From: Alistipes sp.
Lineage (GTDB): Bacteria > Bacteroidota > Bacteroidia > Bacteroidales > Rikenellaceae
Reading direction: 5' to 3'
DNA length: 64,000 nt
Assembly (NCBI GenBank): GCA_017631275.1
Contig: JAGBTQ010000010.1
Span: 1 to 64,000 of the forward strand
A program made the position numbers and the translations under genes. Under the pieces are notes generated by a model that saw nothing but the letters and a program-made list of their open reading frames with translations, had not been told where the DNA came from and ran no database searches. This document shows, one piece after another, positions 1 to 64,000 of this stretch. The stretch's first letter is position 1. Each line of letters opens with the position of its first letter.

Positions 1-185
1 AAGGTGAAAGGTGAAAAGTGTGGTGTGCTTCGCACGAAGTGAAAAGTTAAAGGTGAAAAGTGTGGTGTGCTTCGCACGAAGTGAAAAGTGAGAGGTTAAA
101 GGTGAAAAGTATGGTGTGCTTCGCACGAGATTATTAAATATAGCGTCGCAGATACCTTACGTCTCACTTCTCACTTCTCACTTTT
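1..185. repeat. Short-period repeat array, family I, beside the valS 3' end
   Basis: Three imperfect copies of a unit built from AAAGGTGAAAAGT, a small GTGTGCTTCGCACGA hairpin and more AGTGAAAAGT lie at about 1-135. They are followed by AGCGTCGCAGATACC (about 143-157) and by the complementary form TCACTTCTCACTTTTCAC (about 165-188). The left part can therefore pair with the right part. The AGCGTCGCAGA core followed by TTTTCACTTTTCACC repeats recurs at about 48750-48815. The array runs up to the valS stop codon. No protein-coding signal is seen. Confidence 0.7.
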
Positions 186-189
186 CACT

Positions 190-2814
190 TTATTTCAGTG
201 CCTCCATCTGCTCCTTGATAGCGGCAATCTTAGCCTCGGCGTCGGCCTGCTTAGCGCGCTCGTTGGCTACAACCTTCTCGGGTGCTGACGACACGAAGCG
301 CTCGTTAGAGAGCTTCTTCATAACCGATGCAAGGAAGCCCTCCAAATATTCGAGGTCGGCAGCGAGCTTCTGAAGCTCTGCCTCGCGGTCGATGTTGCCC
401 TCCAAAGGTATGAAGTACTGCGTTGTCTTGACGATGAAGGCAGCTGCCGTAGCATCCTTCTCGGTAGTGGTCTCGATAGAAGAGATGTTGCCAAGCTTAG
501 AGATTGTTGCTGCAAACTCTGCTGGGTAGTTCTCGTCGGCGATATAGCGGAGGGTGAGTGCCTCCTTCTGTGCTATGTTGCGCTGCTTGCGCACGTTACG
601 TATTGCCGACACTATCTCCTTGGCAAGCTCGAAGCGTGCCAATGCGCCATCATCGACCTTGCGCTCGGCCTTAGGCTCGCTCGCTACGCAGATAGACTTA
701 ACGCCCTCTTCAGGCTTGAGGTCCTGCCAAATCTCCTCGGTGATAAATGGCATGAATGGGTGCATAAGGCGGAGAAGCTCATCGAAGAAGTGCTTTGTTG
801 CCTCGATGGTTGCGGTGTCGGCAGGTGAGCCGTATGTAGGCTTCACAAGCTCGAGATACCAGCCACTGAAATCGTCCCAGAAGAGGCGGTAGAGCTCGGT
901 AAATGCCTCAGAGATACGGTACTGCGCCATGTTGTGGTTGATTCTCTCGATGCGCTCTGCCATAACCTCCTTAAACCAAGCGATAGCCTCGCGTGCTGCT
1001 GCTGGCTGCTCCACGTCGGCGCTAATCTCCCACATGTTGATTAGGCGGTAGGCGTTCCATATCTTGTTGCAGAAGTTACGGCCCTGCTCGCATAGTGCCT
1101 CGTCGAACATCACGTCGTTGCCCGCTGTGGCAGACATGAGCATGGCGATACGCATGCCGTCGGCACCATACTTAGCGATAAGGTCGAGTGGGTCGGGCGA
1201 GTTACCCAACTGCTTCGACATCTTGCGACCAAGCTTATCGCGCACAATACCAGTGAAATAGACGTTAGAGAATGGCTTCTCCTTGCGCCACTCGTAGCCC
1301 GCCATGATCATACGTGCAATCCAGAAGAAGATGATATCTGGACCAGTCACGAGGTCGTTGGTAGGGTAGTAGTAGTTAATCTCTTCGTTATCAGGGTTGT
1401 TGATGCCGTCGAACACCGAGATAGGCCATAGCCATGACGAGAACCATGTGTCGAGAACATCCTCGTCCTGACGTAGGTCGGCAAGGGTTAGCGATGCGTC
1501 CTTCTCCTGAGCTAGGCGCAATGCCTCCTCCTGGCTCTCTGCCACCACGTAGCCACCCTTAGGTAGGTAGTAGGCAGGGATACGGTGACCCCACCATAGC
1601 TGGCGCGAGATACACCAATCTTTGATGTTCTCCATCCAGTGGCGGTAGGTATTCTTATACTTTGTAGGCACAAACTTGATGATATCCTCCATCACAGCCT
1701 TGGTTGCTGGCTTGGCAAGCTCCTCCATCGACAAGAACCACTGCATAGAGAGCTTAGGCTCGATAGCCACACCTGTACGCTCCGAGTAGCCCACGTTGTT
1801 GGTGTAGGGCTCTACCTTCTCCATGAGGCCTGCGGCAGTGAGGTCGCCCTCGATAACCTTGCGGCACTCAAATCTATCAACACCCACGTACATGCCAACT
1901 TTATCGTTGATTGTGCCGTCGTCGTTGAAGATGTCGATGGTCTCCAAGCCGAACTTCTCGCCGAGCATATAGTCGTTAACGTCGTGTGCAGGGGTTACCT
2001 TCAACGCACCAGTACCAAACTCGAGGTCTACATACTCGTCGCGAATGACAGGGATTGAGCGACCTACCAAAGGCACGATGACGCGTGCGTCGGCAGGAAG
2101 GTGCTTGTAGCGCTCGTCGTTAGGGTTCACGCAGAGGGCACTGTCGCCAAGAATGGTCTCGGGGCGTGTTGTTGCCACCACGATATACTCCTCCGAGCCC
2201 TCAATCTTGTAGCGTAGGTAGTAGAGCTTACCCTGCGACTCCTTGTATATTACCTCCTCGTCAGAGAGGGCTGTCTTTGCCGATGGGTCCCAGTTTACCA
2301 TGCGCACACCGCGATAGATGCGGCCCTTGCGGTAGAGGTCAACGAAGACCTTGAGCACGCTCTCTGAGCGCTCCTTGTCCATGGTGAAGCATGTACGCTC
2401 CCAGTCGCACGACGCGCCGAGCTTGCGTAGCTGCTGGAGGATGATGCCTCCGTGCTTCTCCTTCCACTCCCAGGCGTGCTTTAGGAACTCCTCACGTGTG
2501 AGTGTTGCCTTGTCGATGCCCTCGGCTTTGAGCTTGGCAACCACCTTCGCCTCGGTGGCGATAGATGCGTGGTCGGTGCCAGGCACCCAGCAGGCATTCT
2601 TGCCCTGCATGCGGGCACGACGTATGAGCACATCCTGCAAGGTGTTGTTGAGCATGTGACCCATGTGCAACATTCCTGTTACGTTTGGTGGTGGGATTAC
2701 GATTGTGTATGGCTCGCGAGCGTCAGGCTCCGAGTGAAATAGGTTGTTCTCAATCCAGAAGTCGTACCACTTCTGCTCGATGAGTTCGGGTGAATACTTG
2801 TCTGCTAGCTGCAT
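190..2814 (-). CDS. valS: Valyl-tRNA synthetase
   Basis: Class I aminoacyl-tRNA synthetase that charges tRNA-Val with valine in the cytoplasm. The protein has 874 aa, the usual bacterial ValRS length. The HIGH signature appears as HMGH at residues 50-53 within [13 protein letters not shown]. The KMSKS loop is KMSKQ at about 531-535. The editing (CP1) domain with [10 protein letters not shown] sits near residue 215, and a C-terminal lysine-rich coiled coil, typical of the ValRS tRNA-binding arm, ends the protein. The start is the ATG 70-75 nt downstream of a good Bacteroidetes promoter. The gene appears monocistronic: its 3' side is a repeat array and its 5' side is the ATPase islet, whose outer inverted repeat contains the valS promoter. 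Confidence 0.98.
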
Positions 2815-2887
2815 AACTATCTATGTTTTTGTTTGTTATCTCTCGTGTTCATGTGTGCGCCCGCCCACTCGCGGGCACACAATCGTA

Positions 2888-2918
2888 CAAAGATAGTAAA
2901 AAAAACGGAAAGTGCAAA
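2888..2918 (-). promoter_or_regulatory. valS promoter
   Basis: On the minus strand TTTGC (2914-2918) is followed after 18 nt by TATCTTTG (2888-2895). This is the Bacteroidetes -33/-7 pair. The same promoter, with the same upstream repeat, occurs in inverted orientation at 4991-5021. Confidence 0.8.
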
Positions 2919-3015
2919 GAGAGAGGGGGAATTGATGGGTGATGCTAAAGCTTGATGGGGGAGATGGGGGCGCTACGCTTGATGGGGGAGATGGGGGCGC
3001 TTCGCTTGATAGGGG
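2888..3015. repeat. Left outer inverted repeat of the ATPase islet
   Basis: Read on the minus strand, this segment (CCCCCATCTCCCCCATCAAG, a run of pyrimidines, then TTTGCACTTTCC and TACTATCTTTG) is a close inverted copy of 4893-5021 on the plus strand. I compared the two by eye over about 85 bases nearest the promoters and found only a few substitutions and short gaps. Similarity continues more loosely through the CATCAAGCGNAGCG repeats. Confidence 0.8.
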
Positions 3016-3035
3016 AGATGGGGGCGCGCAGAGAT

Positions 3036-3180
3036 AGTGAATTTAAGGAGTTTAGGGAGCTTAAGGAACTTAAGGAGTTTAGGGAGCTTAAGGAGCTTAA
3101 GGATATTAATGATACTTATTCCTAAATTCCCTAAATTCCCTAAATTCCCTATCCTCCCTATCTTCCCTATTCTCCCTATT
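3036..3180. repeat. Complementary short-repeat array
   Basis: Tandem TTAAGGAGTTTAGGGAGC units (about 3038-3105) are followed, after an A/T-rich spacer, by CCTAAATTCCCTAAATTCCC units (about 3121-3152) and by CCCTATCTTCCCTATTCTC. The first block can pair with the second. The same two-part arrangement with nearly the same units is found at about 49863-49952. No gene is seen here. Confidence 0.65.
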
Positions 3181-3205
3181 CTCCCCCAGTAACCCAGTAA
3201 CCCCA

Positions 3206-3251
3206 GTAACCCCCTCCCACCCCCTGTTACTGCGTTACTCTGTTACTGAGG
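3206..3251. repeat. Left inner inverted repeat of the ATPase islet
   Basis: This 46-base segment (contains CACCCCCTGTTACTGCGTTAC) matches the reverse complement of 4685-4730 at about 41 of 46 positions. It lies just outside the stop codon of the ATPase gene. Its partner lies about 70-115 nt upstream of the mapped promoter end of the same gene. Confidence 0.85.
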
Positions 3252-3258
3252 CCCACAG

Positions 3259-4461
3259 CTAAAAGGGTGTATCATCATAATCCATAACCCCCTGCCATGA
3301 ACTATTTACAACATCTGACCCGTTTACAACATTTGAGCTATTTTGAACATTTGAGCTATTTTGAACACTTGACACGTTTACAACATTTGGACTATTCGCA
3401 ACATTTATCAGGCCATCGCGCTCGATGAGTACGCCCTTCGAGATAAGGCGTCTGACGCGCATCTGCGCCGTGTGCTTCTCAATGCCAAGAGTCTCTACAA
3501 GCTTATTAACCAGCGTGATACGCTCGATGCTACCGCCATATACATCTTCGAGAACGGCAACCACAGCATTGCGCTCCCCGGTATGCTTGGGTAGCTCCGC
3601 AAGGCGGGGTATGCCCTCCTCCGACACCGTAAAGGCGAAGCGCTCGAAGGGTTCGTTACGGCAGAACTGAGGCTCGACAATCGTGCACTCGCCATCGCGA
3701 TGCACAAAGAGTACCGCCTCGCACTTGCGCTGCAACGACGAGCCGAGGTGTCCGCGTGCCTTGTCGCTACCAGGGTTGGTGTGCAACACGCTAATAATAT
3801 GAGTGTTAGCCTGCGTAGATAGCTTCATGAGCTCATCTACAAGGGCATCACTCTCCTCAAGGTCGTTAGTGTTGCGTTGTAGGTCGGCAACGCCGTCGAT
3901 AACAACGATGTCGTAGTGGCGCAGCCTCATAGCATCGTAGATCATATTTTTACGCTCATGGGGTGCCAGCTCACGCAGAGCAAGCGTCGTTAGGCGTGGC
4001 TCAACAATTGCGCCACCCATAGCTGCTCCCGTCATCTGCGTGATGCGGCTAATCACACGGCGCACATGCTGCTCGCCCTGCTCGGTGTCTGCCCACAGCA
4101 CGTTGATATTCATATCTTTAGATACGTTGCTAAAGTTATCTAACTTGCTGTAGGGTATGGCCATGGCTGAGGCTACGAGGGCAGTAGCGAGAAAGGTCTT
4201 GCGCGACTTAGCCTCGCCACATATTGCCGAGATGTTGCCACGCGAACATACGCAGCAGCCATCAATGCTTATTAGTGGCTCGATGTCGGGCAGTGGCTTG
4301 GTCATATCCACAATGTAGGGTTGCAGACGCTCGCTTATAAGGTCATACTCGAGCATTCGCGCCTCGTGCTCCACGCTGCAACGAGCACCGTTAATATTAG
4401 CAGTATTCAACGACTGAACTGCTGTTAAGTCTTCAGATAGTAATTTAGAGATTGATACCAT
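3259..4461 (-). CDS. RepA-like AAA family ATPase (AAA_25 type)
   Basis: A 400-aa RecA-fold ATPase resembling the hexameric RepA-type helicases and AAA_25 proteins carried on plasmids and mobile elements of Bacteroidetes. The Walker A region reads ICGEAKSRKTFLA (about residue 80-93), so the second glycine of the consensus P-loop is replaced by Arg. I believe this variant occurs in related ATPases. Walker B is DIVVIDGVADL near residue 185, followed by a sensor-like IISVLHTNPGSDKARGHLGSS segment. Residues about 285-350 look like a winged-helix region (LVNKLVETLGIEKHTAQMRV). The C-terminus holds six hexapeptides of consensus [N/D]-V-[V/Q]-N-S-S. The gene stands alone, flanked by two nested inverted-repeat pairs and with its own promoter. 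No primase, mobilisation or integrase gene is next to it, so a replication role is only an inference from the family. Confidence 0.8.
   Translation of the reverse strand: MVSISKLLSEDLTAVQSLNTANINGARCSVEHEARMLEYDLISERLQPYIVDMTKPLPDIEPLISIDGCCVCSRGNISAICGEAKSRKTFLATALVASAMAIPYSKLDNFSNVSKDMNINVLWADTEQGEQHVRRVISRITQMTGAAMGGAIVEPRLTTLALRELAPHERKNMIYDAMRLRHYDIVVIDGVADLQRNTNDLEESDALVDELMKLSTQANTHIISVLHTNPGSDKARGHLGSSLQRKCEAVLFVHRDGECTIVEPQFCRNEPFERFAFTVSEEGIPRLAELPKHTGERNAVVAVLEDVYGGSIERITLVNKLVETLGIEKHTAQMRVRRLISKGVLIERDGLINVANSPNVVNVSSVQNSSNVQNSSNVVNGSDVVNSSWQGVMDYDDTPF
3302..3410 (-). repeat. 18-bp minisatellite encoding six hexapeptides
   Basis: Within the 3' end of the ATPase gene, an 18-base unit (plus strand form about ACAACATTTGAGCTATTT) repeats about six times in frame. 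It encodes [N/D]V[V/Q]NSS hexapeptides such as NVQNSS and NVVNGS. The unit length is a multiple of three, so copy-number change would keep the frame. Confidence 0.85.
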
Positions 4462-4489
4462 AGTCTGTTATTTCTTGATAATAGACATA

Positions 4490-4502
4490 CACTCAGAGAG
4501 TG
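4490..4502. promoter_or_regulatory. Small palindrome in the ATPase 5' leader
   Basis: CACTC AGA GAGTG forms a perfect 5-bp inverted repeat about 30 nt upstream of the ATPase start codon, in an A/T-rich leader of about 150 nt. It could be an autoregulatory operator or an RNA hairpin. There is no direct support for either. Confidence 0.3.
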
Positions 4503-4613
4503 ATATATTACTATAAATAGTTATATATCAATATATAATATGTATATCTTAGATTGGTGTTAGGAGCATGGTTGTCGACTATCCACGCTCAAAGATGTGG
4601 TCTAAACCCACTG

Positions 4614-4644
4614 CAAATATACAACCTGAAAACAGCGATGTCAA
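4614..4644 (-). promoter_or_regulatory. Promoter of the RepA-like ATPase
   Basis: On the minus strand TTGAC (4640-4644) is followed after 18 nt by TATATTTG (4614-4621), which fits TAnnTTTG. Transcription would start near 4607, giving an unusually long leader of about 145 nt before the ATG. Confidence 0.6.
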
Positions 4645-4684
4645 GTTTTTTAACAATTATTTTTTTACATATTTTTTACAAACG

Positions 4685-4730
4685 CCCGAGTAACGGAGTA
4701 ACGCAGTAACAGGGGGTGGGGGAGGGTTAC
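4685..4730. repeat. Right inner inverted repeat of the ATPase islet
   Basis: Reverse-complement partner of 3206-3251, about 41 of 46 positions identical. The array continues outward with AAAGGTGAAAAGTGAAAGG (family I) and GGGATAAATGGGAC units, centred on a GGGAAATTCCC palindrome near 4810. Confidence 0.85.
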
Positions 4731-4892
4731 AGGTGAAAGGTGAACGGTGAAAGGTGAAAGGTGAAAAGTGAAAAGTGAAAGGTGGGATAAATGGGACGAA
4801 TGGGATAAATGGGAAATTCCCATCAAGCGAAGCGTTACCCATCTCTCCCATCAAGCGCAGCGTTACCCATCACCCTCATCAAGCGCAGCGTT
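4731..4892. repeat. Family I and CATCAAGCG repeat array
   Basis: AAAGGTGAAAAGTGAAAGG repeats (about 4731-4785), then ATGGGATAAATGGGAC units, a GGGAAATTCCC centre, and several CCATCAAGCGNAGCGTTAC units. The same two motif types with a similar AAATTT centre occur at about 41405-41530 and 44163-44270. The open frames crossing this stretch are translated repeats with no family resemblance and are not called as genes. Confidence 0.7.
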
Positions 4893-5021
4893 CCCTATCA
4901 AGCGAAGCGCTCCTATCAACCCCATCAAGCTTTAGCGCCCCCATCTCCCCCATCAAGCGTTAGCGTTACCCATCAAATCTTCCCTCTCTCTTTGCACTTT
5001 CCGAAAATTTTACTATCTTTG
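4893..5021. repeat. Right outer inverted repeat of the ATPase islet
   Basis: Inverted partner of 2888-3015, ending in TTTGCACTTTCC and TACTATCTTTG. It therefore carries a promoter that fires outward into the OPT transporter gene, mirroring the valS promoter on the other side. Confidence 0.8.
4991..5021 (+). promoter_or_regulatory. Promoter of the OPT transporter gene
   Basis: TTTGC (4991-4995), 18 nt, TATCTTTG (5014-5021). The start codon at 5072 follows about 45 nt after the expected transcription start. Confidence 0.85.
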
Positions 5022-5071
5022 TCTGCTATTATATATGTACGCGCGAAACAATTAACTAAAACAACTATACT

Positions 5072-7057
5072 ATGCAGCAAAATCAACCTAAAACATCGTT
5101 GCCTGAGAACGCCTATCGTGAGCTTGGGCAAGGCGAAGAGTATCAGCCTATTATGGGTGCTAACAGCAACCCCGTGGAGGTTACTCCCTACTCCGTGACG
5201 GTGGGTATCATCATGGCGGTGATATTCTCCGCAGCAGCAGCCTACCTCGGCCTTAAGGTGGGTCAGGTATTCGAGGCAGCTATTCCTATCGCCATCATCG
5301 CTGTGGGCCTCGGCCAGATGCGTGGCAAGAAGAATATGCTCGGTCAGAATGTCATCATTCAGAGTATCGGCGCCTCGTCGGGCGTTATTGTGGCGGGTGC
5401 TATCTTCACGCTCCCTGCGCTCTACATCCTCGGCCTCGACGCTCAGTTCTACCAGGTCTTCCTATCGTCGTTGTTGGGTGGTATCCTCGGCATCGTGCTG
5501 ATGATTCCTTTCCGCAAGTACTTCGTTAAGGAGATGCACGGCAAGTATCCTTTCCCCGAGGCTACGGCAACCACCGAGGTGCTCGTGTCGGGCGAGAAGG
5601 GTGGCTCGCAGGCTAAGACCCTTGTGGCAGCAGGCCTTATTGGCGGTCTCTACGACTTTGTTGTTTCGACCTTTGGCGCATGGTCTTCGTCGCTCTCTAC
5701 ACAGATGTGGGGCTGGGGCAAGTGGCTCGCAGCAAAGGCGAAGCTCACCTTCGGTCTTAACACCTCGGCAGCGGTGCTCGGTCTTGGATATATCATCGGA
5801 CTAAAGTATGCCCTAATCATTGCGGGAGGCTCAGCCCTCGTGTGGTTTGTGGTCATTCCGCTCGTTACGCCTATCCTCTCTATGTTCGACGCAGCAACGC
5901 TCCCCGACACCCTCGCAGCGATGGGTATCAACCACGAGGCGTTGGCTACGCCTGAGGGCATCTTCAAGGAGATTGGTCGTCCACTCGGCATTGGTGGCAT
6001 CGCCATGGCTGGCCTTATCGGCATCATTCGTCAGGCAGGCATCATCAAGTCGGCACTCGCCCTGGCTAAGAACGAGCTTGGTGGCAAGAAGGTAGCCACC
6101 GACGAGCCTCGCACACAGAAGGATATCTCTATGAAGGTTATTCTCTCGGTGATTATCGCCGTGCTTATATCTACGTTGTTCTTCTTCCAGTTTGGTGTGT
6201 TGCACAACTGGGCGCAGACCATCGTGGCACTCCTCATCGTCTTCATCATCGCCTTCTTGTTTACCACCGTGGCAGCAAATGCTATCGCCATCGTTGGCTC
6301 AAACCCTGTGTCGGGCATGACTCTAATGACGCTTATTCTATCATCACTCGTGCTTGTGTCTATCGGTCTTGAGGGTCAGGAGGGTATGATTGCAGCCTTG
6401 GTTATCGGTGGCGTGGTATGTACCGCCTTGTCTATGGCTGGTGGCTTTATCACCGACCTTAAGATTGGCTACTGGCTCGGCACATCGCCCAAGAAGCAGC
6501 AGACATGGAAGTTTGTGGGCACAGCAGTGTCGGCAGCTACCGTGGCAGGCGTGATGATCATCATGAACGACACCTATGGCTTCACTGGTGAGAATGCCCT
6601 TGTGGCACCTCAGGCTAACGCCATGGCTGCCGTTATCAAGCCTTTGATGACGGGTGGCGCAACACCATGGGCACTCTACGGCATTGGCGCTGTTATCGCC
6701 CTTGTGCTCACCTTCATCAAGCTTCCAGCCTTGCCTTTCGCCCTCGGTATGTTTATCCCTATGGAGCTCAACGCACCCCTCGTTGTGGGTGGCTTGGTGG
6801 CATGGGCTGTAAACCGCCACAAGGACGCTGAGCAGGCTAAGGCAAACAACAACCGCGGCACGCTCATCGCCTCAGGCTTTATCGCTGGTGGTGCTCTGAT
6901 GGGTGTTGTCAGCGCTATTATCGCCTTCTTCGGTGCCGACACCATGATTCAGTGGGCTGAGGGCTCTATGTTGCCTATCTACCTCGGCATTGTGATGTAC
7001 GCGGCAATCATCGCCTACTTTATCTGGCACTCACGCCGAGCAACTAAGGAGGAGTAA
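5072..7057 (+). CDS. OPT family oligopeptide transporter
   Basis: Multispanning inner-membrane protein of 661 aa, the usual size for the bacterial OPT group. The opening segment VTPYSVTVGIIMAVIFSAAA then YLGLKVGQVFEAAIP is characteristic of the family, and about 14-16 hydrophobic segments follow. OPT carriers import small peptides, and some bacterial members carry metal-chelate substrates; the substrate here is not shown. The next gene is peptidase T, which cuts tripeptides, so import followed by hydrolysis of small peptides is a reasonable reading. The promoter lies within the right outer repeat of the ATPase islet. Confidence 0.93.
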   Translation: MQQNQPKTSLPENAYRELGQGEEYQPIMGANSNPVEVTPYSVTVGIIMAVIFSAAAAYLGLKVGQVFEAAIPIAIIAVGLGQMRGKKNMLGQNVIIQSIGASSGVIVAGAIFTLPALYILGLDAQFYQVFLSSLLGGILGIVLMIPFRKYFVKEMHGKYPFPEATATTEVLVSGEKGGSQAKTLVAAGLIGGLYDFVVSTFGAWSSSLSTQMWGWGKWLAAKAKLTFGLNTSAAVLGLGYIIGLKYALIIAGGSALVWFVVIPLVTPILSMFDAATLPDTLAAMGINHEALATPEGIFKEIGRPLGIGGIAMAGLIGIIRQAGIIKSALALAKNELGGKKVATDEPRTQKDISMKVILSVIIAVLISTLFFFQFGVLHNWAQTIVALLIVFIIAFLFTTVAANAIAIVGSNPVSGMTLMTLILSSLVLVSIGLEGQEGMIAALVIGGVVCTALSMAGGFITDLKIGYWLGTSPKKQQTWKFVGTAVSAATVAGVMIIMNDTYGFTGENALVAPQANAMAAVIKPLMTGGATPWALYGIGAVIALVLTFIKLPALPFALGMFIPMELNAPLVVGGLVAWAVNRHKDAEQAKANNNRGTLIASGFIAGGALMGVVSAIIAFFGADTMIQWAEGSMLPIYLGIVMYAAIIAYFIWHSRRATKEE

Positions 7058-7200
7058 TTTGATAGGGAGAATAGGGACGATAGGGAGAATAGGGAGAATA
7101 GGGAGAATAGGGAAGATAGGGTTGTGATACCCTCGCCTCATCGACCCTATCAACCCTATCAAGCGAAGCGCCCCTATCGACCCCATAACCCCCCCCAACC
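7058..7200. repeat. Family II repeat array after the OPT gene
   Basis: GATAGGGAGAATAGGGA units (about 7060-7118) are followed by the core GGGTTGTGATACCCTCGCCT (7119-7138) and by the complementary ATCGACCCTATCAACCC units (about 7139-7180). The core is identical over 20 bases to 12223-12242. The flanking blocks can form a long imperfect hairpin with the core at the tip. Confidence 0.75.
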
Positions 7201-7240
7201 CCATAAATAACTGAAAACAAAACAATAAAAACTATACACA

Positions 7241-8458
7241 ATGGACTTAAAAGAGAGATTTTTGAAATATGTGTCGTTCGACACTCAGAGTGATGAGTCG
7301 AGCACAACATTCCCATCTACCGACAAGCAGCTCGTCTTGCTCCGCCACCTTAAGGAGGAGCTCGAGACCATCGGTCTTACCGAGGTGTCGATGGATAAGT
7401 ATGGCTATGTCATGGCTACGCTCCCAGCAACAAAGGGCTACGAGAATGCCCCTGTCATCGGCTTCATCGCCCATGTGGATACCGCTCCCGATATGAGCGG
7501 CGCTAACATCAAGCCACATGTGGTGGAGAACTACGATGGCCGCGACATACGCCTTGGTAACGACTGCTACCTACGTGTCGAGGAGTTCCCTGAGCTTGCG
7601 TTCTTCAAGGGTCACACCCTCATTCACACCGACGGCACAACGCTCCTTGGCGCAGATGATAAGGCTGGTGTTGCCGAGATTGTCACCGCTATGGAGTGGC
7701 TCGTGGCACACCCTGAGCTTCCTCACGGCAAGATACGTGTGGGCTTCACCCCCGACGAGGAGATTGGCCGTGGCGTAGATTACTTCGACGTGCAGAAGTT
7801 CGCTGCCGACTTCGCATACACCATGGACGGTGGCATGGAGGGTGAGCTCGAGTACGAGAACTTCAACGCTGCGGGCGCTAAGATTCAGATTGCGGGCCGC
7901 AATGTACACCCAGGCATGGCTAAGAACAAGATGATTAACGCCATCGACATCGCCTGCGAGCTCAACGCCTTGCTCCCTGCGGAGCAGCGCCCTCAGTTTA
8001 CTGAGCACTACGAGGGCTTCTTCCACTGCGTAGGCATCAAGGGTTCGGTTGAGGAGGCTGAGATAAGCTACATCATTCGCGACCACGACTCTGATAAGTT
8101 CGAGCAGAAGAAGCAGCTTATGTGGGACGTTGTAAACTTCCTCCAGCGCAAGTATGGCGAGAAGTGCCTCACCCTCACGCTCAAGGACCAGTACTACAAC
8201 ATGCGTAAGATGGTTGAGCCACACCCACAGCTCATCGAGAAGGCACGCCGCGCCATGATTGAGGCGGGTGTTAAGCCACAGGTTAAGCCTATCCGTGGTG
8301 GTACCGATGGCTCACGCCTCTCGTTCATGGGTCTTCCATGTCCTAACCTCTTCACCGGTGGCATGAACTTCCATGGCAGATACGAGTATGTGTCGCTCAC
8401 CACGATGAACCGCGCGATGAATACTATCATTAACTTGGCGAGAATTTGGACAGAGTAA
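7241..8458 (+). CDS. pepT: Peptidase T (tripeptide aminopeptidase)
   Basis: M20-family di-zinc aminopeptidase that removes the N-terminal residue of tripeptides in the cytoplasm. The 405-aa length is standard. Metal-site motifs are visible: HVDTAPD with H78 and D80, LLGADDKAG with D139/D140, and the catalytic/ligand pair in PDEEIGRG (E173/E174). A late FTGGMNFHGRYEY supplies the last His ligand. No separate promoter is evident in the 183-nt repeat-filled gap after the OPT transporter gene, so the two may be co-transcribed. Confidence 0.97.
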   Translation: MDLKERFLKYVSFDTQSDESSTTFPSTDKQLVLLRHLKEELETIGLTEVSMDKYGYVMATLPATKGYENAPVIGFIAHVDTAPDMSGANIKPHVVENYDGRDIRLGNDCYLRVEEFPELAFFKGHTLIHTDGTTLLGADDKAGVAEIVTAMEWLVAHPELPHGKIRVGFTPDEEIGRGVDYFDVQKFAADFAYTMDGGMEGELEYENFNAAGAKIQIAGRNVHPGMAKNKMINAIDIACELNALLPAEQRPQFTEHYEGFFHCVGIKGSVEEAEISYIIRDHDSDKFEQKKQLMWDVVNFLQRKYGEKCLTLTLKDQYYNMRKMVEPHPQLIEKARRAMIEAGVKPQVKPIRGGTDGSRLSFMGLPCPNLFTGGMNFHGRYEYVSLTTMNRAMNTIINLARIWTE

Positions 8459-8461
8459 AGC

Positions 8462-8682
8462 TTTATTAATGAGTAGTTAAGACCGTTAGGATCGGTAAGA
8501 CCAGTAGGACCGATAAGACCAATAAGACCGATAAGACCAGTAGGATTAAGACCAGTAAGACCGATAGGACCGTTAGGACATTTGTCCGTGACCGTCTTAA
8601 TCGTCCTAAGGTCCTAATCGTCCTAAGGTCCCAATCGTCCCAATCGTCCCTAGGCCCCTAACGGTCAAAAACAATACTCATT
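8462..8682. repeat. Family IV repeat array upstream of nadE
   Basis: After AATGAGTAGTTAAG come many 10-base units such as GACCGATAAGACCAGTAGGA (about 8480-8580), then the core TTTGTCCGTGACCGTCTTAA (8581-8600), then complementary TCGTCCTAAGGTCCTAA units (about 8601-8670). The core recurs with few changes at 10697-10716 and 55491-55510, each time inside the same kind of array. It is not a CRISPR: the units have no constant spacers. Confidence 0.75.
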
Positions 8683-8700
8683 CCTAATTTAAGATATACT

Positions 8701-10638
8701 ATGAACAACCAATTTGGATATATGAGAGTTGCGGCGGCGGTGCCACGTGTGCACATTGCCGATGCTCAGCGTAATGCCGAGGGCGCTCTCAAAATTATGC
8801 AGCAGGCATTCCAGGAGGGTGTCGAGATTGTTGTCATGCCCGAGCTCTCGTTGGTGGGCTACACCTGTGGCGACATGGTCTTGCAGAAGAAGCTCCTCAG
8901 CGACTCCGAGCAGGCGTTGGCATGGCTCATGGAGGAGTGTCGCGACATCCCTACAATCGGCATCGTGGGTCTTCCCGTGGTCTTTGCCGACCGCCTCTAC
9001 AACTGCGCCGCAGTATTTGGTCAGGGCGAGTTGTGGGGTATTGTGCCCAAGAGCTATATCCCCAACTATGGCGAGTTTACCGAGCTTAGATGGTGGGTAT
9101 CGGGCTACGGCATCAAGGACCGTGTGATACGCTTTGCTGGCCGCGAGTGCCCCTTTGGTGCCGACCTCATGTTCGACATCCATGGCGTGGAGTTTGGCGT
9201 AGAGATATGCGAGGATATGTGGGTGCCTGTGCCACCATCATCAATGCAGGCGGTGCAGGGTGCTAAGCTGCTGTTCAACCTCTCGGCATCGCCCGAGTCG
9301 GTATGCAAGCACGACTACCTCATCTCGCTCATCGCCGAGCAGTCGTCACGCACCATGGCAGCCTACGTATATGCCTCATCGGGACATGGCGAGTCGTCGA
9401 GCGACCTTGTCTTTGCCGGCAATGCCGTTGTTGCCGAGCTAGGTAGGGTGTTGGGCGTAAGTGAGCGCTTTGTGCGCAACGACCGCATGGTTATTGCCGA
9501 CATCGACGTGGAGTATATCTCTACACGCCGTACCGCGCGCAACACCTTCTACTATCCCGATGCTCCCGAGATGCGCGTTGTGGAGATTGACGTTGACGAG
9601 ATTATGTATCAGGGCGATGTACGCCGACATATCGAGCCTATCTACTTCGTTCCCGAGGACGAGGCAGCACGTGCCGTACACTGCCGTGAGGTATTTGCCA
9701 TTCAGGCAGCAGGCCTTGCTCAGCGCCTCGAGCACACATCGTGCAAGCATGCCGTTTTGGGTATCTCAGGAGGCCTCGACTCAACGTTGGCACTCCTTGC
9801 CGTGTGCGACACCTTCGACCTTCTTGGTCTTGACCGCAAGGGCATCATCTGCGTGACCATGCCAGGCTTCGGCACTACCGACCGCACATATCAGAATGCC
9901 TTGACAATGGCTCGCGAGCTCGGCTGCACACTCAAGGAGATATCTATCAAAGAGGCGTGCGAGCAGCACTTCAAGGATATCGGCATCAGCGCCGAGGAGC
10001 GATCAGTGGCTTACGAGAACTCGCAGGCACGCGAGCGCACACAGATACTCATGGACGTTGCCAACCTCTGCGGTGGCATGGTCATCGGCACGGGCGACAT
10101 GAGCGAGCTCGCCTTGGGCTGGGCTACATACAATGGCGACCAGATGTCTATGTACGGCATCAACTCATCTGTGCCTAAGACCCTTGTGCGCTACATGGTC
10201 GATTGGTATGCCAACAACCGCGCTGAGGGCATCTTGCGCGAGGCGTTGCTCGACGTTGTGGCTACGCCCGTTAGCCCTGAACTTTTGCCTGCCGATGGCG
10301 ACAACATCACGCAGTGCACCGAGGATATCGTAGGCCCTTACGACCTCCACGACTTCTTCCTCTACTGTGCTCTACGCCGCCGCTACTCGCCAACAAAGAT
10401 AGCTATGCTTGCCGGCCTCGCCTTCGAGGGTACATACGACCGCAAGACTATCCTCAAGTGGCTCAAGGTATTCTTCCGTCGCTTCTTCTCGCAGCAGTTC
10501 AAGCGCTCGGCAATGCCTGATGGCCCTAAGGTGGGTGCTGTGGGACTCTCGCCACGTGGCGACCTACACATGCCTTCTGATGCTCAGTCGCGCGCCTGGT
10601 TGGCAGAGATTGAGCAGATGGAGAGCGAGCTAGAGTAA
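8701..10638 (+). CDS. nadE: Glutamine-dependent NAD+ synthetase
   Basis: Two-domain enzyme of 645 aa that makes NAD+ from nicotinic acid adenine dinucleotide, ATP and glutamine, the last step of NAD synthesis. The N-terminal nitrilase-type glutaminase domain (about 1-290) shows the triad Glu48 (MPELSLVGYT), Lys117 (VPKSYIPNYG) and Cys170 (VEICEDMW). The C-terminal synthetase domain starts with the ATP-binding P-loop GISGGLDST near 354-362. An ammonia tunnel links the two in characterised members. No clear promoter motif is seen between the family IV array and the ATG. Confidence 0.97.
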   Translation: MNNQFGYMRVAAAVPRVHIADAQRNAEGALKIMQQAFQEGVEIVVMPELSLVGYTCGDMVLQKKLLSDSEQALAWLMEECRDIPTIGIVGLPVVFADRLYNCAAVFGQGELWGIVPKSYIPNYGEFTELRWWVSGYGIKDRVIRFAGRECPFGADLMFDIHGVEFGVEICEDMWVPVPPSSMQAVQGAKLLFNLSASPESVCKHDYLISLIAEQSSRTMAAYVYASSGHGESSSDLVFAGNAVVAELGRVLGVSERFVRNDRMVIADIDVEYISTRRTARNTFYYPDAPEMRVVEIDVDEIMYQGDVRRHIEPIYFVPEDEAARAVHCREVFAIQAAGLAQRLEHTSCKHAVLGISGGLDSTLALLAVCDTFDLLGLDRKGIICVTMPGFGTTDRTYQNALTMARELGCTLKEISIKEACEQHFKDIGISAEERSVAYENSQARERTQILMDVANLCGGMVIGTGDMSELALGWATYNGDQMSMYGINSSVPKTLVRYMVDWYANNRAEGILREALLDVVATPVSPELLPADGDNITQCTEDIVGPYDLHDFFLYCALRRRYSPTKIAMLAGLAFEGTYDRKTILKWLKVFFRRFFSQQFKRSAMPDGPKVGAVGLSPRGDLHMPSDAQSRAWLAEIEQMESELE

Positions 10639-10639
10639 A

Positions 10640-10752
10640 TGAGTAATTAGGACCGATAGGATTAAGACCGATAGGACCGATAAGACCATTAGGATATTTG
10701 TCCGTGACCATCTTAATCGTCCTAAGGTCTCAAGGTCCTAATACTCCTAACT
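10640..10752. repeat. Family IV repeat array between nadE and the DUF4923 genes
   Basis: AATGAGTAATTAGGACC, GATAGGATTAAGACC units, then the core TTTGTCCGTGACCATCTTAA (10697-10716), then TCGTCCTAAGGTCTC units. It is a shorter version of the array at 8462-8682. Confidence 0.75.
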
Positions 10753-10774
10753 AACATTCAAAAACGTTCAAACT

Positions 10775-11404
10775 ATGAAGAAGATATTTCTAATGCTCCT
10801 ATTGCTTGGCTCAGCCCTTTGCGCTGAGGCACAGGGTCTTAAGGGCTTGCTTAACGCCGCTAAGGATGTTGCCGACGAGGTTACCGACGGCAAGGCATCG
10901 GAGCTCTTGGACAAGGTTACGGGTGCTGCCACCGAGCATCTTATCGTGGGCACATGGAACTATGCCCAGCCAGCCATGACCTTCGAGGGTGGCGACCTAC
11001 TATCAAATGTTGCGGGCGAGGCGCTTGCTGCAAAGCTCTCAACAAAGCTACAATCGGCATACAACTTTGTGGGCATCAAAGAGGGCGCATGCTCCTTTAC
11101 CTTCAACGAGGACAACACCTTTAGTGCCGTGATGGGCAGCCGCACACTCTCGGGAACATATGCCTACGACACCACCACCTTTGCCATCACGCTCAACTTC
11201 GACTCGAAGCTCCTCAAGCTCGGCACGATGACCGGCTATGCCTACATCACAGCCACAGGCCTCGACCTTGTATTCGACTGCACACGCCTCGTGAAGATGC
11301 TCACCACGCTCGGCGCAAAGGTGTCGGCACTAAGCAGCGTAACCTCGCTTATGCAGGGCTACGACAAGGCAAACATCGGCTTTAGCTTCACTAAAAACAA
11401 GTAA
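10775..11404 (+). CDS. DUF4923 lipocalin-like exported protein, copy 1
   Basis: A 209-aa protein with a signal peptide ending near ALCAEAQG (residue about 20). The body (from about residue 55) has alternating strand patterns beginning GTWNYAQPAMTFEGGD and ending in a short LGFSFTK-like strand. These features fit DUF4923, a Bacteroidetes family predicted to form a lipocalin-like beta-barrel of unknown ligand. It is followed after 8 nt by a paralogue with the same layout (NGNWTYQSASFSYLG), so the two form a tandem pair, probably one transcript. Its function is not known. The call rests on recognising the family pattern. Confidence 0.8.
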   Translation: MKKIFLMLLLLGSALCAEAQGLKGLLNAAKDVADEVTDGKASELLDKVTGAATEHLIVGTWNYAQPAMTFEGGDLLSNVAGEALAAKLSTKLQSAYNFVGIKEGACSFTFNEDNTFSAVMGSRTLSGTYAYDTTTFAITLNFDSKLLKLGTMTGYAYITATGLDLVFDCTRLVKMLTTLGAKVSALSSVTSLMQGYDKANIGFSFTKNK

Positions 11405-11412
11405 ACACCATT

Positions 11413-12039
11413 ATGAAGAAGAGTCTCTATATACTCATCGTGGCAGTGGTTGTGGCACTTGTCCCCACCACCGCCTCGGCGCAGTTCAACCTATCACGCC
11501 TCTTGGGTGGCTTGTCAAAGGTTGCCAGTGCCCAGACCGAGAAGGAGGACCCCTACCAGCGCTTGGCGGAGGCAGCACCCTCTGCCTCTACGCTCAATGG
11601 CAACTGGACCTACCAGTCGGCATCGTTCAGCTACCTTGGCCAGAACCCCTTGGCAGATATCGCCATCGCGCAGATCGACCCTATTGTAGCATCTATGCTC
11701 CAGCAGCTTAAGATCACGCCAGGCTCTGCTAAGCTACGCCTTAGCGGTGGCAAGGGCACCATCACCCATGGCGACCACAAGCTCGATGGTAGCTATGTCT
11801 ATACACGCTCTAAGGCATCTGTTGTTGCCCAGACAACCCTCGATGGCAAGACCGTTAAGGCCTCGGGATATGTGCGCTACGCCTCAGGCGAGCTCACCAT
11901 CATGCTCGATGCTCGCGAGCTTATCTCCGCCATGACCACCCTCATGCCTGAGCTCAAAAGCGACCAGAATATCCTTTTGGTCGAGACCCTCATTAAGGAT
12001 TTGAAGGATGTATATATAGTAGGCAAATTCACCAAGTAA
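11413..12039 (+). CDS. DUF4923 lipocalin-like exported protein, copy 2
   Basis: A 208-aa paralogue of the preceding gene. Signal peptide with cleavage near TTASAQF (about residue 24). The conserved core starts at LNGNWTYQSASFSY, followed by GKGTITHGDHKLDGSYVY and the terminal strand YIVGKFTK. The stop codon TAA (12037-12039) is also the first three bases of a compound inverted-repeat element, which probably ends the transcript of the pair. Periplasmic or outer-membrane-associated location is inferred from the signal peptide only. Confidence 0.8.
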   Translation: MKKSLYILIVAVVVALVPTTASAQFNLSRLLGGLSKVASAQTEKEDPYQRLAEAAPSASTLNGNWTYQSASFSYLGQNPLADIAIAQIDPIVASMLQQLKITPGSAKLRLSGGKGTITHGDHKLDGSYVYTRSKASVVAQTTLDGKTVKASGYVRYASGELTIMLDARELISAMTTLMPELKSDQNILLVETLIKDLKDVYIVGKFTK

Positions 12040-12169
12040 TTTGTTGTGATAAGGGGTCATCTTCGACCTATCCCAAAAAGCTGAGCACCCGAGGCTGTAC
12101 GTTTGAGTACTATCCTCGGGTGCTCACTTTTGCGATAAGCCAAATCTGACCCCTTCTGACAACAAATTA
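12037..12169. repeat. Stop-codon-abutting compound inverted-repeat element, copy 1
   Basis: Outer arms TAATTTGTTGT (12037-12047) and ACAACAAATTA (12159-12169) pair perfectly. After a small internal loop they are extended by AAGGGGTC (12051-12058) with GACCCCTT. Inside, GAGCACCCGAGG (12083-12094) pairs with CCTCGGGTGCTC (12114-12125), with an apical GTAC-GTTTGA-GTAC. The first three bases are the stop codon of the upstream gene. Related copies: 41272-41403, 49707-49836 and 55329-55392. Confidence 0.85.
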
Positions 12170-12172
12170 GTG

Positions 12173-12348
12173 CGCTGATTGAGGTGGAATTTATGGGGAT
12201 AATAGGGTAAATAGGGAAAATGGGGTTGTGATACCCTCGCCTTATCTTCCCTATCTTCCCTATCTTCCCTAATCTCCCTATTCTCCCTATCTATCCCAAT
12301 CGTCCTATTCTCCCTATCTTGCCTCTCTCACCTCTCACCTCTCACTTT
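12173..12348. repeat. CGCTGATTGAGGTGG linker, family II array and family I repeats
   Basis: CGCTGATTGAGGTGG (12173-12187) follows the compound element. It recurs exactly after copy 3 (49843-49857) and with one change at 44142-44156. Then come GATAATAGGGTAAATAGGG units, the 20-base core GGGTTGTGATACCCTCGCCT (12223-12242), CTTCCCTATCTTCCC units, and finally CTCACTTTTCACCTTTC (family I) up to the ispD stop. This space lies between convergent genes. Confidence 0.8.
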
Positions 12349-13026
12349 TCACCTTTCACCTTTCTCGACTCGCCATTCTGCCCACTCCATATCCTCGGGG
12401 GTGGTGAGCTTGATGTTGCTCTTCTCGCCCTCCACGAGCCATATCTTGCCTCCCATGGCTTCGACTACCGAGGCATCGTCGGTGAACTCTGGCGAGAACG
12501 CCTGCTCGTATGCCTTGCGTAGAATATCAGCACGGAAAATCTGCGGTGTCTGCACTATGCGTAGCTCGCTGCGGGGCACTATCCACGACTCCTCGCCCTC
12601 GACCCTACGATACGAGTCGGCAACCTCCACAACGGGGATTGTTGCGCCATGCTCCTCGCAGTCGAGCATCGTGCGTATAATCAATTTCTTCGACACCAGC
12701 GCACGCACGCCATCATGCACGGCGATATACTCCACCTCCGAGCTCAGTGCCTCGATGCCTCGCTTCACCGAGTCGAAGCGCTCCTTGCCACCCGTCACGC
12801 ACCTGTGCACCGCCACGTCAAACCTTGCGGCGAGGTTCTTCCACAACGCCACATGCTCCTCGGGAAGCACCACGACAATCTCTGCGCCAGGCAGCGCCTC
12901 CGCAAAGCGGTTGATGGTATGCGCCACAACGGGTAGCGAGCCCAGCATCAAGAACTGCTTGGGCAGGGTGCTCTGCATACGTTTGCCCGAGCCACCCGCA
13001 ACAATAATTACTCCTCGCTTTGCCAT
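12349..13026 (-). CDS. ispD: 2-C-methyl-D-erythritol 4-phosphate cytidylyltransferase
   Basis: Third enzyme of the non-mevalonate (MEP) isoprenoid pathway: it joins CTP and methylerythritol 4-phosphate. The 225-aa length fits. The nucleotide-binding opening VAGGSGKRMQSTLPKQF is diagnostic, and VHDGVRALVS near residue 105 and TPQIFRADIL near 155 also match IspD. Its start overlaps the end of the PNPOx-like gene by 19 nt, so it is the last gene of a minus-strand operon behind the M23 peptidase gene. A bifunctional fusion with IspF is not present. Confidence 0.95.
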   Translation of the reverse strand: MAKRGVIIVAGGSGKRMQSTLPKQFLMLGSLPVVAHTINRFAEALPGAEIVVVLPEEHVALWKNLAARFDVAVHRCVTGGKERFDSVKRGIEALSSEVEYIAVHDGVRALVSKKLIIRTMLDCEEHGATIPVVEVADSYRRVEGEESWIVPRSELRIVQTPQIFRADILRKAYEQAFSPEFTDDASVVEAMGGKIWLVEGEKSNIKLTTPEDMEWAEWRVEKGER

Positions 13027-13427
13027 ATTAGCTTCTTGCCAAAACCAAGTTTATTATCTGTTAGCTTCATCATCGTGGGGGTCACCTCCCATAGTGTGAG
13101 TGGTGCTACGGCAGCATAGGGGAAGCGCTTGATATAGCTCTTGCGAGCCTCCTCCGAGCCTCGTTCGGCGATGCCCTCAATCTGTATTCCCTCCACACAG
13201 CCCACGATGCGTGTCTCGCGCACAATGCTCAGTGCCACACGTGGTTGCAGCTCCATCTCCTTGCCGTGACGTGTAGTAAGGTCCGAGGTGAAGATTATCT
13301 TGCCTCGCTTAGCGTCATACGCATAAAAACAGTTGGCAACGTAGGGTAGGTTGTCCCCACCCACAGTTGCCAATGTCAAGACGTGATGTTTGCGTATGAA
13401 CTTCGTGATTCTCTCGTCGATGTTCAT
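13008..13427 (-). CDS. Pyridoxamine 5'-phosphate oxidase family protein
   Basis: A 139-aa protein with the split-barrel FMN-binding pattern: HHVLTLATVGGDNLPYVAN at the start, then FTSDLTTRHGKEMELQPRVAL and a GCVEGIQIEGIAER strand near residue 75-90. Small members of this fold bind FMN or related cofactors, and substrates differ widely. True pyridoxine salvage cannot be claimed. It sits 1 nt after the M23 peptidase gene and overlaps ispD by 19 nt, so the three genes are surely co-transcribed. Confidence 0.85.
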   Translation of the reverse strand: MNIDERITKFIRKHHVLTLATVGGDNLPYVANCFYAYDAKRGKIIFTSDLTTRHGKEMELQPRVALSIVRETRIVGCVEGIQIEGIAERGSEEARKSYIKRFPYAAVAPLTLWEVTPTMMKLTDNKLGFGKKLIWQSEE

Positions 13428-13428
13428 A

Positions 13429-14880
13429 TTATTTCTTTGCTGTTGTGCTCTTAGTGCTCTTTGTTGTTTTGCTTGCAGTTGCAGTAGTAGCCTTCTGCTC
13501 GGCGGGCTTCTGCTCCTGGGCTGCTGGCTCTGCTGCTGCGCTCTTTGTTGAGTCTGCCACCTCCACCTTCTTCTTCTCGCGGCGGTAGATGTCGTCGTCG
13601 GTCACAATGTCAGCCTCCTCAGCCTTGCCGTCCATCTCGGCGATGAGGCGGTCGCGCACCTGCTCGAAGCCTGCACGGTGCTTCTTCGAGATAGGCTCTG
13701 TTGGCTGCTGAGTAACCTGCAATGGGTCCACAGGCTTGCCATTCTGCCAGATGCGGTAGTCGAGGTGAGGACCTGTCGAGGTACCTGTCGAGCCCACGTA
13801 ACCGATGGTCTGACCCTGAGTAACCTTTGCGCCCACCTTGATGCCCTTAGCAAAGCTCTTGAGGTGGAGATAACCCGTCTTGAGGCCTCCTGCGTGCTGG
13901 ATGTATACGGTGTTACCACCGCCGCCACCCCAGCCAGCCTTCACCACAGTACCGTCGGCAACGGTGTGCACAGGAGTACCTGCAGGCGCTGCATAGTCAA
14001 CGCCAGTGTGAGGACGATATACGCGGTGTACGGGGTGTAGACGCTTGTATGTAAACTTCGAGCTGATACGTGTGTACTTCAATGGTGCCTGCAACATCTG
14101 CTTCTTCATCGACGTACCGTCATAGTCCCAATATGTTAGGCGACCATTAGCATCGGCATAGGGGATAGCATAGAATGTCTTCTTGCCCTTCTGGAAGCGA
14201 GCACCATATATTCTGCCGATACCCACCGACGTAGAATCTACCATCTTCTCGTCGAAGATAACTGCAAAGCTGTCGCCCTCCTGAATGCCGAAGAAGTCCA
14301 CCGACCACTTGAACAAATCCTCGACCTCGTCGGCAAGAGCATACGGAAGCTTAGCCTTCATAATCGCGCCCCAGAGCGACGATGTGATCTCGGCATTTAC
14401 GCACCTACGCTCGATGCGCACAGGTAGTGCCTCGCGCACAACATGCACAGAGTCACCCACAAACGAGAATATTGCATACTCCGTATTCGAGATTTGATAT
14501 ACCAAGTGGTCCAAAATCTCGTGTGTGCCTGTCGAGTCGTCCTCGGTGCGTATGAATGTTGTGAATGTTCTGTCGGCACGAATCTTATTTAGCGAGAATA
14601 TGGTATCTGCCTTGCGCTCGAGGTTAGCCACCTTGCGGGCAGAGATGCCATAGCGGTTGAGGATGCCACCAGCGGTGTCGCCCTTGCGCACAGAGTCTTT
14701 GCTCACGATATATGGGGTAGTGTCGATGCCATAGAGATATACGGGCTCAACAATCTCCATTGAGTCGATACCCTCGATAAAGCCCTCAAACTCGTCATGG
14801 TCGTTGTCGGACGATCTGCCGCCACATGCTGCCGAGAGAAGTGCAAGCAGCAAAGTGGATAATATTGCCAATCTCTTCAT
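13429..14880 (-). CDS. Lipoprotein M23 family metallopeptidase
   Basis: Predicted outer-membrane-side lipoprotein of 483 aa that cuts peptidoglycan cross-bridges or stem peptides. I place the start at the ATG giving MKRLAILSTLLLALLSAAC, whose lipobox LSAAC ends a normal signal; an in-frame ATG six codons earlier would spoil it. A long N-terminal part (about 30-280) precedes the M23 domain. Zinc motifs are HTGVDYAAP (HxxxD, near 290), YLHLKSF (near 335) and GPHLDYRIW (near 370). The last shows HLD rather than the textbook HLH, a variant I believe is common in this subgroup. The tail (about 440-483) is low-complexity A/K/T/Q, perhaps a wall-spanning linker. First gene of an operon with the PNPOx-like gene and ispD. 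Confidence 0.9.
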   Translation of the reverse strand: MKRLAILSTLLLALLSAACGGRSSDNDHDEFEGFIEGIDSMEIVEPVYLYGIDTTPYIVSKDSVRKGDTAGGILNRYGISARKVANLERKADTIFSLNKIRADRTFTTFIRTEDDSTGTHEILDHLVYQISNTEYAIFSFVGDSVHVVREALPVRIERRCVNAEITSSLWGAIMKAKLPYALADEVEDLFKWSVDFFGIQEGDSFAVIFDEKMVDSTSVGIGRIYGARFQKGKKTFYAIPYADANGRLTYWDYDGTSMKKQMLQAPLKYTRISSKFTYKRLHPVHRVYRPHTGVDYAAPAGTPVHTVADGTVVKAGWGGGGGNTVYIQHAGGLKTGYLHLKSFAKGIKVGAKVTQGQTIGYVGSTGTSTGPHLDYRIWQNGKPVDPLQVTQQPTEPISKKHRAGFEQVRDRLIAEMDGKAEEADIVTDDDIYRREKKKVEVADSTKSAAAEPAAQEQKPAEQKATTATASKTTKSTKSTTAKK

Positions 14881-15037
14881 AATGTGCAAATGTAGCAAAG
14901 ATTTCTGAAAAATCCTACATTTTTAGATAAAATGTACCATTTTGGCAATTATAATAAAAAAAATAGTGAAATCATTGATATAGTTAGGAAAAAATGTATA
15001 ACTTCGGTGCGATTTGTAAATAGTTGTGTCCCAAGTT

Positions 15038-16558
15038 ATGATGAAGAAGATTTTTATATCGATAATGGCTGTTGCGTCAGTGCTCAATCTCTGCTCTTGC
15101 GGCAAGGAGATCATTGATAACCCAGACTCAAAAAGAGCCATTGTTTTCGATGATATACAGACAAGAACTGTTGTGAGTGGTGCTGATGATGTTCTCCGCA
15201 TGGGTGTGTTTGCGCAGATGAACCTTGGTGATGATGCTGTGGGGGAGGCTGGAAGCAATGATTTTATCATGCTATTGGAGAATGAGGATGTGTCAAGAAC
15301 AAGCCCCGCTGCCCCTTGGACCTATGACAACACTCGCTACTGGGTAACAGACAGAGTGTTCCATTTCTTTGCGGTGTGGCCCTATTCTGAGGAGAACTCT
15401 TCTGTTACTGATGTGAAGTCGGTTGGTGGCCCTCGCACAGGTGCTTATGGCTATAACCTGACATTTGAGACTCCTGCTACGGCAGATCAGGACCTCCTTA
15501 CTGCAAAGACTACGATTAGGACTAAGACTGGAGAGAATTTCCCAGAGTCGGTTGGCTTCGATTTTCAGCATGAGCTCACTAATCTGAATTTGAAGATTTG
15601 GAGTAACGGTGCAAAAGATAATGTTCAGGACAAAATCAGAGTGAAGGAGGTTACCCTCAGCAATGTGACCAAGAAGGGAACGCTCAACACCACCGTGTCT
15701 GGCTCAAGCTGGAACTACTCATCAACCAAGACGAGCTTCACCAAGACGTACGACGGTGATGGAATAACTGTTTCTCAGGCGCAGATTATCGGTGGACAGC
15801 TCGTGCCAAATGAGGTCAGCCAGTACAACCCTTCCAAGGATAATCCTGGTGTTCCGTTTGAAGATGGACTACTTCTCATTCCTCATACAATAACCAGCAG
15901 CAGCCCTGTTGTTGTGACTGTGATATACGATCTTCAGCGTCCGATTGACCAGAATGAGGGCTTGTGGGAGGAGAAGAAGCTTCAGGCGATCCTTCCTGCG
16001 GGCACATGGCCTGCGGGCAAGAAGCTCACCTACAACCTAATTCTTTCGGGTGAGCGAACTATCACCGAATTCCAGATTAACACTGTTGTGGAGGATTGGA
16101 TACCGCATAGTGAGGAGATTGACTTCGCCCAGGATATACAGGTGCCCGAAGGCGGAAAGATGAAATGGGTGGAGGGAACCTATGAGAGTATAAATATACC
16201 GAAGGGAGAGGTCGTGCTCTATACTGACGTTGACAAGGTCGCAATATGCGAGTTCAATCTCAGTGCACCTGTTGGAGCAACATGGACAGCCTCGTTGATT
16301 CCTCTTACTGCTTCGGCTATGGATGCGTTCAGCATTGTTGAGGATTCGAAATATGGAGAAGTCGGCACTGATAGAATGCAGAGTGTCAAGGTCAAGATCA
16401 ATAATCCTGATCCTATCTCGGCGCAAAATGCTTGTAAGTTGCGTATTACCGTTCAAACCCCCGACGGCCGTACAATCGTTGTGAAGAACCTTATGCCTGA
16501 GCAAACCGAAGACGGAATTGAAGAGTTTACAATTATCCAGAACCTTATTAACGGATAG
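15038..16558 (+). CDS. Fimbrillin family lipoprotein (unit A, first gene)
   Basis: Type V pilus (Mfa/Fim-like) subunit of 506 aa. The ATG at 15038 gives MMKKIFISIMAVASVLNLCSCGKE with a lipobox-like LCSC; an upstream in-frame GTG is less likely. Fimbrillin hallmarks: an N-terminal strand ending IVFDDIQTRTVV (TR motif near residue 40), APWTYDNTRYWVTDRVFHFF, TADQDLLTAK, and FDFQHELTNLNLKIW. The region GAKDNVQDKIRVKEVTLSNV is very similar to GAKHQNDQMRIKKVTLGNI in the 34590 gene, so the two are paralogues. After about residue 375 there is an extra domain of strands I do not recognise. The next gene begins 2 nt after the stop. Confidence 0.88.
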   Translation: MMKKIFISIMAVASVLNLCSCGKEIIDNPDSKRAIVFDDIQTRTVVSGADDVLRMGVFAQMNLGDDAVGEAGSNDFIMLLENEDVSRTSPAAPWTYDNTRYWVTDRVFHFFAVWPYSEENSSVTDVKSVGGPRTGAYGYNLTFETPATADQDLLTAKTTIRTKTGENFPESVGFDFQHELTNLNLKIWSNGAKDNVQDKIRVKEVTLSNVTKKGTLNTTVSGSSWNYSSTKTSFTKTYDGDGITVSQAQIIGGQLVPNEVSQYNPSKDNPGVPFEDGLLLIPHTITSSSPVVVTVIYDLQRPIDQNEGLWEEKKLQAILPAGTWPAGKKLTYNLILSGERTITEFQINTVVEDWIPHSEEIDFAQDIQVPEGGKMKWVEGTYESINIPKGEVVLYTDVDKVAICEFNLSAPVGATWTASLIPLTASAMDAFSIVEDSKYGEVGTDRMQSVKVKINNPDPISAQNACKLRITVQTPDGRTIVVKNLMPEQTEDGIEEFTIIQNLING

Positions 16559-16560
16559 TG

Positions 16561-18903
16561 ATGATGAATAGAATAGTATATAGCGCATTAGCGATTTTTT
16601 GCTTTGCTGTAGTTTCCTGCACCACTGAGGTCCCTATGCCCGATTATGGCGAGGACCATATTGTGCTTAATGTATTCAACGGCCCTATGATAATGGCTGA
16701 GGGCGATACCGACTACGAGAGAGAGTTGAACCGTTTGGACTGCTTCTTCTATGTGAAGGACAAGACCAACGAGCCATGTGTCTACTATCATAAGGCTGAG
16801 GTCAATGACCTTGGCTCTGCCACAATTCCGTTCATTGTCGACGACTTGAAGTTGAAGGAGATTTTCCCTTCAGGCTCGTTGTGCGATGTCTACGTTATAG
16901 CCAACATTCCTGGAAATCCCACATTCGAGGCAAAGACCGAAGCGACAACTATGCAGGCCTTGGGAGAGCGTGTTCTTGACATGACTGCGGGGGAGTATGA
17001 TGGCATAGGTAAGCCATTTGTTATGACTGGCTTTAGCACTGTGCAGAAGGGCAAGAATAGCAATGCCACTGCAAAGATCAATCTTTATAGAGTGGCGTCG
17101 AAGGTGACTGTTACCGTGAAGGTGCCTATGTCAATCACGGTTGAAAATAGCGACGGCGCTGAGGTGACAAAGTATCCAGTGCTTGTGGATAGCGAGGGTA
17201 ATGTGCCTTTGAAGACCTCGTTCCACTACGGAGCGAACAAGGGCTACTTGAGTGGTGCAAGCCTTGATGATCCAGATAACAAAAATTTCATAAGTACAGG
17301 TAAGATTTCGTACGAGAAGTTGGGGGAGGAAGACGGTCATTATGTGTTTACTTGCGACATGCCGTTCTACACCTATGCTCGCTCTTGGGATAAGGGTTCT
17401 AGCACTGCCGCATATATCACATTCGAGATGCCTTGGGGCGAGGATCAAGATCGCGATGGTGTGATGGACAATGATTATAAGACCTACTACTATCAGATTT
17501 TGGTCAATGGTAAGGAGCGCAATTTTGTGCCTAACACCCACTATGACATGACCGTCACTGTCGGCGTTCTTGGTAGCACCGTCGAGTCTCTTCCTGCGGA
17601 GCTTGATGTGTGGTCATACCATATTCTCGACTGGACCACGGAGACTACAAATGGTGAGCATGGCTCTGGCGACCGTGATGAGGATGTGGAGATCCAGAAG
17701 TTCAACTATTTGGAGGTGCCACAGACCTATATCGAGATGGACAATGTCAGCCAGGTTGCCATCCGCTACAATGCGTCGCATAAGATTGGCGTGAAGTGGG
17801 ATACAAAGGCTGGTAAAAGCGTTGAGGGATTGCCTGGCACTACAGATGAGTCTGCCTTCTACATAAATAACGGCTCTGGTACTCCTGATGCTGTCCGAAT
17901 TCAAGATATAAATATTAGTAATAATTTTACTGATAACGGTAAAGGTTGGCTGACTTTCAACTATACGCTTAGCTCTGATGTATACTCTCCTGCCTACGTG
18001 TTTGTTACAATCTGGCTGGATGTCGATGGCGATGGCGTACACGATGTTGATGATGAAATCCTAACGGAGGATGTTAAGATTGTTATCTATCCGGCTATCT
18101 TTATTATGGGAGATAGGAGCTATGATCGTTCGATTTTCGTTAATGGAAATTATGGACAAGCAGCTGGAAATAATGATTATTTAAAGATTGCCAACCAACA
18201 AGTAGGTAAGGCAGTTGGCGATGACGCTAGCAAATATATGCACGTTATATCGATATCGGCTTTTAATGAAGATAACTACATGTTTGCGTACAACAATAAT
18301 AAGATTAAGGATACGCAATATATCATTGGTGACCCCCGAGTAAGAAGTTCCAATAAACTCGGTGTCGGTGATGATAATGAAACGGTTAAGAAGGATGCTG
18401 ATGGTTGGATAAAGGCAACAGATGTAACTGGAACAGTGAGGAATTTGCAGTACTATTATCCCACATCTACAGAGGCTAACTCTTATCAAGTAATTGCTCC
18501 TAAATTCAGAATTTCATCAAAATTGGGAGGATATAGTCATTCTTCGCCTCTAGGTGCTGCCTATAGATGTGCAAGTTATCAGGAGCATGGCTTCCCCGCT
18601 GGCAGATGGAGATTGCCAACTACAGCAGAGGTGTTGTATATTATTGAGTTGCAGCGACTTGGTAAAATTCAGCAGCTCTTCTATAATAATTCTACTTATC
18701 TCTCTGCTACAGACCGAATTGCAACGGATAATAGTAATAACTATACGTTGACTAAAGGATATCCCAATAATAATTCCACTGTTTCCGTTCGCTGTGTATA
18801 CGATGATTGGTATTGGGGAAGTGAGAGAGAGGCTATCGCTAATACCAGCCTTAACCAATACGGCGGTTATCAGTTTACTTGGGGTGACGAGGAAATTTAT
18901 TAG
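16561..18903 (+). CDS. FimA/Mfa-like fimbrial lipoprotein with FISUMP/DUF1566-like C-terminus
   Basis: A 780-aa exported protein. The signal ends in a lipobox (VVSCTTEVP, Cys about 19). Residues about 35-370 resemble pilus subunits of the FimA/Mfa type (RLDCFFYVKDK, CDVYVIANIPG, FVMTGFSTV, NLYRVASKVTVTVKVP). Residues about 410-510 add an Ig-like stretch. The last about 200 residues end with YRCASYQEHGFPAGRWRLP, TTAEVLYIIE and VRCVYDDWYW. That W-R-L-P-T..E-x-L ... V-R-C-V pattern is typical of the FISUMP/DUF1566 lectin-like domain. The long size and the adhesin-like end suggest a tip or accessory subunit. It is co-transcribed with both neighbours. Confidence 0.82.
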   Translation: MMNRIVYSALAIFCFAVVSCTTEVPMPDYGEDHIVLNVFNGPMIMAEGDTDYERELNRLDCFFYVKDKTNEPCVYYHKAEVNDLGSATIPFIVDDLKLKEIFPSGSLCDVYVIANIPGNPTFEAKTEATTMQALGERVLDMTAGEYDGIGKPFVMTGFSTVQKGKNSNATAKINLYRVASKVTVTVKVPMSITVENSDGAEVTKYPVLVDSEGNVPLKTSFHYGANKGYLSGASLDDPDNKNFISTGKISYEKLGEEDGHYVFTCDMPFYTYARSWDKGSSTAAYITFEMPWGEDQDRDGVMDNDYKTYYYQILVNGKERNFVPNTHYDMTVTVGVLGSTVESLPAELDVWSYHILDWTTETTNGEHGSGDRDEDVEIQKFNYLEVPQTYIEMDNVSQVAIRYNASHKIGVKWDTKAGKSVEGLPGTTDESAFYINNGSGTPDAVRIQDINISNNFTDNGKGWLTFNYTLSSDVYSPAYVFVTIWLDVDGDGVHDVDDEILTEDVKIVIYPAIFIMGDRSYDRSIFVNGNYGQAAGNNDYLKIANQQVGKAVGDDASKYMHVISISAFNEDNYMFAYNNNKIKDTQYIIGDPRVRSSNKLGVGDDNETVKKDADGWIKATDVTGTVRNLQYYYPTSTEANSYQVIAPKFRISSKLGGYSHSSPLGAAYRCASYQEHGFPAGRWRLPTTAEVLYIIELQRLGKIQQLFYNNSTYLSATDRIATDNSNNYTLTKGYPNNNSTVSVRCVYDDWYWGSEREAIANTSLNQYGGYQFTWGDEEIY

Positions 18904-18914
18904 TAATAGGTAAG

Positions 18915-21896
18915 ATGAGAAGACTATTTATATATATATTGGCGTTGCTTGCGCTGGGCGTAGCGTGTCAGAGGGTTGATTTGCCAGATAATCCTCATGG
19001 TGATCACTCTGCCGAGTTGCCTTTGGGTGCGATAGGTAGCAAGGCTACAATTGCATTTAGCACTGCCGACGTGACAGGGCCCGAAACACGAGGCATTGTT
19101 AACGCCGAGGTGGAGGTTGAGACATTGCATCTCATTGTGTTCGACGAGAATGGAATGCTTGTGGAGGTGTGCAAGGCAGAAGAGCATGGTAGCAGCGACC
19201 ATGATGGTCATGTGGGCGGTAGACATTATTCAGTGACTCTGACCGTAACTGATAAGCCTCGTATCATTCACTATGTTGCAAACTGCGATGTCGATCAGGT
19301 GGTGTATGGCCACGAGACAAGTGTCATCGGCAATATGTTTGTCGACCGAAACGACTCGGAGGGCCATCAAACAGACTATGAGGTGTCATACTGGGCAAGA
19401 ATCGAGGTGCCTCATATTCTTGTAGAGGAAATAGAGGAAGAACAAGCGGATGGTACCTTTAAGAAAGTTCTATCTCTTGTCAGTGATATCAAAGATGCAT
19501 TCATGCATGTTCCTCTCTTGAGAAACTATGCTGAGATTACTGTTACGCAAAATGAGAATGACAAAACCTTTGAAGTTTTAGGCTTTACCGTATATAATCT
19601 TCTGAACAGAGGTACTGTTGCTCCATATAACAGCAATACACAGGAGTTTCAGAGCTTCTTCGAAAGAGATGGCGAAACCATTACGAACTATTTGTACCCA
19701 GAGATGTACAATGAGTTCCACTATGAGGGTCATGCACTTACTTCTGCGCAGCTTATTACAGACCTTGTTAGAAACCCAGATGGAACGATCAAAGAATTTA
19801 AGCTGGGTGAGCCCTTCTATGTCTACGAGCGTAAGGTATCGGTAATGACCGATGAGGAGGAGAAGTGGCGAGAGTCGCCACCACATATCATCATCAAGGC
19901 TAGGTATAGTGACGATGGAGACGCGGTAACAGACGCTGATCCTATCTACTATTATAAGATGGACTTGGTATACACCGAGAAGGATGCTCAGGGTACCGAG
20001 GAGGTTAAGTATTATAACATCCTTCGAAACTTCATGTACAACTTCAATATCACCAAAATCCATGATGTGGGATATGGTTCGTGGCAAGAGGCGGTTGACG
20101 GAGCTGCCGGAAACAACATCTCTGGATCGTCGACCACATCTAAGCTGACAAATATCTCCGACGACGATGGTCGTCTTTGGGTAAGCTACACTGATATTAC
20201 CTTGGTGACAGGTGAGGATGTCGTATTTAGATATAAGTATATCCCGAACTATTATGGCACCGAAGGAAGTGCCTATACGAAGGGTGAAGTAAGAAATGAC
20301 TTGGTTGATTTTCAGAATATTGAAGGTGATGTCATAACAGGAATTGAGGTAGCCCAGAGCGATGCAGCTGACGGCTGGCGTGAGGTTACCATACATGTCA
20401 ATGCGCCAGATAACATTACCCGTCAGCAGATATTGTATCTGAAGACCAATAACTCAAACCTCAACCGTCAGATTCGACACACATTGCGAAAGAAGCTCAC
20501 AATGCAGGTCGAGTGTACGCCTAAGGTAAAGGGAGAAATTCTGCAGGAAGTGAAGGTCGATATCAAGTTGCCTCCGGGTATGACCGAGGATATGTTCCCT
20601 CTCGCGCTCAACATGGAGACTGAGCACCGTACATTGTCGCCCCATGCAACTGCGAACGATGACCCTATTCCGGTGACTGCGGGTCCATCTATTGTTCCCG
20701 GACGAGTGGGAGAGTCGTCGTACTACTATACTGTGACTATCCCTACGTTCGATGCTTATACAGCATTGCCTAAAGATGGAGATATGAGGGTAGTTACCAC
20801 CCATTGGCAAACTAATATGGCAGCTAACGCCTCTACCTTCTATGTGGAAAACAAGTATTTCAACCTGGCGAGCGATAGTTGGCAGAACTACACGTATGAG
20901 TTCTCTAACGTGTCATGTTCATCGTCGGCTGTGGGTGTAGGTAGCGATGTGACTATCTCGTTCGCGATGGCTGACGGCGCTATCAATAAGCAAGTCACTA
21001 TAGCCCTCGAGGGAATGACATATTCGGGAACACAGAATGGTGTTACGTATACTAACGCAAAAACGTTTAAATACACTACATCATCAAAGAATGTTACCAT
21101 CAGTGAGGGCTTAAAGACAACAACAGCCACAGATCGTGTGTCGTTCACCCTTGATGCTGACGGCTATAACATCGTCGGTCCAGTTGTGGGCGAGCGTCAG
21201 ACATATAAGTTTAACGGAGCGTTCGTCGATGTAACAAGCCTTGAGGCAGAGGCCGATGTCGAGGTTGACTTTACATTCAACATCTCTGCTGATGCGCTTG
21301 ATGCATTGGAGAATCTCTATCCAGATGCTGGAGCTAATGGTGTGCCTATGTATGTGACACTCGACCGCTTGCAGCCTGCTGATGATCAGCTTGTCTACTC
21401 ACAGGCAAGAGCCGAGGGCGACCGCTACATCTACCGCATCAAGCAGTCCGGCAAGCAGACAATCCGCCTTGCTACAACCTCTGCCGACGTGGGAGATTGT
21501 ACCGTTACTCTCCAGGCCGATTACTTCGACACTCAGAGCGTAACAATTCACCAGAGTAATGCTATTACTTATTCTGGAAAGAATATAACAGTCACTTACT
21601 CTACAGATAGACCAACCCTTACCGGTGGAAGCGGAACTACTTCATATAGCGCAACAATCAACTCTATCACAGTTGATGGTGCCCAAGTTGATTATACGGG
21701 AAGTGCAACATATTCATACTCATCGAATCCTGGAACTCTTACTGTTACTTTGAATTCGATTTCTATTACTGCTAGTGATTTGGAAGATTCAACTATCATA
21801 GAGTTTGAATGTACCGTAACACGTAAAAGGGGTAGTGCATCAAATTCAAAAACTGCTAAGTTTACAAAGACTATAAAAGAGCTTGGTCTGAAATAA
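18915..21896 (+). CDS. Large fimbrial lipoprotein, DUF4906-like
   Basis: A 993-aa lipoprotein (signal MRRLFIYILALLALGVAC, Cys18). An early segment TLHLIVFDENGMLVEVCKAEE resembles pilus subunit N-domains. The central stretch VPLLRNYAEITV...LGFTVYNLLNRGTVAPYN (about 195-235) matches the conserved patch of DUF4906-type fimbrial proteins. The C-terminal 450 residues look like several beta-sandwich repeats (DVTISFAMADG..., DVEVDFTFNISAD...). It is the last gene of unit A and is followed by a strong terminator. Such proteins are generally annotated as pilus tip or accessory components; which one this is cannot be told. Confidence 0.78.
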   Translation: MRRLFIYILALLALGVACQRVDLPDNPHGDHSAELPLGAIGSKATIAFSTADVTGPETRGIVNAEVEVETLHLIVFDENGMLVEVCKAEEHGSSDHDGHVGGRHYSVTLTVTDKPRIIHYVANCDVDQVVYGHETSVIGNMFVDRNDSEGHQTDYEVSYWARIEVPHILVEEIEEEQADGTFKKVLSLVSDIKDAFMHVPLLRNYAEITVTQNENDKTFEVLGFTVYNLLNRGTVAPYNSNTQEFQSFFERDGETITNYLYPEMYNEFHYEGHALTSAQLITDLVRNPDGTIKEFKLGEPFYVYERKVSVMTDEEEKWRESPPHIIIKARYSDDGDAVTDADPIYYYKMDLVYTEKDAQGTEEVKYYNILRNFMYNFNITKIHDVGYGSWQEAVDGAAGNNISGSSTTSKLTNISDDDGRLWVSYTDITLVTGEDVVFRYKYIPNYYGTEGSAYTKGEVRNDLVDFQNIEGDVITGIEVAQSDAADGWREVTIHVNAPDNITRQQILYLKTNNSNLNRQIRHTLRKKLTMQVECTPKVKGEILQEVKVDIKLPPGMTEDMFPLALNMETEHRTLSPHATANDDPIPVTAGPSIVPGRVGESSYYYTVTIPTFDAYTALPKDGDMRVVTTHWQTNMAANASTFYVENKYFNLASDSWQNYTYEFSNVSCSSSAVGVGSDVTISFAMADGAINKQVTIALEGMTYSGTQNGVTYTNAKTFKYTTSSKNVTISEGLKTTTATDRVSFTLDADGYNIVGPVVGERQTYKFNGAFVDVTSLEAEADVEVDFTFNISADALDALENLYPDAGANGVPMYVTLDRLQPADDQLVYSQARAEGDRYIYRIKQSGKQTIRLATTSADVGDCTVTLQADYFDTQSVTIHQSNAITYSGKNITVTYSTDRPTLTGGSGTTSYSATINSITVDGAQVDYTGSATYSYSSNPGTLTVTLNSISITASDLEDSTIIEFECTVTRKRGSASNSKTAKFTKTIKELGLK

Positions 21897-21947
21897 CAAT
21901 AGAAATTGTATCTCCCTGATAGGGTTTTTCAATAACTTTTAACGACA

Positions 21948-21987
21948 GAATCTCCAGCCCTAACCGAGGGTTGGAGGTTCTTTTTTT
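21948..21987 (+). terminator. Rho-independent terminator of pilus unit A
   Basis: GAATCTCCAGCCCT (21948-21961) pairs over its whole length with AGGGTTGGAGGTTC (21967-21980) apart from wobble or mismatch at one or two positions, with a 5-nt loop, followed by seven T (21981-21987). Confidence 0.93.
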
Positions 21988-22402
21988 GCTAAAAAATAGG
22001 CGAAAATTTACCACTCACTGAGCAACCATGCGCCAATAGTTGCTCTCTGTAAAAGTGTCCATTTTTTGTTCGTTTTTTCGTATGATGATTACCCGTTTGT
22101 GTGCCATTCTCGGTTGTGGGACTATTGGAAAAATAGTCCAATTTCGGCTTTGGCTGCCTGACTAAGGCTGTTGGTGCGAATGGGTGATTAAGGGCAAATT
22201 CGTCGAAGAATTATTCCAATTAGCATATCATTTTTACGGGTAAATCACCAAACTATTTCGGTAAAAATGGGTAATATATTGTCTTCTTTTGGTGGTCGTA
22301 AAACGCTGATAATTAGCAAAATGCAAGGGGGGGGGATTTTGCACCATCTCTCTTTCGAAAATCAGCACCCAAATCGCAAAAAATAGACAAAATTTTTATC
22401 CC
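21988..22402. other. 415-nt upstream region of pilus unit B with G9 tract and inverted repeats
   Basis: No gene is seen. Structures present: GAGCAAC/GTTGCTC (22020-22026 with 22039-22045); GGACTATT/AATAGTCC hairpin (22119-22126 with 22132-22139); GATTACCCGT (22087-22096) inverted against ACGGGTAAATC (22236-22246), one base longer; and a run of nine G (22327-22335) bracketed by GCAAAAT (22316-22322) and ATTTTGC (22336-22342). The composition is less G-rich than the other spacers, and none of the dispersed short-repeat families is present. Confidence 0.7.
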
Positions 22403-22439
22403 TTTATTTTATTAAAATAAAATATTTTTACTATCTTTG
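22403..22439 (+). promoter_or_regulatory. Promoter of pilus unit B with overlapping palindrome
   Basis: TATCTTTG at 22432-22439 is a good -7 box. The expected -33 position falls in the A/T palindrome TTTATTTTA-T-TAAAATAAA (22403-22421), which replaces the usual TTTG and could bind a regulator. Confidence 0.7.
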
Positions 22440-22476
22440 TGTGGATTATCCCTAATAATACGGGTGAAATTTGGAT

Positions 22477-24444
22477 ATGGAATCACAGCACAAGAGAAAT
22501 AAGTACAATTTAGCAATATGCCTTTTGGTGGCTATTATGCTCCCGATAGCATCTTTTGCACAGGAGGTGCGAGAGAAGTCGGAGAGTGTGATGATTTACT
22601 TTAAGCAGGGCTCTTCTGTTATCGACAGAAACTTTATGGACAACGGCGAAAATCTCGATCAGTTGGTTGAGATTTTGGAGCCATATATCCTCACTGGCGT
22701 TAAGACCAAGGGTCGCGTTTGCATCAATTCAAGTGTGTCGCCCGAGGGTTCTGCTACCATCAACAAGCGTCTTGTTAATGCCCGTGCTAAGGCTATCTCC
22801 GACTGGATTAGTAAGCGCTTTGGCGTATCTGTAGGCTACGAGATTGCATTCCAAGGCTTCGACTGGGATCTGCTCCTAACCCTCGCCGAGGAGTCTTCGG
22901 AGCTCCCTCACAAGAGCGAGGTTATCGACATCATTAAGAATACCCCCGAGTTCGTTACACGCAATGGCATTGTTGTCAACGAGCGTGGCCGCAAGATCGA
23001 GCAGCTGCATGGTGGCGAGTCGTATCGTTGGTTGCTCAAAAACCTCTACCCACGCCTCCGTTATGCTGGTGTCGAGACCTATGTGCTGTATGCTGTTGAG
23101 CTTACCATAACAAGCCCAAACCCTGCTTGCCATGGTGCCGAGGGTGGCAGTGCTGTCATCACATTTAAGAAGAACGTCGACGATAAGTATGTGCCCGTGG
23201 TACGTGCATCTGAGAGCTGGGTTACGGATGTCAAGGCTACAGAGAGCCAGATTAGCTATACTGTAGAGCCTAACCCTATGGCTCAGTCGCGTACGTCGGT
23301 GATTACCGTTGAGGCGTATGGCACAAAGCACGAGGTTGTTGTCGAGCAGGAGGCTGCAGCGCCCGCTGTTGCCGTTAAGTCTGCACTTCCAGTGGCTGTG
23401 GGTGCCGAGGGTGGCAGCGTGACGTTGGCTTACGAGACCAATGTGCCTAACTCGACCACTACGCCTGAGGTTACCACCACGGCAGAGTGGATATCAGATA
23501 TTAAGTGCGATGAGTTTGGTACGATTAGCTTCGTTGCCGCTGAGAACACCGCACTTGAGCCACGTAGCGCAATGCTCAAGATAAACTATATGGGCACTGA
23601 GCAGGAGGTGTGCGTTGAGCAGGCCTCTGCCGACCCTCAGATTATAATCACCTCGGAGAACCCTGTCGAGATGGGTGCTGAGGGTGGTAGCGCCGCTGTG
23701 GCATACGATATCAATGTCCCTGATGCAACCCTTACCTCGGTGTCGACCGATGCCGACTGGATTACATCGATTAAGGCATCTGAGGATGATGTAACCTTCA
23801 AGGTGCGCCGAAATAGAGTTGATGAGCCACGCTCTGCATCGTTGCTTTTGGAGTCTGGCAACCTTGTTAGCAATGTGATTGTTAACCAGGCACTCAGCGA
23901 GTGTAATCTTCCTGCCTACCTCTCTCTCCAAACAAACTTGCTTTACGATTTGTTAATTACACCCAACATAGGCGTGGAGTTTTATCTTGGTAAAAACTTC
24001 AGCGTGGATGCCAACTGGCACTACGCATGGTGGAAGAACGACAACACTCACTTCTACTGGCGTACCTATGGTGGCGACCTCGCGTTGCGTTGGTGGTTTG
24101 GCCGTAATGCTCGCCTTAAGCCTCTCACAGGTCACCATGTAGGCATCTATGGTCAGATGATTACCTACGACTTTGAGTTTGGTAAAGATGGTATCCTTGG
24201 CGACCGCTGGACATATGCTGCGGGTGTGGAGTATGGCTACTCGTTGCCTATTGCAGAGCGTCTAAACTTGGACTTCACTCTCGGCTTTGGCTATTTGTGG
24301 GGTGAGTTCTACGAGTATAAACCAATTGATGGTCACTATGTATGGCAGGCTACCAAGCATCGCCGCTACATGGGACCTACTAAATGTGAAATTTCTCTTG
24401 TTTGGTTGCTTGGTTGCGACAACTATAATAGAAAGAAACGTTAG
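22477..24444 (+). CDS. OmpA-like / triple BACON / DUF3575 protein (pilus unit B, first gene)
   Basis: A 655-aa exported protein. I start it at ATG 22477 rather than the in-frame TTG at 22471. Signal peptide to about residue 27 (IASFAQE). Residues about 35-200 look OmpA-like (SVMIYFKQGSSVIDRNF; CINSSVSPEGSATINKRLVN.RAKAISDWI). Three repeats of about 87 residues follow (about 207-470), each with GAEGGS near its start and W(V/I)(T/S)DI/SIK in the middle, the BACON pattern. Residues 475-655 are DUF3575, opening with LSLQTNLLYDLLITPNIGVEFYLG, probably an outer-membrane beta-barrel. DUF3575 genes usually head Bacteroidetes pilus operons, so a role in anchoring or assembling the pilus is likely. Confidence 0.85.
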   Translation: MESQHKRNKYNLAICLLVAIMLPIASFAQEVREKSESVMIYFKQGSSVIDRNFMDNGENLDQLVEILEPYILTGVKTKGRVCINSSVSPEGSATINKRLVNARAKAISDWISKRFGVSVGYEIAFQGFDWDLLLTLAEESSELPHKSEVIDIIKNTPEFVTRNGIVVNERGRKIEQLHGGESYRWLLKNLYPRLRYAGVETYVLYAVELTITSPNPACHGAEGGSAVITFKKNVDDKYVPVVRASESWVTDVKATESQISYTVEPNPMAQSRTSVITVEAYGTKHEVVVEQEAAAPAVAVKSALPVAVGAEGGSVTLAYETNVPNSTTTPEVTTTAEWISDIKCDEFGTISFVAAENTALEPRSAMLKINYMGTEQEVCVEQASADPQIIITSENPVEMGAEGGSAAVAYDINVPDATLTSVSTDADWITSIKASEDDVTFKVRRNRVDEPRSASLLLESGNLVSNVIVNQALSECNLPAYLSLQTNLLYDLLITPNIGVEFYLGKNFSVDANWHYAWWKNDNTHFYWRTYGGDLALRWWFGRNARLKPLTGHHVGIYGQMITYDFEFGKDGILGDRWTYAAGVEYGYSLPIAERLNLDFTLGFGYLWGEFYEYKPIDGHYVWQATKHRRYMGPTKCEISLVWLLGCDNYNRKKR

Positions 24445-24449
24445 GGTAG

Positions 24450-25478
24450 ATGAAAAAGTTATTTAACATATCGCTGTTGCTGCTCGTTCTTGTGGTTACG
24501 TCTTGTAACCATAAGGATTTGTGCATACATCACCGCGATCATGCCCACAAGTTCCATATCCTGGTCGATGCGGATTATCGCTGCGATTGGGAGGAGAACT
24601 ACGGCTATCAAGATTGGCAGGCAATATGGCCTGACTACTATGTCGACTACGATGGATTGCGTCCTGCAACTCCTAAGGGTCTTCGTGTGATTAACTCTAA
24701 TGAGAAGTTGGGCTCTAACACCCACAACATCGCCGCTAATGGTGGCGTAGTAACCCTCTATGAGGGACCTAACGATATCTTGTTCTATAACAATGATACT
24801 GAGTATATCCTCTTCCAGCGCAACCAATCTGGCAACAAGGCGACTACGCGTGCTACTACCCGTACGCGTACGCGCGCTACCTATATAAGTAGTGAGTTTG
24901 CTGAACCAGGCGAGGAGACCATGACACCTCCCGATATGCTCTTTGCCAACCATGTCGAGGGCTACGTTCCCGAGAAGAGCGTCGACCCAGTACACTTCCC
25001 CGTTACGCTCCACCCATTGGTGTTTACCTATAAGGTTCGTTACGAGTTTGAGTCTGGTTTGGAGTATGTGGCATATGCTCGTGGTGCCTTGTCGGGCATG
25101 GCGCGTTCGGTAACCATCGAGACTGGTGATACGTCGGTTGAGGGTGCTACAATCCTCTTCGACAACTGCGAGCTGACTGACTATGGTGTGCGTGCGTTGG
25201 TTACCTCGTTTGGCGTTCCCGACTTCCCAAGCCAGGGCTACGAGGCTCGTGTTGAGGGTCGCAAGAATGCGTTGAACTTGGAGGTTGTCTTGCGTAACGG
25301 TAAGCTCATTAACTTCAACTTCGATGTCACTGAGCAGGTTCAGCAGCAGCCACATGGTGGTGTTATCGTTGTGTCGGGCATCAAGATCGACCCTAACGAT
25401 GGTAAGCAGGGTACCGGAGCCTTCGATGTCGATGTCAATGGCTGGGAGGACACCGAGGATATCTACTTGCCATTGTAG
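24450..25478 (+). CDS. DUF5119 family lipoprotein
   Basis: A 342-aa lipoprotein (lipobox VVTSCNHKD, Cys19). The start KDLCIHHRDHAHKFHILVDADYRCDW is characteristic of DUF5119 proteins, which usually lie between DUF3575 and fimbrillin genes. An Arg/Thr-rich stretch TTRATTRTRTRAT (about 130-143) is encoded by near-repeats of CGTACGCGTACGCG. The gene starts 5 nt after the DUF3575 gene, so translation is probably coupled. Its molecular role is unknown; by position it is likely a minor or anchoring component of the pilus. Confidence 0.85.
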   Translation: MKKLFNISLLLLVLVVTSCNHKDLCIHHRDHAHKFHILVDADYRCDWEENYGYQDWQAIWPDYYVDYDGLRPATPKGLRVINSNEKLGSNTHNIAANGGVVTLYEGPNDILFYNNDTEYILFQRNQSGNKATTRATTRTRTRATYISSEFAEPGEETMTPPDMLFANHVEGYVPEKSVDPVHFPVTLHPLVFTYKVRYEFESGLEYVAYARGALSGMARSVTIETGDTSVEGATILFDNCELTDYGVRALVTSFGVPDFPSQGYEARVEGRKNALNLEVVLRNGKLINFNFDVTEQVQQQPHGGVIVVSGIKIDPNDGKQGTGAFDVDVNGWEDTEDIYLPL

Positions 25479-25557
25479 TGGGGGGTATACCTATATATAT
25501 AATACACGCGCGAAAAAAGATTAAACAACATATAACAAATTATTAATTCAAACCTTT

Positions 25558-28500
25558 ATGAAAAAGCTTTTAGTTTTTGCACTTGCAGCCATTAGTATGG
25601 TTGCGTGCATGAAGGAGGAGACCACCTTGTTGCCACAGGGTGATGCTATCTCGTTCGACAGCGCTTTTATCGACAATGCAACCCGTGCTGCGGTAGATCC
25701 TAGCACCGTGACTGCAACTCTTAACGGCTTCAACGTATGGGGCTTCGTTAAGGAGTACGACGGTACTATCTTCGATGGCACTGAGGTGAAGAAGGTAGAC
25801 GGCGCTTGGGGCTATCAGGGTACTCAGTACTGGGTGCCTAACCAGCCATTCTACTTCGCTGCATTGGCGCCTATGAACAGCGCTAACTGGGACGTAACAT
25901 TGGCAACTGGCGATGCTGCTAAGTTGGGTCTTGGTACTGTTGCCTTTACTAACGTTGAGGGTACTGAGGATCTTCTCTATGCAAAGGAGATGATGCAGTC
26001 TAAGGGCCTTAACGAGGATAATGGTCCTGTTAAGTTCCAGTTCCAGCACCTTCTCTCTAAGGTGAAGTTCACTTTCACAAACGGCTTCCCTACAGAGACT
26101 GCTTCAATCAAGGTTACTAACGTTAAGATGGAGGTTCCAGCTGAGGCTCAGATCGACCTTGCACAGGCTGACTACGCTAAGGCTTGGACTCTTGGCAATG
26201 GCACAACAACTCTTGCGTTTGGTGATGTTGAGACATTGGCTTACACCCAGCGTGCTGAGGTTGCTAATGAGCGTCTTACTATCCCTGCTGCCGACACTCA
26301 GGACTACTTGATTAGCTTCCATGTTGAGCTCTTCATGGGCAAACAGAGCGTTTACGAGGCTGATTTGACATCTACCGTTTCTGGTTACGAGCTTGCTATG
26401 GGTCACGCTTACAACTTCTCAGCTGTTATCAACGCTGAGAGCCTCCAGCTCGAGAACATCGTATTCGACGTAGAGGTTGTTGAGGACTGGGTAGATGCTG
26501 GTGAGCAGGATGTATACGTAGGTGAGACTGTAGCTGTTGCTGATGCTACTGAGCTTATGGCAGCTATTGCTGATCCTGAGGTAAGTGCTGTTGTCTTGAC
26601 AGAGAATATCGACCTTGGCTCAACTACTATCACTCGCGCTGAGGACGAGGCAGTAGTTGTTGAGAAGCAGTACTTCACTATCGATGGTAACGGCAAGACC
26701 TTGACTTACAACGGCTCAAACCGTGTTATCGACTTCGTTAAGGGTGATGTTGTTAAGAATGCAACTATCAAGAACCTTACAATCAACATCACTTCATCAT
26801 ACTGCGAGCGTGGTATCAACTTCAACAATGCTAACGGTTCGCTCTTGATCGAGAACGTTACATTCGAGGGTACAGCTCCTACCTATGCTGTAAACTTCCC
26901 ATCTGTAGCAAATGGTGCTGATGTAACTATCAAGAATAGCTACCTCGCTGGTAAAATCGCTTTGAATGTTTGGGGCGAGAATATGACTATTAATGCTTAC
27001 AACACTGAGTTTGTTAGCGTTGACAATACTGAGGTAGAGGATTATGTTGCTGTTAAGCTTAACAACGATGGCTCGAATGCAGCTGAGGGCACTATCATCA
27101 ATATCGAGGGTGGTAAGATTATCGCTCGCAACGAGAAGGGTGAGCCTAACAGAGCTACAGCTAACGCAACTAACACTGGTGTTATCAATGTTAGTGATTC
27201 TACTGAGGTTGTAGGTGTTCTTGATGTTGAGCAGGTAGCTATTGTAGATTATGGCACAACCCAGTTCTATGGTTTCCCAACCCTTCAGTCTGCTATTGAC
27301 AAGGTTGTTGAGAACAATAATGGTCGTGTTAAGGTAACTAAGAACATCGAGCTTACTCAGAGCGTAAATGTTCCTAATGGTGCAACTGTCGTGATCGACC
27401 TTAACGGCAAGACAATCACTGGTTATGACGCAAGCGATAAGAGCTATGGTCTTATCAACAACCGTGGTAACCTTACTGTTAAAAACGGTACACTTACTCT
27501 CAAGGCTGAGAAGAATCGTGAGTGGAACGCATATTCTTCTGTAATCTCTAACAATCCTGGTGGTAACCTTGTTGTTGAGAATGTAACTATCGAGCACTTG
27601 GGTGGTACTGACATGGCTTACGGTATCGACAACCTAACAAATGGTAAGGGTACTTCTGCTATTGTAACTGTTAATGAGGGTGCTGTTGTTAAGTCTACAT
27701 ACCGCGCAGTACGTCAGTTCCTCAATGGCATTGAGGCTACTAACGAGCTTACAGTTAATGCGGGTGCTGTAATCGAGGGTGCTAACAAGTCAATCTGGAT
27801 GCAGGATCCAAGCAAGAATGCTAACACTGGTAAGTTGGTAGTTAACGAGGGTGCTACGCTTAAGGGCGATGTATATCTCTTCGTTACTGCGGGCTCTACA
27901 GAGTGGCCTGTTGAGGTTTCTATCGCTGAGTCTGCATTGGTTGGCGAGTCACAGGTTCTCACAGGCAACGTTCCTGCTGGCTACATCGTAACTAAGGAGA
28001 ACGGCGCATATGTTGTTGCCGAGGTTACTGTTGCTAACGACCAGGCTGCTCTTAACGATGCTGTTGCTAACGCAAACGTTGATGATATTTACCTCGCAAG
28101 CGGTAACTACGAGATGCCAGCAGTAACAGGTAAGGATTTTACTATCTATGGTGGTGAGGATGTTGTTATTACTGTCACCAAACCAAATATGTCTGGTTCA
28201 GACATCATCTTCGATGGCGTTACTATCAAGGGTTCTGGCTATAGCACTGGTGTTCAGCATGTGAACACTGTTACCTATCGCAACGCTAAGGTTGTTGGCG
28301 AGATGTGCTTGTATGGCGAGAAGGTTACCTTCGAGGGCTGTACTTTCGAGCTCAATGGCCAGTATATCTGGACTTATTCTGCTAAAGAGGTGGAGTTCAT
28401 CAACTGCGTATTCAACACAACAGGTAAGGCTATCTTGATCTACAACGAGGGTAACGGTGCTAATAATGTAACTGTTACGGGCTGTACTTTCAACGCTACT

Positions 28501-28761
28501 GCTGGTGCTAAGGCAGGTGCTATTGCTAATCAGAACTGCGCTGCTATCGAGATCGATAACTTCCAGTCATCAGGCGTAGGTGCTGCTCACAAGCTTACTA
28601 CTGCTAACAACACCTTCGGTGCTAACTTCTCTGGTGAGTGGCGCATCAAGAACTATGTTGCTGGCGGTGCTATCAACGTAAACGGTGTTGACTACACTCA
28701 GATTGCTGTTGATGGCAAGCTTATGACTATCGACTCTAACAGAAATGTTACTGTTCTTTAA
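25558..28761 (+). CDS. Giant fimbrillin with beta-helix-like C-terminal region
   Basis: A 1067-aa lipoprotein (SMVACMKEE, Cys17). Residues about 30-320 are a fimbrillin (Mfa_like) domain: ISFDSAFIDNATRA (TR cleavage-like motif near residue 43), GTQYWVPNQPFYFAAL, EDLLYAKE, VKFQFQHLLSKVKFTF, NERLTIPA. From about 325 to the end come repeated short strands such as FTIDGNGKTLTYNG, VVIDLNGKTITG and TVKNGTLTLK, the pattern of a right-handed parallel beta-helix. The first bases are nearly identical to those of the next gene, indicating tandem duplication. Codons are strongly biased to GCT, GTT, ACT, GGT and AAC, which suggests high expression. Confidence 0.87.
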   Translation: MKKLLVFALAAISMVACMKEETTLLPQGDAISFDSAFIDNATRAAVDPSTVTATLNGFNVWGFVKEYDGTIFDGTEVKKVDGAWGYQGTQYWVPNQPFYFAALAPMNSANWDVTLATGDAAKLGLGTVAFTNVEGTEDLLYAKEMMQSKGLNEDNGPVKFQFQHLLSKVKFTFTNGFPTETASIKVTNVKMEVPAEAQIDLAQADYAKAWTLGNGTTTLAFGDVETLAYTQRAEVANERLTIPAADTQDYLISFHVELFMGKQSVYEADLTSTVSGYELAMGHAYNFSAVINAESLQLENIVFDVEVVEDWVDAGEQDVYVGETVAVADATELMAAIADPEVSAVVLTENIDLGSTTITRAEDEAVVVEKQYFTIDGNGKTLTYNGSNRVIDFVKGDVVKNATIKNLTINITSSYCERGINFNNANGSLLIENVTFEGTAPTYAVNFPSVANGADVTIKNSYLAGKIALNVWGENMTINAYNTEFVSVDNTEVEDYVAVKLNNDGSNAAEGTIINIEGGKIIARNEKGEPNRATANATNTGVINVSDSTEVVGVLDVEQVAIVDYGTTQFYGFPTLQSAIDKVVENNNGRVKVTKNIELTQSVNVPNGATVVIDLNGKTITGYDASDKSYGLINNRGNLTVKNGTLTLKAEKNREWNAYSSVISNNPGGNLVVENVTIEHLGGTDMAYGIDNLTNGKGTSAIVTVNEGAVVKSTYRAVRQFLNGIEATNELTVNAGAVIEGANKSIWMQDPSKNANTGKLVVNEGATLKGDVYLFVTAGSTEWPVEVSIAESALVGESQVLTGNVPAGYIVTKENGAYVVAEVTVANDQAALNDAVANANVDDIYLASGNYEMPAVTGKDFTIYGGEDVVITVTKPNMSGSDIIFDGVTIKGSGYSTGVQHVNTVTYRNAKVVGEMCLYGEKVTFEGCTFELNGQYIWTYSAKEVEFINCVFNTTGKAILIYNEGNGANNVTVTGCTFNATAGAKAGAIANQNCAAIEIDNFQSSGVGAAHKLTTANNTFGANFSGEWRIKNYVAGGAINVNGVDYTQIAVDGKLMTIDSNRNVTVL

Positions 28762-28814
28762 TTAATTAGAAACAATAAACAATCTATTATATTAATTTTT
28801 TAACATCTAACTTT

Positions 28815-31295
28815 ATGAAAAAACTTTTAGTTTTTGCACTTGCGACTATTGGTATGGTTGCATGTTTTAACGAGGATGTTGTTGAGCTTCCAAAGTCGGA
28901 TACTATCCGCTTTGCTGATGCTTACATCAACAACTCTACACGTGCCGATCAGGCAGTTGACCCAAGTACAACAAAGGCTACTCTCGAGGCTTTCGATGTA
29001 TGGGCTTACATGTCATCTGTAGATGGTAAGGTATTGGTTGACGAGGACGTTAAGCTCGTTAGCGGTGGTTGGGACTACGCCAACATCCAGTACTGGACTC
29101 CTAACAAGGACTACTTCTTCGCAGCGTTGGCTCCAATGAACAGCGCAAACTGGGATCTTGACGCTACTCAGGCAGTATTTAATGGTGGTGCAGGTCTTGT
29201 TGAGTTTGAGAACGTTGACGGTGGCGAGGACCTTCTCTATGCTACTGCTAAGGCAACTACTCCAGATATGGAGAGCCTTCAGAACAACGGTATGGAGACT
29301 GTTAAGTTCCAGTTCCAGCACCTTCTCTCTAAGGTTAAGTTCACCTTCGTGAATGGCTTTACTAACGACAACGCAACTGTTGAGGTTAAGAACATCAAGA
29401 TGTCTGCTCCTAAGACCGGTTCTATCAACTTGGGTACAGGCTACGAGTGGGTTCTTGGCACTGAGTCTAAGGTTTACGAGTACGGTAACGCTGGCAAGAT
29501 TGCTATGGGTGCAAAGGCAGAGTGCGACAACGAGCGTCTTACTATCCCTGCAGCTGCTACTTACACTTACGCTATCGACTTCGACGTTACTCTTTACTAC
29601 GGTGATGAGGTGGCTTACGAAGTACACAAGCAGTCACTCGTTACTGGCGTAGCTCTCGAGATGGGTAAGGCTTACAACTTTGTTGCTGAGATCACTCCTG
29701 ACCACTTGAACCTCGAGCTTTGCCCAATCGTATTCGAGGTTGTTGGTGTTGACGCTTGGGATACTACACCTCAGGAGGTTCCTGTTGACTACCTCTACGA
29801 TAGCACTACAAATACTTGTACTGTAAACTCTGCTGAGGGCTTGGAGCAGTTTGCTGCTGAGATCATCGCTGGTAATGTTGATGCTGACGCTAACATCACT
29901 CTTGCAGGCGATATCGACCTTAACGACCTTACTCGTTCACGCACACTTGTTTCAAACTGGACTCCAGTAGGTACTAAGGAGGCACCATATACTGGTACTT
30001 TCGATGGTAATGGCTACACTATCAAGAACCTTACACTCGTAGAGTCAGAGGCTAAGGAGGGTAAGGCATATATCGGTTTCTTCGGTTATGCTCAGGACGC
30101 TACTATCAAGAACGTTACTTTCGAGAACGTAACAATCAACATCCCTTGCTTGGATATCGACCACAGCCAGGGCCACATTGGTGCTGTAGCAGGTTCTTTG
30201 GAGGGTACTTCACGCATCGAGAACGTAACTGTTAAGGGTGACATCCAGGTTTACGCTACTCAGGATGCTAACGGTGCTAGCCGTGTAGCTGTTGTTGCTG
30301 GTGGTAACTCTTATGGTGACGTAACAATGAAGAACGTTCACGTTATTGCTAACGATGGTAGCTCACTTATCGCAAACAACAATACTGGTGCTTTGGCTGG
30401 TCAGCTTCAGGGTAAGTCAGTATTCGAGAACTGCTCTTCAAACATCGACGTAACTGTTAACAAGTTCTTCGCTGGTGGTATCATCGGTTTGGCTGCTGGT
30501 GATCAGCTCTTCAAGAACTGCCACACAACTGGTGATATCGCTGTTGTTGCAGGTCGCGAGGGTAAGGCTAACGACCAGTACCGCGTAGGTGGTATCGCTG
30601 GTGGTTGGGCTGATGGCAAGACTAAGGTTTGTACTCTTATCGACTGCTCTTACACCGGTCAGGTTTCTGGTAAGAATGCTGACGGTTCAGTTGCTGAGCC
30701 ACTCGACTATATGGGTTATGTAGGTCGTGGTTACACTCTTGCAAACTGCGCTGGTAGCAAGGTTGTTATCGACGGTAAGGCGTTCGTTCAGGCATACGAC
30801 AACGTTTACGGCGTTTACTACTATGATGGTGCTATTTTGGACGTTAAGGGTGTTAAGGCTATTCTTCTTGAGACTGAGAACGGTTTCATGGCAGTGTCAG
30901 TAGAGGAGAAGAATCTCAAAGGCATGACTGCTACTGGTGCAGCTACTTGGGCTGAGGGTCTTGGCGAGGGTTGGAAGCTTGCTTCAATCTACGACTTGGA
31001 CGCTATCCACGCTGCTCGTAAGGCTTTGAACGTAGCTTTGGCTGCAGACAACGCTGAGAATGCACTCTTCTGCGAGACTAACTACTACACTGATGGTAAG
31101 TATGCTCTTTACATCTCATCTACAAATGCAGAGGGTAACGATCCTCAGGGTGAGGCATATTTCTCAAACCGTGTACACGTTAAGTACTTCAACCTTAACG
31201 GTTACTGGGACTATAATTACAGCACATTCGCTACAATCAACAAGTCTGCTCCTTTGAAGGACAACTACTTTGCACGTGGCGTATATGCTCTCTAG
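28815..31295 (+). CDS. Fimbrillin with GLUG-like repeats
   Basis: An 826-aa lipoprotein closely related at its start to the preceding gene (MKKLLVFALATIGMVACFNED). Residues 1-325 are fimbrillin: NNSTRA near 40, VKFQFQHLLSKVKFTFVNGF, NERLTIPAA. Residues about 335-620 carry Gly-rich repeats of the GLUG type (GAVAGSLEGTS, GGIIGLAAGD, VGGIAGGWADG) between strand patterns like IKNVTFENVTI. The last about 180 residues hold AEGLGEGWKLASIYDLDAI, weakly like a DUF1566-type lectin fold. This is a surface adhesin-like subunit; the receptor is unknown. Confidence 0.86.
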   Translation: MKKLLVFALATIGMVACFNEDVVELPKSDTIRFADAYINNSTRADQAVDPSTTKATLEAFDVWAYMSSVDGKVLVDEDVKLVSGGWDYANIQYWTPNKDYFFAALAPMNSANWDLDATQAVFNGGAGLVEFENVDGGEDLLYATAKATTPDMESLQNNGMETVKFQFQHLLSKVKFTFVNGFTNDNATVEVKNIKMSAPKTGSINLGTGYEWVLGTESKVYEYGNAGKIAMGAKAECDNERLTIPAAATYTYAIDFDVTLYYGDEVAYEVHKQSLVTGVALEMGKAYNFVAEITPDHLNLELCPIVFEVVGVDAWDTTPQEVPVDYLYDSTTNTCTVNSAEGLEQFAAEIIAGNVDADANITLAGDIDLNDLTRSRTLVSNWTPVGTKEAPYTGTFDGNGYTIKNLTLVESEAKEGKAYIGFFGYAQDATIKNVTFENVTINIPCLDIDHSQGHIGAVAGSLEGTSRIENVTVKGDIQVYATQDANGASRVAVVAGGNSYGDVTMKNVHVIANDGSSLIANNNTGALAGQLQGKSVFENCSSNIDVTVNKFFAGGIIGLAAGDQLFKNCHTTGDIAVVAGREGKANDQYRVGGIAGGWADGKTKVCTLIDCSYTGQVSGKNADGSVAEPLDYMGYVGRGYTLANCAGSKVVIDGKAFVQAYDNVYGVYYYDGAILDVKGVKAILLETENGFMAVSVEEKNLKGMTATGAATWAEGLGEGWKLASIYDLDAIHAARKALNVALAADNAENALFCETNYYTDGKYALYISSTNAEGNDPQGEAYFSNRVHVKYFNLNGYWDYNYSTFATINKSAPLKDNYFARGVYAL

Positions 31296-31315
31296 GAGTA
31301 ATCTCAAACCATAGG

Positions 31316-31341
31316 GTAGAGGGGACTGAACCCCCCTCTAC
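31316..31341 (+). other. Intercistronic hairpin 1 in pilus unit B
   Basis: GTAGAGGGG (31316-31324) pairs perfectly with CCCCTCTAC (31333-31341) around ACTGAACC. No T-tract follows, so it is not a standard terminator. The loop resembles those at 33491-33516 and 34504-34533 (TGAA). Confidence 0.8.
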
Positions 31342-31421
31342 TCACTAGGCAGGGGCTGAGGCCGACTGCAACACTGAAGAAACAAAAAACAATAAATAAC
31401 AATAACAAAAACTTTAAAATT

Positions 31422-32405
31422 ATGAAGAAGATTCTTTTTGTACTATGTGCAATGGCAACTTTCGCAAGTTGCTCAAACGAGGAGATCGTGAACTTCGACA
31501 AGGAGGCTATCGCTTTCGACGGCGCTTTCGTTGACAACGGAACACGTGCTGCCGATAGCTTCACTATCGAGACTAACGAGCTCTTCGACTTTAACGTGTG
31601 GGCAACAACTCAGCGCCCAAAGCAGAACGAAGTGGAGCAGCCTATCGTTCCTATCTTGAACGAGGTAATCGTATGTCGCCCAGACCTCGTTAGCGATTGG
31701 GTTTATCCTACCGCTAACACTCAGTACTGGATTCCTGGCAACACTTATCAGTTTGTTGCTGCTAAGAACTATGGCACTGTAACGCTTGCTAATGGCGTTC
31801 CATCTAAGTTCACTTACGATGCAACTACTCAGCTCGACCTTCTCTATGCTGCTGACACTCGCGTAGGTGTGGAGGCTGGTGCTAACGCTGCTGTGGCATT
31901 CACTTTCGACCACCTTCTTACTAAGGCTTACTTTAGTGTTGACACCAACCAGATGAGCGGCGCTAACGCAAACTACACTTACCGCGTGTCTGACCTACGT
32001 ATCACTAACGCTGTTAAGAATGCTACTTACGATGTTGCTTCTAAGACATGGACTGGTACTGCAAACTACACTGCTCAGGACCCTCTCGAGTTCAACGATG
32101 TAAATGGTGATAATAAGCTTGCTGCTGACGGCGTATATACATCAGACGATGCTCGTTTGCTTATCCCTGCATCTTACACTGATCTTAACATCACTTGCAC
32201 TATTGAGACTCTCTACGGCGACTCAGTAATCGATGTTCAGAACTACAACAAGACTATCGCTCAGGAGTTCGTAAAGGGCTATGTTTATAACTTCGTAATG
32301 GCACTCAAGGACCCAGGTCAGCCTATCGAGTTCACTGTTACACGTGTTAACGAGTGGATTAAGTCAGGTGATGCTAACGGCAATACTGAGATTCCAGGTC
32401 TATAA
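31422..32405 (+). CDS. Fimbrillin family protein (major-subunit size)
   Basis: A 327-aa lipoprotein (ATFASCSNEE, Cys17), the size of classic Mfa1/FimA-type shaft subunits. IAFDGAFVDNGTRAADS gives the TR motif near residue 43. Further fimbrillin marks: NTQYWIPGNTYQFVAA, LDLLYAADT, AFTFDHLLTKAYFSV, DARLLIPASYTDL, and the ending IEFTVTRVNEWI. It follows hairpin 1 after a 126-nt gap and precedes a closely spaced paralogue (53 nt), all on one probable transcript. Codon use is strongly biased as in its neighbours. Confidence 0.9.
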   Translation: MKKILFVLCAMATFASCSNEEIVNFDKEAIAFDGAFVDNGTRAADSFTIETNELFDFNVWATTQRPKQNEVEQPIVPILNEVIVCRPDLVSDWVYPTANTQYWIPGNTYQFVAAKNYGTVTLANGVPSKFTYDATTQLDLLYAADTRVGVEAGANAAVAFTFDHLLTKAYFSVDTNQMSGANANYTYRVSDLRITNAVKNATYDVASKTWTGTANYTAQDPLEFNDVNGDNKLAADGVYTSDDARLLIPASYTDLNITCTIETLYGDSVIDVQNYNKTIAQEFVKGYVYNFVMALKDPGQPIEFTVTRVNEWIKSGDANGNTEIPGL

Positions 32406-32458
32406 TCGATAAATAGTAAATTAAGAAACAATTAATAAACTTAAAATAAGAAATCGTT

Positions 32459-33451
32459 ATGAAAAAGATTTTTTGCGCCGTTCTTGCACTCGCTGCAATG
32501 GCATCATGTTCTAAGGAGTATATCGTAGCTGAGGACAAGCAGGCAATCGGCTTCGGTGAGGCTTTCGTTGACAATGGCACACGTGCTGACTATTCATCTG
32601 GTAATGATGTACAGAGCTTCAAGGTTTATGGTACTTTGACTGGTAATAGCAACACTGTTCAGATTTTCAATGGTGCTGATGTAACTCGCCCAACCGATCT
32701 TGCAAGTGGTGTGTATGATTCTGACGTAGCTTGGACTTGCACTGAGACTCAGTACTGGGTGCCTAGTGCATCTTATAAGTTTGCTGCTATCGTTGATGGT
32801 GCTGCAACTGCAACTGATGGTCTTCCTGCGACTATTCCTTTCACTGTAGCTGATGGCGATGCTAACAAGGACCTTCTCTATGCTACTGTATCAGCTACTA
32901 CAGACGAAGATGGTGAAGTAGAAACTGGTACAAATGCTAGTGGCTTGGTTGCTTTCGAATTTGACCACCTCCTTTCAAAGGTTCAGTTTACAGTAGCAAA
33001 TAAAATGGCTACTGGCTATTCAATCGAGGTGACTTCTATCACTGTAGGTAATGTTGCTGAGGATGGTCTTTACACAATTGAAGATGAAGAGTGGGAGGCT
33101 ACTACTACAGATAAAACTAATCTTACATTCGGTAATACTGGTGTAATTGCTTCTACTAATTCAGCTGTTGCATCTGCAACTCGTCAGATTCTCCCAGTAG
33201 AGCAGGAGTTGGCTGTTACTATCGTATATAACATCTATTACAATGATAATAATGGCGGTGGTAATCAGCAGATTTCTACTGCAACAAAGACAGGAACTAT
33301 CCCTGCTCAGACTTATGTTAAGAATACAGTTTATAACATTACAGCAGCGATTGATGGAAAGAAGATTGAGTTCACTGTTAATAGTGTTAATGGCTGGACA
33401 AGTGGTGATATTGATGGCGACGGCGACATCGACACCGACATCACTCTCTAA
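32459..33451 (+). CDS. Fimbrillin family protein (major-subunit size)
   Basis: A 330-aa lipoprotein (AMASCSKEY, Cys16). IGFGEAFVDNGTRADYSSG holds the TR motif. The middle shows TQYWVPSASYKFAAIVDG, KDLLYATVS and AFEFDHLLSKVQFTV; the end is IEFTVNSVNGWTSGDIDGDGDID. It is most similar to the next gene (33553), sharing the order VQIFNGADVTR, FAAIVDG and PVEQELAVTI. The two are clear tandem duplicates that have diverged. Confidence 0.9.
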   Translation: MKKIFCAVLALAAMASCSKEYIVAEDKQAIGFGEAFVDNGTRADYSSGNDVQSFKVYGTLTGNSNTVQIFNGADVTRPTDLASGVYDSDVAWTCTETQYWVPSASYKFAAIVDGAATATDGLPATIPFTVADGDANKDLLYATVSATTDEDGEVETGTNASGLVAFEFDHLLSKVQFTVANKMATGYSIEVTSITVGNVAEDGLYTIEDEEWEATTTDKTNLTFGNTGVIASTNSAVASATRQILPVEQELAVTIVYNIYYNDNNGGGNQQISTATKTGTIPAQTYVKNTVYNITAAIDGKKIEFTVNSVNGWTSGDIDGDGDIDTDITL

Positions 33452-33464
33452 TAAACTAATTCCC

Positions 33465-33516
33465 TTGCTCTCTGCGGAGCAATGATAGGCCATAGGGGGT
33501 TGAATCTCCCCCTATG
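33465..33516 (+). other. Intercistronic hairpins 2a and 2b in pilus unit B
   Basis: TTGCTC (33465-33470) pairs with GAGCAA (33477-33482). CATAGGGGG (33491-33499) pairs perfectly with CCCCCTATG (33508-33516) around TTGAATCT. No T-tract follows. Confidence 0.8.
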
Positions 33517-33552
33517 GTCACAACGAAACAATAAACTAAAACTTCAAAAACA

Positions 33553-34479
33553 TTGAAAAAGATAATTTTTGCACTCTTGGCAGTGGCTGCTATGGTAGGC
33601 TGCGCAAAGGAGGAGGTTATCGAGCTCAATCGCGAGCAGATTGGCTTCGGCGAGGTGTTTGTCGACAACGCAACACGTGCCGACTACTCATCGGGTAAGC
33701 CAGTTGAGGCATTCAAGGTTTATGGTACTATTACTGCGTTGGAAAATACAGCACAGATTTTCAACGGCGCAAATGTAACTCGTGGTAGCAAGGCAGATGG
33801 CGAGGCTTGGGGTTGCGACAATGTTCAGTACTGGATGCCTAATGCTGTGTACAACTTCGCAGCTATCGTTGACGGCGAGGCCGTAGCAACTACAGCATTG
33901 CCAGTAACTATCAACCACACCGTAGCTGATGGCGCTAACAACAAGGACCTTCTCTATGCCACTGCAACAGTGGAAACTGACGAGACTGCTGCTCCAGATA
34001 ACGTAAATGGCAATGGCGTTGTAGCATTCAACTTTAGCCACCTTCTCTCAAAGCTTCAGTTTAACATCGTGAACGCAACAAACCAGACGTATCAGGTGAC
34101 AGAGATTAGGGTAACAGGTGTCGCTAAGGAGGGCGTTTACACCGTAAATGGTGGTACTTGGGCTCAGAGTGGTGTCACTACAACAGAACTCACATTTGGT
34201 ACTGCTACTGTTGCTGGTGGTGATACCGAACCAGCAAGCGAGACTCGTCAGATTCTCCCTCTCCCTGTAGCGCAGACATTGAATGTTACAATCACTTATG
34301 ATGTAATGAGTGGTGATGATGTTGTTGGTACATTGACAAAGGAGGGTACTATTACCCAGACCTTTGCCAAGAACACCGTATATGCTGTAACAGCAACACT
34401 CACTGGCTCTGCAATCGACTTCTCACTCGGCACTGTTGGTGGCTGGGGTGCAGAAAATGGCGAAATTACCGTGCAGTAA
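33553..34479 (+). CDS. Fimbrillin family protein with TTG start
   Basis: A 308-aa fimbrillin lipoprotein (AMVGCAKEEV, Cys16). Alignment with the neighbouring paralogues (MKKIFCAV..., MKKILFVL...) places the start at a TTG codon (33553-33555) in TTGAAAAAG, where the others have ATGAAAAAG. The next in-frame ATG lies just before the lipobox, which would remove the signal, so TTG is the supported start. Other marks: IGFGEVFVDNATRADYSSG, NVQYWMPNAVYNFAAIVDG, KDLLYATA, AFNFSHLLSKLQFNI. A TTG start would lower translation relative to the sister subunits. Confidence 0.87.
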   Translation: MKKIIFALLAVAAMVGCAKEEVIELNREQIGFGEVFVDNATRADYSSGKPVEAFKVYGTITALENTAQIFNGANVTRGSKADGEAWGCDNVQYWMPNAVYNFAAIVDGEAVATTALPVTINHTVADGANNKDLLYATATVETDETAAPDNVNGNGVVAFNFSHLLSKLQFNIVNATNQTYQVTEIRVTGVAKEGVYTVNGGTWAQSGVTTTELTFGTATVAGGDTEPASETRQILPLPVAQTLNVTITYDVMSGDDVVGTLTKEGTITQTFAKNTVYAVTATLTGSAIDFSLGTVGGWGAENGEITVQ

Positions 34480-34503
34480 GCCACGATTGCTATCCGATAT
34501 TTT

Positions 34504-34533
34504 GGTTACAAGAGATTGAAACCCCTTGTAGCC
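34504..34533 (+). other. Intercistronic hairpin 3 in pilus unit B
   Basis: GGTTACAAG (34504-34512) pairs with CTTGTAGCC (34525-34533), with one G-T pair, around AGATTGAAACCC. It has the same TGAA-type loop as hairpins 1 and 2b, and no T-tract. Confidence 0.7.
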
Positions 34534-34589
34534 CCTAAGTGCAAGCCACGCAGATGCTTGGTTGCCGCAAATGATATAAGCGACTTAAA

Positions 34590-35606
34590 ATGAAGAGATT
34601 ATTTCAAATATTTATCATGGCGTGCGCACTCACCGCGTGTGAGAACGATAAGCCAGGCTATGAGCCAAGCATCGAGCGTAAGCCCATCGTGTTCGACATG
34701 ACCGAGACTCGTGCCGCCATCGAGAGTGGCGATATCGAGGCTTTTGGTGTCTACGCCTTTGTGACCAACGAGGCGAATACTGCCTGCGTATCGTTGTTCG
34801 GGGATTCACCTGAGGAGGTATCTTTCAAAAATGGCGACTGGACCTACGATAATACTCAGTACTGGTTGGATGACTGTATCTACCAGTTCTTCGGTGTCTA
34901 CCCCTACTACCCCTACGATGCGCCATATAGCATCACCACCGACCTCTCGGGCAATCCTATCGGCATCAGCCACACCTTCACAACCCCTGACACTGCCAAC
35001 GAGGATCTCGTTTTGGCTCATGCCACCTACGACACCAGCGAAGTGATCCCTGAGAGCGTCGTGATGAACTTCCAGCACATGCTCGCGAAGGTGAGCCTAA
35101 ATGTGTGGCGCGACGGCGCAAAGCACCAGAACGACCAGATGCGAATCAAGAAGGTTACGCTTGGTAATATCCGTAAAGGTGGTACATACTCCACTTACAC
35201 AAAATCATGGAGCTATGATGAAAGTAAGCTAACTGTTGAGATGGAGAATACTAATCTTACAGATAGCGACAATATTGGTGCTGTAATTGTCAAAGATGAT
35301 GGAACATTAGATTCAGGCGGTAGCGAAGCTGCAGAACCTTTTAGCAAGATGCTCTTGCCACAGACGCTTGATGACTCTAATGTTGTGTCGCTCAAGATTG
35401 TCTATGAGCTTAAGCGACAGAATGCTGCAGACTGGGAAGAGGCTGAACTTGAGACCTCATTGCCAAGCATCACATGGAGTGCAGGTAAGCAATACACCTA
35501 CAATGTTGTGCTCTCATCAGTTACTGATATTACAGTATATTATATTCAGACGAAGGTTGACCCATGGGGAACGCCTCAGGTGGGAGGAACAGTTATCATC
35601 AAGTAA
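34590..35606 (+). CDS. Fimbrillin family lipoprotein
   Basis: A 338-aa lipoprotein (ALTACENDK, Cys17). IVFDMTETRAAI contains the TR motif (near residue 39). DWTYDNTQYWLDDCIYQFF, ANEDLVLAHAT and VMNFQHMLAKVSLNVW follow fimbrillin order. It is closer to the first gene of unit A than to the five tandem subunits before it, and codon bias is weaker here, so it is probably a minor subunit. An 11-nt gap separates it from the next start, which suggests coupled translation. Confidence 0.88.
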   Translation: MKRLFQIFIMACALTACENDKPGYEPSIERKPIVFDMTETRAAIESGDIEAFGVYAFVTNEANTACVSLFGDSPEEVSFKNGDWTYDNTQYWLDDCIYQFFGVYPYYPYDAPYSITTDLSGNPIGISHTFTTPDTANEDLVLAHATYDTSEVIPESVVMNFQHMLAKVSLNVWRDGAKHQNDQMRIKKVTLGNIRKGGTYSTYTKSWSYDESKLTVEMENTNLTDSDNIGAVIVKDDGTLDSGGSEAAEPFSKMLLPQTLDDSNVVSLKIVYELKRQNAADWEEAELETSLPSITWSAGKQYTYNVVLSSVTDITVYYIQTKVDPWGTPQVGGTVIIK

Positions 35607-35617
35607 TAGTTAGAACA

Positions 35618-36712
35618 ATGAGACGATTTAGCTACATATTTATTCTCTTTGCTATGCTTTTTTGCGGTTGCAATGATAACGCCACAGATCTTGGTGACGA
35701 GCAGATTGTTGTGCCCACCAAGCCATATATCTACCTCGATGCTGCTGTTAACACACGTGCTTCATTGGTTACAGGCACTACACTTCGTCGTAACTTCTCG
35801 GTAATCGGATATACCTACGATTTCAACAATAAGTGGACCACTTATCGTGTTACCGCTAAACCTAATGTATTCGACAATACTCCACAAAATGTAACCTACT
35901 CAGGCGGCAACTATAAGTACGACCCTGTAAAAGAGTGGCAGGGCGGTAAATATACTTTTTTTGCTTTCTATCCACAAACTGTTAATTCATCAGGTGCCAA
36001 CGTCGAAGGTACACCTTACCTTACATACGCTCCTGACTTTAACGATGCAGGCTCACATATCGATATTATGACAGCTATGTTTGAGGATACCAGCCTTAGC
36101 AGTAGCCCTTATGTATATTTCGACTTCTACCACCGTCTTTCGGCTGTAGATGTCGTAGCAATGAACTTCTATGAGCACAGCTATGACGATCCAAACTCCG
36201 AGAATACTGTTATCACTGAGAAAATTACTATTGATATTGTAGACCTTGCTCTACAGTTCGAGGGCGTACAGTACAAAGAGGCTAAAATATATATGGATAG
36301 GCGCATTGCATCTGAGTGTACACCAAATGATGCGGGCACCAACCCATACTATCAAATTATCACAGAGGATGATGAATCTGGTATCTTTATTAACTATAAT
36401 GAAGATGCTACGCTTCGCCCTATTACAACTACGTTACGTAGCTCAATGATTTTTATCCCACAGGAGAACACTGACCTTAAGGTAACAACAACGGTGTCGT
36501 ATATGAAGCGTCGTCCTAATGGCGAGTTTCTGATTGATGAAGAAGATGGCGATACGGTCTTTACTCAGACGATAGATACTCCTTTCAACCAGCCATTGAA
36601 GGAGGGTAGCCGCTACTACTTGCAGATGACATTCACATCGTCGGCAGTATCTATCAGCATCATCACCTCTGACGAGTGGGACGACATTAAGGTTGATTAC
36701 GAATTTGAGTAA
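35618..36712 (+). CDS. Fimbrillin family lipoprotein
   Basis: A 364-aa lipoprotein. The ATG at 35618 gives MRRFSYIFILFAMLFCGC with lipobox FCGC; an ATG 18 codons earlier lies inside the previous gene and is rejected. YLDAAVNTRASLV carries the TR motif. WQGGKYTFFAFYPQ, YVYFDFYHRLSAVDVVAMNF, SMIFIPQENTDL and the ending SIITSDEWDDI fit a fimbrillin with a degenerate central motif. Likely a minor subunit that joins the shaft to the larger protein encoded 11 nt downstream. Confidence 0.83.
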   Translation: MRRFSYIFILFAMLFCGCNDNATDLGDEQIVVPTKPYIYLDAAVNTRASLVTGTTLRRNFSVIGYTYDFNNKWTTYRVTAKPNVFDNTPQNVTYSGGNYKYDPVKEWQGGKYTFFAFYPQTVNSSGANVEGTPYLTYAPDFNDAGSHIDIMTAMFEDTSLSSSPYVYFDFYHRLSAVDVVAMNFYEHSYDDPNSENTVITEKITIDIVDLALQFEGVQYKEAKIYMDRRIASECTPNDAGTNPYYQIITEDDESGIFINYNEDATLRPITTTLRSSMIFIPQENTDLKVTTTVSYMKRRPNGEFLIDEEDGDTVFTQTIDTPFNQPLKEGSRYYLQMTFTSSAVSISIITSDEWDDIKVDYEFE

Positions 36713-36723
36713 AAATATAACCC

Positions 36724-39444
36724 ATGAGATATCTACACTATTTTGCAGCTGTGATGGCTATTGTTTTGGCCACATCTTGCATCAACTCAGATATTGACGA
36801 TACGCCTATCTTCTCTTCTGGCTCGAATGGCCAGTTGCAGGTTGTAGGCCGTGTTACTCAGTATACCGACTGCGACGTGGCTACACGCTCGAAGAAGGAG
36901 GGCGACGAGCCTAAGGTTACCTCTATGGGCTTGGCATTGTTCCCTATTGATGATAATGGCACTATCGGCGACTGCTTGTACTATGACTTCAAGCTCGGCG
37001 GTAGCATTGTCTTTATTGTGGACCGTCATGACGCCGTTTTCGACAACTATGTGGGCAAAAAGTTCGCTATGTACATCTTTGCAAATATGCAGGATGCAGT
37101 GGGCTTCCCAATCACAGCAGAGGCTGGCAAGGGTAAGTCGTTGGAAGAGTTTACTGAGTATGCCGCAGCTGCATCTGCAAACGTAGAGGAGGTTCCTGCA
37201 AATGGCTTCCCTATGGTGGGCTCATTGGGTAATACTGTCACCACTATTGATGATGGCATCGCCCCCGACGGTAAGACTCTTATCCTTAAGCCCGCACAGA
37301 CTGACGCCAATGTTGATGGTCTTCCATTGGTGAATGATGTGCCTACCGACAACCTTGAGATTCCTCTTAAGTCGATGTATGCAAAGTTCACGTTTACCAT
37401 CAGCGTCAAGCCCGACCAGGAGATTGTGGGCAACAAGGCGCCTCGCTTCGACCTTCTTAACTATGAGGTACATAATATCCCCAAAACTGTTGACTCTAAC
37501 TCATCTACCAACGATGACAGTGACTCCGGCGTTATAGCATCATCGGGTGAGGTTGGCATGGGTATCTATGCGCAGGGCGCTACCACAGCTACTTTCGACT
37601 TCTATCTTCCTGAGCGCTATTTGGCTCCAAGCAAGGCTTTGGAAGAAGCTTTGCCCGCTGAACTTAAAAATGCTTCCACCGAAGAGATAGAGAAGTATCG
37701 CCAGCGCTATAAGAATAAGTTGGTTGATGGCAAGGCGGCTACCTATGTGACCATCACTGGTAAGTATACCGACCACCAGGAAAATGCCCATGATGTTAGC
37801 TACAACATATATTTGGGTGGTAATAACTATAATGATTTCAATATTATCCGCAACACGCACTACGATAATAGCGTCACCATCCGTGGTATCTCTGCTTCGG
37901 ATGACCAGTCTGTAGAAGATGGTATCTCTATCGACTGGCGTGTTAACGTTGAGCGCTCTACGCCTTTGGTTATCAACTTGCGTCGCGAGTCTTTGCTCGA
38001 TGCCCACTACGAGGTGCGTCCATTGCGTCTGCGCCTTGTGGGTGATTTATCAGATAAGCCCACCTCTGCTACCGTTCAGATTCTTAACCAGAACGGCACA
38101 GCTAATGACATTCCAGGATGGATTCGCTTAGAGGCAAGCGATAATTCGATTAATCATATTACCGATGCTGGAAGTTTGTCGTATGGTAAGCGCAAGTATT
38201 TCACCACCGACCTTGTAACTAACACACTCGCAGCAAAAACGAGCATCACGGTCAATAACCTATCTGGCGCTAACCAGACTGTGTGGATATATGTCGATGA
38301 GAATACTACAACTACATCGCGTGCTGCTATCGTCCGTGTTTCGTACGATGGTGTTGACAAGGACTTCGAGATTGTGCAGCATGGCTTGTTTGAGGTAACC
38401 TCTACTGATGACAAACGCACCTACTATATCGAGCAGTATGAGGAGTATCTCTACAACTACGATGCTGAGGACTCGTATGGTCAGACTAAGCAGGAGGGTA
38501 TGCCTTGGGGCTTGAATGGAGTGCAACTATCGCATATCTACGACTCTTTCACATGTGGAGAGACAAACGATGACTGGACGAGCTTTATCACAAAAAATCC
38601 AATTAAGTACGATTTCTATATCAGAAAACACGATGACGATAACGAGAATAGTGACGAAAAAACAAAGGATGGAGGCACGCTTCACAATTATGCAGGCTTG
38701 ACGTTTACAAAAGAGATTGCCGAAAACTCAAATGCTGGTTTAACAAAACTTACGTTGGCGCAAACTGCAAATAGTGCTGTGGAGTATTGCTATAATAGAA
38801 ATAAGAGAGACGCAAATGGTAATGTTGTGAATGTTGAGTGGTATCTCCCTTCTGCCGACGAGTTGGAGGATTTTATCGTTCCTGCTTATAGTACCTTCGA
38901 GGAGTTCCAGGATAACTACTATTGGACCTCACAGCCTGCATACATACGAAATGCTTTCTATTATGAATATCATAATGGCTCCAGAAATAGTGCCGCTGAA
39001 GATACATATAAGTTTGTAGTGTACGAGGATAATAAGACGCATGCGAGAGCTACAAAGGTTGTTTATAATAACGGTAAGTATGATTATGTGCCAAGTGGTC
39101 TAAATAAAGAGCCAAAAGAGACTCATAATATGGATGCTGGTTGTATAAACCAAAATGAGATTGATAAAGAGAATTATTTTAATGTAATGTATGCTTGGTA
39201 TAGATGGGAGGATAGTTTTTTGTGGTGGTCAGAAGTTGGAACAGAAGAAAAGATAGGGGATAATGCAATTAAAGTAGATGACCATTTTGGAGAACGTATA
39301 GATGGCATAGCTACTGGTAATAGATATCACATCCATTTGGGTCACTTGAACGATTTGATTCAGGAGACGGAGGATGGCGAACATGGTTACCACGAGCGCA
39401 CAAGGAACAATCGAGTAAGATGCGTACGAAAGATGGCCGATTAG
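36724..39444 (+). CDS. Large fimbrial tip-like lipoprotein with FISUMP/DUF1566-like end
   Basis: A 906-aa lipoprotein (LATSCINSD, Cys19). The N-terminal half resembles large pilus proteins (VTSMGLALFPIDDNG, FAMYIFANMQDAVG, LKSMYAKFTFTISV, IIRNTHYDNSVTI). Residues about 430-560 look like an Ig/BACON-type region (SITVNNLSGANQTVWIYVDE). The last 250 residues show VEWYLPSADELEDFIVP, YYWTSQPA and NNRVRCVRK, the order of a FISUMP/DUF1566-type lectin-like domain. It therefore mirrors the 16561 gene of unit A. The downstream terminator marks the end of unit B. A tip adhesin role is inferred. Confidence 0.82.
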   Translation: MRYLHYFAAVMAIVLATSCINSDIDDTPIFSSGSNGQLQVVGRVTQYTDCDVATRSKKEGDEPKVTSMGLALFPIDDNGTIGDCLYYDFKLGGSIVFIVDRHDAVFDNYVGKKFAMYIFANMQDAVGFPITAEAGKGKSLEEFTEYAAAASANVEEVPANGFPMVGSLGNTVTTIDDGIAPDGKTLILKPAQTDANVDGLPLVNDVPTDNLEIPLKSMYAKFTFTISVKPDQEIVGNKAPRFDLLNYEVHNIPKTVDSNSSTNDDSDSGVIASSGEVGMGIYAQGATTATFDFYLPERYLAPSKALEEALPAELKNASTEEIEKYRQRYKNKLVDGKAATYVTITGKYTDHQENAHDVSYNIYLGGNNYNDFNIIRNTHYDNSVTIRGISASDDQSVEDGISIDWRVNVERSTPLVINLRRESLLDAHYEVRPLRLRLVGDLSDKPTSATVQILNQNGTANDIPGWIRLEASDNSINHITDAGSLSYGKRKYFTTDLVTNTLAAKTSITVNNLSGANQTVWIYVDENTTTTSRAAIVRVSYDGVDKDFEIVQHGLFEVTSTDDKRTYYIEQYEEYLYNYDAEDSYGQTKQEGMPWGLNGVQLSHIYDSFTCGETNDDWTSFITKNPIKYDFYIRKHDDDNENSDEKTKDGGTLHNYAGLTFTKEIAENSNAGLTKLTLAQTANSAVEYCYNRNKRDANGNVVNVEWYLPSADELEDFIVPAYSTFEEFQDNYYWTSQPAYIRNAFYYEYHNGSRNSAAEDTYKFVVYEDNKTHARATKVVYNNGKYDYVPSGLNKEPKETHNMDAGCINQNEIDKENYFNVMYAWYRWEDSFLWWSEVGTEEKIGDNAIKVDDHFGERIDGIATGNRYHIHLGHLNDLIQETEDGEHGYHERTRNNRVRCVRKMAD

Positions 39445-39463
39445 CCATACCAACCAATAAAAT

Positions 39464-39499
39464 TAGAGCGAATGCCGCGAGGGTGTTCGCTCTATTTTT
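39464..39499 (+). terminator. Rho-independent terminator of pilus unit B
   Basis: TAGAGCGAA (39464-39472) pairs with TTCGCTCTA (39486-39494) around a 13-nt loop, followed by five T (39495-39499). Confidence 0.9.
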
Positions 39500-39553
39500 G
39501 TGTTGAGTAAAACACAATTTTGGTTTGAAAACTAATAAAAATGGGTGGTCGGC

Positions 39554-39584
39554 TTTGATATCCGCGAAATATTTCGTACCTTTG
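39554..39584 (+). promoter_or_regulatory. lpxK-ssb promoter
   Basis: TTTG (39554-39557), exactly 19 nt, TACCTTTG (39577-39584). Start codon at 39626. Confidence 0.85.
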
Positions 39585-39625
39585 ACAAGATTGTATAACT
39601 ATGCTTATACGCCAACATTGTTGTA

Positions 39626-40729
39626 ATGAAGCTGTTAAAGACCATAATATCGTGGATATACGGAGCGGTGATAGCCCTGCGCCATCGCCTCTACGACTGG
39701 GGCATAATACGTAGCTACCAGTTCGATATCCCCGTGGTCTGCATAGGCAACATCACCGTGGGTGGAACAGGAAAAACGCCTATGGCAGAGATGCTCATTC
39801 GCGAGCTGATGGACTCATACAACATCGCCATGCTCTCGCGCGGATATGGCAGAACAACAAAGGGCTACATCGAGGTGACAACACAGCACAACTACCTCAA
39901 GGTGGGTGACGAGCCCCTGCAGGTGAAGCTCAAATACCCCAACGTAGTGGTGGTAGTGGGCGAGGATAGGGTAGCAGCCATCAACCGCATACGCGAGGAG
40001 CACCCCGAGGTAAACCTCATAATAATGGACGACGGATTTCAGCACCGCAGGGTGCGCGCCAAGGTAAACATCGTAATCCTCGACGCCACACGCCCCGTGA
40101 AGAACGACAGACTGCTACCGCTGGGCCGTCTGCGCGACCTTAAACGACGACTAAAGGCGGCACACATCTTCATGGTGTCGAAGTGCTCCGAGAGCATGTC
40201 GCCCCTCGACCGCCGACTATGGCGCAACGAGCTGCGAACAATAGCCTACCAAACCGTATATTTCTCGCACATAGTGCCGATGAACATCGAGCCCCTCTTC
40301 TACTTCGACGACCGCGAGGATATCGACTACGGCAACCAGGCGATAATCTTGGCGGGTGTGGGCAACCCTCGACCCTTCGTTAGCGAGGCAGCGGTGAGGT
40401 TCAACATCGTCGATAAGATGATAATGCCCGACCACCATCGCTACACACGCGACGATATGGCACACCTTATGGAGAAGCTACGCAAGTATCCACGTGCCAT
40501 AGTGCTCATGACCGAGAAGGATGCTGTGAAGCTATTCCGCAGTGGCAAGCATCTGCCCGAGGCACTACGCCGCGCGATGTACTATCAGCCTATCGAGACT
40601 CAACTCATGGATGGCCCCGACAAGGACTTCGTGGGCAACCTAAAACGTGAGATCGAGTTCAAGGACTTCGCTTCGCGCAAGAAGCAGTCGAAGAAAAAAG
40701 TAAATTTAGACGATGACGATACACTATGA
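39626..40729 (+). CDS. lpxK: Tetraacyldisaccharide 4'-kinase
   Basis: Phosphorylates the 4' position of the lipid A disaccharide at the cytoplasmic face of the inner membrane. The protein has 367 aa. An N-terminal hydrophobic segment is followed by VVCIGNITVGGTGKTPMAEM, the LpxK P-loop (near 35-50), then AMLSRGYGR (near 72) and LIIMDDGFQHRRV (near 130), all diagnostic. The C-terminal lysine-rich tail (RKKQSKKKVNLDDDD) is unusual but simple. Its stop overlaps the ssb start (ATGA), so ssb translation is coupled to it. Confidence 0.96.
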   Translation: MKLLKTIISWIYGAVIALRHRLYDWGIIRSYQFDIPVVCIGNITVGGTGKTPMAEMLIRELMDSYNIAMLSRGYGRTTKGYIEVTTQHNYLKVGDEPLQVKLKYPNVVVVVGEDRVAAINRIREEHPEVNLIIMDDGFQHRRVRAKVNIVILDATRPVKNDRLLPLGRLRDLKRRLKAAHIFMVSKCSESMSPLDRRLWRNELRTIAYQTVYFSHIVPMNIEPLFYFDDREDIDYGNQAIILAGVGNPRPFVSEAAVRFNIVDKMIMPDHHRYTRDDMAHLMEKLRKYPRAIVLMTEKDAVKLFRSGKHLPEALRRAMYYQPIETQLMDGPDKDFVGNLKREIEFKDFASRKKQSKKKVNLDDDDTL

Positions 40730-41262
40730 TTAACAAGGTAATTCTTCTAGGAAATGTGGGTCAGGACCCCGAGGTTCGCACCCTTGAGACCGGCGTGAAG
40801 GTGGCACGCCTACGCTTGGCAACAACCGAGCGCATATTCAACCGCCAGACAAACGAGAGCACCGAGCACACCGAGTGGCACAGCATAACCCTTTGGCGTG
40901 GCTTGGCAGAGGTTGCCGACAAGTATGTTCGCAAGGGCTCGCAGATATATGTCGAGGGTCGCATTCGCTCGCGCGAGTGGGAGAAAGATGGCCAGCGCCA
41001 CACCGGCGTGGAGATTGTTGCCGACGAGATGAAGCTCCTTGGCCGTCGTCCTGAGGGCGCACAGCAGGGTAGCTATCAGCAACCATCACAGCCTCAGTAT
41101 CAGCAGGGTGGCTATCAGCAGCCACAATACCAGGCACCACAGCCTCAGTATCAGCAGCCAGCACAGCCACAGTATCAGGCACCACAGTATCAGCCACAGC
41201 CAGAGCCTATGCCCGCAGCACCGCAGATGCCGATGGCTGATCCGGACGATCTTCCATTTTAA
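40726..41262 (+). CDS. ssb: Single-stranded DNA-binding protein
   Basis: Binds single-stranded DNA in replication and repair. The 178-aa protein has the OB fold in the first 110 residues (INKVILLGNVGQDPEVRTL, TEWHSITLWRGLAEVADKYV, GSQIYVEGRIRSREW), then a Gln/Pro/Tyr-rich flexible linker with repeats of QPQYQQP, and the acidic tip DPDDLPF that recruits partner proteins. The four-base overlap with lpxK is odd functionally but clear. Nine nt after the stop begins the second copy of the compound inverted-repeat element. Confidence 0.97.
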   Translation: MINKVILLGNVGQDPEVRTLETGVKVARLRLATTERIFNRQTNESTEHTEWHSITLWRGLAEVADKYVRKGSQIYVEGRIRSREWEKDGQRHTGVEIVADEMKLLGRRPEGAQQGSYQQPSQPQYQQGGYQQPQYQAPQPQYQQPAQPQYQAPQYQPQPEPMPAAPQMPMADPDDLPF

Positions 41263-41271
41263 ATTTGCCGT

Positions 41272-41403
41272 GAATTTGTTGTGATAAGGGGTCGATTGCG
41301 TCCCCTAACAAAAAATGCCACCAATGGGACGTACGTCAAGTACTACCCATCGGTGGCATTTTTGCCGAGTGTAGCACTCGGCGCCCTTCTGACAACAAAT
41401 TTC
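41272..41403. repeat. Stop-codon-abutting compound inverted-repeat element, copy 2
   Basis: Outer arms GAATTTGTTGTGATAAGGG (from 41272) and CCCTTCTGACAACAAATTTC (to 41403). Inside: AAAAATGCCACCAATGGG (41311-41328) with CCCATCGGTGGCATTTTT (41346-41363), whose tip is GTAC-GTCAA-GTAC; then GCCGAGTG-TAG-CACTCGGC (41364-41382). The first inner hairpin ends in T on both strands, so it can terminate in either direction, suiting convergent ssb and the biotin carboxyltransferase gene. AAATTTGCCGTG at 41261-41272 looks like a partial duplicate of the left end. Confidence 0.88.
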
Positions 41404-41540
41404 TTTATGGGTAACGCTTCGCTCGATGGGATAAATGAGTAACGCTTCGCTCGATGGGTAACGCTTCGCTTGATGGGGAATTTCCCATCTATCCCATTCG
41501 TCCCATCTATCCCATTTGTCCCATTCCCCCTATCTTCCCC
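41404..41540. repeat. GGGTAACGCTTCGCTCGAT array with complementary CCCATCTATC block
   Basis: Units ATGGGTAACGCTTCGCTCG (about 41406-41475), centre GATGGGGAATTTCCCATC, then CCCATTCGTCCCATCTATC units. It is the same repeat type as at 4731-4892 and 44157-44270. Confidence 0.7.
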
Positions 41541-41551
41541 TCCCCTCGCGC

Positions 41552-41588
41552 AAAAAAAAATATGGAGCCACGCGAATGGCTCCATATT
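41552..41588 (-). terminator. Terminator of the biotin-dependent carboxyltransferase gene
   Basis: On the minus strand AATATGGAGCCA pairs perfectly with TGGCTCCATATT (plus coordinates 41577-41588 and 41559-41570), followed by about nine T (complement of A at 41552-41560). It lies about 20 nt after the stop codon. Confidence 0.93.
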
Positions 41589-41606
41589 TATTATATATAG
41601 GTATCG

Positions 41607-43949
41607 TTACTCGATAACTACCAATGGCTGATCAGCCTGAACGGTGTCGCCCTCAGCTACCAACAAGCCGAGAACCTTACCCGCGAAGTCTGATGAGATA
41701 GAGTTCTCCATCTTCATAGCCTCGAGGATCATCACCTCCTGACCAATAGTCACTGTATCGCCAGCCTTAACCTTAATCTCGATAACGCGACCTGGAAGTG
41801 GAGCATTCACGGTCTTGCCATCAGCGGCAGTAACCTTGCGCTCAGCCGAAGCCTCGCCCTCGTCCTCCATAGAGTCGGCAACCTCGATAAGGATAGCGTC
41901 AGCCTGAACGGTGTCGCCCTCAGCAACCAAGATCTGCTTAACGAAGCCAGCATAGTCCGTAGTGATAGAGTTCTCCATCTTCATAGCCTCGAGGATCATA
42001 ACCTCCTGGCCAGCAGCAACCTTATCGCCAACCTTAACCTTGAGCTCGATAACACGGCCTGGGAGTGGAGCACATACGGTCTTGCCAGTCACAGGACGCT
42101 TGCCCGCAGCTGCAGCACCAGCCTTAGCGCTCTCAATCTCAATGATGATGCCCTCAGCCTGAACGGTGTCACCCTCCTTAACAATAATCTGCTTAACCTT
42201 ACCTGCGAAGTCAGATGTGATAGAGTTCTCCATCTTCATAGCCTCGAGGATAGCAACCTCCTGACCTACAGCCACGGTGTCGCCCACCTTAACCTTAAGC
42301 TCGATAACACGGCCAGGAAGTGGAGCAACGATAGTGTCGCCAGTGATAGGCTGAAGCTCCTTAACCTCCTCCTTAGCGAGTGATGGATCTGCAGCAACCT
42401 TCTCGGCATAAGCTGCCTCCTTGATGCCAGTGAGGTAAGCCTTAGCAACCAATGGGAACAACTCCAACAAGAGCTCCTCCTTCTCGTTCTCAGCCAAGAG
42501 CACGCCACCAGCCTTCTCCAATGTTGGGTTAGGCTGCTTCTGATACTTCGATGTGTCGTAAGGGCGCTCCTCTCTGAAGCCACAAATCTTCTCGCGGAAG
42601 TCCTCAGAGATCTTCACAGGAGTGCGACCGTAGTCACCCTTAACCAAGCCCACAAACTGAGCCGACTTGTTGGTGTACATAGCACGACCAGCCTTCTCGT
42701 CCATAGCGCAGTTTACTGCCTGAGCACCCACGATCTGTGATGTAGGCGTTACGAGTGGTGGAAGACCCGCTGCAAGACGTACTGGAGGGATAAGCTCCAT
42801 AGCGCGTGGAAGGATGTCCTCAGCGCCAAGCTGCTTGAGCTGTGCCACCATGTTAGAGTACATACCGCCAGGGATCTCAGCATCCTGAACGAGCTTGTTA
42901 GGTGCTGGGAAGCCGAAGTATGCCTCGATAGCCTGTGATGCCTCCAAAAGCTCGTCCCAGTTCTCAGCCTGAGCAGCCGCTACGCATCGGTCGAGCAAAG
43001 CGTCAACCTCAGCAGGGGTAGCATCTACGAGTGGGTTGAAAGGCTTTGGAAGTGGCTTCTCTGCGCCAAATACCGACAACTCGAGCTCCTTGCGGATATC
43101 CTTGAGCTGCTCGTTGATCTTAGCCACAGCCTCCATGTTTGCGCCAAGCTCAATGCCAAGCTTCTTACAGAAGAGGTAAACAAGCTCTACGGCAGGAGCA
43201 CCTGTGCCACCACCAAACCACCAGCAGTTAGTATCTACGATATCAACGCCAGCAACGATAGCTGCATATACTGAGCCAAGACCATAGCCTGGAGTACAGT
43301 GTGTGTGGAAATCAACAACCACGCCGAGCTCCTTCTTAAGAAGCTTGATAAGACCAGCCACGCGTGCAGGAGGAATCAAGCCCGACATATCCTTGATAGT
43401 AATCATGTCGGCGCCGAGCTCTGCCATCTGGCGAGCCTTGTCGAGGAAGTACTCGTCGGTAAATACCTTCTCGTGCTCCTCGCCGTCGTTGTACTTAGGA
43501 TCTACGGTGTAACATACGGCGCAGTCAGCGATACCGCCATACTGCTTGATATACTTGATTGTTGACTTAACGTTATCTACGTCGTTCAAGGCATCGAAGA
43601 TACGCATGATGCCCAAGCCGCTCTCGATAGCATTGCGCGAGAAGCCGTCGATAATCTCGTCGGTATATGGAGCATAGCCAAAGAGGTTACGACCACGCGA
43701 CAAAGCAGTTAGCTTCGACACGTCGCCCACAGCCTTCTTAATAGTCTCAAGACGTGTCCATGGGTTCTCGTTGAGGTAACGCATAACTGAGTCGGGCACT
43801 GCACCGCCCCATACCTCCATAGCGTAGAAGCCGGCATCCTTGTAGTAAGGAAGGCAACGGTCAACCTGCTGCTGAGTCATACGAGTTGCGAAAGACGACT
43901 GCTGACCGTCACGCAACGTAAGATCACGAATTTTAAGGATCTTTGTCAT
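41607..43949 (-). CDS. Biotin-dependent carboxyltransferase with three tandem biotinyl domains (pyruvate carboxylase subunit B / oxaloacetate decarboxylase alpha type)
   Basis: A 780-aa protein. Residues 1-530 form the carboxyltransferase domain: LRDGQQSSFATRM, AMEVWGGAVPDSVMRYLNEN, MRIFDALNDVDN, TIKDMSGLIPP, and the metal-site VVDFHTHCTPGYG. Where many homologues have a different sequence before the catalytic Thr, this one reads DTNCWWFGGGTGAP. Three biotinyl (BCCP-like) domains of about 70 residues follow, each with APLPGRVIE and EAMKMEN, so predicted biotin-Lys are near 572, 657 and 746. One such domain is normal. Linkers between them are A/G- or E-rich. It probably transfers CO2 between biotin and pyruvate/oxaloacetate. 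No biotin carboxylase or sodium-pump subunit is adjacent, so the exact reaction is open. Confidence 0.9.
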   Translation of the reverse strand: MTKILKIRDLTLRDGQQSSFATRMTQQQVDRCLPYYKDAGFYAMEVWGGAVPDSVMRYLNENPWTRLETIKKAVGDVSKLTALSRGRNLFGYAPYTDEIIDGFSRNAIESGLGIMRIFDALNDVDNVKSTIKYIKQYGGIADCAVCYTVDPKYNDGEEHEKVFTDEYFLDKARQMAELGADMITIKDMSGLIPPARVAGLIKLLKKELGVVVDFHTHCTPGYGLGSVYAAIVAGVDIVDTNCWWFGGGTGAPAVELVYLFCKKLGIELGANMEAVAKINEQLKDIRKELELSVFGAEKPLPKPFNPLVDATPAEVDALLDRCVAAAQAENWDELLEASQAIEAYFGFPAPNKLVQDAEIPGGMYSNMVAQLKQLGAEDILPRAMELIPPVRLAAGLPPLVTPTSQIVGAQAVNCAMDEKAGRAMYTNKSAQFVGLVKGDYGRTPVKISEDFREKICGFREERPYDTSKYQKQPNPTLEKAGGVLLAENEKEELLLELFPLVAKAYLTGIKEAAYAEKVAADPSLAKEEVKELQPITGDTIVAPLPGRVIELKVKVGDTVAVGQEVAILEAMKMENSITSDFAGKVKQIIVKEGDTVQAEGIIIEIESAKAGAAAAGKRPVTGKTVCAPLPGRVIELKVKVGDKVAAGQEVMILEAMKMENSITTDYAGFVKQILVAEGDTVQADAILIEVADSMEDEGEASAERKVTAADGKTVNAPLPGRVIEIKVKAGDTVTIGQEVMILEAMKMENSISSDFAGKVLGLLVAEGDTVQADQPLVVIE

Positions 43950-44027
43950 AGTTTTACAAAAGGTTTATTTAGTTAGTTTTTTAGGTTTAGTCGGTTTTGT
44001 ACAGACGTAGTCTGTCTGTTCGAATAA

Positions 44028-44059
44028 CAAATTTAAGCAAAAAAACGTAATAAACCAAA
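44028..44059 (-). promoter_or_regulatory. Promoter of the biotin carboxyltransferase gene
   Basis: On the minus strand TTTGG (44055-44059), 19 nt, TAAATTTG (44028-44035). The -33 box merges into the T-tract of the upstream M64 terminator. A CAGAC/GTCTG inverted repeat lies in the leader near 44001-44013. Confidence 0.75.
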
Positions 44060-44121
44060 AAAAGAGAGAAATTTGTTGCGACTTGCTACATATTGCAACT
44101 TCTCGCAACAAATTTCTCTCT
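44057..44121 (-). terminator. Large bidirectional-looking terminator of the M64 gene
   Basis: AGAGAGAAATTTGTTGCGA (44063-44081) pairs perfectly over 19 bp with 44103-44121, with a 21-nt loop. On the minus strand seven T follow (complement of 44057-44063). The arm sequence AAATTTGTTG also opens the compound elements at 12037 and 41272, so this may be a simplified member of that family. Confidence 0.88.
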
Positions 44122-44127
44122 GTTTTA

Positions 44128-44301
44128 GGGGCGCTGATGGGCGCTGAATGAGGTGGGAGGGGGCTGGGATAAATGGGAGCGCTAGAGCTTGATGGGGGTG
44201 ATGGGGGCGCTAAAGCTTGATGGAAATTTCCCATCTATCCCATTTATCCCATCTATCTCATTCGTCTCTCTCCTCTTTGCTCTCTCCTCTTTGCTCTCGC
44301 C
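44128..44301. repeat. CGCTGAATGAGGTGG linker and CATCAAGC/GGGATAAATG array
   Basis: CGCTGAATGAGGTGG (44142-44156) matches the linker after compound elements 1 and 3 with one change. It is followed by GGGATAAATGGGAGCGC, AAAGCTTGATGG, centre GATGGAAATTTCCCATC, and complementary CCATCTATCCCATTTATC units up to the M64 stop. Confidence 0.75.
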
Positions 44302-45585
44302 CTACTTCGCCTGGTGCAATATCACTCGCTCCAAGGCGCGCTCGCACACAGGGCAGAAGCGCTCGGCGGTGTTGTTGCGCATGCGGCACACATCAACGGG
44401 ACGATAGATGCCCTTCGAGCGGTAGCCACCACCCTCGTAAACACCCACGGTGTAGTTCTTTGAGCGCTCGGGGGTAACTTGTGTAGGAATCTCGATGCCC
44501 TCCGCAACCATGTCTGCCCACTTCGAGTCGAAATCTACGAGAGTGGTGATGTTGGGCTCCCATGGCTCATGTTTAAGCGAGTGCATCTCGTCGTTGTCGT
44601 CAGCGTTGTCGTAGAAATACTCGTCGCCAAGACCTCCGAACGAGTGGCCAAACTCGTGAACCACAACAGGCTTAAAGTCGCGGTGGTGGGCTGTTGTCAG
44701 GGTGTATGAGTTGAAGATGCCACCGCCACCGTAAGTATCTGTGTTAGCGAGGATTATAAGGTGCTCGCAAGGGATATTGGTGGTGAGGTCGTACATCGCA
44801 TATACGTTGCTCGACGTGAGGTAGCGGTTCATGTAGAACGTGAGGAAGTTTGAGCCTACGGCAGTCTGTCGCCATGCATCGTCCTGAGGCACGCTCACAT
44901 TGCTATCTGTCGAGGGGCTTGCCACGGCAATAAAGTTGAACTTCTCCTTGTGGCTCTTGAATGGCTCGTAGCTCAAAATCTCGTCGGTTGCAATCTGTGC
45001 ATCCTCCATGAATGTGTTAATCTCGTCGATGGTATATCCCTCAGCGAGGATTACCACGTCGATAGCGCGTTTCGAGTCGCCACCCTTATGTAGGTATTTG
45101 TGGGGTAGTGCGCGCTGCGATGTCACGTTACGAATAAGGCGATCCTGAGGGTCGATGGTGTGGCGCAATACGCTCTCCTTGCCTGTGTTGTCGCGAAGCA
45201 CAATCTCGGCATGTGCACGGCGCTTAGGCATAGGTGTGAGAATGGTAAACTCGAAGCTCTTGTTGATGTTCTGAGCCTCAGGTGTTGTGATCCACTCCTG
45301 GAACAACGACGAGAACGATGTCTTATATATCGCCTCGCCTGTTGTTGCGTCGTAGAGCGTCAGGTCGCCATTGCCCTCGAGGGGTACAGTCGTGAGGTTT
45401 ATGCGTCGGCCCCACCAGTTGTTGCTAACCGAAAGTGAGTGAAGGCCAACAAATTGCTCCTTGGCGTTGCCCATAAAGGTGTAGTCGATACGCAAGGTCT
45501 GATCTAAGAAGTTGTGCTCGAAATCCTGCGCCGAGAGGCTCGTTACGCCCAGAAAGAGCATTGCGATAATAAGTAGTCGTTTCAT
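44302..45585 (-). CDS. M64 family (IgA-peptidase-like) metallopeptidase
   Basis: Secreted zinc peptidase of 427 aa. The chosen ATG gives the signal MKRLLIIAMLFLGVTSLSAQ; an upstream in-frame ATG overlaps the promoter and is rejected. Residues 20-150 form the N-terminal beta domain of M64 proteins (DYTFMGN...). The catalytic domain carries VVILAEGYT (about 177-185) and the zinc motif HEFGHSFGGLGDEY (310-323). The C-terminal CRMRNN...FCPVCERAL contains three Cys that could form a disulfide or metal site. The family includes an IgA-cleaving peptidase from a Clostridium species, but substrates in Bacteroidales are unknown. It is divergently transcribed from the next gene. Confidence 0.93.
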   Translation of the reverse strand: MKRLLIIAMLFLGVTSLSAQDFEHNFLDQTLRIDYTFMGNAKEQFVGLHSLSVSNNWWGRRINLTTVPLEGNGDLTLYDATTGEAIYKTSFSSLFQEWITTPEAQNINKSFEFTILTPMPKRRAHAEIVLRDNTGKESVLRHTIDPQDRLIRNVTSQRALPHKYLHKGGDSKRAIDVVILAEGYTIDEINTFMEDAQIATDEILSYEPFKSHKEKFNFIAVASPSTDSNVSVPQDDAWRQTAVGSNFLTFYMNRYLTSSNVYAMYDLTTNIPCEHLIILANTDTYGGGGIFNSYTLTTAHHRDFKPVVVHEFGHSFGGLGDEYFYDNADDNDEMHSLKHEPWEPNITTLVDFDSKWADMVAEGIEIPTQVTPERSKNYTVGVYEGGGYRSKGIYRPVDVCRMRNNTAERFCPVCERALERVILHQAK

Positions 45586-45618
45586 CTCTATTTTAAGTTT
45601 TATAAATTTCTCAATGTA

Positions 45619-45649
45619 CAAAGATAGAAATTTTCGTGGCAATATGCAA
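45619..45649 (-). promoter_or_regulatory. M64 gene promoter
   Basis: On the minus strand TTGC (45646-45649), 19 nt, TATCTTTG (45619-45626). It lies back to back with a plus-strand promoter 32 nt away. Confidence 0.75.
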
Positions 45650-45658
45650 TCTTTTTCG

Positions 45659-45666
45659 TATCTTTG
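45659..45666 (+). promoter_or_regulatory. -7 box of the golvesin/amidase-like gene promoter
   Basis: TATCTTTG on the plus strand, 25 nt before the ATG at 45692. The expected -33 position (about 45632-45640, TTTTCG) overlaps the M64 promoter region. Confidence 0.7.
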
Positions 45667-45691
45667 GACGATAAAAAATCATCACTTGTCT

Positions 45692-48600
45692 ATGAGAATT
45701 TTAAGAAATATACTCGCTCCGATACCTCTTTTTGTTGTTATGCTTTTGGCCATGCCGTCGGCATTGGCGCAACAGCGTGATAGTAAGTTGCCTAAATATC
45801 TGCCCGACTCTATCTCTAAGGCGCTGACACGCATCACCATAAGTGAGGTTGCCGGCAGCTATGTCAAGGTTGAACAGATAAAGGTTGTTGGAGATGATAA
45901 GCCTAAGAGCGACACCATCTCCGATGGCGAGAAGATGCGTCCACAGCTCGAGATACGTGCTTCGGAGCAGTTGGGCTTCTATCCTATGCGCGAGAAGAGC
46001 GTTGAGAAGCTCTATAATGCTGTGCGAAGGGTGCTTCCCGACAAGTATAAAGAGTACGAGCTAAAGCTCTATGCCAATGGCGAGCTTATCGAGAACCTTA
46101 TTCCGCACTACTACCGCACGTCGCACGACGAGCCAACATTCGTAAATAGCGCTAAGACACCGCTTATTACGCGCTCAAGCTCGCTCTCGCAGCCTAAGCG
46201 AGGTCTGCTCAACCGCCATATAGCCCTCTGGCAGAGCCATGGTCGCTACTTTAGCAATGGCGCTAACGAGTGGGTGTGGCAGCGTGCTCGCCTATGGGAG
46301 ACTGTCGAGGACCTATATACGCAGAGCTATGTTGTGCCCTACCTTGTCCCCATGCTCGAGAGGGCTGGTGCCTCGGTGCTCTTGCCCCGTGAGCGTAGCA
46401 TGCGCCGTGAGGAGCTAATCATCGACAACGACAAGGGCATCGACCCAATGGGCTATGCCGAGAGTGGCGAGTGGAGTGGTGCTGGCTCGGGCTTTGCTCA
46501 CCTCCACGAGAGCTATGCCTCGGGACATAACCCCTTTAGCGACGGTACAGCGCGCCAGGTGGCAACAACAAACAAAAAGGATAAGCTATCAACGGCAACA
46601 TGGAGCGGCAGTGTGCCTAAGTCGGGTGTGTATAGCCTCTATGTGTCGTATCGCACAGTTAAAAAGTCGGCTACTGATGCCCACTACACTGTGCATGCCT
46701 CGGGTGGCGACCGCGAGTTTTTGGTAAATCAGACCATGGGTGGTGGCATGTGGCTATGCCTCGGTGAGTTCTACTTCGAGGCGGGTGAGGAGCGTGTGTT
46801 GGTTACGCTCGACAACTACTCGCTTGCAGGAGGTGTTGTCACGGCTGATGCTGTCAAAATAGGCGGTGGCATGGGTAACATACGCCGCGAGGTGCACTCC
46901 TCTATGCGTGGTAGTGGCAAGGAGTATCAGTCGGAGGTGAGTGGCTATCCTCGCTTCACGGAGGGTGCTCGCTACTGGTTGCAGTGGTCGGGCTTTACGT
47001 CCGATGTATATGCCCCTAAGGGTGGTGTCGATGACTATAAAGATGACTATATGTCGCGCCCACGCTGGGTGAATGCCCTTATGGGAGGCTCCGACCGTCT
47101 AAATGGTGCTAAGGGCAAGAACATACCTTTGGACCTTGCCTTGGCATTTCATAGCGACGCTGGTGTGCGCGAGAGCGACAAGGTTATCGGCACACTCGGC
47201 ATCTACTGCACAAAGGATAATGGCGCTAAGTTCGAGGATAAGCAGTCGCGCCTACGCTCGCGCGACCTTACGGATATTGTCATGACACAGATTGTCGACG
47301 ACCTGCGCGCTACCTACGACAAGGGGTGGGTGCGCCGAGGCATGTGGGATAAGTCCTACTATGAGGCACGCCTGCCATGGTGTCCAACGATGCTCCTCGA
47401 ACTACTGTCGCACCAGAATTTTTCGGATATGCGCTACGGCCTCGACCCTCAGTTCCGCTTCGACGTGAGCCGTGCGATATACAAGGGTGTGTTGCGCTAT
47501 CTGTCGAGCCAGTATGGTGTCGATTATGTTGTGCAGCCGCTGCCCGTAAATAGCTTTGCAGCGATGCTCGATGGCAAGAGGGTGACCCTTAGCTGGAAGC
47601 CTACTGACGATAAGCTTGAGCCTACGGCAAAGCCCCAATACTATATATTATATACGCGCATCGGCGAGTCGGGCTTCGACTCGGGCCGTAGGGTAGATGC
47701 CACCGAGATAACCCTCGAGCAGGAGGCGGGTAAGGTATATAGCTACAAGATAACGGCTGTGAACGATGGTGGCGAGAGCTTCGACTCCGAAATCCTTGCT
47801 GTGGGTATCGGCAAGTCGAAGAAGTGTGTCCTTGTTGTCAATGGCTTCGATAGGGTATCTGCACCTATGAGCCGCCGCACCGAGAGCGATGCTGGCTTCT
47901 ACAACCAGTTTGATAGTGGTGTGGCGTATATCGAAGATATATCATTTATCGGCGAGCAGACCAACTTCGACCGCGGATTGTATAAGTCGCAGGACGATAA
48001 CAACGCCCTCGGACAATCCTACAACGACTATGAGGCTGAGGTTATCGCCGGCAACACCTTCGACTTTGTGGCTACGCATGGTAGGTCAATCCTCGCTGCG
48101 GGCTACTCATTTGCCTCGGCATCACACCGTGCTGTGGCAGATGGTTGTGTAGATGTAGCGGGCTACGAGGCTATCGACCTTATCTTAGGCAAGCAGCGCG
48201 CTACGGCAGTGGGTAGTGGCAAGGAGTACAGATATAAGGCTATCTCCTCGTCGTTGCAGAAGGTGCTCACGGCATACACTGCTCAGGGTGGCTCGCTCAT
48301 GGTTACAGGCAGCTACCTGCTTACCGACATGTGGACCTCGCCTGTGGCTACTGCTGCCGACAGAAAGTTTGCTACCGATGTGCTTCACGTAAGCTATGGC
48401 GGTGGCATGGCAACACGTCGTGGTGAGGTTAAGGGAGTGTTGCAGAGCCTCTTTAAGGGCGATTTTGGTATTGAGTTCAACACCGAGCTTAACGACGAGA
48501 TATACTGTGTTGAGTCGCCAGAGGTGGTACGTGCCGCAGGCAAGCAGACATACACGGCTATGCGCTATCGCTCGACCAACCAGCCCGCAGCAACGTTGCA

Positions 48601-48709
48601 TGCTGGTAAGTATCGTGTCTTTGTGGCAGGCTTCCCGTTCGAGACCATTATCTCTTCCGCTGAACGTGATGCCATGATGGCGGGCGTACTTGGCTACATC
48701 ATCAAGTAG
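45692..48709 (+). CDS. Golvesin C-terminal-like / amidase-like exported protein ('xanthan lyase' type annotation)
   Basis: A 1005-aa exported protein. The ATG at 45692 gives a signal peptide ending AMPSALAQQ; the longer frame would overlap the divergent promoters. Residues about 285-390 form a golvesin C-terminal-like beta-sandwich (GHNPFSDGTARQV...WSGSVPKSGVYSLYVSYRTV). About 470-620 resembles an N-acetylmuramoyl-L-alanine amidase type 3 fold, with LALAFHSDAG at the second His position and MLLELLSHQNFSDM at the Glu position. A fibronectin III-like stretch (LSWKPTDDK...YYILYTRIGE...YSYKITAVNDGG) spans about 635-710. The final 290 residues look like an alpha/beta domain. Such proteins are often labelled xanthan lyase without good cause. 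A cell-wall or polysaccharide role is an inference. Confidence 0.82.
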   Translation: MRILRNILAPIPLFVVMLLAMPSALAQQRDSKLPKYLPDSISKALTRITISEVAGSYVKVEQIKVVGDDKPKSDTISDGEKMRPQLEIRASEQLGFYPMREKSVEKLYNAVRRVLPDKYKEYELKLYANGELIENLIPHYYRTSHDEPTFVNSAKTPLITRSSSLSQPKRGLLNRHIALWQSHGRYFSNGANEWVWQRARLWETVEDLYTQSYVVPYLVPMLERAGASVLLPRERSMRREELIIDNDKGIDPMGYAESGEWSGAGSGFAHLHESYASGHNPFSDGTARQVATTNKKDKLSTATWSGSVPKSGVYSLYVSYRTVKKSATDAHYTVHASGGDREFLVNQTMGGGMWLCLGEFYFEAGEERVLVTLDNYSLAGGVVTADAVKIGGGMGNIRREVHSSMRGSGKEYQSEVSGYPRFTEGARYWLQWSGFTSDVYAPKGGVDDYKDDYMSRPRWVNALMGGSDRLNGAKGKNIPLDLALAFHSDAGVRESDKVIGTLGIYCTKDNGAKFEDKQSRLRSRDLTDIVMTQIVDDLRATYDKGWVRRGMWDKSYYEARLPWCPTMLLELLSHQNFSDMRYGLDPQFRFDVSRAIYKGVLRYLSSQYGVDYVVQPLPVNSFAAMLDGKRVTLSWKPTDDKLEPTAKPQYYILYTRIGESGFDSGRRVDATEITLEQEAGKVYSYKITAVNDGGESFDSEILAVGIGKSKKCVLVVNGFDRVSAPMSRRTESDAGFYNQFDSGVAYIEDISFIGEQTNFDRGLYKSQDDNNALGQSYNDYEAEVIAGNTFDFVATHGRSILAAGYSFASASHRAVADGCVDVAGYEAIDLILGKQRATAVGSGKEYRYKAISSSLQKVLTAYTAQGGSLMVTGSYLLTDMWTSPVATAADRKFATDVLHVSYGGGMATRRGEVKGVLQSLFKGDFGIEFNTELNDEIYCVESPEVVRAAGKQTYTAMRYRSTNQPAATLHAGKYRVFVAGFPFETIISSAERDAMMAGVLGYIIK

Positions 48710-48719
48710 CCCTCGCCCT

Positions 48720-48820
48720 AAATTATAAATGAGTAATTACTAATTAAACAAAGCGTCGCAGACGCCACACTTTTCACTTTTCACTTTTCACCTTTCACCT
48801 TTCACCTTTCACTTTTATTG
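48720..48820. repeat. Family I repeat array before the BASS gene
   Basis: ATGAGTAATTACTAATT, then AGCGTCGCAGACGCC (about 48750-48765), then repeated CACTTTTCACCTTTCACC up to the start codon. The AGCGTCGCAGA core is shared with 143-153. Confidence 0.7.
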
Positions 48821-48822
48821 TT

Positions 48823-49719
48823 ATGGCTCTCTCACGACAGACAATAAAGACCATAGTTATGCCCCTGGCAATGGTTGTGGGCGCAATGTTGTGCCGCCCC
48901 TTGGCCCATGTCGAGGCGGCTAGTGCCAACTTGCTCACCCCCATGCTTATCGCCTCGATGCTCTTTCTCACGTTTTGCCGTATCGACCTACGCGACCTGC
49001 GCCTTAGGTGGGTGCACCTCATAATGCTTGCGGTGCAGATTGTGGGAGGTGTTGTGGTATATGTTGCTCTACGCCCTTTGCTTGGTGAGGTTGTGGCACA
49101 GGGAGCTATGATGTGTGTGCTTGCCCCTATAGCTATGGCTGCCGTAGTCATCGGCGGTATGCTCGGCGCTAAGGTGGCACCCATGGTGTCGTATAGCCTC
49201 ATTTGCAACATAGTGACAGCCATTGTCCTACCGCCCATTCTCCACGCCTTTGGCAATGGCACATGCACCTTTGTGGAGATTATCTCGCGCGTAGCACCCA
49301 CGCTCATAGCCCCCTTTGTTGTGGCTCAGCTGTTGCGCTACACGCTACCTAAGGTGGCTAAGTGGTTTGCCAACCACTCCTCTTACTCCTTCTACCTGTG
49401 GCTTTTCTCGCTCGTGCTGGTCATGGGGCGCACCACAGCATTTATTATAGACACTCCTGCCGACATCGTTGTCGAGATAGAGCTTGCCCTTGTTGCCCTT
49501 CTCTTGTGTCTTGCGCAGTTTAGGCTCGGTAGATATATCGGTGAGCGCTCAGGCGATAGGGTGGCGGGAGCGCAGTCGGTGGGTCAGAAGAATACTATTC
49601 TTGCTATTTGGCTCACGCTCAACTTCCTTAACCCCATAGCCTCTATTGCCCCCACAGCCTATATCGTATGGCAGAATTTTGTGAATAGTTATCAAATCTA
49701 CCGCAAGAATTTGTCGTGA
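48823..49719 (+). CDS. Bile acid:sodium symporter (BASS/SBF) family transporter
   Basis: Inner-membrane protein of 298 aa with about nine or ten hydrophobic segments. The opening PLAMVVGAMLCRPLA and the middle CVLAPIAMAAVVIGGMLG and SYSLICNIVTAIVLPPIL resemble SBF-family carriers. Near the end, QKNTILAIWLTLNFLNPIASIAPTAY contains the conserved N-x-x-L-A region. Substrates in bacteria vary (bile acids, pantoate, other organic anions) and cannot be read from sequence. The last three residues, N-L-S, and the TGA stop are encoded inside the left end of a compound inverted-repeat element, so the C-terminus has been shaped by that element. Confidence 0.88.
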   Translation: MALSRQTIKTIVMPLAMVVGAMLCRPLAHVEAASANLLTPMLIASMLFLTFCRIDLRDLRLRWVHLIMLAVQIVGGVVVYVALRPLLGEVVAQGAMMCVLAPIAMAAVVIGGMLGAKVAPMVSYSLICNIVTAIVLPPILHAFGNGTCTFVEIISRVAPTLIAPFVVAQLLRYTLPKVAKWFANHSSYSFYLWLFSLVLVMGRTTAFIIDTPADIVVEIELALVALLLCLAQFRLGRYIGERSGDRVAGAQSVGQKNTILAIWLTLNFLNPIASIAPTAYIVWQNFVNSYQIYRKNLS

Positions 49720-49836
49720 TAAGGGGTCGATTGCGTCCCCTAACAAAAAATCCCGACAATGAGCAGTACTTCGAGTACAGCCCATCGTCGGGATTTTTGC
49801 CGAGTGTAGCACTCGGCACCCTTCTGACGACAAATT
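49707..49836. repeat. Stop-codon-abutting compound inverted-repeat element, copy 3
   Basis: Outer arms GAATTTGTCGTGATAAGGGG (from 49707) and ACCCTTCTGACGACAAATT (to 49836). Relative to copies 1 and 2 both arms changed together (TTGTTGTGA/TGACAACAA to TTGTCGTGA/TGACGACAA), a compensatory change. Inside: AAAAAATCCCGAC (49745-49757) with GTCGGGATTTTT (49787-49798), tip GTAC-TTCGA-GTAC, then GCCGAGTG-TAG-CACTCGGC (49799-49817), identical to copy 2. The element begins inside the coding end of the BASS gene. Confidence 0.9.
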
Positions 49837-49842
49837 ATTTCT

Positions 49843-49995
49843 CGCTGATTGAGGTGGTAGATTAAGGAGTTTAGTGAATTTAATGAATTTAGGGAGTTTA
49901 GTGATAGTCTTTCCCTAAGTTCCCTAAATTCCCTAAATTCCTTATTCTCCCTATCTTCCCTATTCTCCCTGCCGTCCTTGCCGTCCCTGCTCTCC
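49843..49995. repeat. CGCTGATTGAGGTGG linker and complementary repeat array
   Basis: The linker (49843-49857) is followed by TTAAGGAGTTTAGTGAATT units, then TTCCCTAAATTCCCTAAATT and CTCCCTATCTTCCC units. It sits between convergent genes. The unit types match 3036-3180. Confidence 0.75.
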
Positions 49996-50001
49996 CCTCG
50001 C

Positions 50002-50035
50002 AAAAAAAAAGAGAAGTCGCTGTTGCAACTTCTCT
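50002..50035 (-). terminator. miaB terminator
   Basis: On the minus strand AGAGAAGT pairs with ACTTCTCT (plus coordinates 50028-50035 and 50010-50017) with a 10-nt loop, followed by about nine T (complement of 50002-50010). Confidence 0.9.
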
Positions 50036-50041
50036 CTGCTT

Positions 50042-51397
50042 CTACTTAACCTCTTCGCCAAAGAGTGTGGCTGACGAGCAGCCTGTGATACGCACCTTGA
50101 CATAGTCGCCAATCTGGTGGTCGCCACGGTCGAAGACAACCATCTTATTCTGCGATGTGCGGCCCGAGAGCTGCTCCTCGCTACGCTTCGATGTGCACTC
50201 CACCAATATCTCGAACTCCTTGCCTACGTCCTGCTTGTTGCTCTCCTCCGAGAGTTTATTCTGCAAGTCGATAATCTCGGTTAGGCGGCGAGTCTTGACA
50301 TCCTCAGGGATATCGTCGCCGAGGTTGCGCTGGGCGAAGGTGCCTGGGCGCTCCGAGTATTTGAACATATATGCGAAGTCGTACTTCACCTCGCGCATGA
50401 GCGAGAGTGTTGCCTCGTGCTCCTCCTCTGTCTCGTGGGCAAAGCCGGCGATAAGGTCGGTGGTGATGGCGCAGTCGGGCATGTAGCGACGTATAGCCTC
50501 CACACGCTCCAAGTACCACTCACGGGTATATTTGCGGTTCATGCGCTTGAGCATCTCCGTAGAGCCCGACTGTGCTGGGAGGTGGATAGCACGGCAGATG
50601 TTAGGCATTGATGCCATAGTCTCGAGTAGCTTGTCGCTGATGTCCTTAGGGTGTGACGTAGCAAAGCGCACGCGCAACAATGGTGAGATCTCTGCCACGC
50701 GCTTCAACAACTCTGGAAAATCTACCTCGCCCGTGCGGTATGAGTTCACGTTCTGACCGAGGAGTGTAACCTCTCGGTAGCCATTCTCAAAGAGTGTGCG
50801 TGCCTCGGCGATGATGGTAGCGGCATCGCGGCTACGCTCGATACCTCGTGTGTAGGGCACTACGCAGTATGAGCAGTAGTTGTTGCAGCCTCGCATGATG
50901 GCGATAAAGGCGCTCACGCCATTGCGGTCGAGGCGTACGGGGGCAATCTCGGCGTAGGTCTCCTCCTTCGAGAGCTCCACATTTACGCCCGTAGCACCGC
51001 CATCTACCTCACGCACCAAGCGTGGTAGGTCGCGGTATGAGTCGGGACCAGCAACGATGTCGACACCTGTGCCACCCTTCGTCAAATCCTCCTTGAGGCG
51101 CTCAGCCATACAGCCGATGATGCCGATGATGAGCGATGGCTTCTTCTTGCGCATATGGCGCATCTCGCTGAGGCGGCCCCATATTCTCTGCTCGGCATTA
51201 TCGCGAATAGAGCAGGTGTTGATAAGCACGATGTCGGCCTCCTCCAGCTTCTCGGTATAGCGGAAGCCCTCCTCCTGCATGATAGATACAACAATCTCCG
51301 AGTCGCCGACATTCATCTGGCAACCATAGGTCTCGATATATAGCTTGCGACCACTGCCTGTGAGTGGTCGCAACTTATTAATATTTATGTTCATCAT
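50042..51397 (-). CDS. miaB: tRNA-2-methylthio-N6-dimethylallyladenosine synthase
   Basis: Radical-SAM methylthiotransferase that modifies A37 of tRNAs reading U-starting codons. It has 451 aa, standard length. The N-terminal UPF0004 domain opens with YIETYGCQMNVGDSEI; its three Cys bind the second iron-sulfur cluster (also NTCSIRDNAE, GCMAERL). The radical-SAM motif is GCNNYCSYCVVPYTRG (CxxxCxxC). A C-terminal TRAM domain (about 385-445, VLVECTSKRS...) binds tRNA. It starts 16 nt after yitT on the same strand and is probably in one operon with it. Confidence 0.96.
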   Translation of the reverse strand: MMNININKLRPLTGSGRKLYIETYGCQMNVGDSEIVVSIMQEEGFRYTEKLEEADIVLINTCSIRDNAEQRIWGRLSEMRHMRKKKPSLIIGIIGCMAERLKEDLTKGGTGVDIVAGPDSYRDLPRLVREVDGGATGVNVELSKEETYAEIAPVRLDRNGVSAFIAIMRGCNNYCSYCVVPYTRGIERSRDAATIIAEARTLFENGYREVTLLGQNVNSYRTGEVDFPELLKRVAEISPLLRVRFATSHPKDISDKLLETMASMPNICRAIHLPAQSGSTEMLKRMNRKYTREWYLERVEAIRRYMPDCAITTDLIAGFAHETEEEHEATLSLMREVKYDFAYMFKYSERPGTFAQRNLGDDIPEDVKTRRLTEIIDLQNKLSEESNKQDVGKEFEILVECTSKRSEEQLSGRTSQNKMVVFDRGDHQIGDYVKVRITGCSSATLFGEEVK

Positions 51398-51413
51398 AGT
51401 CTACGTCTAAGAG

Positions 51414-52433
51414 TTACTCTGTAGGCATGCCGTTCTCCTCAGGGAATGGCTTGAAGCCCTGACCAAAGGTGTCGTAAGCGTCGGTGACAACAACAAATGC
51501 CTTAGGGTCAAACTCCTTGATCTTGTGCTGCACGTTGCGCACCTCCTTGCGGTTAACCACCAAGAAGATCATCTCCTTGTCGTTGTCGGTGTACATACCC
51601 TTAGCCTTGAGGTAGGTACCGCCACGGTTAAGGTCGTGGAGGATATACTCGCGCATCTGTGACGAGTGCTGATCGCAGATGATATATAGGAGCTTGTCGC
51701 GTGATGCACCGTCGATGGTGTAGCCCAATACCTTGGCATTTACGAAGATACATACTGCCGAGTAGAGCGAGAGGAGAAGTCCTTGACCCTCCTTGCCCTC
51801 AGGAAGACCCACGCCAAAGCCGATGACTACCAAACCGCTGAGCACGATGATAGCATCAGAGAGCAATACGCCATTAGCAAACTTCATCTTTGCAAAGCGG
51901 TGAAGGAGCATACCTGTGATATCTGTACCGCCGGTTGCGGCGTTGTTGCGAATAACGATACCCACGCCAATACCACTGAACACACCACCGATAATAGCGG
52001 CGAGCAACAAGTGATCCGAGAGGTCGATAAAACCGTGGAGAAGCTGCTTTGGGTCGAGCGCCTCGATAGCCTCACGCGATGGGTAAACCAAGTAGTCGAG
52101 GAGGTTCATGATACCTGGTGTGATGAACGATGCAAAGATTGTGCGACCACCAAACGTGCCACCAAATAGTATAAGAGCAGTGAGGATAAGAGGCACATCG
52201 AACATATAGCCGAAGGTACCAACCTGAACTGATGGGAAGAGGTTGTGAAGCACGAGTGCAAGACCGTAGATACCACCAGGAACAAGGTCGTAAGGGTTGA
52301 TGAAGATGACAAAAGCCAGAGCCACCATCACGCAGCCAAAAACAATCTGAAGCATTGAGCTCCACCACTTGATGTCAGTTACCGACTCCTTCATCGATAG
52401 GGCCATGCCCGAAAAGCTGAAATTAGGTTTCAT
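51414..52433 (-). CDS. YitT family membrane protein (DUF2179)
   Basis: A 339-aa integral membrane protein. I choose the ATG at 52433 (MKPNFSFSGMALSMKES); an in-frame ATG 14 codons upstream lies on the promoter. The first about 240 residues hold about six hydrophobic segments (IVFGCVMVALAFVIFINPYD and PGGIYGLALVLHNLFP; IGGVFSGIGVGIVIRNNAATG and GTDI). The cytoplasmic C-terminal DUF2179 domain (about 255-325) has AKGMYTDNDKEMIFLVVNRKE. The family's transport role is unknown. It leads the two-gene operon with miaB and is divergent from plsY. Confidence 0.93.
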   Translation of the reverse strand: MKPNFSFSGMALSMKESVTDIKWWSSMLQIVFGCVMVALAFVIFINPYDLVPGGIYGLALVLHNLFPSVQVGTFGYMFDVPLILTALILFGGTFGGRTIFASFITPGIMNLLDYLVYPSREAIEALDPKQLLHGFIDLSDHLLLAAIIGGVFSGIGVGIVIRNNAATGGTDITGMLLHRFAKMKFANGVLLSDAIIVLSGLVVIGFGVGLPEGKEGQGLLLSLYSAVCIFVNAKVLGYTIDGASRDKLLYIICDQHSSQMREYILHDLNRGGTYLKAKGMYTDNDKEMIFLVVNRKEVRNVQHKIKEFDPKAFVVVTDAYDTFGQGFKPFPEENGMPTE

Positions 52434-52472
52434 AAATATGCAATATCGAATATTATAGTCAAAAATATCATT

Positions 52473-52502
52473 CAAAGGTACACATATTTTTTAAAATAGC
52501 AA
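52473..52502 (-). promoter_or_regulatory. yitT-miaB promoter
   Basis: On the minus strand TTGC (52499-52502), 18 nt, TACCTTTG (52473-52480), about 40 nt before the chosen start. Confidence 0.75.
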
Positions 52503-52574
52503 TTTTTGGTTCCGATTTTTTTTGCTCACCACCCCAACATCGCTCATAGAGGACTCGACGGCGAGTTACATTTT

Positions 52575-52605
52575 TTTGGTTTTTTAAAAAGTTTTTATAT
52601 CTTTG
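52575..52605 (+). promoter_or_regulatory. plsY promoter
   Basis: TTTGG (52575-52579), 18 nt, TATCTTTG (52598-52605). Start codon at 52667. Confidence 0.85.
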
Positions 52606-52666
52606 TCTTTACTGAATTTTGCAATAAATGCATAAGATATTGAAAATAAGCTAAATACGTGATATT

Positions 52667-53455
52667 ATGGAGACATGGGGACCGTTGACCTACTACTGCG
52701 CAATAACAATTTTGTTGATTGCCTATTTGCTCGGTTCGATACCAAGTGCAGTGTGGATTGGTAAGAAATATTATGGCATAGATATTCGTGAGCACGGCTC
52801 GAAAAATGCGGGTACTACGAATATGCTCCGAGTGTTGGGCAAGCGTGCCGCACTGCCAGTATTTGTTATCGACTATTTCAAGGGCTTTGGTGGCGTTATC
52901 CTCACCGCTCTGTTGCGCTATGATGGCGGCGTTAGCGAGGGTTGGCTAATCAACATGCGTATCATCGCCACGGTGGCGGTGGTGCTTGGTCACATCTTCC
53001 CAATCTTTGCAGGTTTCCGTGGTGGTAAGGGTGTGGCAACGCTCCTCGGTGCAGCTACGGCTATCTATCCTCCAATCTTGCTTATGTGCTTCGGTATCTG
53101 GTGTTTAGTCTTTGCTGTGTCGCACTATGTGTCGCTTGCATCAATGGTTGCTGGTTGTAGCTATCCATTCCTTGTGATGATATTCTCAACAATGACCTAC
53201 GACCCCGCAGCGCCATTCCTAAGCATACCTTTTATTGTCTTCTCGTGGATTGTTGCCATACTTCTAATCTGGACTCACCGCAAGAATATCGGTCGTCTGC
53301 GCGACGGCACCGAGTCGAAAATCTACTTGTGGCTTAAGCCTGAGGAGAGCGAGAGTAAGTCAGCCGAGCCAAAGGATCCTAATTCTAAGTCGCTCAGCCA
53401 GCTTATCTACGACGAGTATAGCTATGCTCGCGAGGATGTGAACAATCCAAAATAG
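52667..53455 (+). CDS. plsY: Glycerol-3-phosphate acyltransferase
   Basis: Inner-membrane enzyme that acylates glycerol-3-phosphate from acyl-phosphate, the first step of phospholipid synthesis. The three conserved loops are visible: LLGSIPSAVWIGK (near 22), DIREHGSKNAGTTNMLRVLG (near 40-60) and GHIFPIFAGFRGGKGVATLLG (near 110-130). At 262 aa it is about 50 residues longer than the common PlsY. The extra part is a hydrophilic C-terminal tail (EESESKSAEPKDPNSKS...) that probably faces the cytoplasm. Confidence 0.95.
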   Translation: METWGPLTYYCAITILLIAYLLGSIPSAVWIGKKYYGIDIREHGSKNAGTTNMLRVLGKRAALPVFVIDYFKGFGGVILTALLRYDGGVSEGWLINMRIIATVAVVLGHIFPIFAGFRGGKGVATLLGAATAIYPPILLMCFGIWCLVFAVSHYVSLASMVAGCSYPFLVMIFSTMTYDPAAPFLSIPFIVFSWIVAILLIWTHRKNIGRLRDGTESKIYLWLKPEESESKSAEPKDPNSKSLSQLIYDEYSYAREDVNNPK

Positions 53456-53475
53456 CCATTTTTAGGTGCGTTATA

Positions 53476-53507
53476 TTTCGAAATTCCGAAAATAATCTTT
53501 ATCTTTG
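53476..53507 (+). promoter_or_regulatory. lepA promoter
   Basis: TTTCG (53476-53480), 19 nt, TATCTTTG (53500-53507). The -33 box is imperfect and lies within a short inverted repeat (about ATTTCG/CGAAAAT). Confidence 0.7.
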
Positions 53508-53540
53508 TGCTCTAATAATATATTGTAATTTAGAGACGAG

Positions 53541-55331
53541 ATGAAGAATATTCGCAATTTCTGTATTATTGCACACATCGACCACGGCAAGAGTACCCTT
53601 GCTGATAGACTCCTCGAAAAGACTAACACGCTGAACCAGCGCGAGATGCAGGCTCAGGTGCTCGACGATATGGATCTCGAGCGCGAGAAGGGTATTACAA
53701 TCAAGAGCCACGCCATTCAGATGGAGTATAAGGCTCGTAATGGCGAGCAATATACACTCAACCTTATCGACACCCCAGGACACGTTGACTTCTCTTACGA
53801 GGTGTCGCGAGCTATCGCCTCGTGCGAGGGCGCACTGCTTGTTGTCGATTCAACACAGGGTATTCAGGCGCAGACCATCTCTAACCTCTATCTTGCCCTC
53901 GGTCAGGATCTTGAGATTATCCCCGTACTAAATAAGATTGACTGCGAGTCGGCTATGGTCGATGAGGTCAAGGATCAGATTATCGACCTTATAGGCTGTA
54001 AGGACGAGGATATCTTGTTGGCATCGGGCAAGACAGGCCAGGGCGTCGAGGATATTTTGGAGGCTATTATTGAGCGCATTCCAGCTCCTAAGGGCGACCC
54101 TGAAGCACCTCTCCAGGCCCTTATCTTCGACTCGGTGTTCAACCCATTCCGTGGCGTTATCGCCTACTTCCGTGTATTCAACGGCACTATCCATAAGGGC
54201 GAGCATGTTAAGTTTTTCAACACTGGCAGCGAGTACGATGCCGACGAGATTGGTGTTTTGAAGCTTAAGATGGTTGCGCGCAACGAGATTAAGGCGGGCG
54301 ACGTAGGTTATATCTGCTCGGGTATCAAGAACTCGACAGACGTGAAGGTGGGTGATACCATCACCTCGGTGGCAAATGCTGCTACGGAGGCTATCGCCGG
54401 CTTCGAGGATGTTAAGCCTATGGTCTTTGCGGGTGTCTATCCCGTTGAGGCCGACCAGTATGAGGATTTGCGTGCCTCGCTCGAGAAGCTTAAGCTCAAC
54501 GATGCGTCGCTCACGTTCGAGCCTGAGAGCTCGCTTGCCCTCGGCTTCGGCTTCCGCTGTGGCTTCCTCGGCTTGTTGCACATGGAGATTATCCAGGAGC
54601 GCCTATATCGCGAGTTCGACATGGACGTTATCACCACCGTGCCTAACGTGTCGTACCACATCACAACTACGCAGGGCGAGGAGCTCGAGGTGCACAACCC
54701 CTCGGGACTACCAGAGATTACTAAGGTGGCAAAGATTGAGGAGCCATATATCCTTGCGCAGATTATCACCAAGGCTGACTTCCTCGGCAACGTCCTTAAG
54801 CTATGTATCGATAAGCGTGGTGTGATGAAAAACCAGACCTTCATCACGCAGGATCGCGTTGAGGTTAACTTCGAGATGCCTCTCTCGGAGATTGTCTTCG
54901 ACTTCTACGATAAGCTCAAGAGCATCTCTAAGGGCTACGCCTCGTTCGACTACCACCGCACGGGCTACCAGATTTCGAAGCTTGCGAAGCTTGATATTCT
55001 GCTCAATGGCGAGCCTGTCGATGCCCTCTCGTCACTTATCTATGCCGACCATGCCTACGACTTCGGCCGTAAGATGTGCGAGAAGCTAAAGGAGCTTATC
55101 CCACGCCAGCAGTTCGACATCGCTATCCAGGCGGCTATCGGCGCTAAGATTATCGCTCGTGAGACTGTTAAGGCTGTGCGTAAGGACGTTACGGCGAAGT
55201 GTTATGGCGGTGATATCTCGCGTAAGCGTAAGCTGTTGGAGAAGCAGAAGGCGGGTAAGAAGCGTATGCGTCAGATTGGCTCAGTACAAGTTCCGCAGTC
55301 TGCCTTCCTTGCAGTTCTCAAAATGGACTAA
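53541..55331 (+). CDS. lepA: Elongation factor 4 (LepA)
   Basis: Ribosome-associated translational GTPase of 596 aa, normal length. G1 is [17 protein letters not shown] at residues 9-25, G3 is [12 protein letters not shown] near 80 and G4 is NKID near 133. Domains II, III and V follow, and the C-terminal domain unique to LepA (about 490-596) is basic, ending [20 protein letters not shown]. It is monocistronic by appearance. Its stop codon TAA is the first three bases of the fourth compound element. Confidence 0.97.
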
Positions 55332-55392
55332 ATTTGTTGTGATAAGGGCGCATCTTCGGCACCAAGCTCACTGCCCCTTCTAACAAGAAATT
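55329..55392. repeat. Stop-codon-abutting inverted-repeat element, copy 4 (compact)
   Basis: TAAATTTGTTGTGATAAGGG (55329-55348) against CCCCTTCTAACAAGAAATT (about 55374-55392). It is half the size of the other copies: the large inner hairpin is missing and only CATCTTCG, also present in copy 1, remains. The arms are less perfect (AACAAGAAATT), suggesting decay. Confidence 0.75.
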
Positions 55393-55429
55393 GGTGTGGT
55401 GAGGGGAGTGTTAATAGTGGGAGAGAGTA

Positions 55430-55550
55430 AATGAGTAATTATGCCCATTAGGACGATGGGACAATAAGACCAGTAGAACAAGTAATGCATCTTGTCCGCG
55501 ACCATCATAAAGGTCTTAACGTCCTAAGGTCTTGTTGGTCTTTAAAAAAA
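55430..55550. repeat. Family IV repeat array before the fucosidase gene
   Basis: AATGAGTAATTATGCCC, then ATTAGGACGATGGGACAAT and AAGACCAGTAGAAC units, core CTTGTCCGCGACCATCATAA (55491-55510), then AGGTCTTAACGTCCTAAGG. It is the most diverged of the three family IV arrays. No promoter motif was found between it and the gene at 55603. Confidence 0.7.
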
Positions 55551-55602
55551 ACTATTGCAAATTCCTCATTGCTAATTAGATTAACCAAACTAAGCTAAAC
55601 CT

Positions 55603-56907
55603 ATGATAAAGAAGACATTATTGGCTATTGTAGCCATGATCTCGGTGGTGTCGCTCACGGCACAAAAGTATGAGCCTACACCCGAGATATTGAAGGCTCG
55701 CGAGGAGTTCTCTGATGCCCGTTTTGGTGTGTTTATCCACTGGGGTATCTACAGCATGTTTGCGCAGGGCGAGTGGTACTTGCAGAATGCAGGAATCAAC
55801 CGCGACGAGTATGCCAAGGCGGCAGATGCCTTCTATCCTCACCGCTTCAATGCCCAGGAGTGGGTGTCGGCAATAAAGTCGGCGGGCGCAAAGTATATCT
55901 GCATCACAACACGCCACCACGACAGCTTCTCGATGTGGGATACCGAGCAGTCGGAGTTTAACATTGTCGATGCTACGCCCTTTGGTCGCGACATCCTCAA
56001 GGAGCTCGCAGATGAGTGCGCAAAGCAGGGTATAAAGCTACACTTCTACTACTCGCATGCCGACTGGTCGCGCGACGACTATCCTCGTGGCCGCACGGCA
56101 CGTGGTGTGACAGGTCGTGACGATAGTAAGATAAGCTGGGAGAGCTACTACGACTTTATGAACAAGCAGATCGAGGAGCTTCTAACAAACTATGGCCCTA
56201 TCGGCGCTATCTGGTTTGATGGCTGGTGGGATCATGACGAGGATGCTACGCCATTCGATTGGCAGCTCGACGAGCAGTATGCCCTTGTGCACAAGCTACA
56301 GCCATCGTGCCTCGTGGCAAACAACCACCACCAAGCACCTTTCGAGGGCGAGGATATCCAGATTTTTGAGCGTGACCTCCCAGGCGAGAATACCCACGGC
56401 TTGTCGGGTCAGAGCATCAGCCGTCTGCCCCTGGAGACATGCCAGACAATGAATGGCATGTGGGGCTACAAGGTTACAGATCAGAACTATAAGAGCACCG
56501 AGACCCTCGTTCGCTACTTGGTGAGCACTGCTGGCAAGGGTGCTAACCTTCTACTCAACGTTGGTCCTCAGCCTAATGGCGAGCTTCCAGCGGTTGCTGT
56601 TGAGCGCCTCAAAGAGATGGGCGAGTGGCTGGCAAAGTATGGCGATACAATCTATGGCACCGAGGCGGGCGATGTGAAGCCTCAGCAGTGGGGTTGCACA
56701 ACACGCAAGGGCAACAAACTATATATCCACATCTTTGAGCTCGAGGACGAGGCGTTGTACTTGCCTTTGGAGTGCAAAGTAGTGGGCGCTAAGGCCTTCG
56801 ATACTGGTGCAGCCGTTAAGTTCCAGAAGGTTGATGGCGGCATTGTGCTTAAGACGGGCAAGGTCGATGGCGTTGTTGATTATGTCGTTGAGCTAACAAC
56901 AAAGTAG
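55603..56907 (+). CDS. Alpha-L-fucosidase, GH29
   Basis: Exported enzyme of 434 aa that removes terminal alpha-linked fucose from glycans such as mucin or milk oligosaccharides. Signal peptide to about residue 20 (VVSLTAQ). GH29 marks are FGVFIHWGIYSMFAQGEWY (41-59), TTRHHDSFSMWDT (102-114, the conserved His pair) and GAIWFDGWWD, where Asp206 is the predicted nucleophile. The acid/base residue cannot be set by eye. GGKGANLLLNVGPQ-like text (AGKGANLLLNVGP) near 315 and a small C-terminal beta domain complete the fold. No SusC/SusD genes are near, so it is an isolated CAZyme gene. Terminator at 56937. Confidence 0.95.
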   Translation: MIKKTLLAIVAMISVVSLTAQKYEPTPEILKAREEFSDARFGVFIHWGIYSMFAQGEWYLQNAGINRDEYAKAADAFYPHRFNAQEWVSAIKSAGAKYICITTRHHDSFSMWDTEQSEFNIVDATPFGRDILKELADECAKQGIKLHFYYSHADWSRDDYPRGRTARGVTGRDDSKISWESYYDFMNKQIEELLTNYGPIGAIWFDGWWDHDEDATPFDWQLDEQYALVHKLQPSCLVANNHHQAPFEGEDIQIFERDLPGENTHGLSGQSISRLPLETCQTMNGMWGYKVTDQNYKSTETLVRYLVSTAGKGANLLLNVGPQPNGELPAVAVERLKEMGEWLAKYGDTIYGTEAGDVKPQQWGCTTRKGNKLYIHIFELEDEALYLPLECKVVGAKAFDTGAAVKFQKVDGGIVLKTGKVDGVVDYVVELTTK

Positions 56908-56936
56908 TCGATAGCTACGCTATAAAGCATAAAATT

Positions 56937-56971
56937 ATCGCAGTCCATGTTTGTGGATTGCGATTTTTTTT
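56937..56971 (+). terminator. Fucosidase terminator overlapping the secDF promoter
   Basis: ATCGCAGTCCA (56937-56947) pairs with TGGATTGCGAT (56954-56964) with one G-T pair, then eight T (56964-56971). The loop contains TTTG (56950-56953), the -33 box of the next promoter. Confidence 0.9.
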
Positions 56972-56980
56972 ATATCTTTG
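56950..56980 (+). promoter_or_regulatory. secDF promoter
   Basis: TTTG (56950-56953), 19 nt, TATCTTTG (56973-56980). The -33 box is in the terminator loop and the -7 box starts right after the T-tract. Confidence 0.85.
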
Positions 56981-57068
56981 CACGATATGTCGCTCAGGCG
57001 TGTACGCGTGCGAGTGATTATGAAGACGTAAGATACAAAAAATCAAATAATTACAAAATTTTTTAACA

Positions 57069-59963
57069 ATGCAGAGTAAAGGTATTATTAAGTGGCTTGC
57101 AGTGCTCTTTGCACTTGCATGCATCTTCCAGCTCTCATTCACCTTCGTAACACGCGGAGTTGAGGCTGAGGCTGCGAAGCAGGAGAATCCACAGGCTTAT
57201 CTCGATGAGAAGTGGAATGAGGTAGTTTACAATCTTGGCGTGGCACAGTACACCTATGCTGATTGTAAGAACCGTGAGTTGAACTTGGGTCTTGACCTCA
57301 AGGGCGGTATGAACGTCATGCTTGAGATTAAGGCTGAGGACGTTATTCGTGCTAACGCCGAGAGCAAGGGCGCTGTTCGCAAGGACGCAGAGCTCAACGC
57401 TCGCATGGAGAAGGCGTTGTACGAGGCATCAAAGGCTAATGGCGCATCGGCTGCTGTTGACGCATTCATCGCAGCAAGCGCAGCTGAGGACTTGGCAAAG
57501 ATCTTCAACACCTCTGATGTGACAGTTTTGGCTGCTGACCTCAAGTCGTTGGTTGACGGCTCAGTAAGCGCAGCTTTCAACGTGTTGCAGAACCGTATCG
57601 ACCTTCTTGGTGTTACTCAGCCTAACATCCAGCAGGTAACAGGTACTAACCGTATCTCTGTTGAGCTTCCAGGTGTTAAGGAACCAGAGCGTGTAAGTAA
57701 GCTTTTGGCTTCTACTGCTAACCTCGAGTTCTGGGAGGTTTACGACAATGCAGACATCTCTGAGGTTACCTCTGTTCTCTATGGCGAGGAGTTCAACGAG
57801 GCTGTTCGCGACTATCTTCTTCTTAACGGCGTAGCCGAGGAGGAGGTTGCGGCTAAGCTTCCTGCTGCACTTATCGTGCCTAACGTATATGCACCACAGG
57901 TTGCTGCTGCCCAGAAGGAGAACATAGAGACTCTTAACGAGTACTTCCGCCTTCCAGCTGTTAAGGCTTTGTTCCCAGGCGATGTTAAGTTCGCATGGTC
58001 AAACAAGAGCGTTGACGGTGGTAGCAAGGGTGTCTTCACTCTCTATGCTTTGCGTGGCTTGAATGGCATCGCTGCTCCAGTATTGGACGGTACAGGTATC
58101 ACTAACGCTCGTGCACAGGGTGGTCAGAATGGTGGCTTCGAGGTATCTATGTCAATGGATCACGAGACAGCTTTGACTTGGGCTGACATCACTGAGCGCA
58201 ACACTAACAAGTGCATCGCTATCGTTCTCGATGGTTATGTATATTCTGCTCCTATGTCACACGGCCGTATCGACGGTGGCCAGTCATCAATCACTGGTAA
58301 CTTCGACGTTCAGGAGGCTGAGGACCTTGCAAGCGTTCTTAACTCAGGTAAGGCTCCAGCGCCAGCAACTATCATCTACTCTGAGGTTGTAGGTCCATCA
58401 CTCGGTGCTAAGGCTATCAACGACGGTCTTGTATCGTTCGCATTGGCATTCTTGCTAGTACTCGTTTACATGGCATTCTTCTATAAGGGTGCTGGTATGA
58501 TGGCTAACATCGCCCTCTTGTTCAACGTATTGTTGCTCATGGGTGTGTTGGTATCGTTCGGTGCTGTATTGACATTGCCTGGTATCGCAGGTATCGTGCT
58601 TACTATGGGTATGGCTGTGGATGCTAACGTTATCATCTTCGAGCGTGTCAAGGAGGAGCTTCGCGCTGGTAAGGGTCTTTCACTCGCTATCCAGGATGGT
58701 TTCTCTAACGCATACTCAGCGATTATCGACGGTAACCTCACTACAATCATCACTGGTATCGTACTCTTCTTCTTCGGTACAGGTCCAGTTAAGGGCTTCG
58801 CAACAACCCTCGTAGCAGGTATCATCACATCGTTGTTCTGCTCTATCTTCATCACTCGTGTGTTGCTCGAGTCACGTGCTGCACGCAAGGGCTCTATCTC
58901 ATTCTCAAACAAGCTCACTGAGAACTTCTTGCAGAATGTTAAGTTTAGCTTCATCAACAAGCGCAAGGTATCTTACATCTTGTCTGGTACTCTTGTAGTG
59001 TTGTCTATCATTTCGTTCTGCACACTCGGTCTTAACAAGGGTATCGACTTCACTGGTGGTCGTACATATGTAGTTAAGTTCGACCAGGCAGCTAACGAGG
59101 ATCAGCTTCGTTCTAACCTCGAGGTACAGTTCTCTGCGCTTAAGGATGCTGCAAACACATCATTCGAGGTTAAGCGCTTTGGTGGCGAGGATCAGCTTCG
59201 CGTAGTTACTCAGTTCGAGCCTACTGCTGAGATGATTGCTGAGGCTAAGGCTAAGGCGGGTGCCGAGGCAGATGCTGTTGATGCTAACTACATCGTTGCA
59301 AGCTACATTTATGAGGCTTCTAAGTCGCTCTATACTGAGCCTATCGACCGCGAGACATTCATCAACCCAGATAACGGTAAGGGTATCACCTCATCTGAGC
59401 AGGTGGGTAGCGCAATCTCTGGCGAGATGACTCTTAACTCACTCATCGCTGTTATCATCTCGTTGGTAGCTATCGGTCTTTACATTGCTGTACGTTTCCG
59501 TCGTTGGCAGTGGGCATTGGGTGCTACAGCAGCTTTGGCTCACAACGCACTCCTTGTTATCGGTCTATTCTCTATGTTGTATGCAGTAATGCCATTCAAC
59601 TTGGAGGTTAACCAGGCGTTCATCGCAGCGATCCTTACTATCATCGGTTACTCAATCAACGATACTGTGGTAATCTTCGACCGTATCCGTGAGTACATTG
59701 GTTTGTATCCTAAGCGCGACATCAAGTCGAACATCGATAACGCTATCTGCGCTACATTGTCACGTACAATTAACACCTCTGGTACAACCCTCGTAACCCT
59801 CTTGTCTATCTTCATCTTCGGTGGTGAGACAATCCGTGGTTTCGTGTTCGCACTTATCCTTGGTGTTGTAATCGGTACTTACTCTTCAGTATTTATTGCT
59901 ACTCCTATCGCTTACGATCTTCAGCGTAAGAATGCTATCAAGGAGTCTAATGATGCCGAGTAA
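57069..59963 (+). CDS. secDF: Fused protein translocase subunit SecDF
   Basis: Proton-driven membrane partner of SecYEG, encoded as one 964-aa chain as usual in Bacteroidetes. The SecD half (1-about 600) has LNLGLDLKGGMNVMLEI near 78-94, a long periplasmic domain, and GIVLTMGMAVDANVIIFERVKEEL in TM4-5. The SecF half (about 615-964) starts VSYILSGTLVVLSI, has GLNKGIDFTGGRTYVVKFD and ends with NDTVVIFDRIREY and the last TM pair. About 12 membrane segments in total. Codon use is strongly biased (GCT, GTT, CGT, AAC), like that of the pilus shaft genes, consistent with high expression. Confidence 0.97.
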   Translation: MQSKGIIKWLAVLFALACIFQLSFTFVTRGVEAEAAKQENPQAYLDEKWNEVVYNLGVAQYTYADCKNRELNLGLDLKGGMNVMLEIKAEDVIRANAESKGAVRKDAELNARMEKALYEASKANGASAAVDAFIAASAAEDLAKIFNTSDVTVLAADLKSLVDGSVSAAFNVLQNRIDLLGVTQPNIQQVTGTNRISVELPGVKEPERVSKLLASTANLEFWEVYDNADISEVTSVLYGEEFNEAVRDYLLLNGVAEEEVAAKLPAALIVPNVYAPQVAAAQKENIETLNEYFRLPAVKALFPGDVKFAWSNKSVDGGSKGVFTLYALRGLNGIAAPVLDGTGITNARAQGGQNGGFEVSMSMDHETALTWADITERNTNKCIAIVLDGYVYSAPMSHGRIDGGQSSITGNFDVQEAEDLASVLNSGKAPAPATIIYSEVVGPSLGAKAINDGLVSFALAFLLVLVYMAFFYKGAGMMANIALLFNVLLLMGVLVSFGAVLTLPGIAGIVLTMGMAVDANVIIFERVKEELRAGKGLSLAIQDGFSNAYSAIIDGNLTTIITGIVLFFFGTGPVKGFATTLVAGIITSLFCSIFITRVLLESRAARKGSISFSNKLTENFLQNVKFSFINKRKVSYILSGTLVVLSIISFCTLGLNKGIDFTGGRTYVVKFDQAANEDQLRSNLEVQFSALKDAANTSFEVKRFGGEDQLRVVTQFEPTAEMIAEAKAKAGAEADAVDANYIVASYIYEASKSLYTEPIDRETFINPDNGKGITSSEQVGSAISGEMTLNSLIAVIISLVAIGLYIAVRFRRWQWALGATAALAHNALLVIGLFSMLYAVMPFNLEVNQAFIAAILTIIGYSINDTVVIFDRIREYIGLYPKRDIKSNIDNAICATLSRTINTSGTTLVTLLSIFIFGGETIRGFVFALILGVVIGTYSSVFIATPIAYDLQRKNAIKESNDAE

Positions 59964-59995
59964 GCTCATTTATTGAAAATATCATACGAAAATAG

Positions 59996-60030
59996 GTCGC
60001 AATCTCTTTGAGGTTGCGACTTATTTTTTT
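59996..60030 (+). terminator. secDF terminator overlapping the next promoter
   Basis: GTCGCAATCTC (59996-60006) pairs with GAGGTTGCGAC (60010-60020) with one wobble and a 3-nt TTT loop, followed by TTATTTTTTT (60021-60030). Confidence 0.9.
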
Positions 60031-60037
60031 AACTTTG
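60007..60037 (+). promoter_or_regulatory. Promoter of the YbbR-like gene / coaE cluster
   Basis: TTTG (60007-60010), exactly 19 nt, TAACTTTG (60030-60037). The -33 box is the loop and first stem base of the secDF terminator; start codon at 60062. Confidence 0.85.
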
Positions 60038-60061
60038 CAATTATTTAATATAATTGTTGTT

Positions 60062-60475
60062 ATGGGAAAGCTATCTGAACTATATAAGCAGGTGCGCGGA
60101 TATATCTCGCCAACCTATGTTACTATGCTCGTTGCAGCCTTCGTGCTGTGGTATATCGCCAAGCTCGGCGACACATATACAACCGAGCACCAGGTGATAG
60201 TTGTTGTCGATGGCGAGCGCATAGATGTTGATTGCGTCATTCGTGGCAAGGGCACTAACCTTATTGGCTACACGCTCTTTTCGCGCAGCGACGAGTTCGA
60301 GATCCCATCTACGGAGCTAACCTTCGATATGGATAGTGTCGACGAAAATGGTGGTCGTACGCACCACATCGCCACAATATCTATGCAGCAGGCCCTCGCG
60401 GCGCGCATGACAGGTGTCGAGATTGTCTCTGTGGGTGCATTGCCATCGATACCATATAAGGTGGTCTGCCAATAG
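60062..60475 (+). CDS. Short YbbR-like membrane-anchored protein
   Basis: A 137-aa protein. I start it at ATG 60062 (MGKLSELYKQVRGYIS); an upstream in-frame ATG lies inside the terminator/promoter. One membrane segment (about 20-38, VTMLVAAFVLWYIAKLG) is followed by one periplasmic-type beta domain, EHQVIVVVDGERIDVDCVIRGKGTNLIGY. It resembles the single YbbR-like repeat proteins that often precede coaE in Bacteroidales. Classic YbbR/CdaR proteins have several repeats and regulate cyclic-di-AMP synthase, which is not encoded here, so that role is not claimed. The gene is followed by coaE after 38 nt. Confidence 0.75.
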   Translation: MGKLSELYKQVRGYISPTYVTMLVAAFVLWYIAKLGDTYTTEHQVIVVVDGERIDVDCVIRGKGTNLIGYTLFSRSDEFEIPSTELTFDMDSVDENGGRTHHIATISMQQALAARMTGVEIVSVGALPSIPYKVVCQ

Positions 60476-60513
60476 TAGCTATCTGTTGAACATACATAAT
60501 AATATATATAAAT

Positions 60514-61104
60514 ATGTATAAGGTGGGAATTACAGGTGGCATAGGCTCAGGTAAGAGCCTTGTTGCCCAGATGTTGCAGGATAGGGGTGTTGCTATCTAC
60601 TTTTCAGATGCTCGTGCCAAGGAGATAATGTCCTCTGACGAGAGTGTGCGCCGAAGCCTAATCGAGCGTTTTGGCGAGCAGACATTTGCGGAGGGGGTGC
60701 TCAACCGAGCATACCTTGCCGAGAGGGTCTTTGCATCGGACGTGGAGCTTGCAGCACTCAATGCTATTGTTCACCCCGCCGTTATGGCCGATTTCGAGCG
60801 CTGGGCCGAGGCTCAGTCGGGCGACTATGTTGTCCTTGAGTCGGCAATATTGTTCGAGTCTGGCTTCGATGCGGCTGTAGATATGACCGTTGCCATTATG
60901 GCTCCCGAGGAGTTGCGCATCGAGCGTGTCATGGCGCGTGATGGCGTGACTAAGGAGCAGGTTGAGGAGCGCATGCGCAGTCAGCTATCTGACGAGGAGC
61001 GTTGCTCACGCTCGAAGTATGCAATCGTAAACATCGAGCTCGACGAACTTGAAGATGATGTTGAGCAGCTACACCGTCGCCTAAGCTATGATTCTCGCCA
61101 GTAG
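60514..61104 (+). CDS. coaE: Dephospho-CoA kinase
   Basis: Last enzyme of coenzyme A synthesis: phosphorylates the 3'-OH of dephospho-CoA with ATP. The protein has 196 aa. The P-loop GITGGIGSGKSLVAQ is at residues 5-19. YFSDARAKEI (normally D-x-D-x-x-A) follows near 30, and EERMRSQLSDEERCSRSKYAI, the lid/basic region, near 150-170. Its 3' end overlaps folP by 17 nt, starting a run of overlapping genes. Confidence 0.95.
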   Translation: MYKVGITGGIGSGKSLVAQMLQDRGVAIYFSDARAKEIMSSDESVRRSLIERFGEQTFAEGVLNRAYLAERVFASDVELAALNAIVHPAVMADFERWAEAQSGDYVVLESAILFESGFDAAVDMTVAIMAPEELRIERVMARDGVTKEQVEERMRSQLSDEERCSRSKYAIVNIELDELEDDVEQLHRRLSYDSRQ

Positions 61105-61927
61105 CACTCTTAGCCTTGTTAAGAGGCAGGTGATGGCGATTTTGAACCTTACGCCCGACTCGTTCTATGCTGGCAGCCGTCATGTTGCCTACGAGGAGGT
61201 GTGTCGTAGCGTGGAGCGTGCTATAAGCGAGGGTGCCACAATCATCGACATTGGTGGCTACTCGTCGCGCCCCGGTGCCGAGCATATCTCCGTAGATGAG
61301 GAGTGGGCGAGGGTTAAGATGGGGCTCGAGGCTGTGCGTAGCGCGGAGCAGGGTGTGGTGGTGTCGATTGATACCTTCCGCTCGGAGATTGTGCGCCGTG
61401 CCTACGAGGAGTTTGGCGAAGTGATTGTCAATGATATCTCGGCAGGTGAGCTCGACGATGATATGCTTAAGACTGTTGCTGAACTTGGATTAAAGTATGT
61501 GGCTATGCACATGCGTGGCACGCCTAAGACCATGCAGTCGCTCGAACAATATCCCGAGGGCGTTGTGCGTGGTGTCTGCACCTACTTTGTGCGTCGCACC
61601 GAGGAGCTTACAAAGGCGGGTATCCGTAAAGAGAATATTATCCTCGACCCAGGTTTTGGCTTTGCTAAGAGTGTGGAGCAAAACTTTGAGCTATTATCAG
61701 AACTAGATAAACTTTGCGAACTTGGCTACCCCGTATTAGTGGGTCTTAGCCGCAAATCTATGATATATCGCCCCTTGGGTATCACCCCCGAGGAGGCTCT
61801 CCCTGGCTCGTTGGCCTTGGCGTGGGAGGCGTTGCGAGGTGGCGCTACAATATTGCGTGTACACGATGTTGCGCCTACACGACAGCTTGTCGAGCTATTT
61901 AACGCATATCAAAACATCGTAAGATGA
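61088..61927 (+). CDS. folP: Dihydropteroate synthase
   Basis: Joins p-aminobenzoate to dihydropterin pyrophosphate in folate synthesis; the target of sulfonamides. The protein has 279 aa. Signatures are VMAILNLTPDSFYAGSRH (near 15-30), IIDIGGYSSRPGAEHIS (near 55), VNDISAGELDD (near 117) and LDPGFGFAKSVEQNFELL (near 185). The phosphate-binding loop SRKSMIYRPLG (near 220) carries the expected Ser-Arg-Lys. The start overlaps coaE by 17 nt, and the stop overlaps the next start (ATGA), so translation is coupled on both sides. Confidence 0.96.
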   Translation: MILASSTLSLVKRQVMAILNLTPDSFYAGSRHVAYEEVCRSVERAISEGATIIDIGGYSSRPGAEHISVDEEWARVKMGLEAVRSAEQGVVVSIDTFRSEIVRRAYEEFGEVIVNDISAGELDDDMLKTVAELGLKYVAMHMRGTPKTMQSLEQYPEGVVRGVCTYFVRRTEELTKAGIRKENIILDPGFGFAKSVEQNFELLSELDKLCELGYPVLVGLSRKSMIYRPLGITPEEALPGSLALAWEALRGGATILRVHDVAPTRQLVELFNAYQNIVR

Positions 61928-62574
61928 TACACATCGAAAACATAGTTAAGCGCTTCGGCTCGTTGGAGGTGCTCCACGGCATTGAGTTTAGTGTTGAGCG
62001 TGGCGAGATAGTCTCTATCGTTGGCGCAAGTGGTGCGGGTAAGAGCACGCTGTTGCAGATTATAGGCACGCTGATGACTCCCGACGAGGGTAGTGTTACT
62101 ATCGACGGCAAGGCTGTCGCTGGCATGTCGGACGGTGAGCTCTCGGAGTTTCGCAACCGCCATGTGGGCTTTGTCTTTCAGTCGCACCACTTGCTTGAAG
62201 AGTTCTCGTCTGTGGAGAATGTAATGATGCCTATGCTTATTGCGGGCGTTAAGCGCTCCGAGGCTCAGCATAGGGCTGAGGAGCTGCTGGAGCTTGTTCA
62301 GATGTCGCACCGTCTTACTCATCGCCCCTCGGCACTCTCGGGTGGCGAGCAGCAACGTGTGGCTATCGCCCGTGCCTTGGCAAACAACCCCTCGGTGGTG
62401 CTTGCCGACGAGCCTACGGGAAACCTCGACACTGCAACACGTGAGCAGATACAGAGACTATTTTTCGACCTTCGTGAGCGCACAGGACAGACCTTCATTA
62501 TCGTCACCCACGACGAGGCGTTGGCTGAGATGTCGGACCGTAAAATTGTTATGAGCGATGGACGCATACTATAG
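61924..62574 (+). CDS. lolD: LolD-like ABC transporter ATP-binding protein
   Basis: A 216-aa ATPase of the LolD/MacB/FtsE class, which powers release of lipoproteins from the inner membrane (LolCDE) or related export. Walker A is GASGAGKSTL (36-45), the Q-loop is FVFQSHHLLEEFSSVENVMMP (near 80-100), the signature is ALSGGEQQRVAIARAL (near 138), Walker B is VVLADEPTGNLD (near 160) and the H-loop is VTHD. HHLLEEFSSVENVM is close to LolD. No permease gene is next to it, so the partner must be encoded elsewhere. It overlaps folP by 4 nt and the next gene by 17 nt. Confidence 0.88.
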   Translation: MIHIENIVKRFGSLEVLHGIEFSVERGEIVSIVGASGAGKSTLLQIIGTLMTPDEGSVTIDGKAVAGMSDGELSEFRNRHVGFVFQSHHLLEEFSSVENVMMPMLIAGVKRSEAQHRAEELLELVQMSHRLTHRPSALSGGEQQRVAIARALANNPSVVLADEPTGNLDTATREQIQRLFFDLRERTGQTFIIVTHDEALAEMSDRKIVMSDGRIL

Positions 62575-63349
62575 CGATATGTCGCTCGACGAATTGCGCG
62601 ACCTACTCGAGTCGTTGCACGACAGATACAACAATACGGACTTTATCGAGCCCGACCCCATCAGCGTGCCACACTCCTTTGCGGCTACGCTCGATAGGGA
62701 GATTGCTGGATTTATGGCTTCAACCATCGCCTGGGGCAACCGCAAGGCGATTGTTAAGAGTGCCCACCGCATGATGCACTATATGGATAATGCCCCCGCC
62801 GACTTTGTTGTAAATGCCTCGGATAAGGAGTTGGAGCACTTGCGTAGCTATGTTCATCGCACGTTTAATGGCGAGGACTTTCGTGAGTTTGTGCTCGGAC
62901 TGCGCCACATAATTCGAACGTGGGGTAGTGTGGGTGGCTTCTTCGAGCAAAGCTACGAGCGCTCGGGCGATTTGCGTGTTGCGCTCTCGGAGTTCCGCCA
63001 CGAATTCTTTAAACATGACCATAACCCACATGCCGAGAAGCATGTGTCGTCTATTGATAGGGGCGCTGCGTGTAAGCGTCTGTGCATGTATCTTAGGTGG
63101 TTTGTGCGCCACGACGAGCGAGGCGTAGATTTTGGCTTGTGGCGCAAGATTCCTATGTCGGCGCTCTACCTTCCGCTCGACATACATACGGGACGTATGG
63201 GTCGCCAGCTCGGACTTCTAAGCCGCAAGCAGGACGACTGGAAGGCTGTTGAGGAGATTACCTCGATGCTTCGCACGTTATGCCCCGACGACCCAGTGCG
63301 CTACGATTATTCTTTGTTTGGCTTGGGTATCTCGGGCGATAAATTGTAG
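62558..63349 (+). CDS. TIGR02757 family protein (DUF2400)
   Basis: A 263-aa protein with LLESLHDRYNNTDFIEPDPI, the family's opening. EIAGFMASTIAWGNRKAIVKSA then HRMM (about 48-72) and WFVRHDERGVDFGLWRKIPM then SALYLPLDIHTGR (about 188-215) are its strongest blocks. The family is widespread in Bacteroidetes and has no established function; parts recall helix-hairpin-helix DNA-repair folds, but this is not shown. The start used overlaps lolD by 17 nt; an in-frame ATG at 62579 is an alternative that would leave a short gap. Confidence 0.9.
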   Translation: MDAYYSDMSLDELRDLLESLHDRYNNTDFIEPDPISVPHSFAATLDREIAGFMASTIAWGNRKAIVKSAHRMMHYMDNAPADFVVNASDKELEHLRSYVHRTFNGEDFREFVLGLRHIIRTWGSVGGFFEQSYERSGDLRVALSEFRHEFFKHDHNPHAEKHVSSIDRGAACKRLCMYLRWFVRHDERGVDFGLWRKIPMSALYLPLDIHTGRMGRQLGLLSRKQDDWKAVEEITSMLRTLCPDDPVRYDYSLFGLGISGDKL

Positions 63350-63352
63350 GCG

Positions 63353-64000
63353 ATGTTTCGTTTTAAGCAGTTTACGGTGTGCGACGAACGCTCAGCCATG
63401 AAGATTGGCACCGATGGCGTTCTTATTGGTGCATGGGCTGATGTTGAGGGCGATTGGCGTATCCTCGATGTTGGCACAGGCACAGGCCTTATTGCCCTTA
63501 TGCTCGCGCAACGTAACGCCTCTGCCAAGATTGTGGGTATCGACATCTCGCACGAGGCTGTAGAGGAGGCACGCGATAACTTCAGTAGGTCGCCATGGGC
63601 TACGCGCCTAAGTGCTATTGAGGGCGATGTATGTGGCTTTGAAGGCTCTGAAAAGTTCGATCATATAGTTAGCAATCCCCCATATTTTATCGACTCGCTG
63701 CACTCGCCCGATAAGCTGCGCACCATGGCGCGCCACACCTCATCGCTAAAGTTTGAGGATTTGGTAGCCTCTGCCGCGCGCCTTCTAAAGCCTGAGGGTC
63801 GCCTGTCAGTAATCCTTCCTACCGAGTGCGCCATGCAGTTTCGCTTTGCGGCATTTGGCAGGTTGTGGCTTAGTCGCCAGCTCGATGTCGTTACCAAAGA
63901 GGACGACACCCCTCGCCGTACGCTTATGGAGTTCTGCTTAAGCGACAAGCCCCTAATGCCCACCGTCACAACCCTCACAATGCGCCATCGTGATAGCTCT
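63353..64000 (+). CDS. trmN6: tRNA1(Val) (adenine(37)-N6)-methyltransferase, 3' end outside the window
   Basis: Partial gene: 216 codons are visible and the frame is open to the window edge. SAM-dependent methyltransferase with FRFKQFTVCDERSAMKIGTD at the start, a form of the K-V-x-x-D opening seen in YfiC. Motif I is ILDVGTGTGLIALMLAQ (near 40-55), the acidic loop is VGIDISHEAVEEA, and the catalytic DHIVSNPPYF (near 103) holds the NPPY of N6-adenine methyltransferases. It starts 3 nt after the TIGR02757 stop. Only the last few residues are probably missing, since family members have about 235-245 aa. Confidence 0.92.
   Translation, partial: MFRFKQFTVCDERSAMKIGTDGVLIGAWADVEGDWRILDVGTGTGLIALMLAQRNASAKIVGIDISHEAVEEARDNFSRSPWATRLSAIEGDVCGFEGSEKFDHIVSNPPYFIDSLHSPDKLRTMARHTSSLKFEDLVASAARLLKPEGRLSVILPTECAMQFRFAAFGRLWLSRQLDVVTKEDDTPRRTLMEFCLSDKPLMPTVTTLTMRHRDSS

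Follow-up and report, generated by a model that had tools for sequence, protein, structure and literature searches.

What is the inverted repeat that begins inside the stop codon of an open reading frame at positions 11413-12039 of the window (the whole 64,000-nucleotide stretch of DNA analysed, representing bases 1-64000 of contig 5 of a MAG of 1.92 Mb, 32 contigs and 87.5% completeness), and what ties it to that place? An earlier note on the window had grouped it with three other copies into a family of compound elements at gene ends, and had offered a compound terminator, an RNA-stability element or a MITE-like mobile unit as explanations. That interpretation stands in so far as the copies form one family, are under structural selection, favour gene ends, contain a core resembling a terminator and bear signs of being mobile; it has to be revised as to the strand concerned and the exact point of anchoring.

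That the copies belong to one family is borne out genome-wide by a covariance model (R1), which identifies at least 139 distinct copies at 108 sites (149 model rows minus 10 opposite-strand rows, a lower bound for which 150 of 706 candidates were scored). Seventy-nine of these sites are single, 27 double and two triple, and each of the resulting 29 tandem arrays has a single orientation; exact matches to the element ends number 64 in the genome, versus 0 for the reversed pattern, and those inspected mostly pair into short copies. The elements are about 119-133 bp in size, reach 97% identity between different genes and show features of MITEs, being multi-copy, shorter than 200 bp and bounded by terminal inverted repeats.

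Read on the antisense strand, the element opens with a 10-bp outer arm (AATTTSTTGT/ACAASAAATT), followed by an asymmetric 3x3 internal loop (YAG/ATC) that is conserved; inward of the latter lie a stem of ~9 bp, in many cases an internal loop GA/GA and a further stem, up to an apical hairpin that ends in a GTAC-N4..6-GTAC tip. Several inner sequence types exist; most are conserved antisense as a single long, imperfect hairpin, whereas type A (23 of the 139 copies) has three smaller hairpins, and some few copies look by eye like half-and-half chimeras between types. In sense orientation, the core hairpin is usually flanked on both sides by A- and T-runs. The terminator-like core postulated earlier was recovered by a simple rule (GC-rich hairpin plus T-run) in 116/139 copies, yet it is bidirectional, with 108/139 copies also scoring in antisense. 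The GAT/CTR loop is not taken for a k-turn, as the pairing does not fit. A Bacteroidota promoter (TAnnTTTG) in the arm was likewise discarded, as the arm reads AATTTG or AATTTC.

Within the window, all four copies lie where the earlier note had put them, to within 1-2 bases at most (Table 1). As it had stated, copies 1 and 4 overlap the TAA of the preceding gene (in copy 1 with the element's first two bases), copy 3 supplies the TGA of the frame upstream, and copy 2 starts shortly after the ssb stop, at a measured distance of 10 nt for a claimed 9. The compensatory change in the outer arms of copy 3 is genuine, being a GTCGT/ACGAC double change. The GTAC tip and inner hairpin ascribed to all copies do not extend to copy 4, a remnant that has neither and is not counted among the 139. 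With model R2, copy 1 scores 105.9 bits on the minus strand and 58.7 on the plus strand, its fold energies being -78.6 and -64.0, respectively; its inner hairpin amounts to one terminator-like stem for a shuffle mean of 0.5, and so carries little weight taken alone.

Table 1 Coordinates of the repeat copies and of associated features in the window
Feature	Positions	Strand	Remark
Stop codon TAA of ORF 11413-12039	12037..12039	+	Shared with first two bases of copy 1
Copy 1, long-hairpin type B	12038..12168	- (antisense to upstream gene)	Conserved fold on -
Inner GC-rich hairpin with GTAC-loop-GTAC tip and T-run, terminator-like	12083..12131	+	Copy 1
Right-flank motif TGCGCTGATTGAGGTGG (module 3), then low-complexity imperfect palindrome	12171..12187	+	
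ssb stop codon TAA	41260..41262	+	
Copy 2, type A (three-hairpin variant), after ssb	41273..41401	-	
Copy 3, type A variant	49708..49836	-	Double change in outer arms
TGA within copy 3	49717..49719	+	Stop of upstream ORF 48823-49719
Module 3 right-flank motif after copy 3	49841..49857	+	
lepA stop codon TAA	55329..55331	+	
Copy 4, internally deleted 62-bp remnant at lepA stop	55331..55392	-	R2 E=7e-6

The core of module 3 has 42 exact matches in the genome, of which 39 start no more than 25 nt after an element and 2 more within 60 nt. In the window (12171-12330 and 49841-49950) and in many other right flanks, RTGCGCTGATTGAGGTGG follows the element and is itself followed by imperfect palindromes of short degenerate repeats; this flank resembles the left end of another, degenerate element. 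Elsewhere in the window, a separate palindrome at 44072-44122 with arms AGAGAGAAATTTGTTGCGA may be a relic from this superfamily.

The association with gene ends was quantified by taking, for each site and on the sense strand of the element, the longest open reading run whose stop falls at -250 to +60 relative to the start of the element; this plain open-run criterion takes the place of a gene caller. An upstream same-strand run of at least 80 codons exists at 103 of the 108 sites, and its stop falls within -14..+12 nt in 100 of these 103; in 66 it lies at exactly -1, and 63 of the latter are TAA codons in which the T belongs to the host and the AA opens the element. A left-half scan of contigs representing one genome per species retrieved at least 114 further loci; all 80 among the matches listed bear the title Alistipes sp. 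or Rikenellaceae bacterium, and they mostly derive from ruminants. A regular-expression finder located 141 elements in the at least 114 loci, with 105 first in their array and preceded by more than 600 nt, 104 of them with a run of at least 80 codons; the stop is within -14..+12 in 98/104 and at -1 in 61, the 80 listed loci alone accounting for 68/69 anchored and 42 at -1. By comparison, control TAATTT sites in the same 80 loci (n=285, 166 with a run) had 29 within the interval (29/285 or 29/166) and 20 at -1. The gene-end preference proposed from four copies thus holds with many more, but the rule behind it is an anchor at the stop codon rather than a targeting of gene ends in general. By eye, a T precedes AATTT at most first-in-array sites, and TA is present at stops. 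Neither lepA nor ssb is truncated, since their C-termini are unchanged: that of lepA is identical in loci without the element, and ssb ends in what we take to be its usual DDLPF. At lepA stops, 11 of 30 genus loci carry by eye an element or remnant (including that of the window), and the inner types differ. Few dispersed repeats are known to us that keep a fixed register to stop codons.

New relative to the earlier note is that it is chiefly the strand antisense to the gene on which pairing is conserved. For 26 long-hairpin copies, a set from which type A was left out by choice, RNAalifold returned 37 antisense pairs, 22 of them changed on both sides, at -40.7 kcal/mol, versus 13 pairs and -4.5 kcal/mol for a separate sense-strand alignment of the same copies. 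In a model-fitted alignment of 116 distinct copies from many genomes (taken from 100 loci omitting L031-L060, and with only 2 rows of type A), 95.7% of cells pair, 28/37 pairs are doubly changed and 0/500 shuffles reach the observed level of any measure; the better fold is antisense for 113/116 copies with RNA parameters and for 116/116 with DNA parameters. A MAFFT alignment of 39 diverse copies has 32/37 pairs doubly changed and 158 G.U versus 18 A.C cells, and 38/39 of its members fold better antisense. Covariation hence persists as copies are added, and supports the selection on structure that had been claimed. Over all 139 copies of the genome, 125 fold better antisense (mean -69.0 versus -55.8 kcal/mol); type A shows no asymmetry (12/23; mean difference -0.3 kcal/mol), as opposed to 113/116 for the other types. 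Because model searches are biased toward the modelled strand, the independent fact is not the choice of strand but its lock to the gene. The conserved structure being mainly antisense, the element does not simply belong to mRNA 3' ends. Besides attC, we know of no dispersed repeats with structure conserved on the antisense strand.

Sites also favour one strand per contig, beyond the strand of genes. Strand uniformity over 12 contigs and 87 sites is 67, compared with 31.8 (sd 6.3; 0/20000) for a null drawn from the gene strands of the window and 17 sampled stretches. Third-position GC skew identifies this favoured strand as the leading strand, which holds 66/87 sites versus 138/299 genes, or 64/72 versus 126/248 upon excluding contigs C5 and C13, where there is almost no skew difference. 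Raw strand counts of the matches listed for five other genomes are uniform in one (G164, 41/41; 0/5000) and not significant in four. On account of this bias, the structured strand is the presumed leading-strand template, an arrangement that PMC5371416 reports for attC bottom strands in 25/30 sedentary integrons.

The tip loop of type B is hypervariable, with 0.485 differences per site versus 0.020 elsewhere (26 copies; outer 12 columns excluded); the values for 20 copies carrying the type A apical key are 0.288 and 0.142, but this short key mixes types, so that only the type B contrast is clean. Among 117 pairs of orthologous gene ends (at least 80% identity) that both have an element, 19 element pairs are more than 85% identical and 26 less than 70%; the tip could be read in 17 of the similar pairs, of which only 2 have a loop in common and 15 differ in it. 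Signs of mobility extend to presence and absence at orthologous loci between species: in one gene pair from different MAGs, L270 has a 19-nt spacer and no element, and L336 an element at the stop. Where orthologous ends are devoid of the element, the stop is often closely followed by an ordinary terminator (by eye, examples among 46 pairs), and no clean target-site duplication was found in the between-species filled/empty pairs. The overall split into 248 pairs with an element and 298 without should not be relied on, as many of the latter carry variant elements.

No mobiliser was found among Y1_Tnp, DDE_3 and integron integrase. Y1_Tnp (PF01797) matches 0/61 genus genomes, whereas 5/14 control genomes match, and a crude HUH-Y1 motif scan finds none in 408 sequences; DDE_3 is over its cut-off in 0/61 genus genomes, with 3 weak matches, and the integron integrase TIGR02249 likewise in 0/61, with matches below the cut-off in 61/61 and in 14/14 controls. 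Group II intron retrohoming was set aside on a strand polarity argument alone.

Among known systems, attC sites have a structured bottom strand directly past a stop, as the element does by sequence evidence except for type A; however, attC sites form cassette arrays with an integron integrase, whereas the element comes after core genes that are dispersed, lepA and ssb among them. The outer boxes of attC have the consensus RYYYAAC/GTTRRRY, and by eye the ends of the element do not match it. Intrinsic terminators share the core stem and T-run at the gene end, but they cover only the middle part of the element and leave the conserved pairing outside the core unexplained. ERIC (RU-1), a 127-bp enterobacterial imperfect palindrome, and the MITEs NEMIS, RUP and YPAL resemble the element in size, dispersed copies and long hairpin; ERIC and other bacterial MITEs also have TA at their ends and mostly lack an identified transposase, and ERIC is reported to act on neighbouring transcripts in an orientation-dependent manner (PMC2229807). 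What may set the element apart are its near-absolute stop anchoring in fixed orientation, antisense fold, hypervariable loop and usually bidirectional terminator-like core. REP/BIME/REPIN sequences with their RAYT (TnpA-REP) are extragenic palindromes too; 260 of 496 E. coli REPs are said to stall ribosomes within 15 nt of the stop by a study cited in PMC12306157, whose own figure is 446/4,072 within 15 nt of the stop. REPs are however 20-40 bp long and form alternating arrays, whereas the element has ~130 bp, arrays in one orientation and no Y1 transposase in the genus genomes.

With moderate confidence, we regard the element as a non-autonomous mobile palindrome of MITE- or REP-like nature, whose folded antisense strand is recognised, probably as single-stranded DNA, and which is often kept as a terminator. 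An enzyme would recognise the antisense strand folded as single-stranded DNA or as a cruciform arm, with polarity provided by the asymmetric 3x3 internal loop; insertion would use a TA-type site, and in the stretch from the last codon to the native terminator the only TA never missing would be that of TAA or TAG. Copies at stops would cost little, since the core would bring its own bidirectional terminator; they could become the terminator of the gene and then be retained by selection. The hypervariable tip and the arm-wide paired changes may come from real DNA hairpins during replication, through tip cleavage or template switching. Closeness to the stop would be explained by retention between stop and terminator, and the register perhaps by the TA that most stop codons share; terminator retention by itself explains neither the exact register (66 sites at -1) nor the fixed orientation, because the core is bidirectional. 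Points against the mobile palindrome are the lack of strand asymmetry in type A, the preservation of G.U pairs, which is a classic RNA sign, and the negative search for a mobiliser. The same holds for the lack of a clean target-site duplication, for the weaker anchoring and the cores devoid of a T-run in other genomes, and for a strand uniformity that recurred in just one of the five other genomes.

The G.U pairs lend some weight to a possible though unlikely alternative, in which the antisense strand is transcribed into a family of small RNAs, structured or antisense, that have their 3' end right against the opposing stop and a tip loop for copy-specific pairing. Consistent with such RNAs, the 116-copy alignment contains 482 G.U versus 44 A.C cells, the next gene is convergent at 66/106 sites, and the hypervariable loops would, by analogy, resemble recognition loops. 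At the other 40/106 sites, however, the next gene is co-directional, so that no convergent neighbour supplies a transcript; given an antisense terminator-like core in most copies, a full-length transcript should often stop midway. No sigma-70-type promoter match occurs at copy 1 (the consensus is not a Bacteroidota one), right flanks differ between genomes by eye, and Rfam gives no family, with 0 matches at gathering for the window and, at E<=1, only 4 sub-threshold matches in 4 loci. Co-directional neighbours and a core that is terminator-like both ways make full-length antisense RNA unlikely as a general explanation; DNA folded as a single strand or as a cruciform is the likelier guess.

It is decidedly unlikely that the element is instead a REP relative of the Bacteroidetes Y1/HUH class (subclass 2.6, with atypical secondary structures) that was orphaned in the genus. 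Strand specificity fits HUH enzymes and, according to PMC6006769, such structures adjoin subclass 2.6 genes and have further copies in the genome; against this, both Y1 searches above were negative and the size is not that of a REP. In addition, the same paper has IS200/IS605 target the lagging-strand template, and the strand conserved here is presumably the leading-strand one. The Bacteroidetes Y1 subclass with atypical flanking structures (PMC6006769) could be kin to the element, but its enzyme was not found in the genus.

That the host owns the element as a terminator or for 3'-end stability, and that gene conversion and not mobility has spread it, appears quite improbable: the core is terminator-like and sites are common to species at orthologous genes, but matches per genome range from none found to more than 100 within one genus, the outer arms contribute nothing to a terminator, and T-runs are missing by eye in some divergent relatives. 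Very improbable is a purely mutational covariation, in which template switching at quasi-palindromes (a process covered by PMC8794818) copies arm to arm with no structural selection; at one orthologous gene end the whole apical stem indeed differs on both arms with an identical loop (L099 versus L301), as expected from template switching, yet this process restores Watson-Crick pairs on both strands and would not leave the observed excess of G.U over A.C cells, and the conserved unpaired internal loops persist across genera by eye.

The conserved antisense fold and the stop anchoring suggest an undescribed kind of mobile gene-end element. The family offers a natural test of how translation or replication can steer DNA insertion, of tip mutation in DNA hairpins, and of how mobile DNA turns into a genome's terminators. 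A bolder and rather doubtful proposal is that of Bacteroidales-wide, replication-coupled single-stranded DNA mobile elements, which would follow an attC-like logic with another recombinase, target or mark the stops of ordinary genes, and renew their tip loop by hairpin processing; if this were true and the enzyme could also join two sites, whatever gene they enclose would effectively behave as a mobile cassette.

The repeat, which occurs in gut commensals, is apparently undescribed, a literature search having found no recognisable description. Phage and plasmid sequences gave no match by blastn with one copy as query each, and an IMG/VR pattern scan for the element returned 0. The element was found in 39/61 genomes of the genus, 68/200 genomes and 3/22 genera of the family and, with the broader model R2, as divergent relatives in 22/393 genomes and 16/207 genera of the order, the genus and order counts including the genome of the window; these large searches used stricter filters that lose weak matches. 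In 28 loci from nine further Rikenellaceae genomes, the outer arms differ yet covary, 27/28 fold better on the modelled strand and 19/28 are stop-anchored; 13 of these loci belong to two other genera, and 10 of the 13 are anchored. For 19 order-level loci, 18 of them from other families, the modelled strand folds better in 19/19 and the stop is the anchor in 11/19. Anchoring is therefore strictest in the genus of the window, being weaker in both these sets. Cores without a T-run occur by eye in other genomes. Related elements with other arms or the tip CTCATTTAC/CACATAC-N-GTAAA/GTATG were observed in L096, L103, L106, L312, L316, L207 and L215, several of them at stops by eye. In distant Bacteroidales families (L392, L394, L397, L399, L401, L402 and L404-L407), a sub-form recurs by eye, with CGTTACGCTC or similar, followed further on by GTCATTTAC-N-GTAAACTCC and then TTCGCAAGCCTTG.
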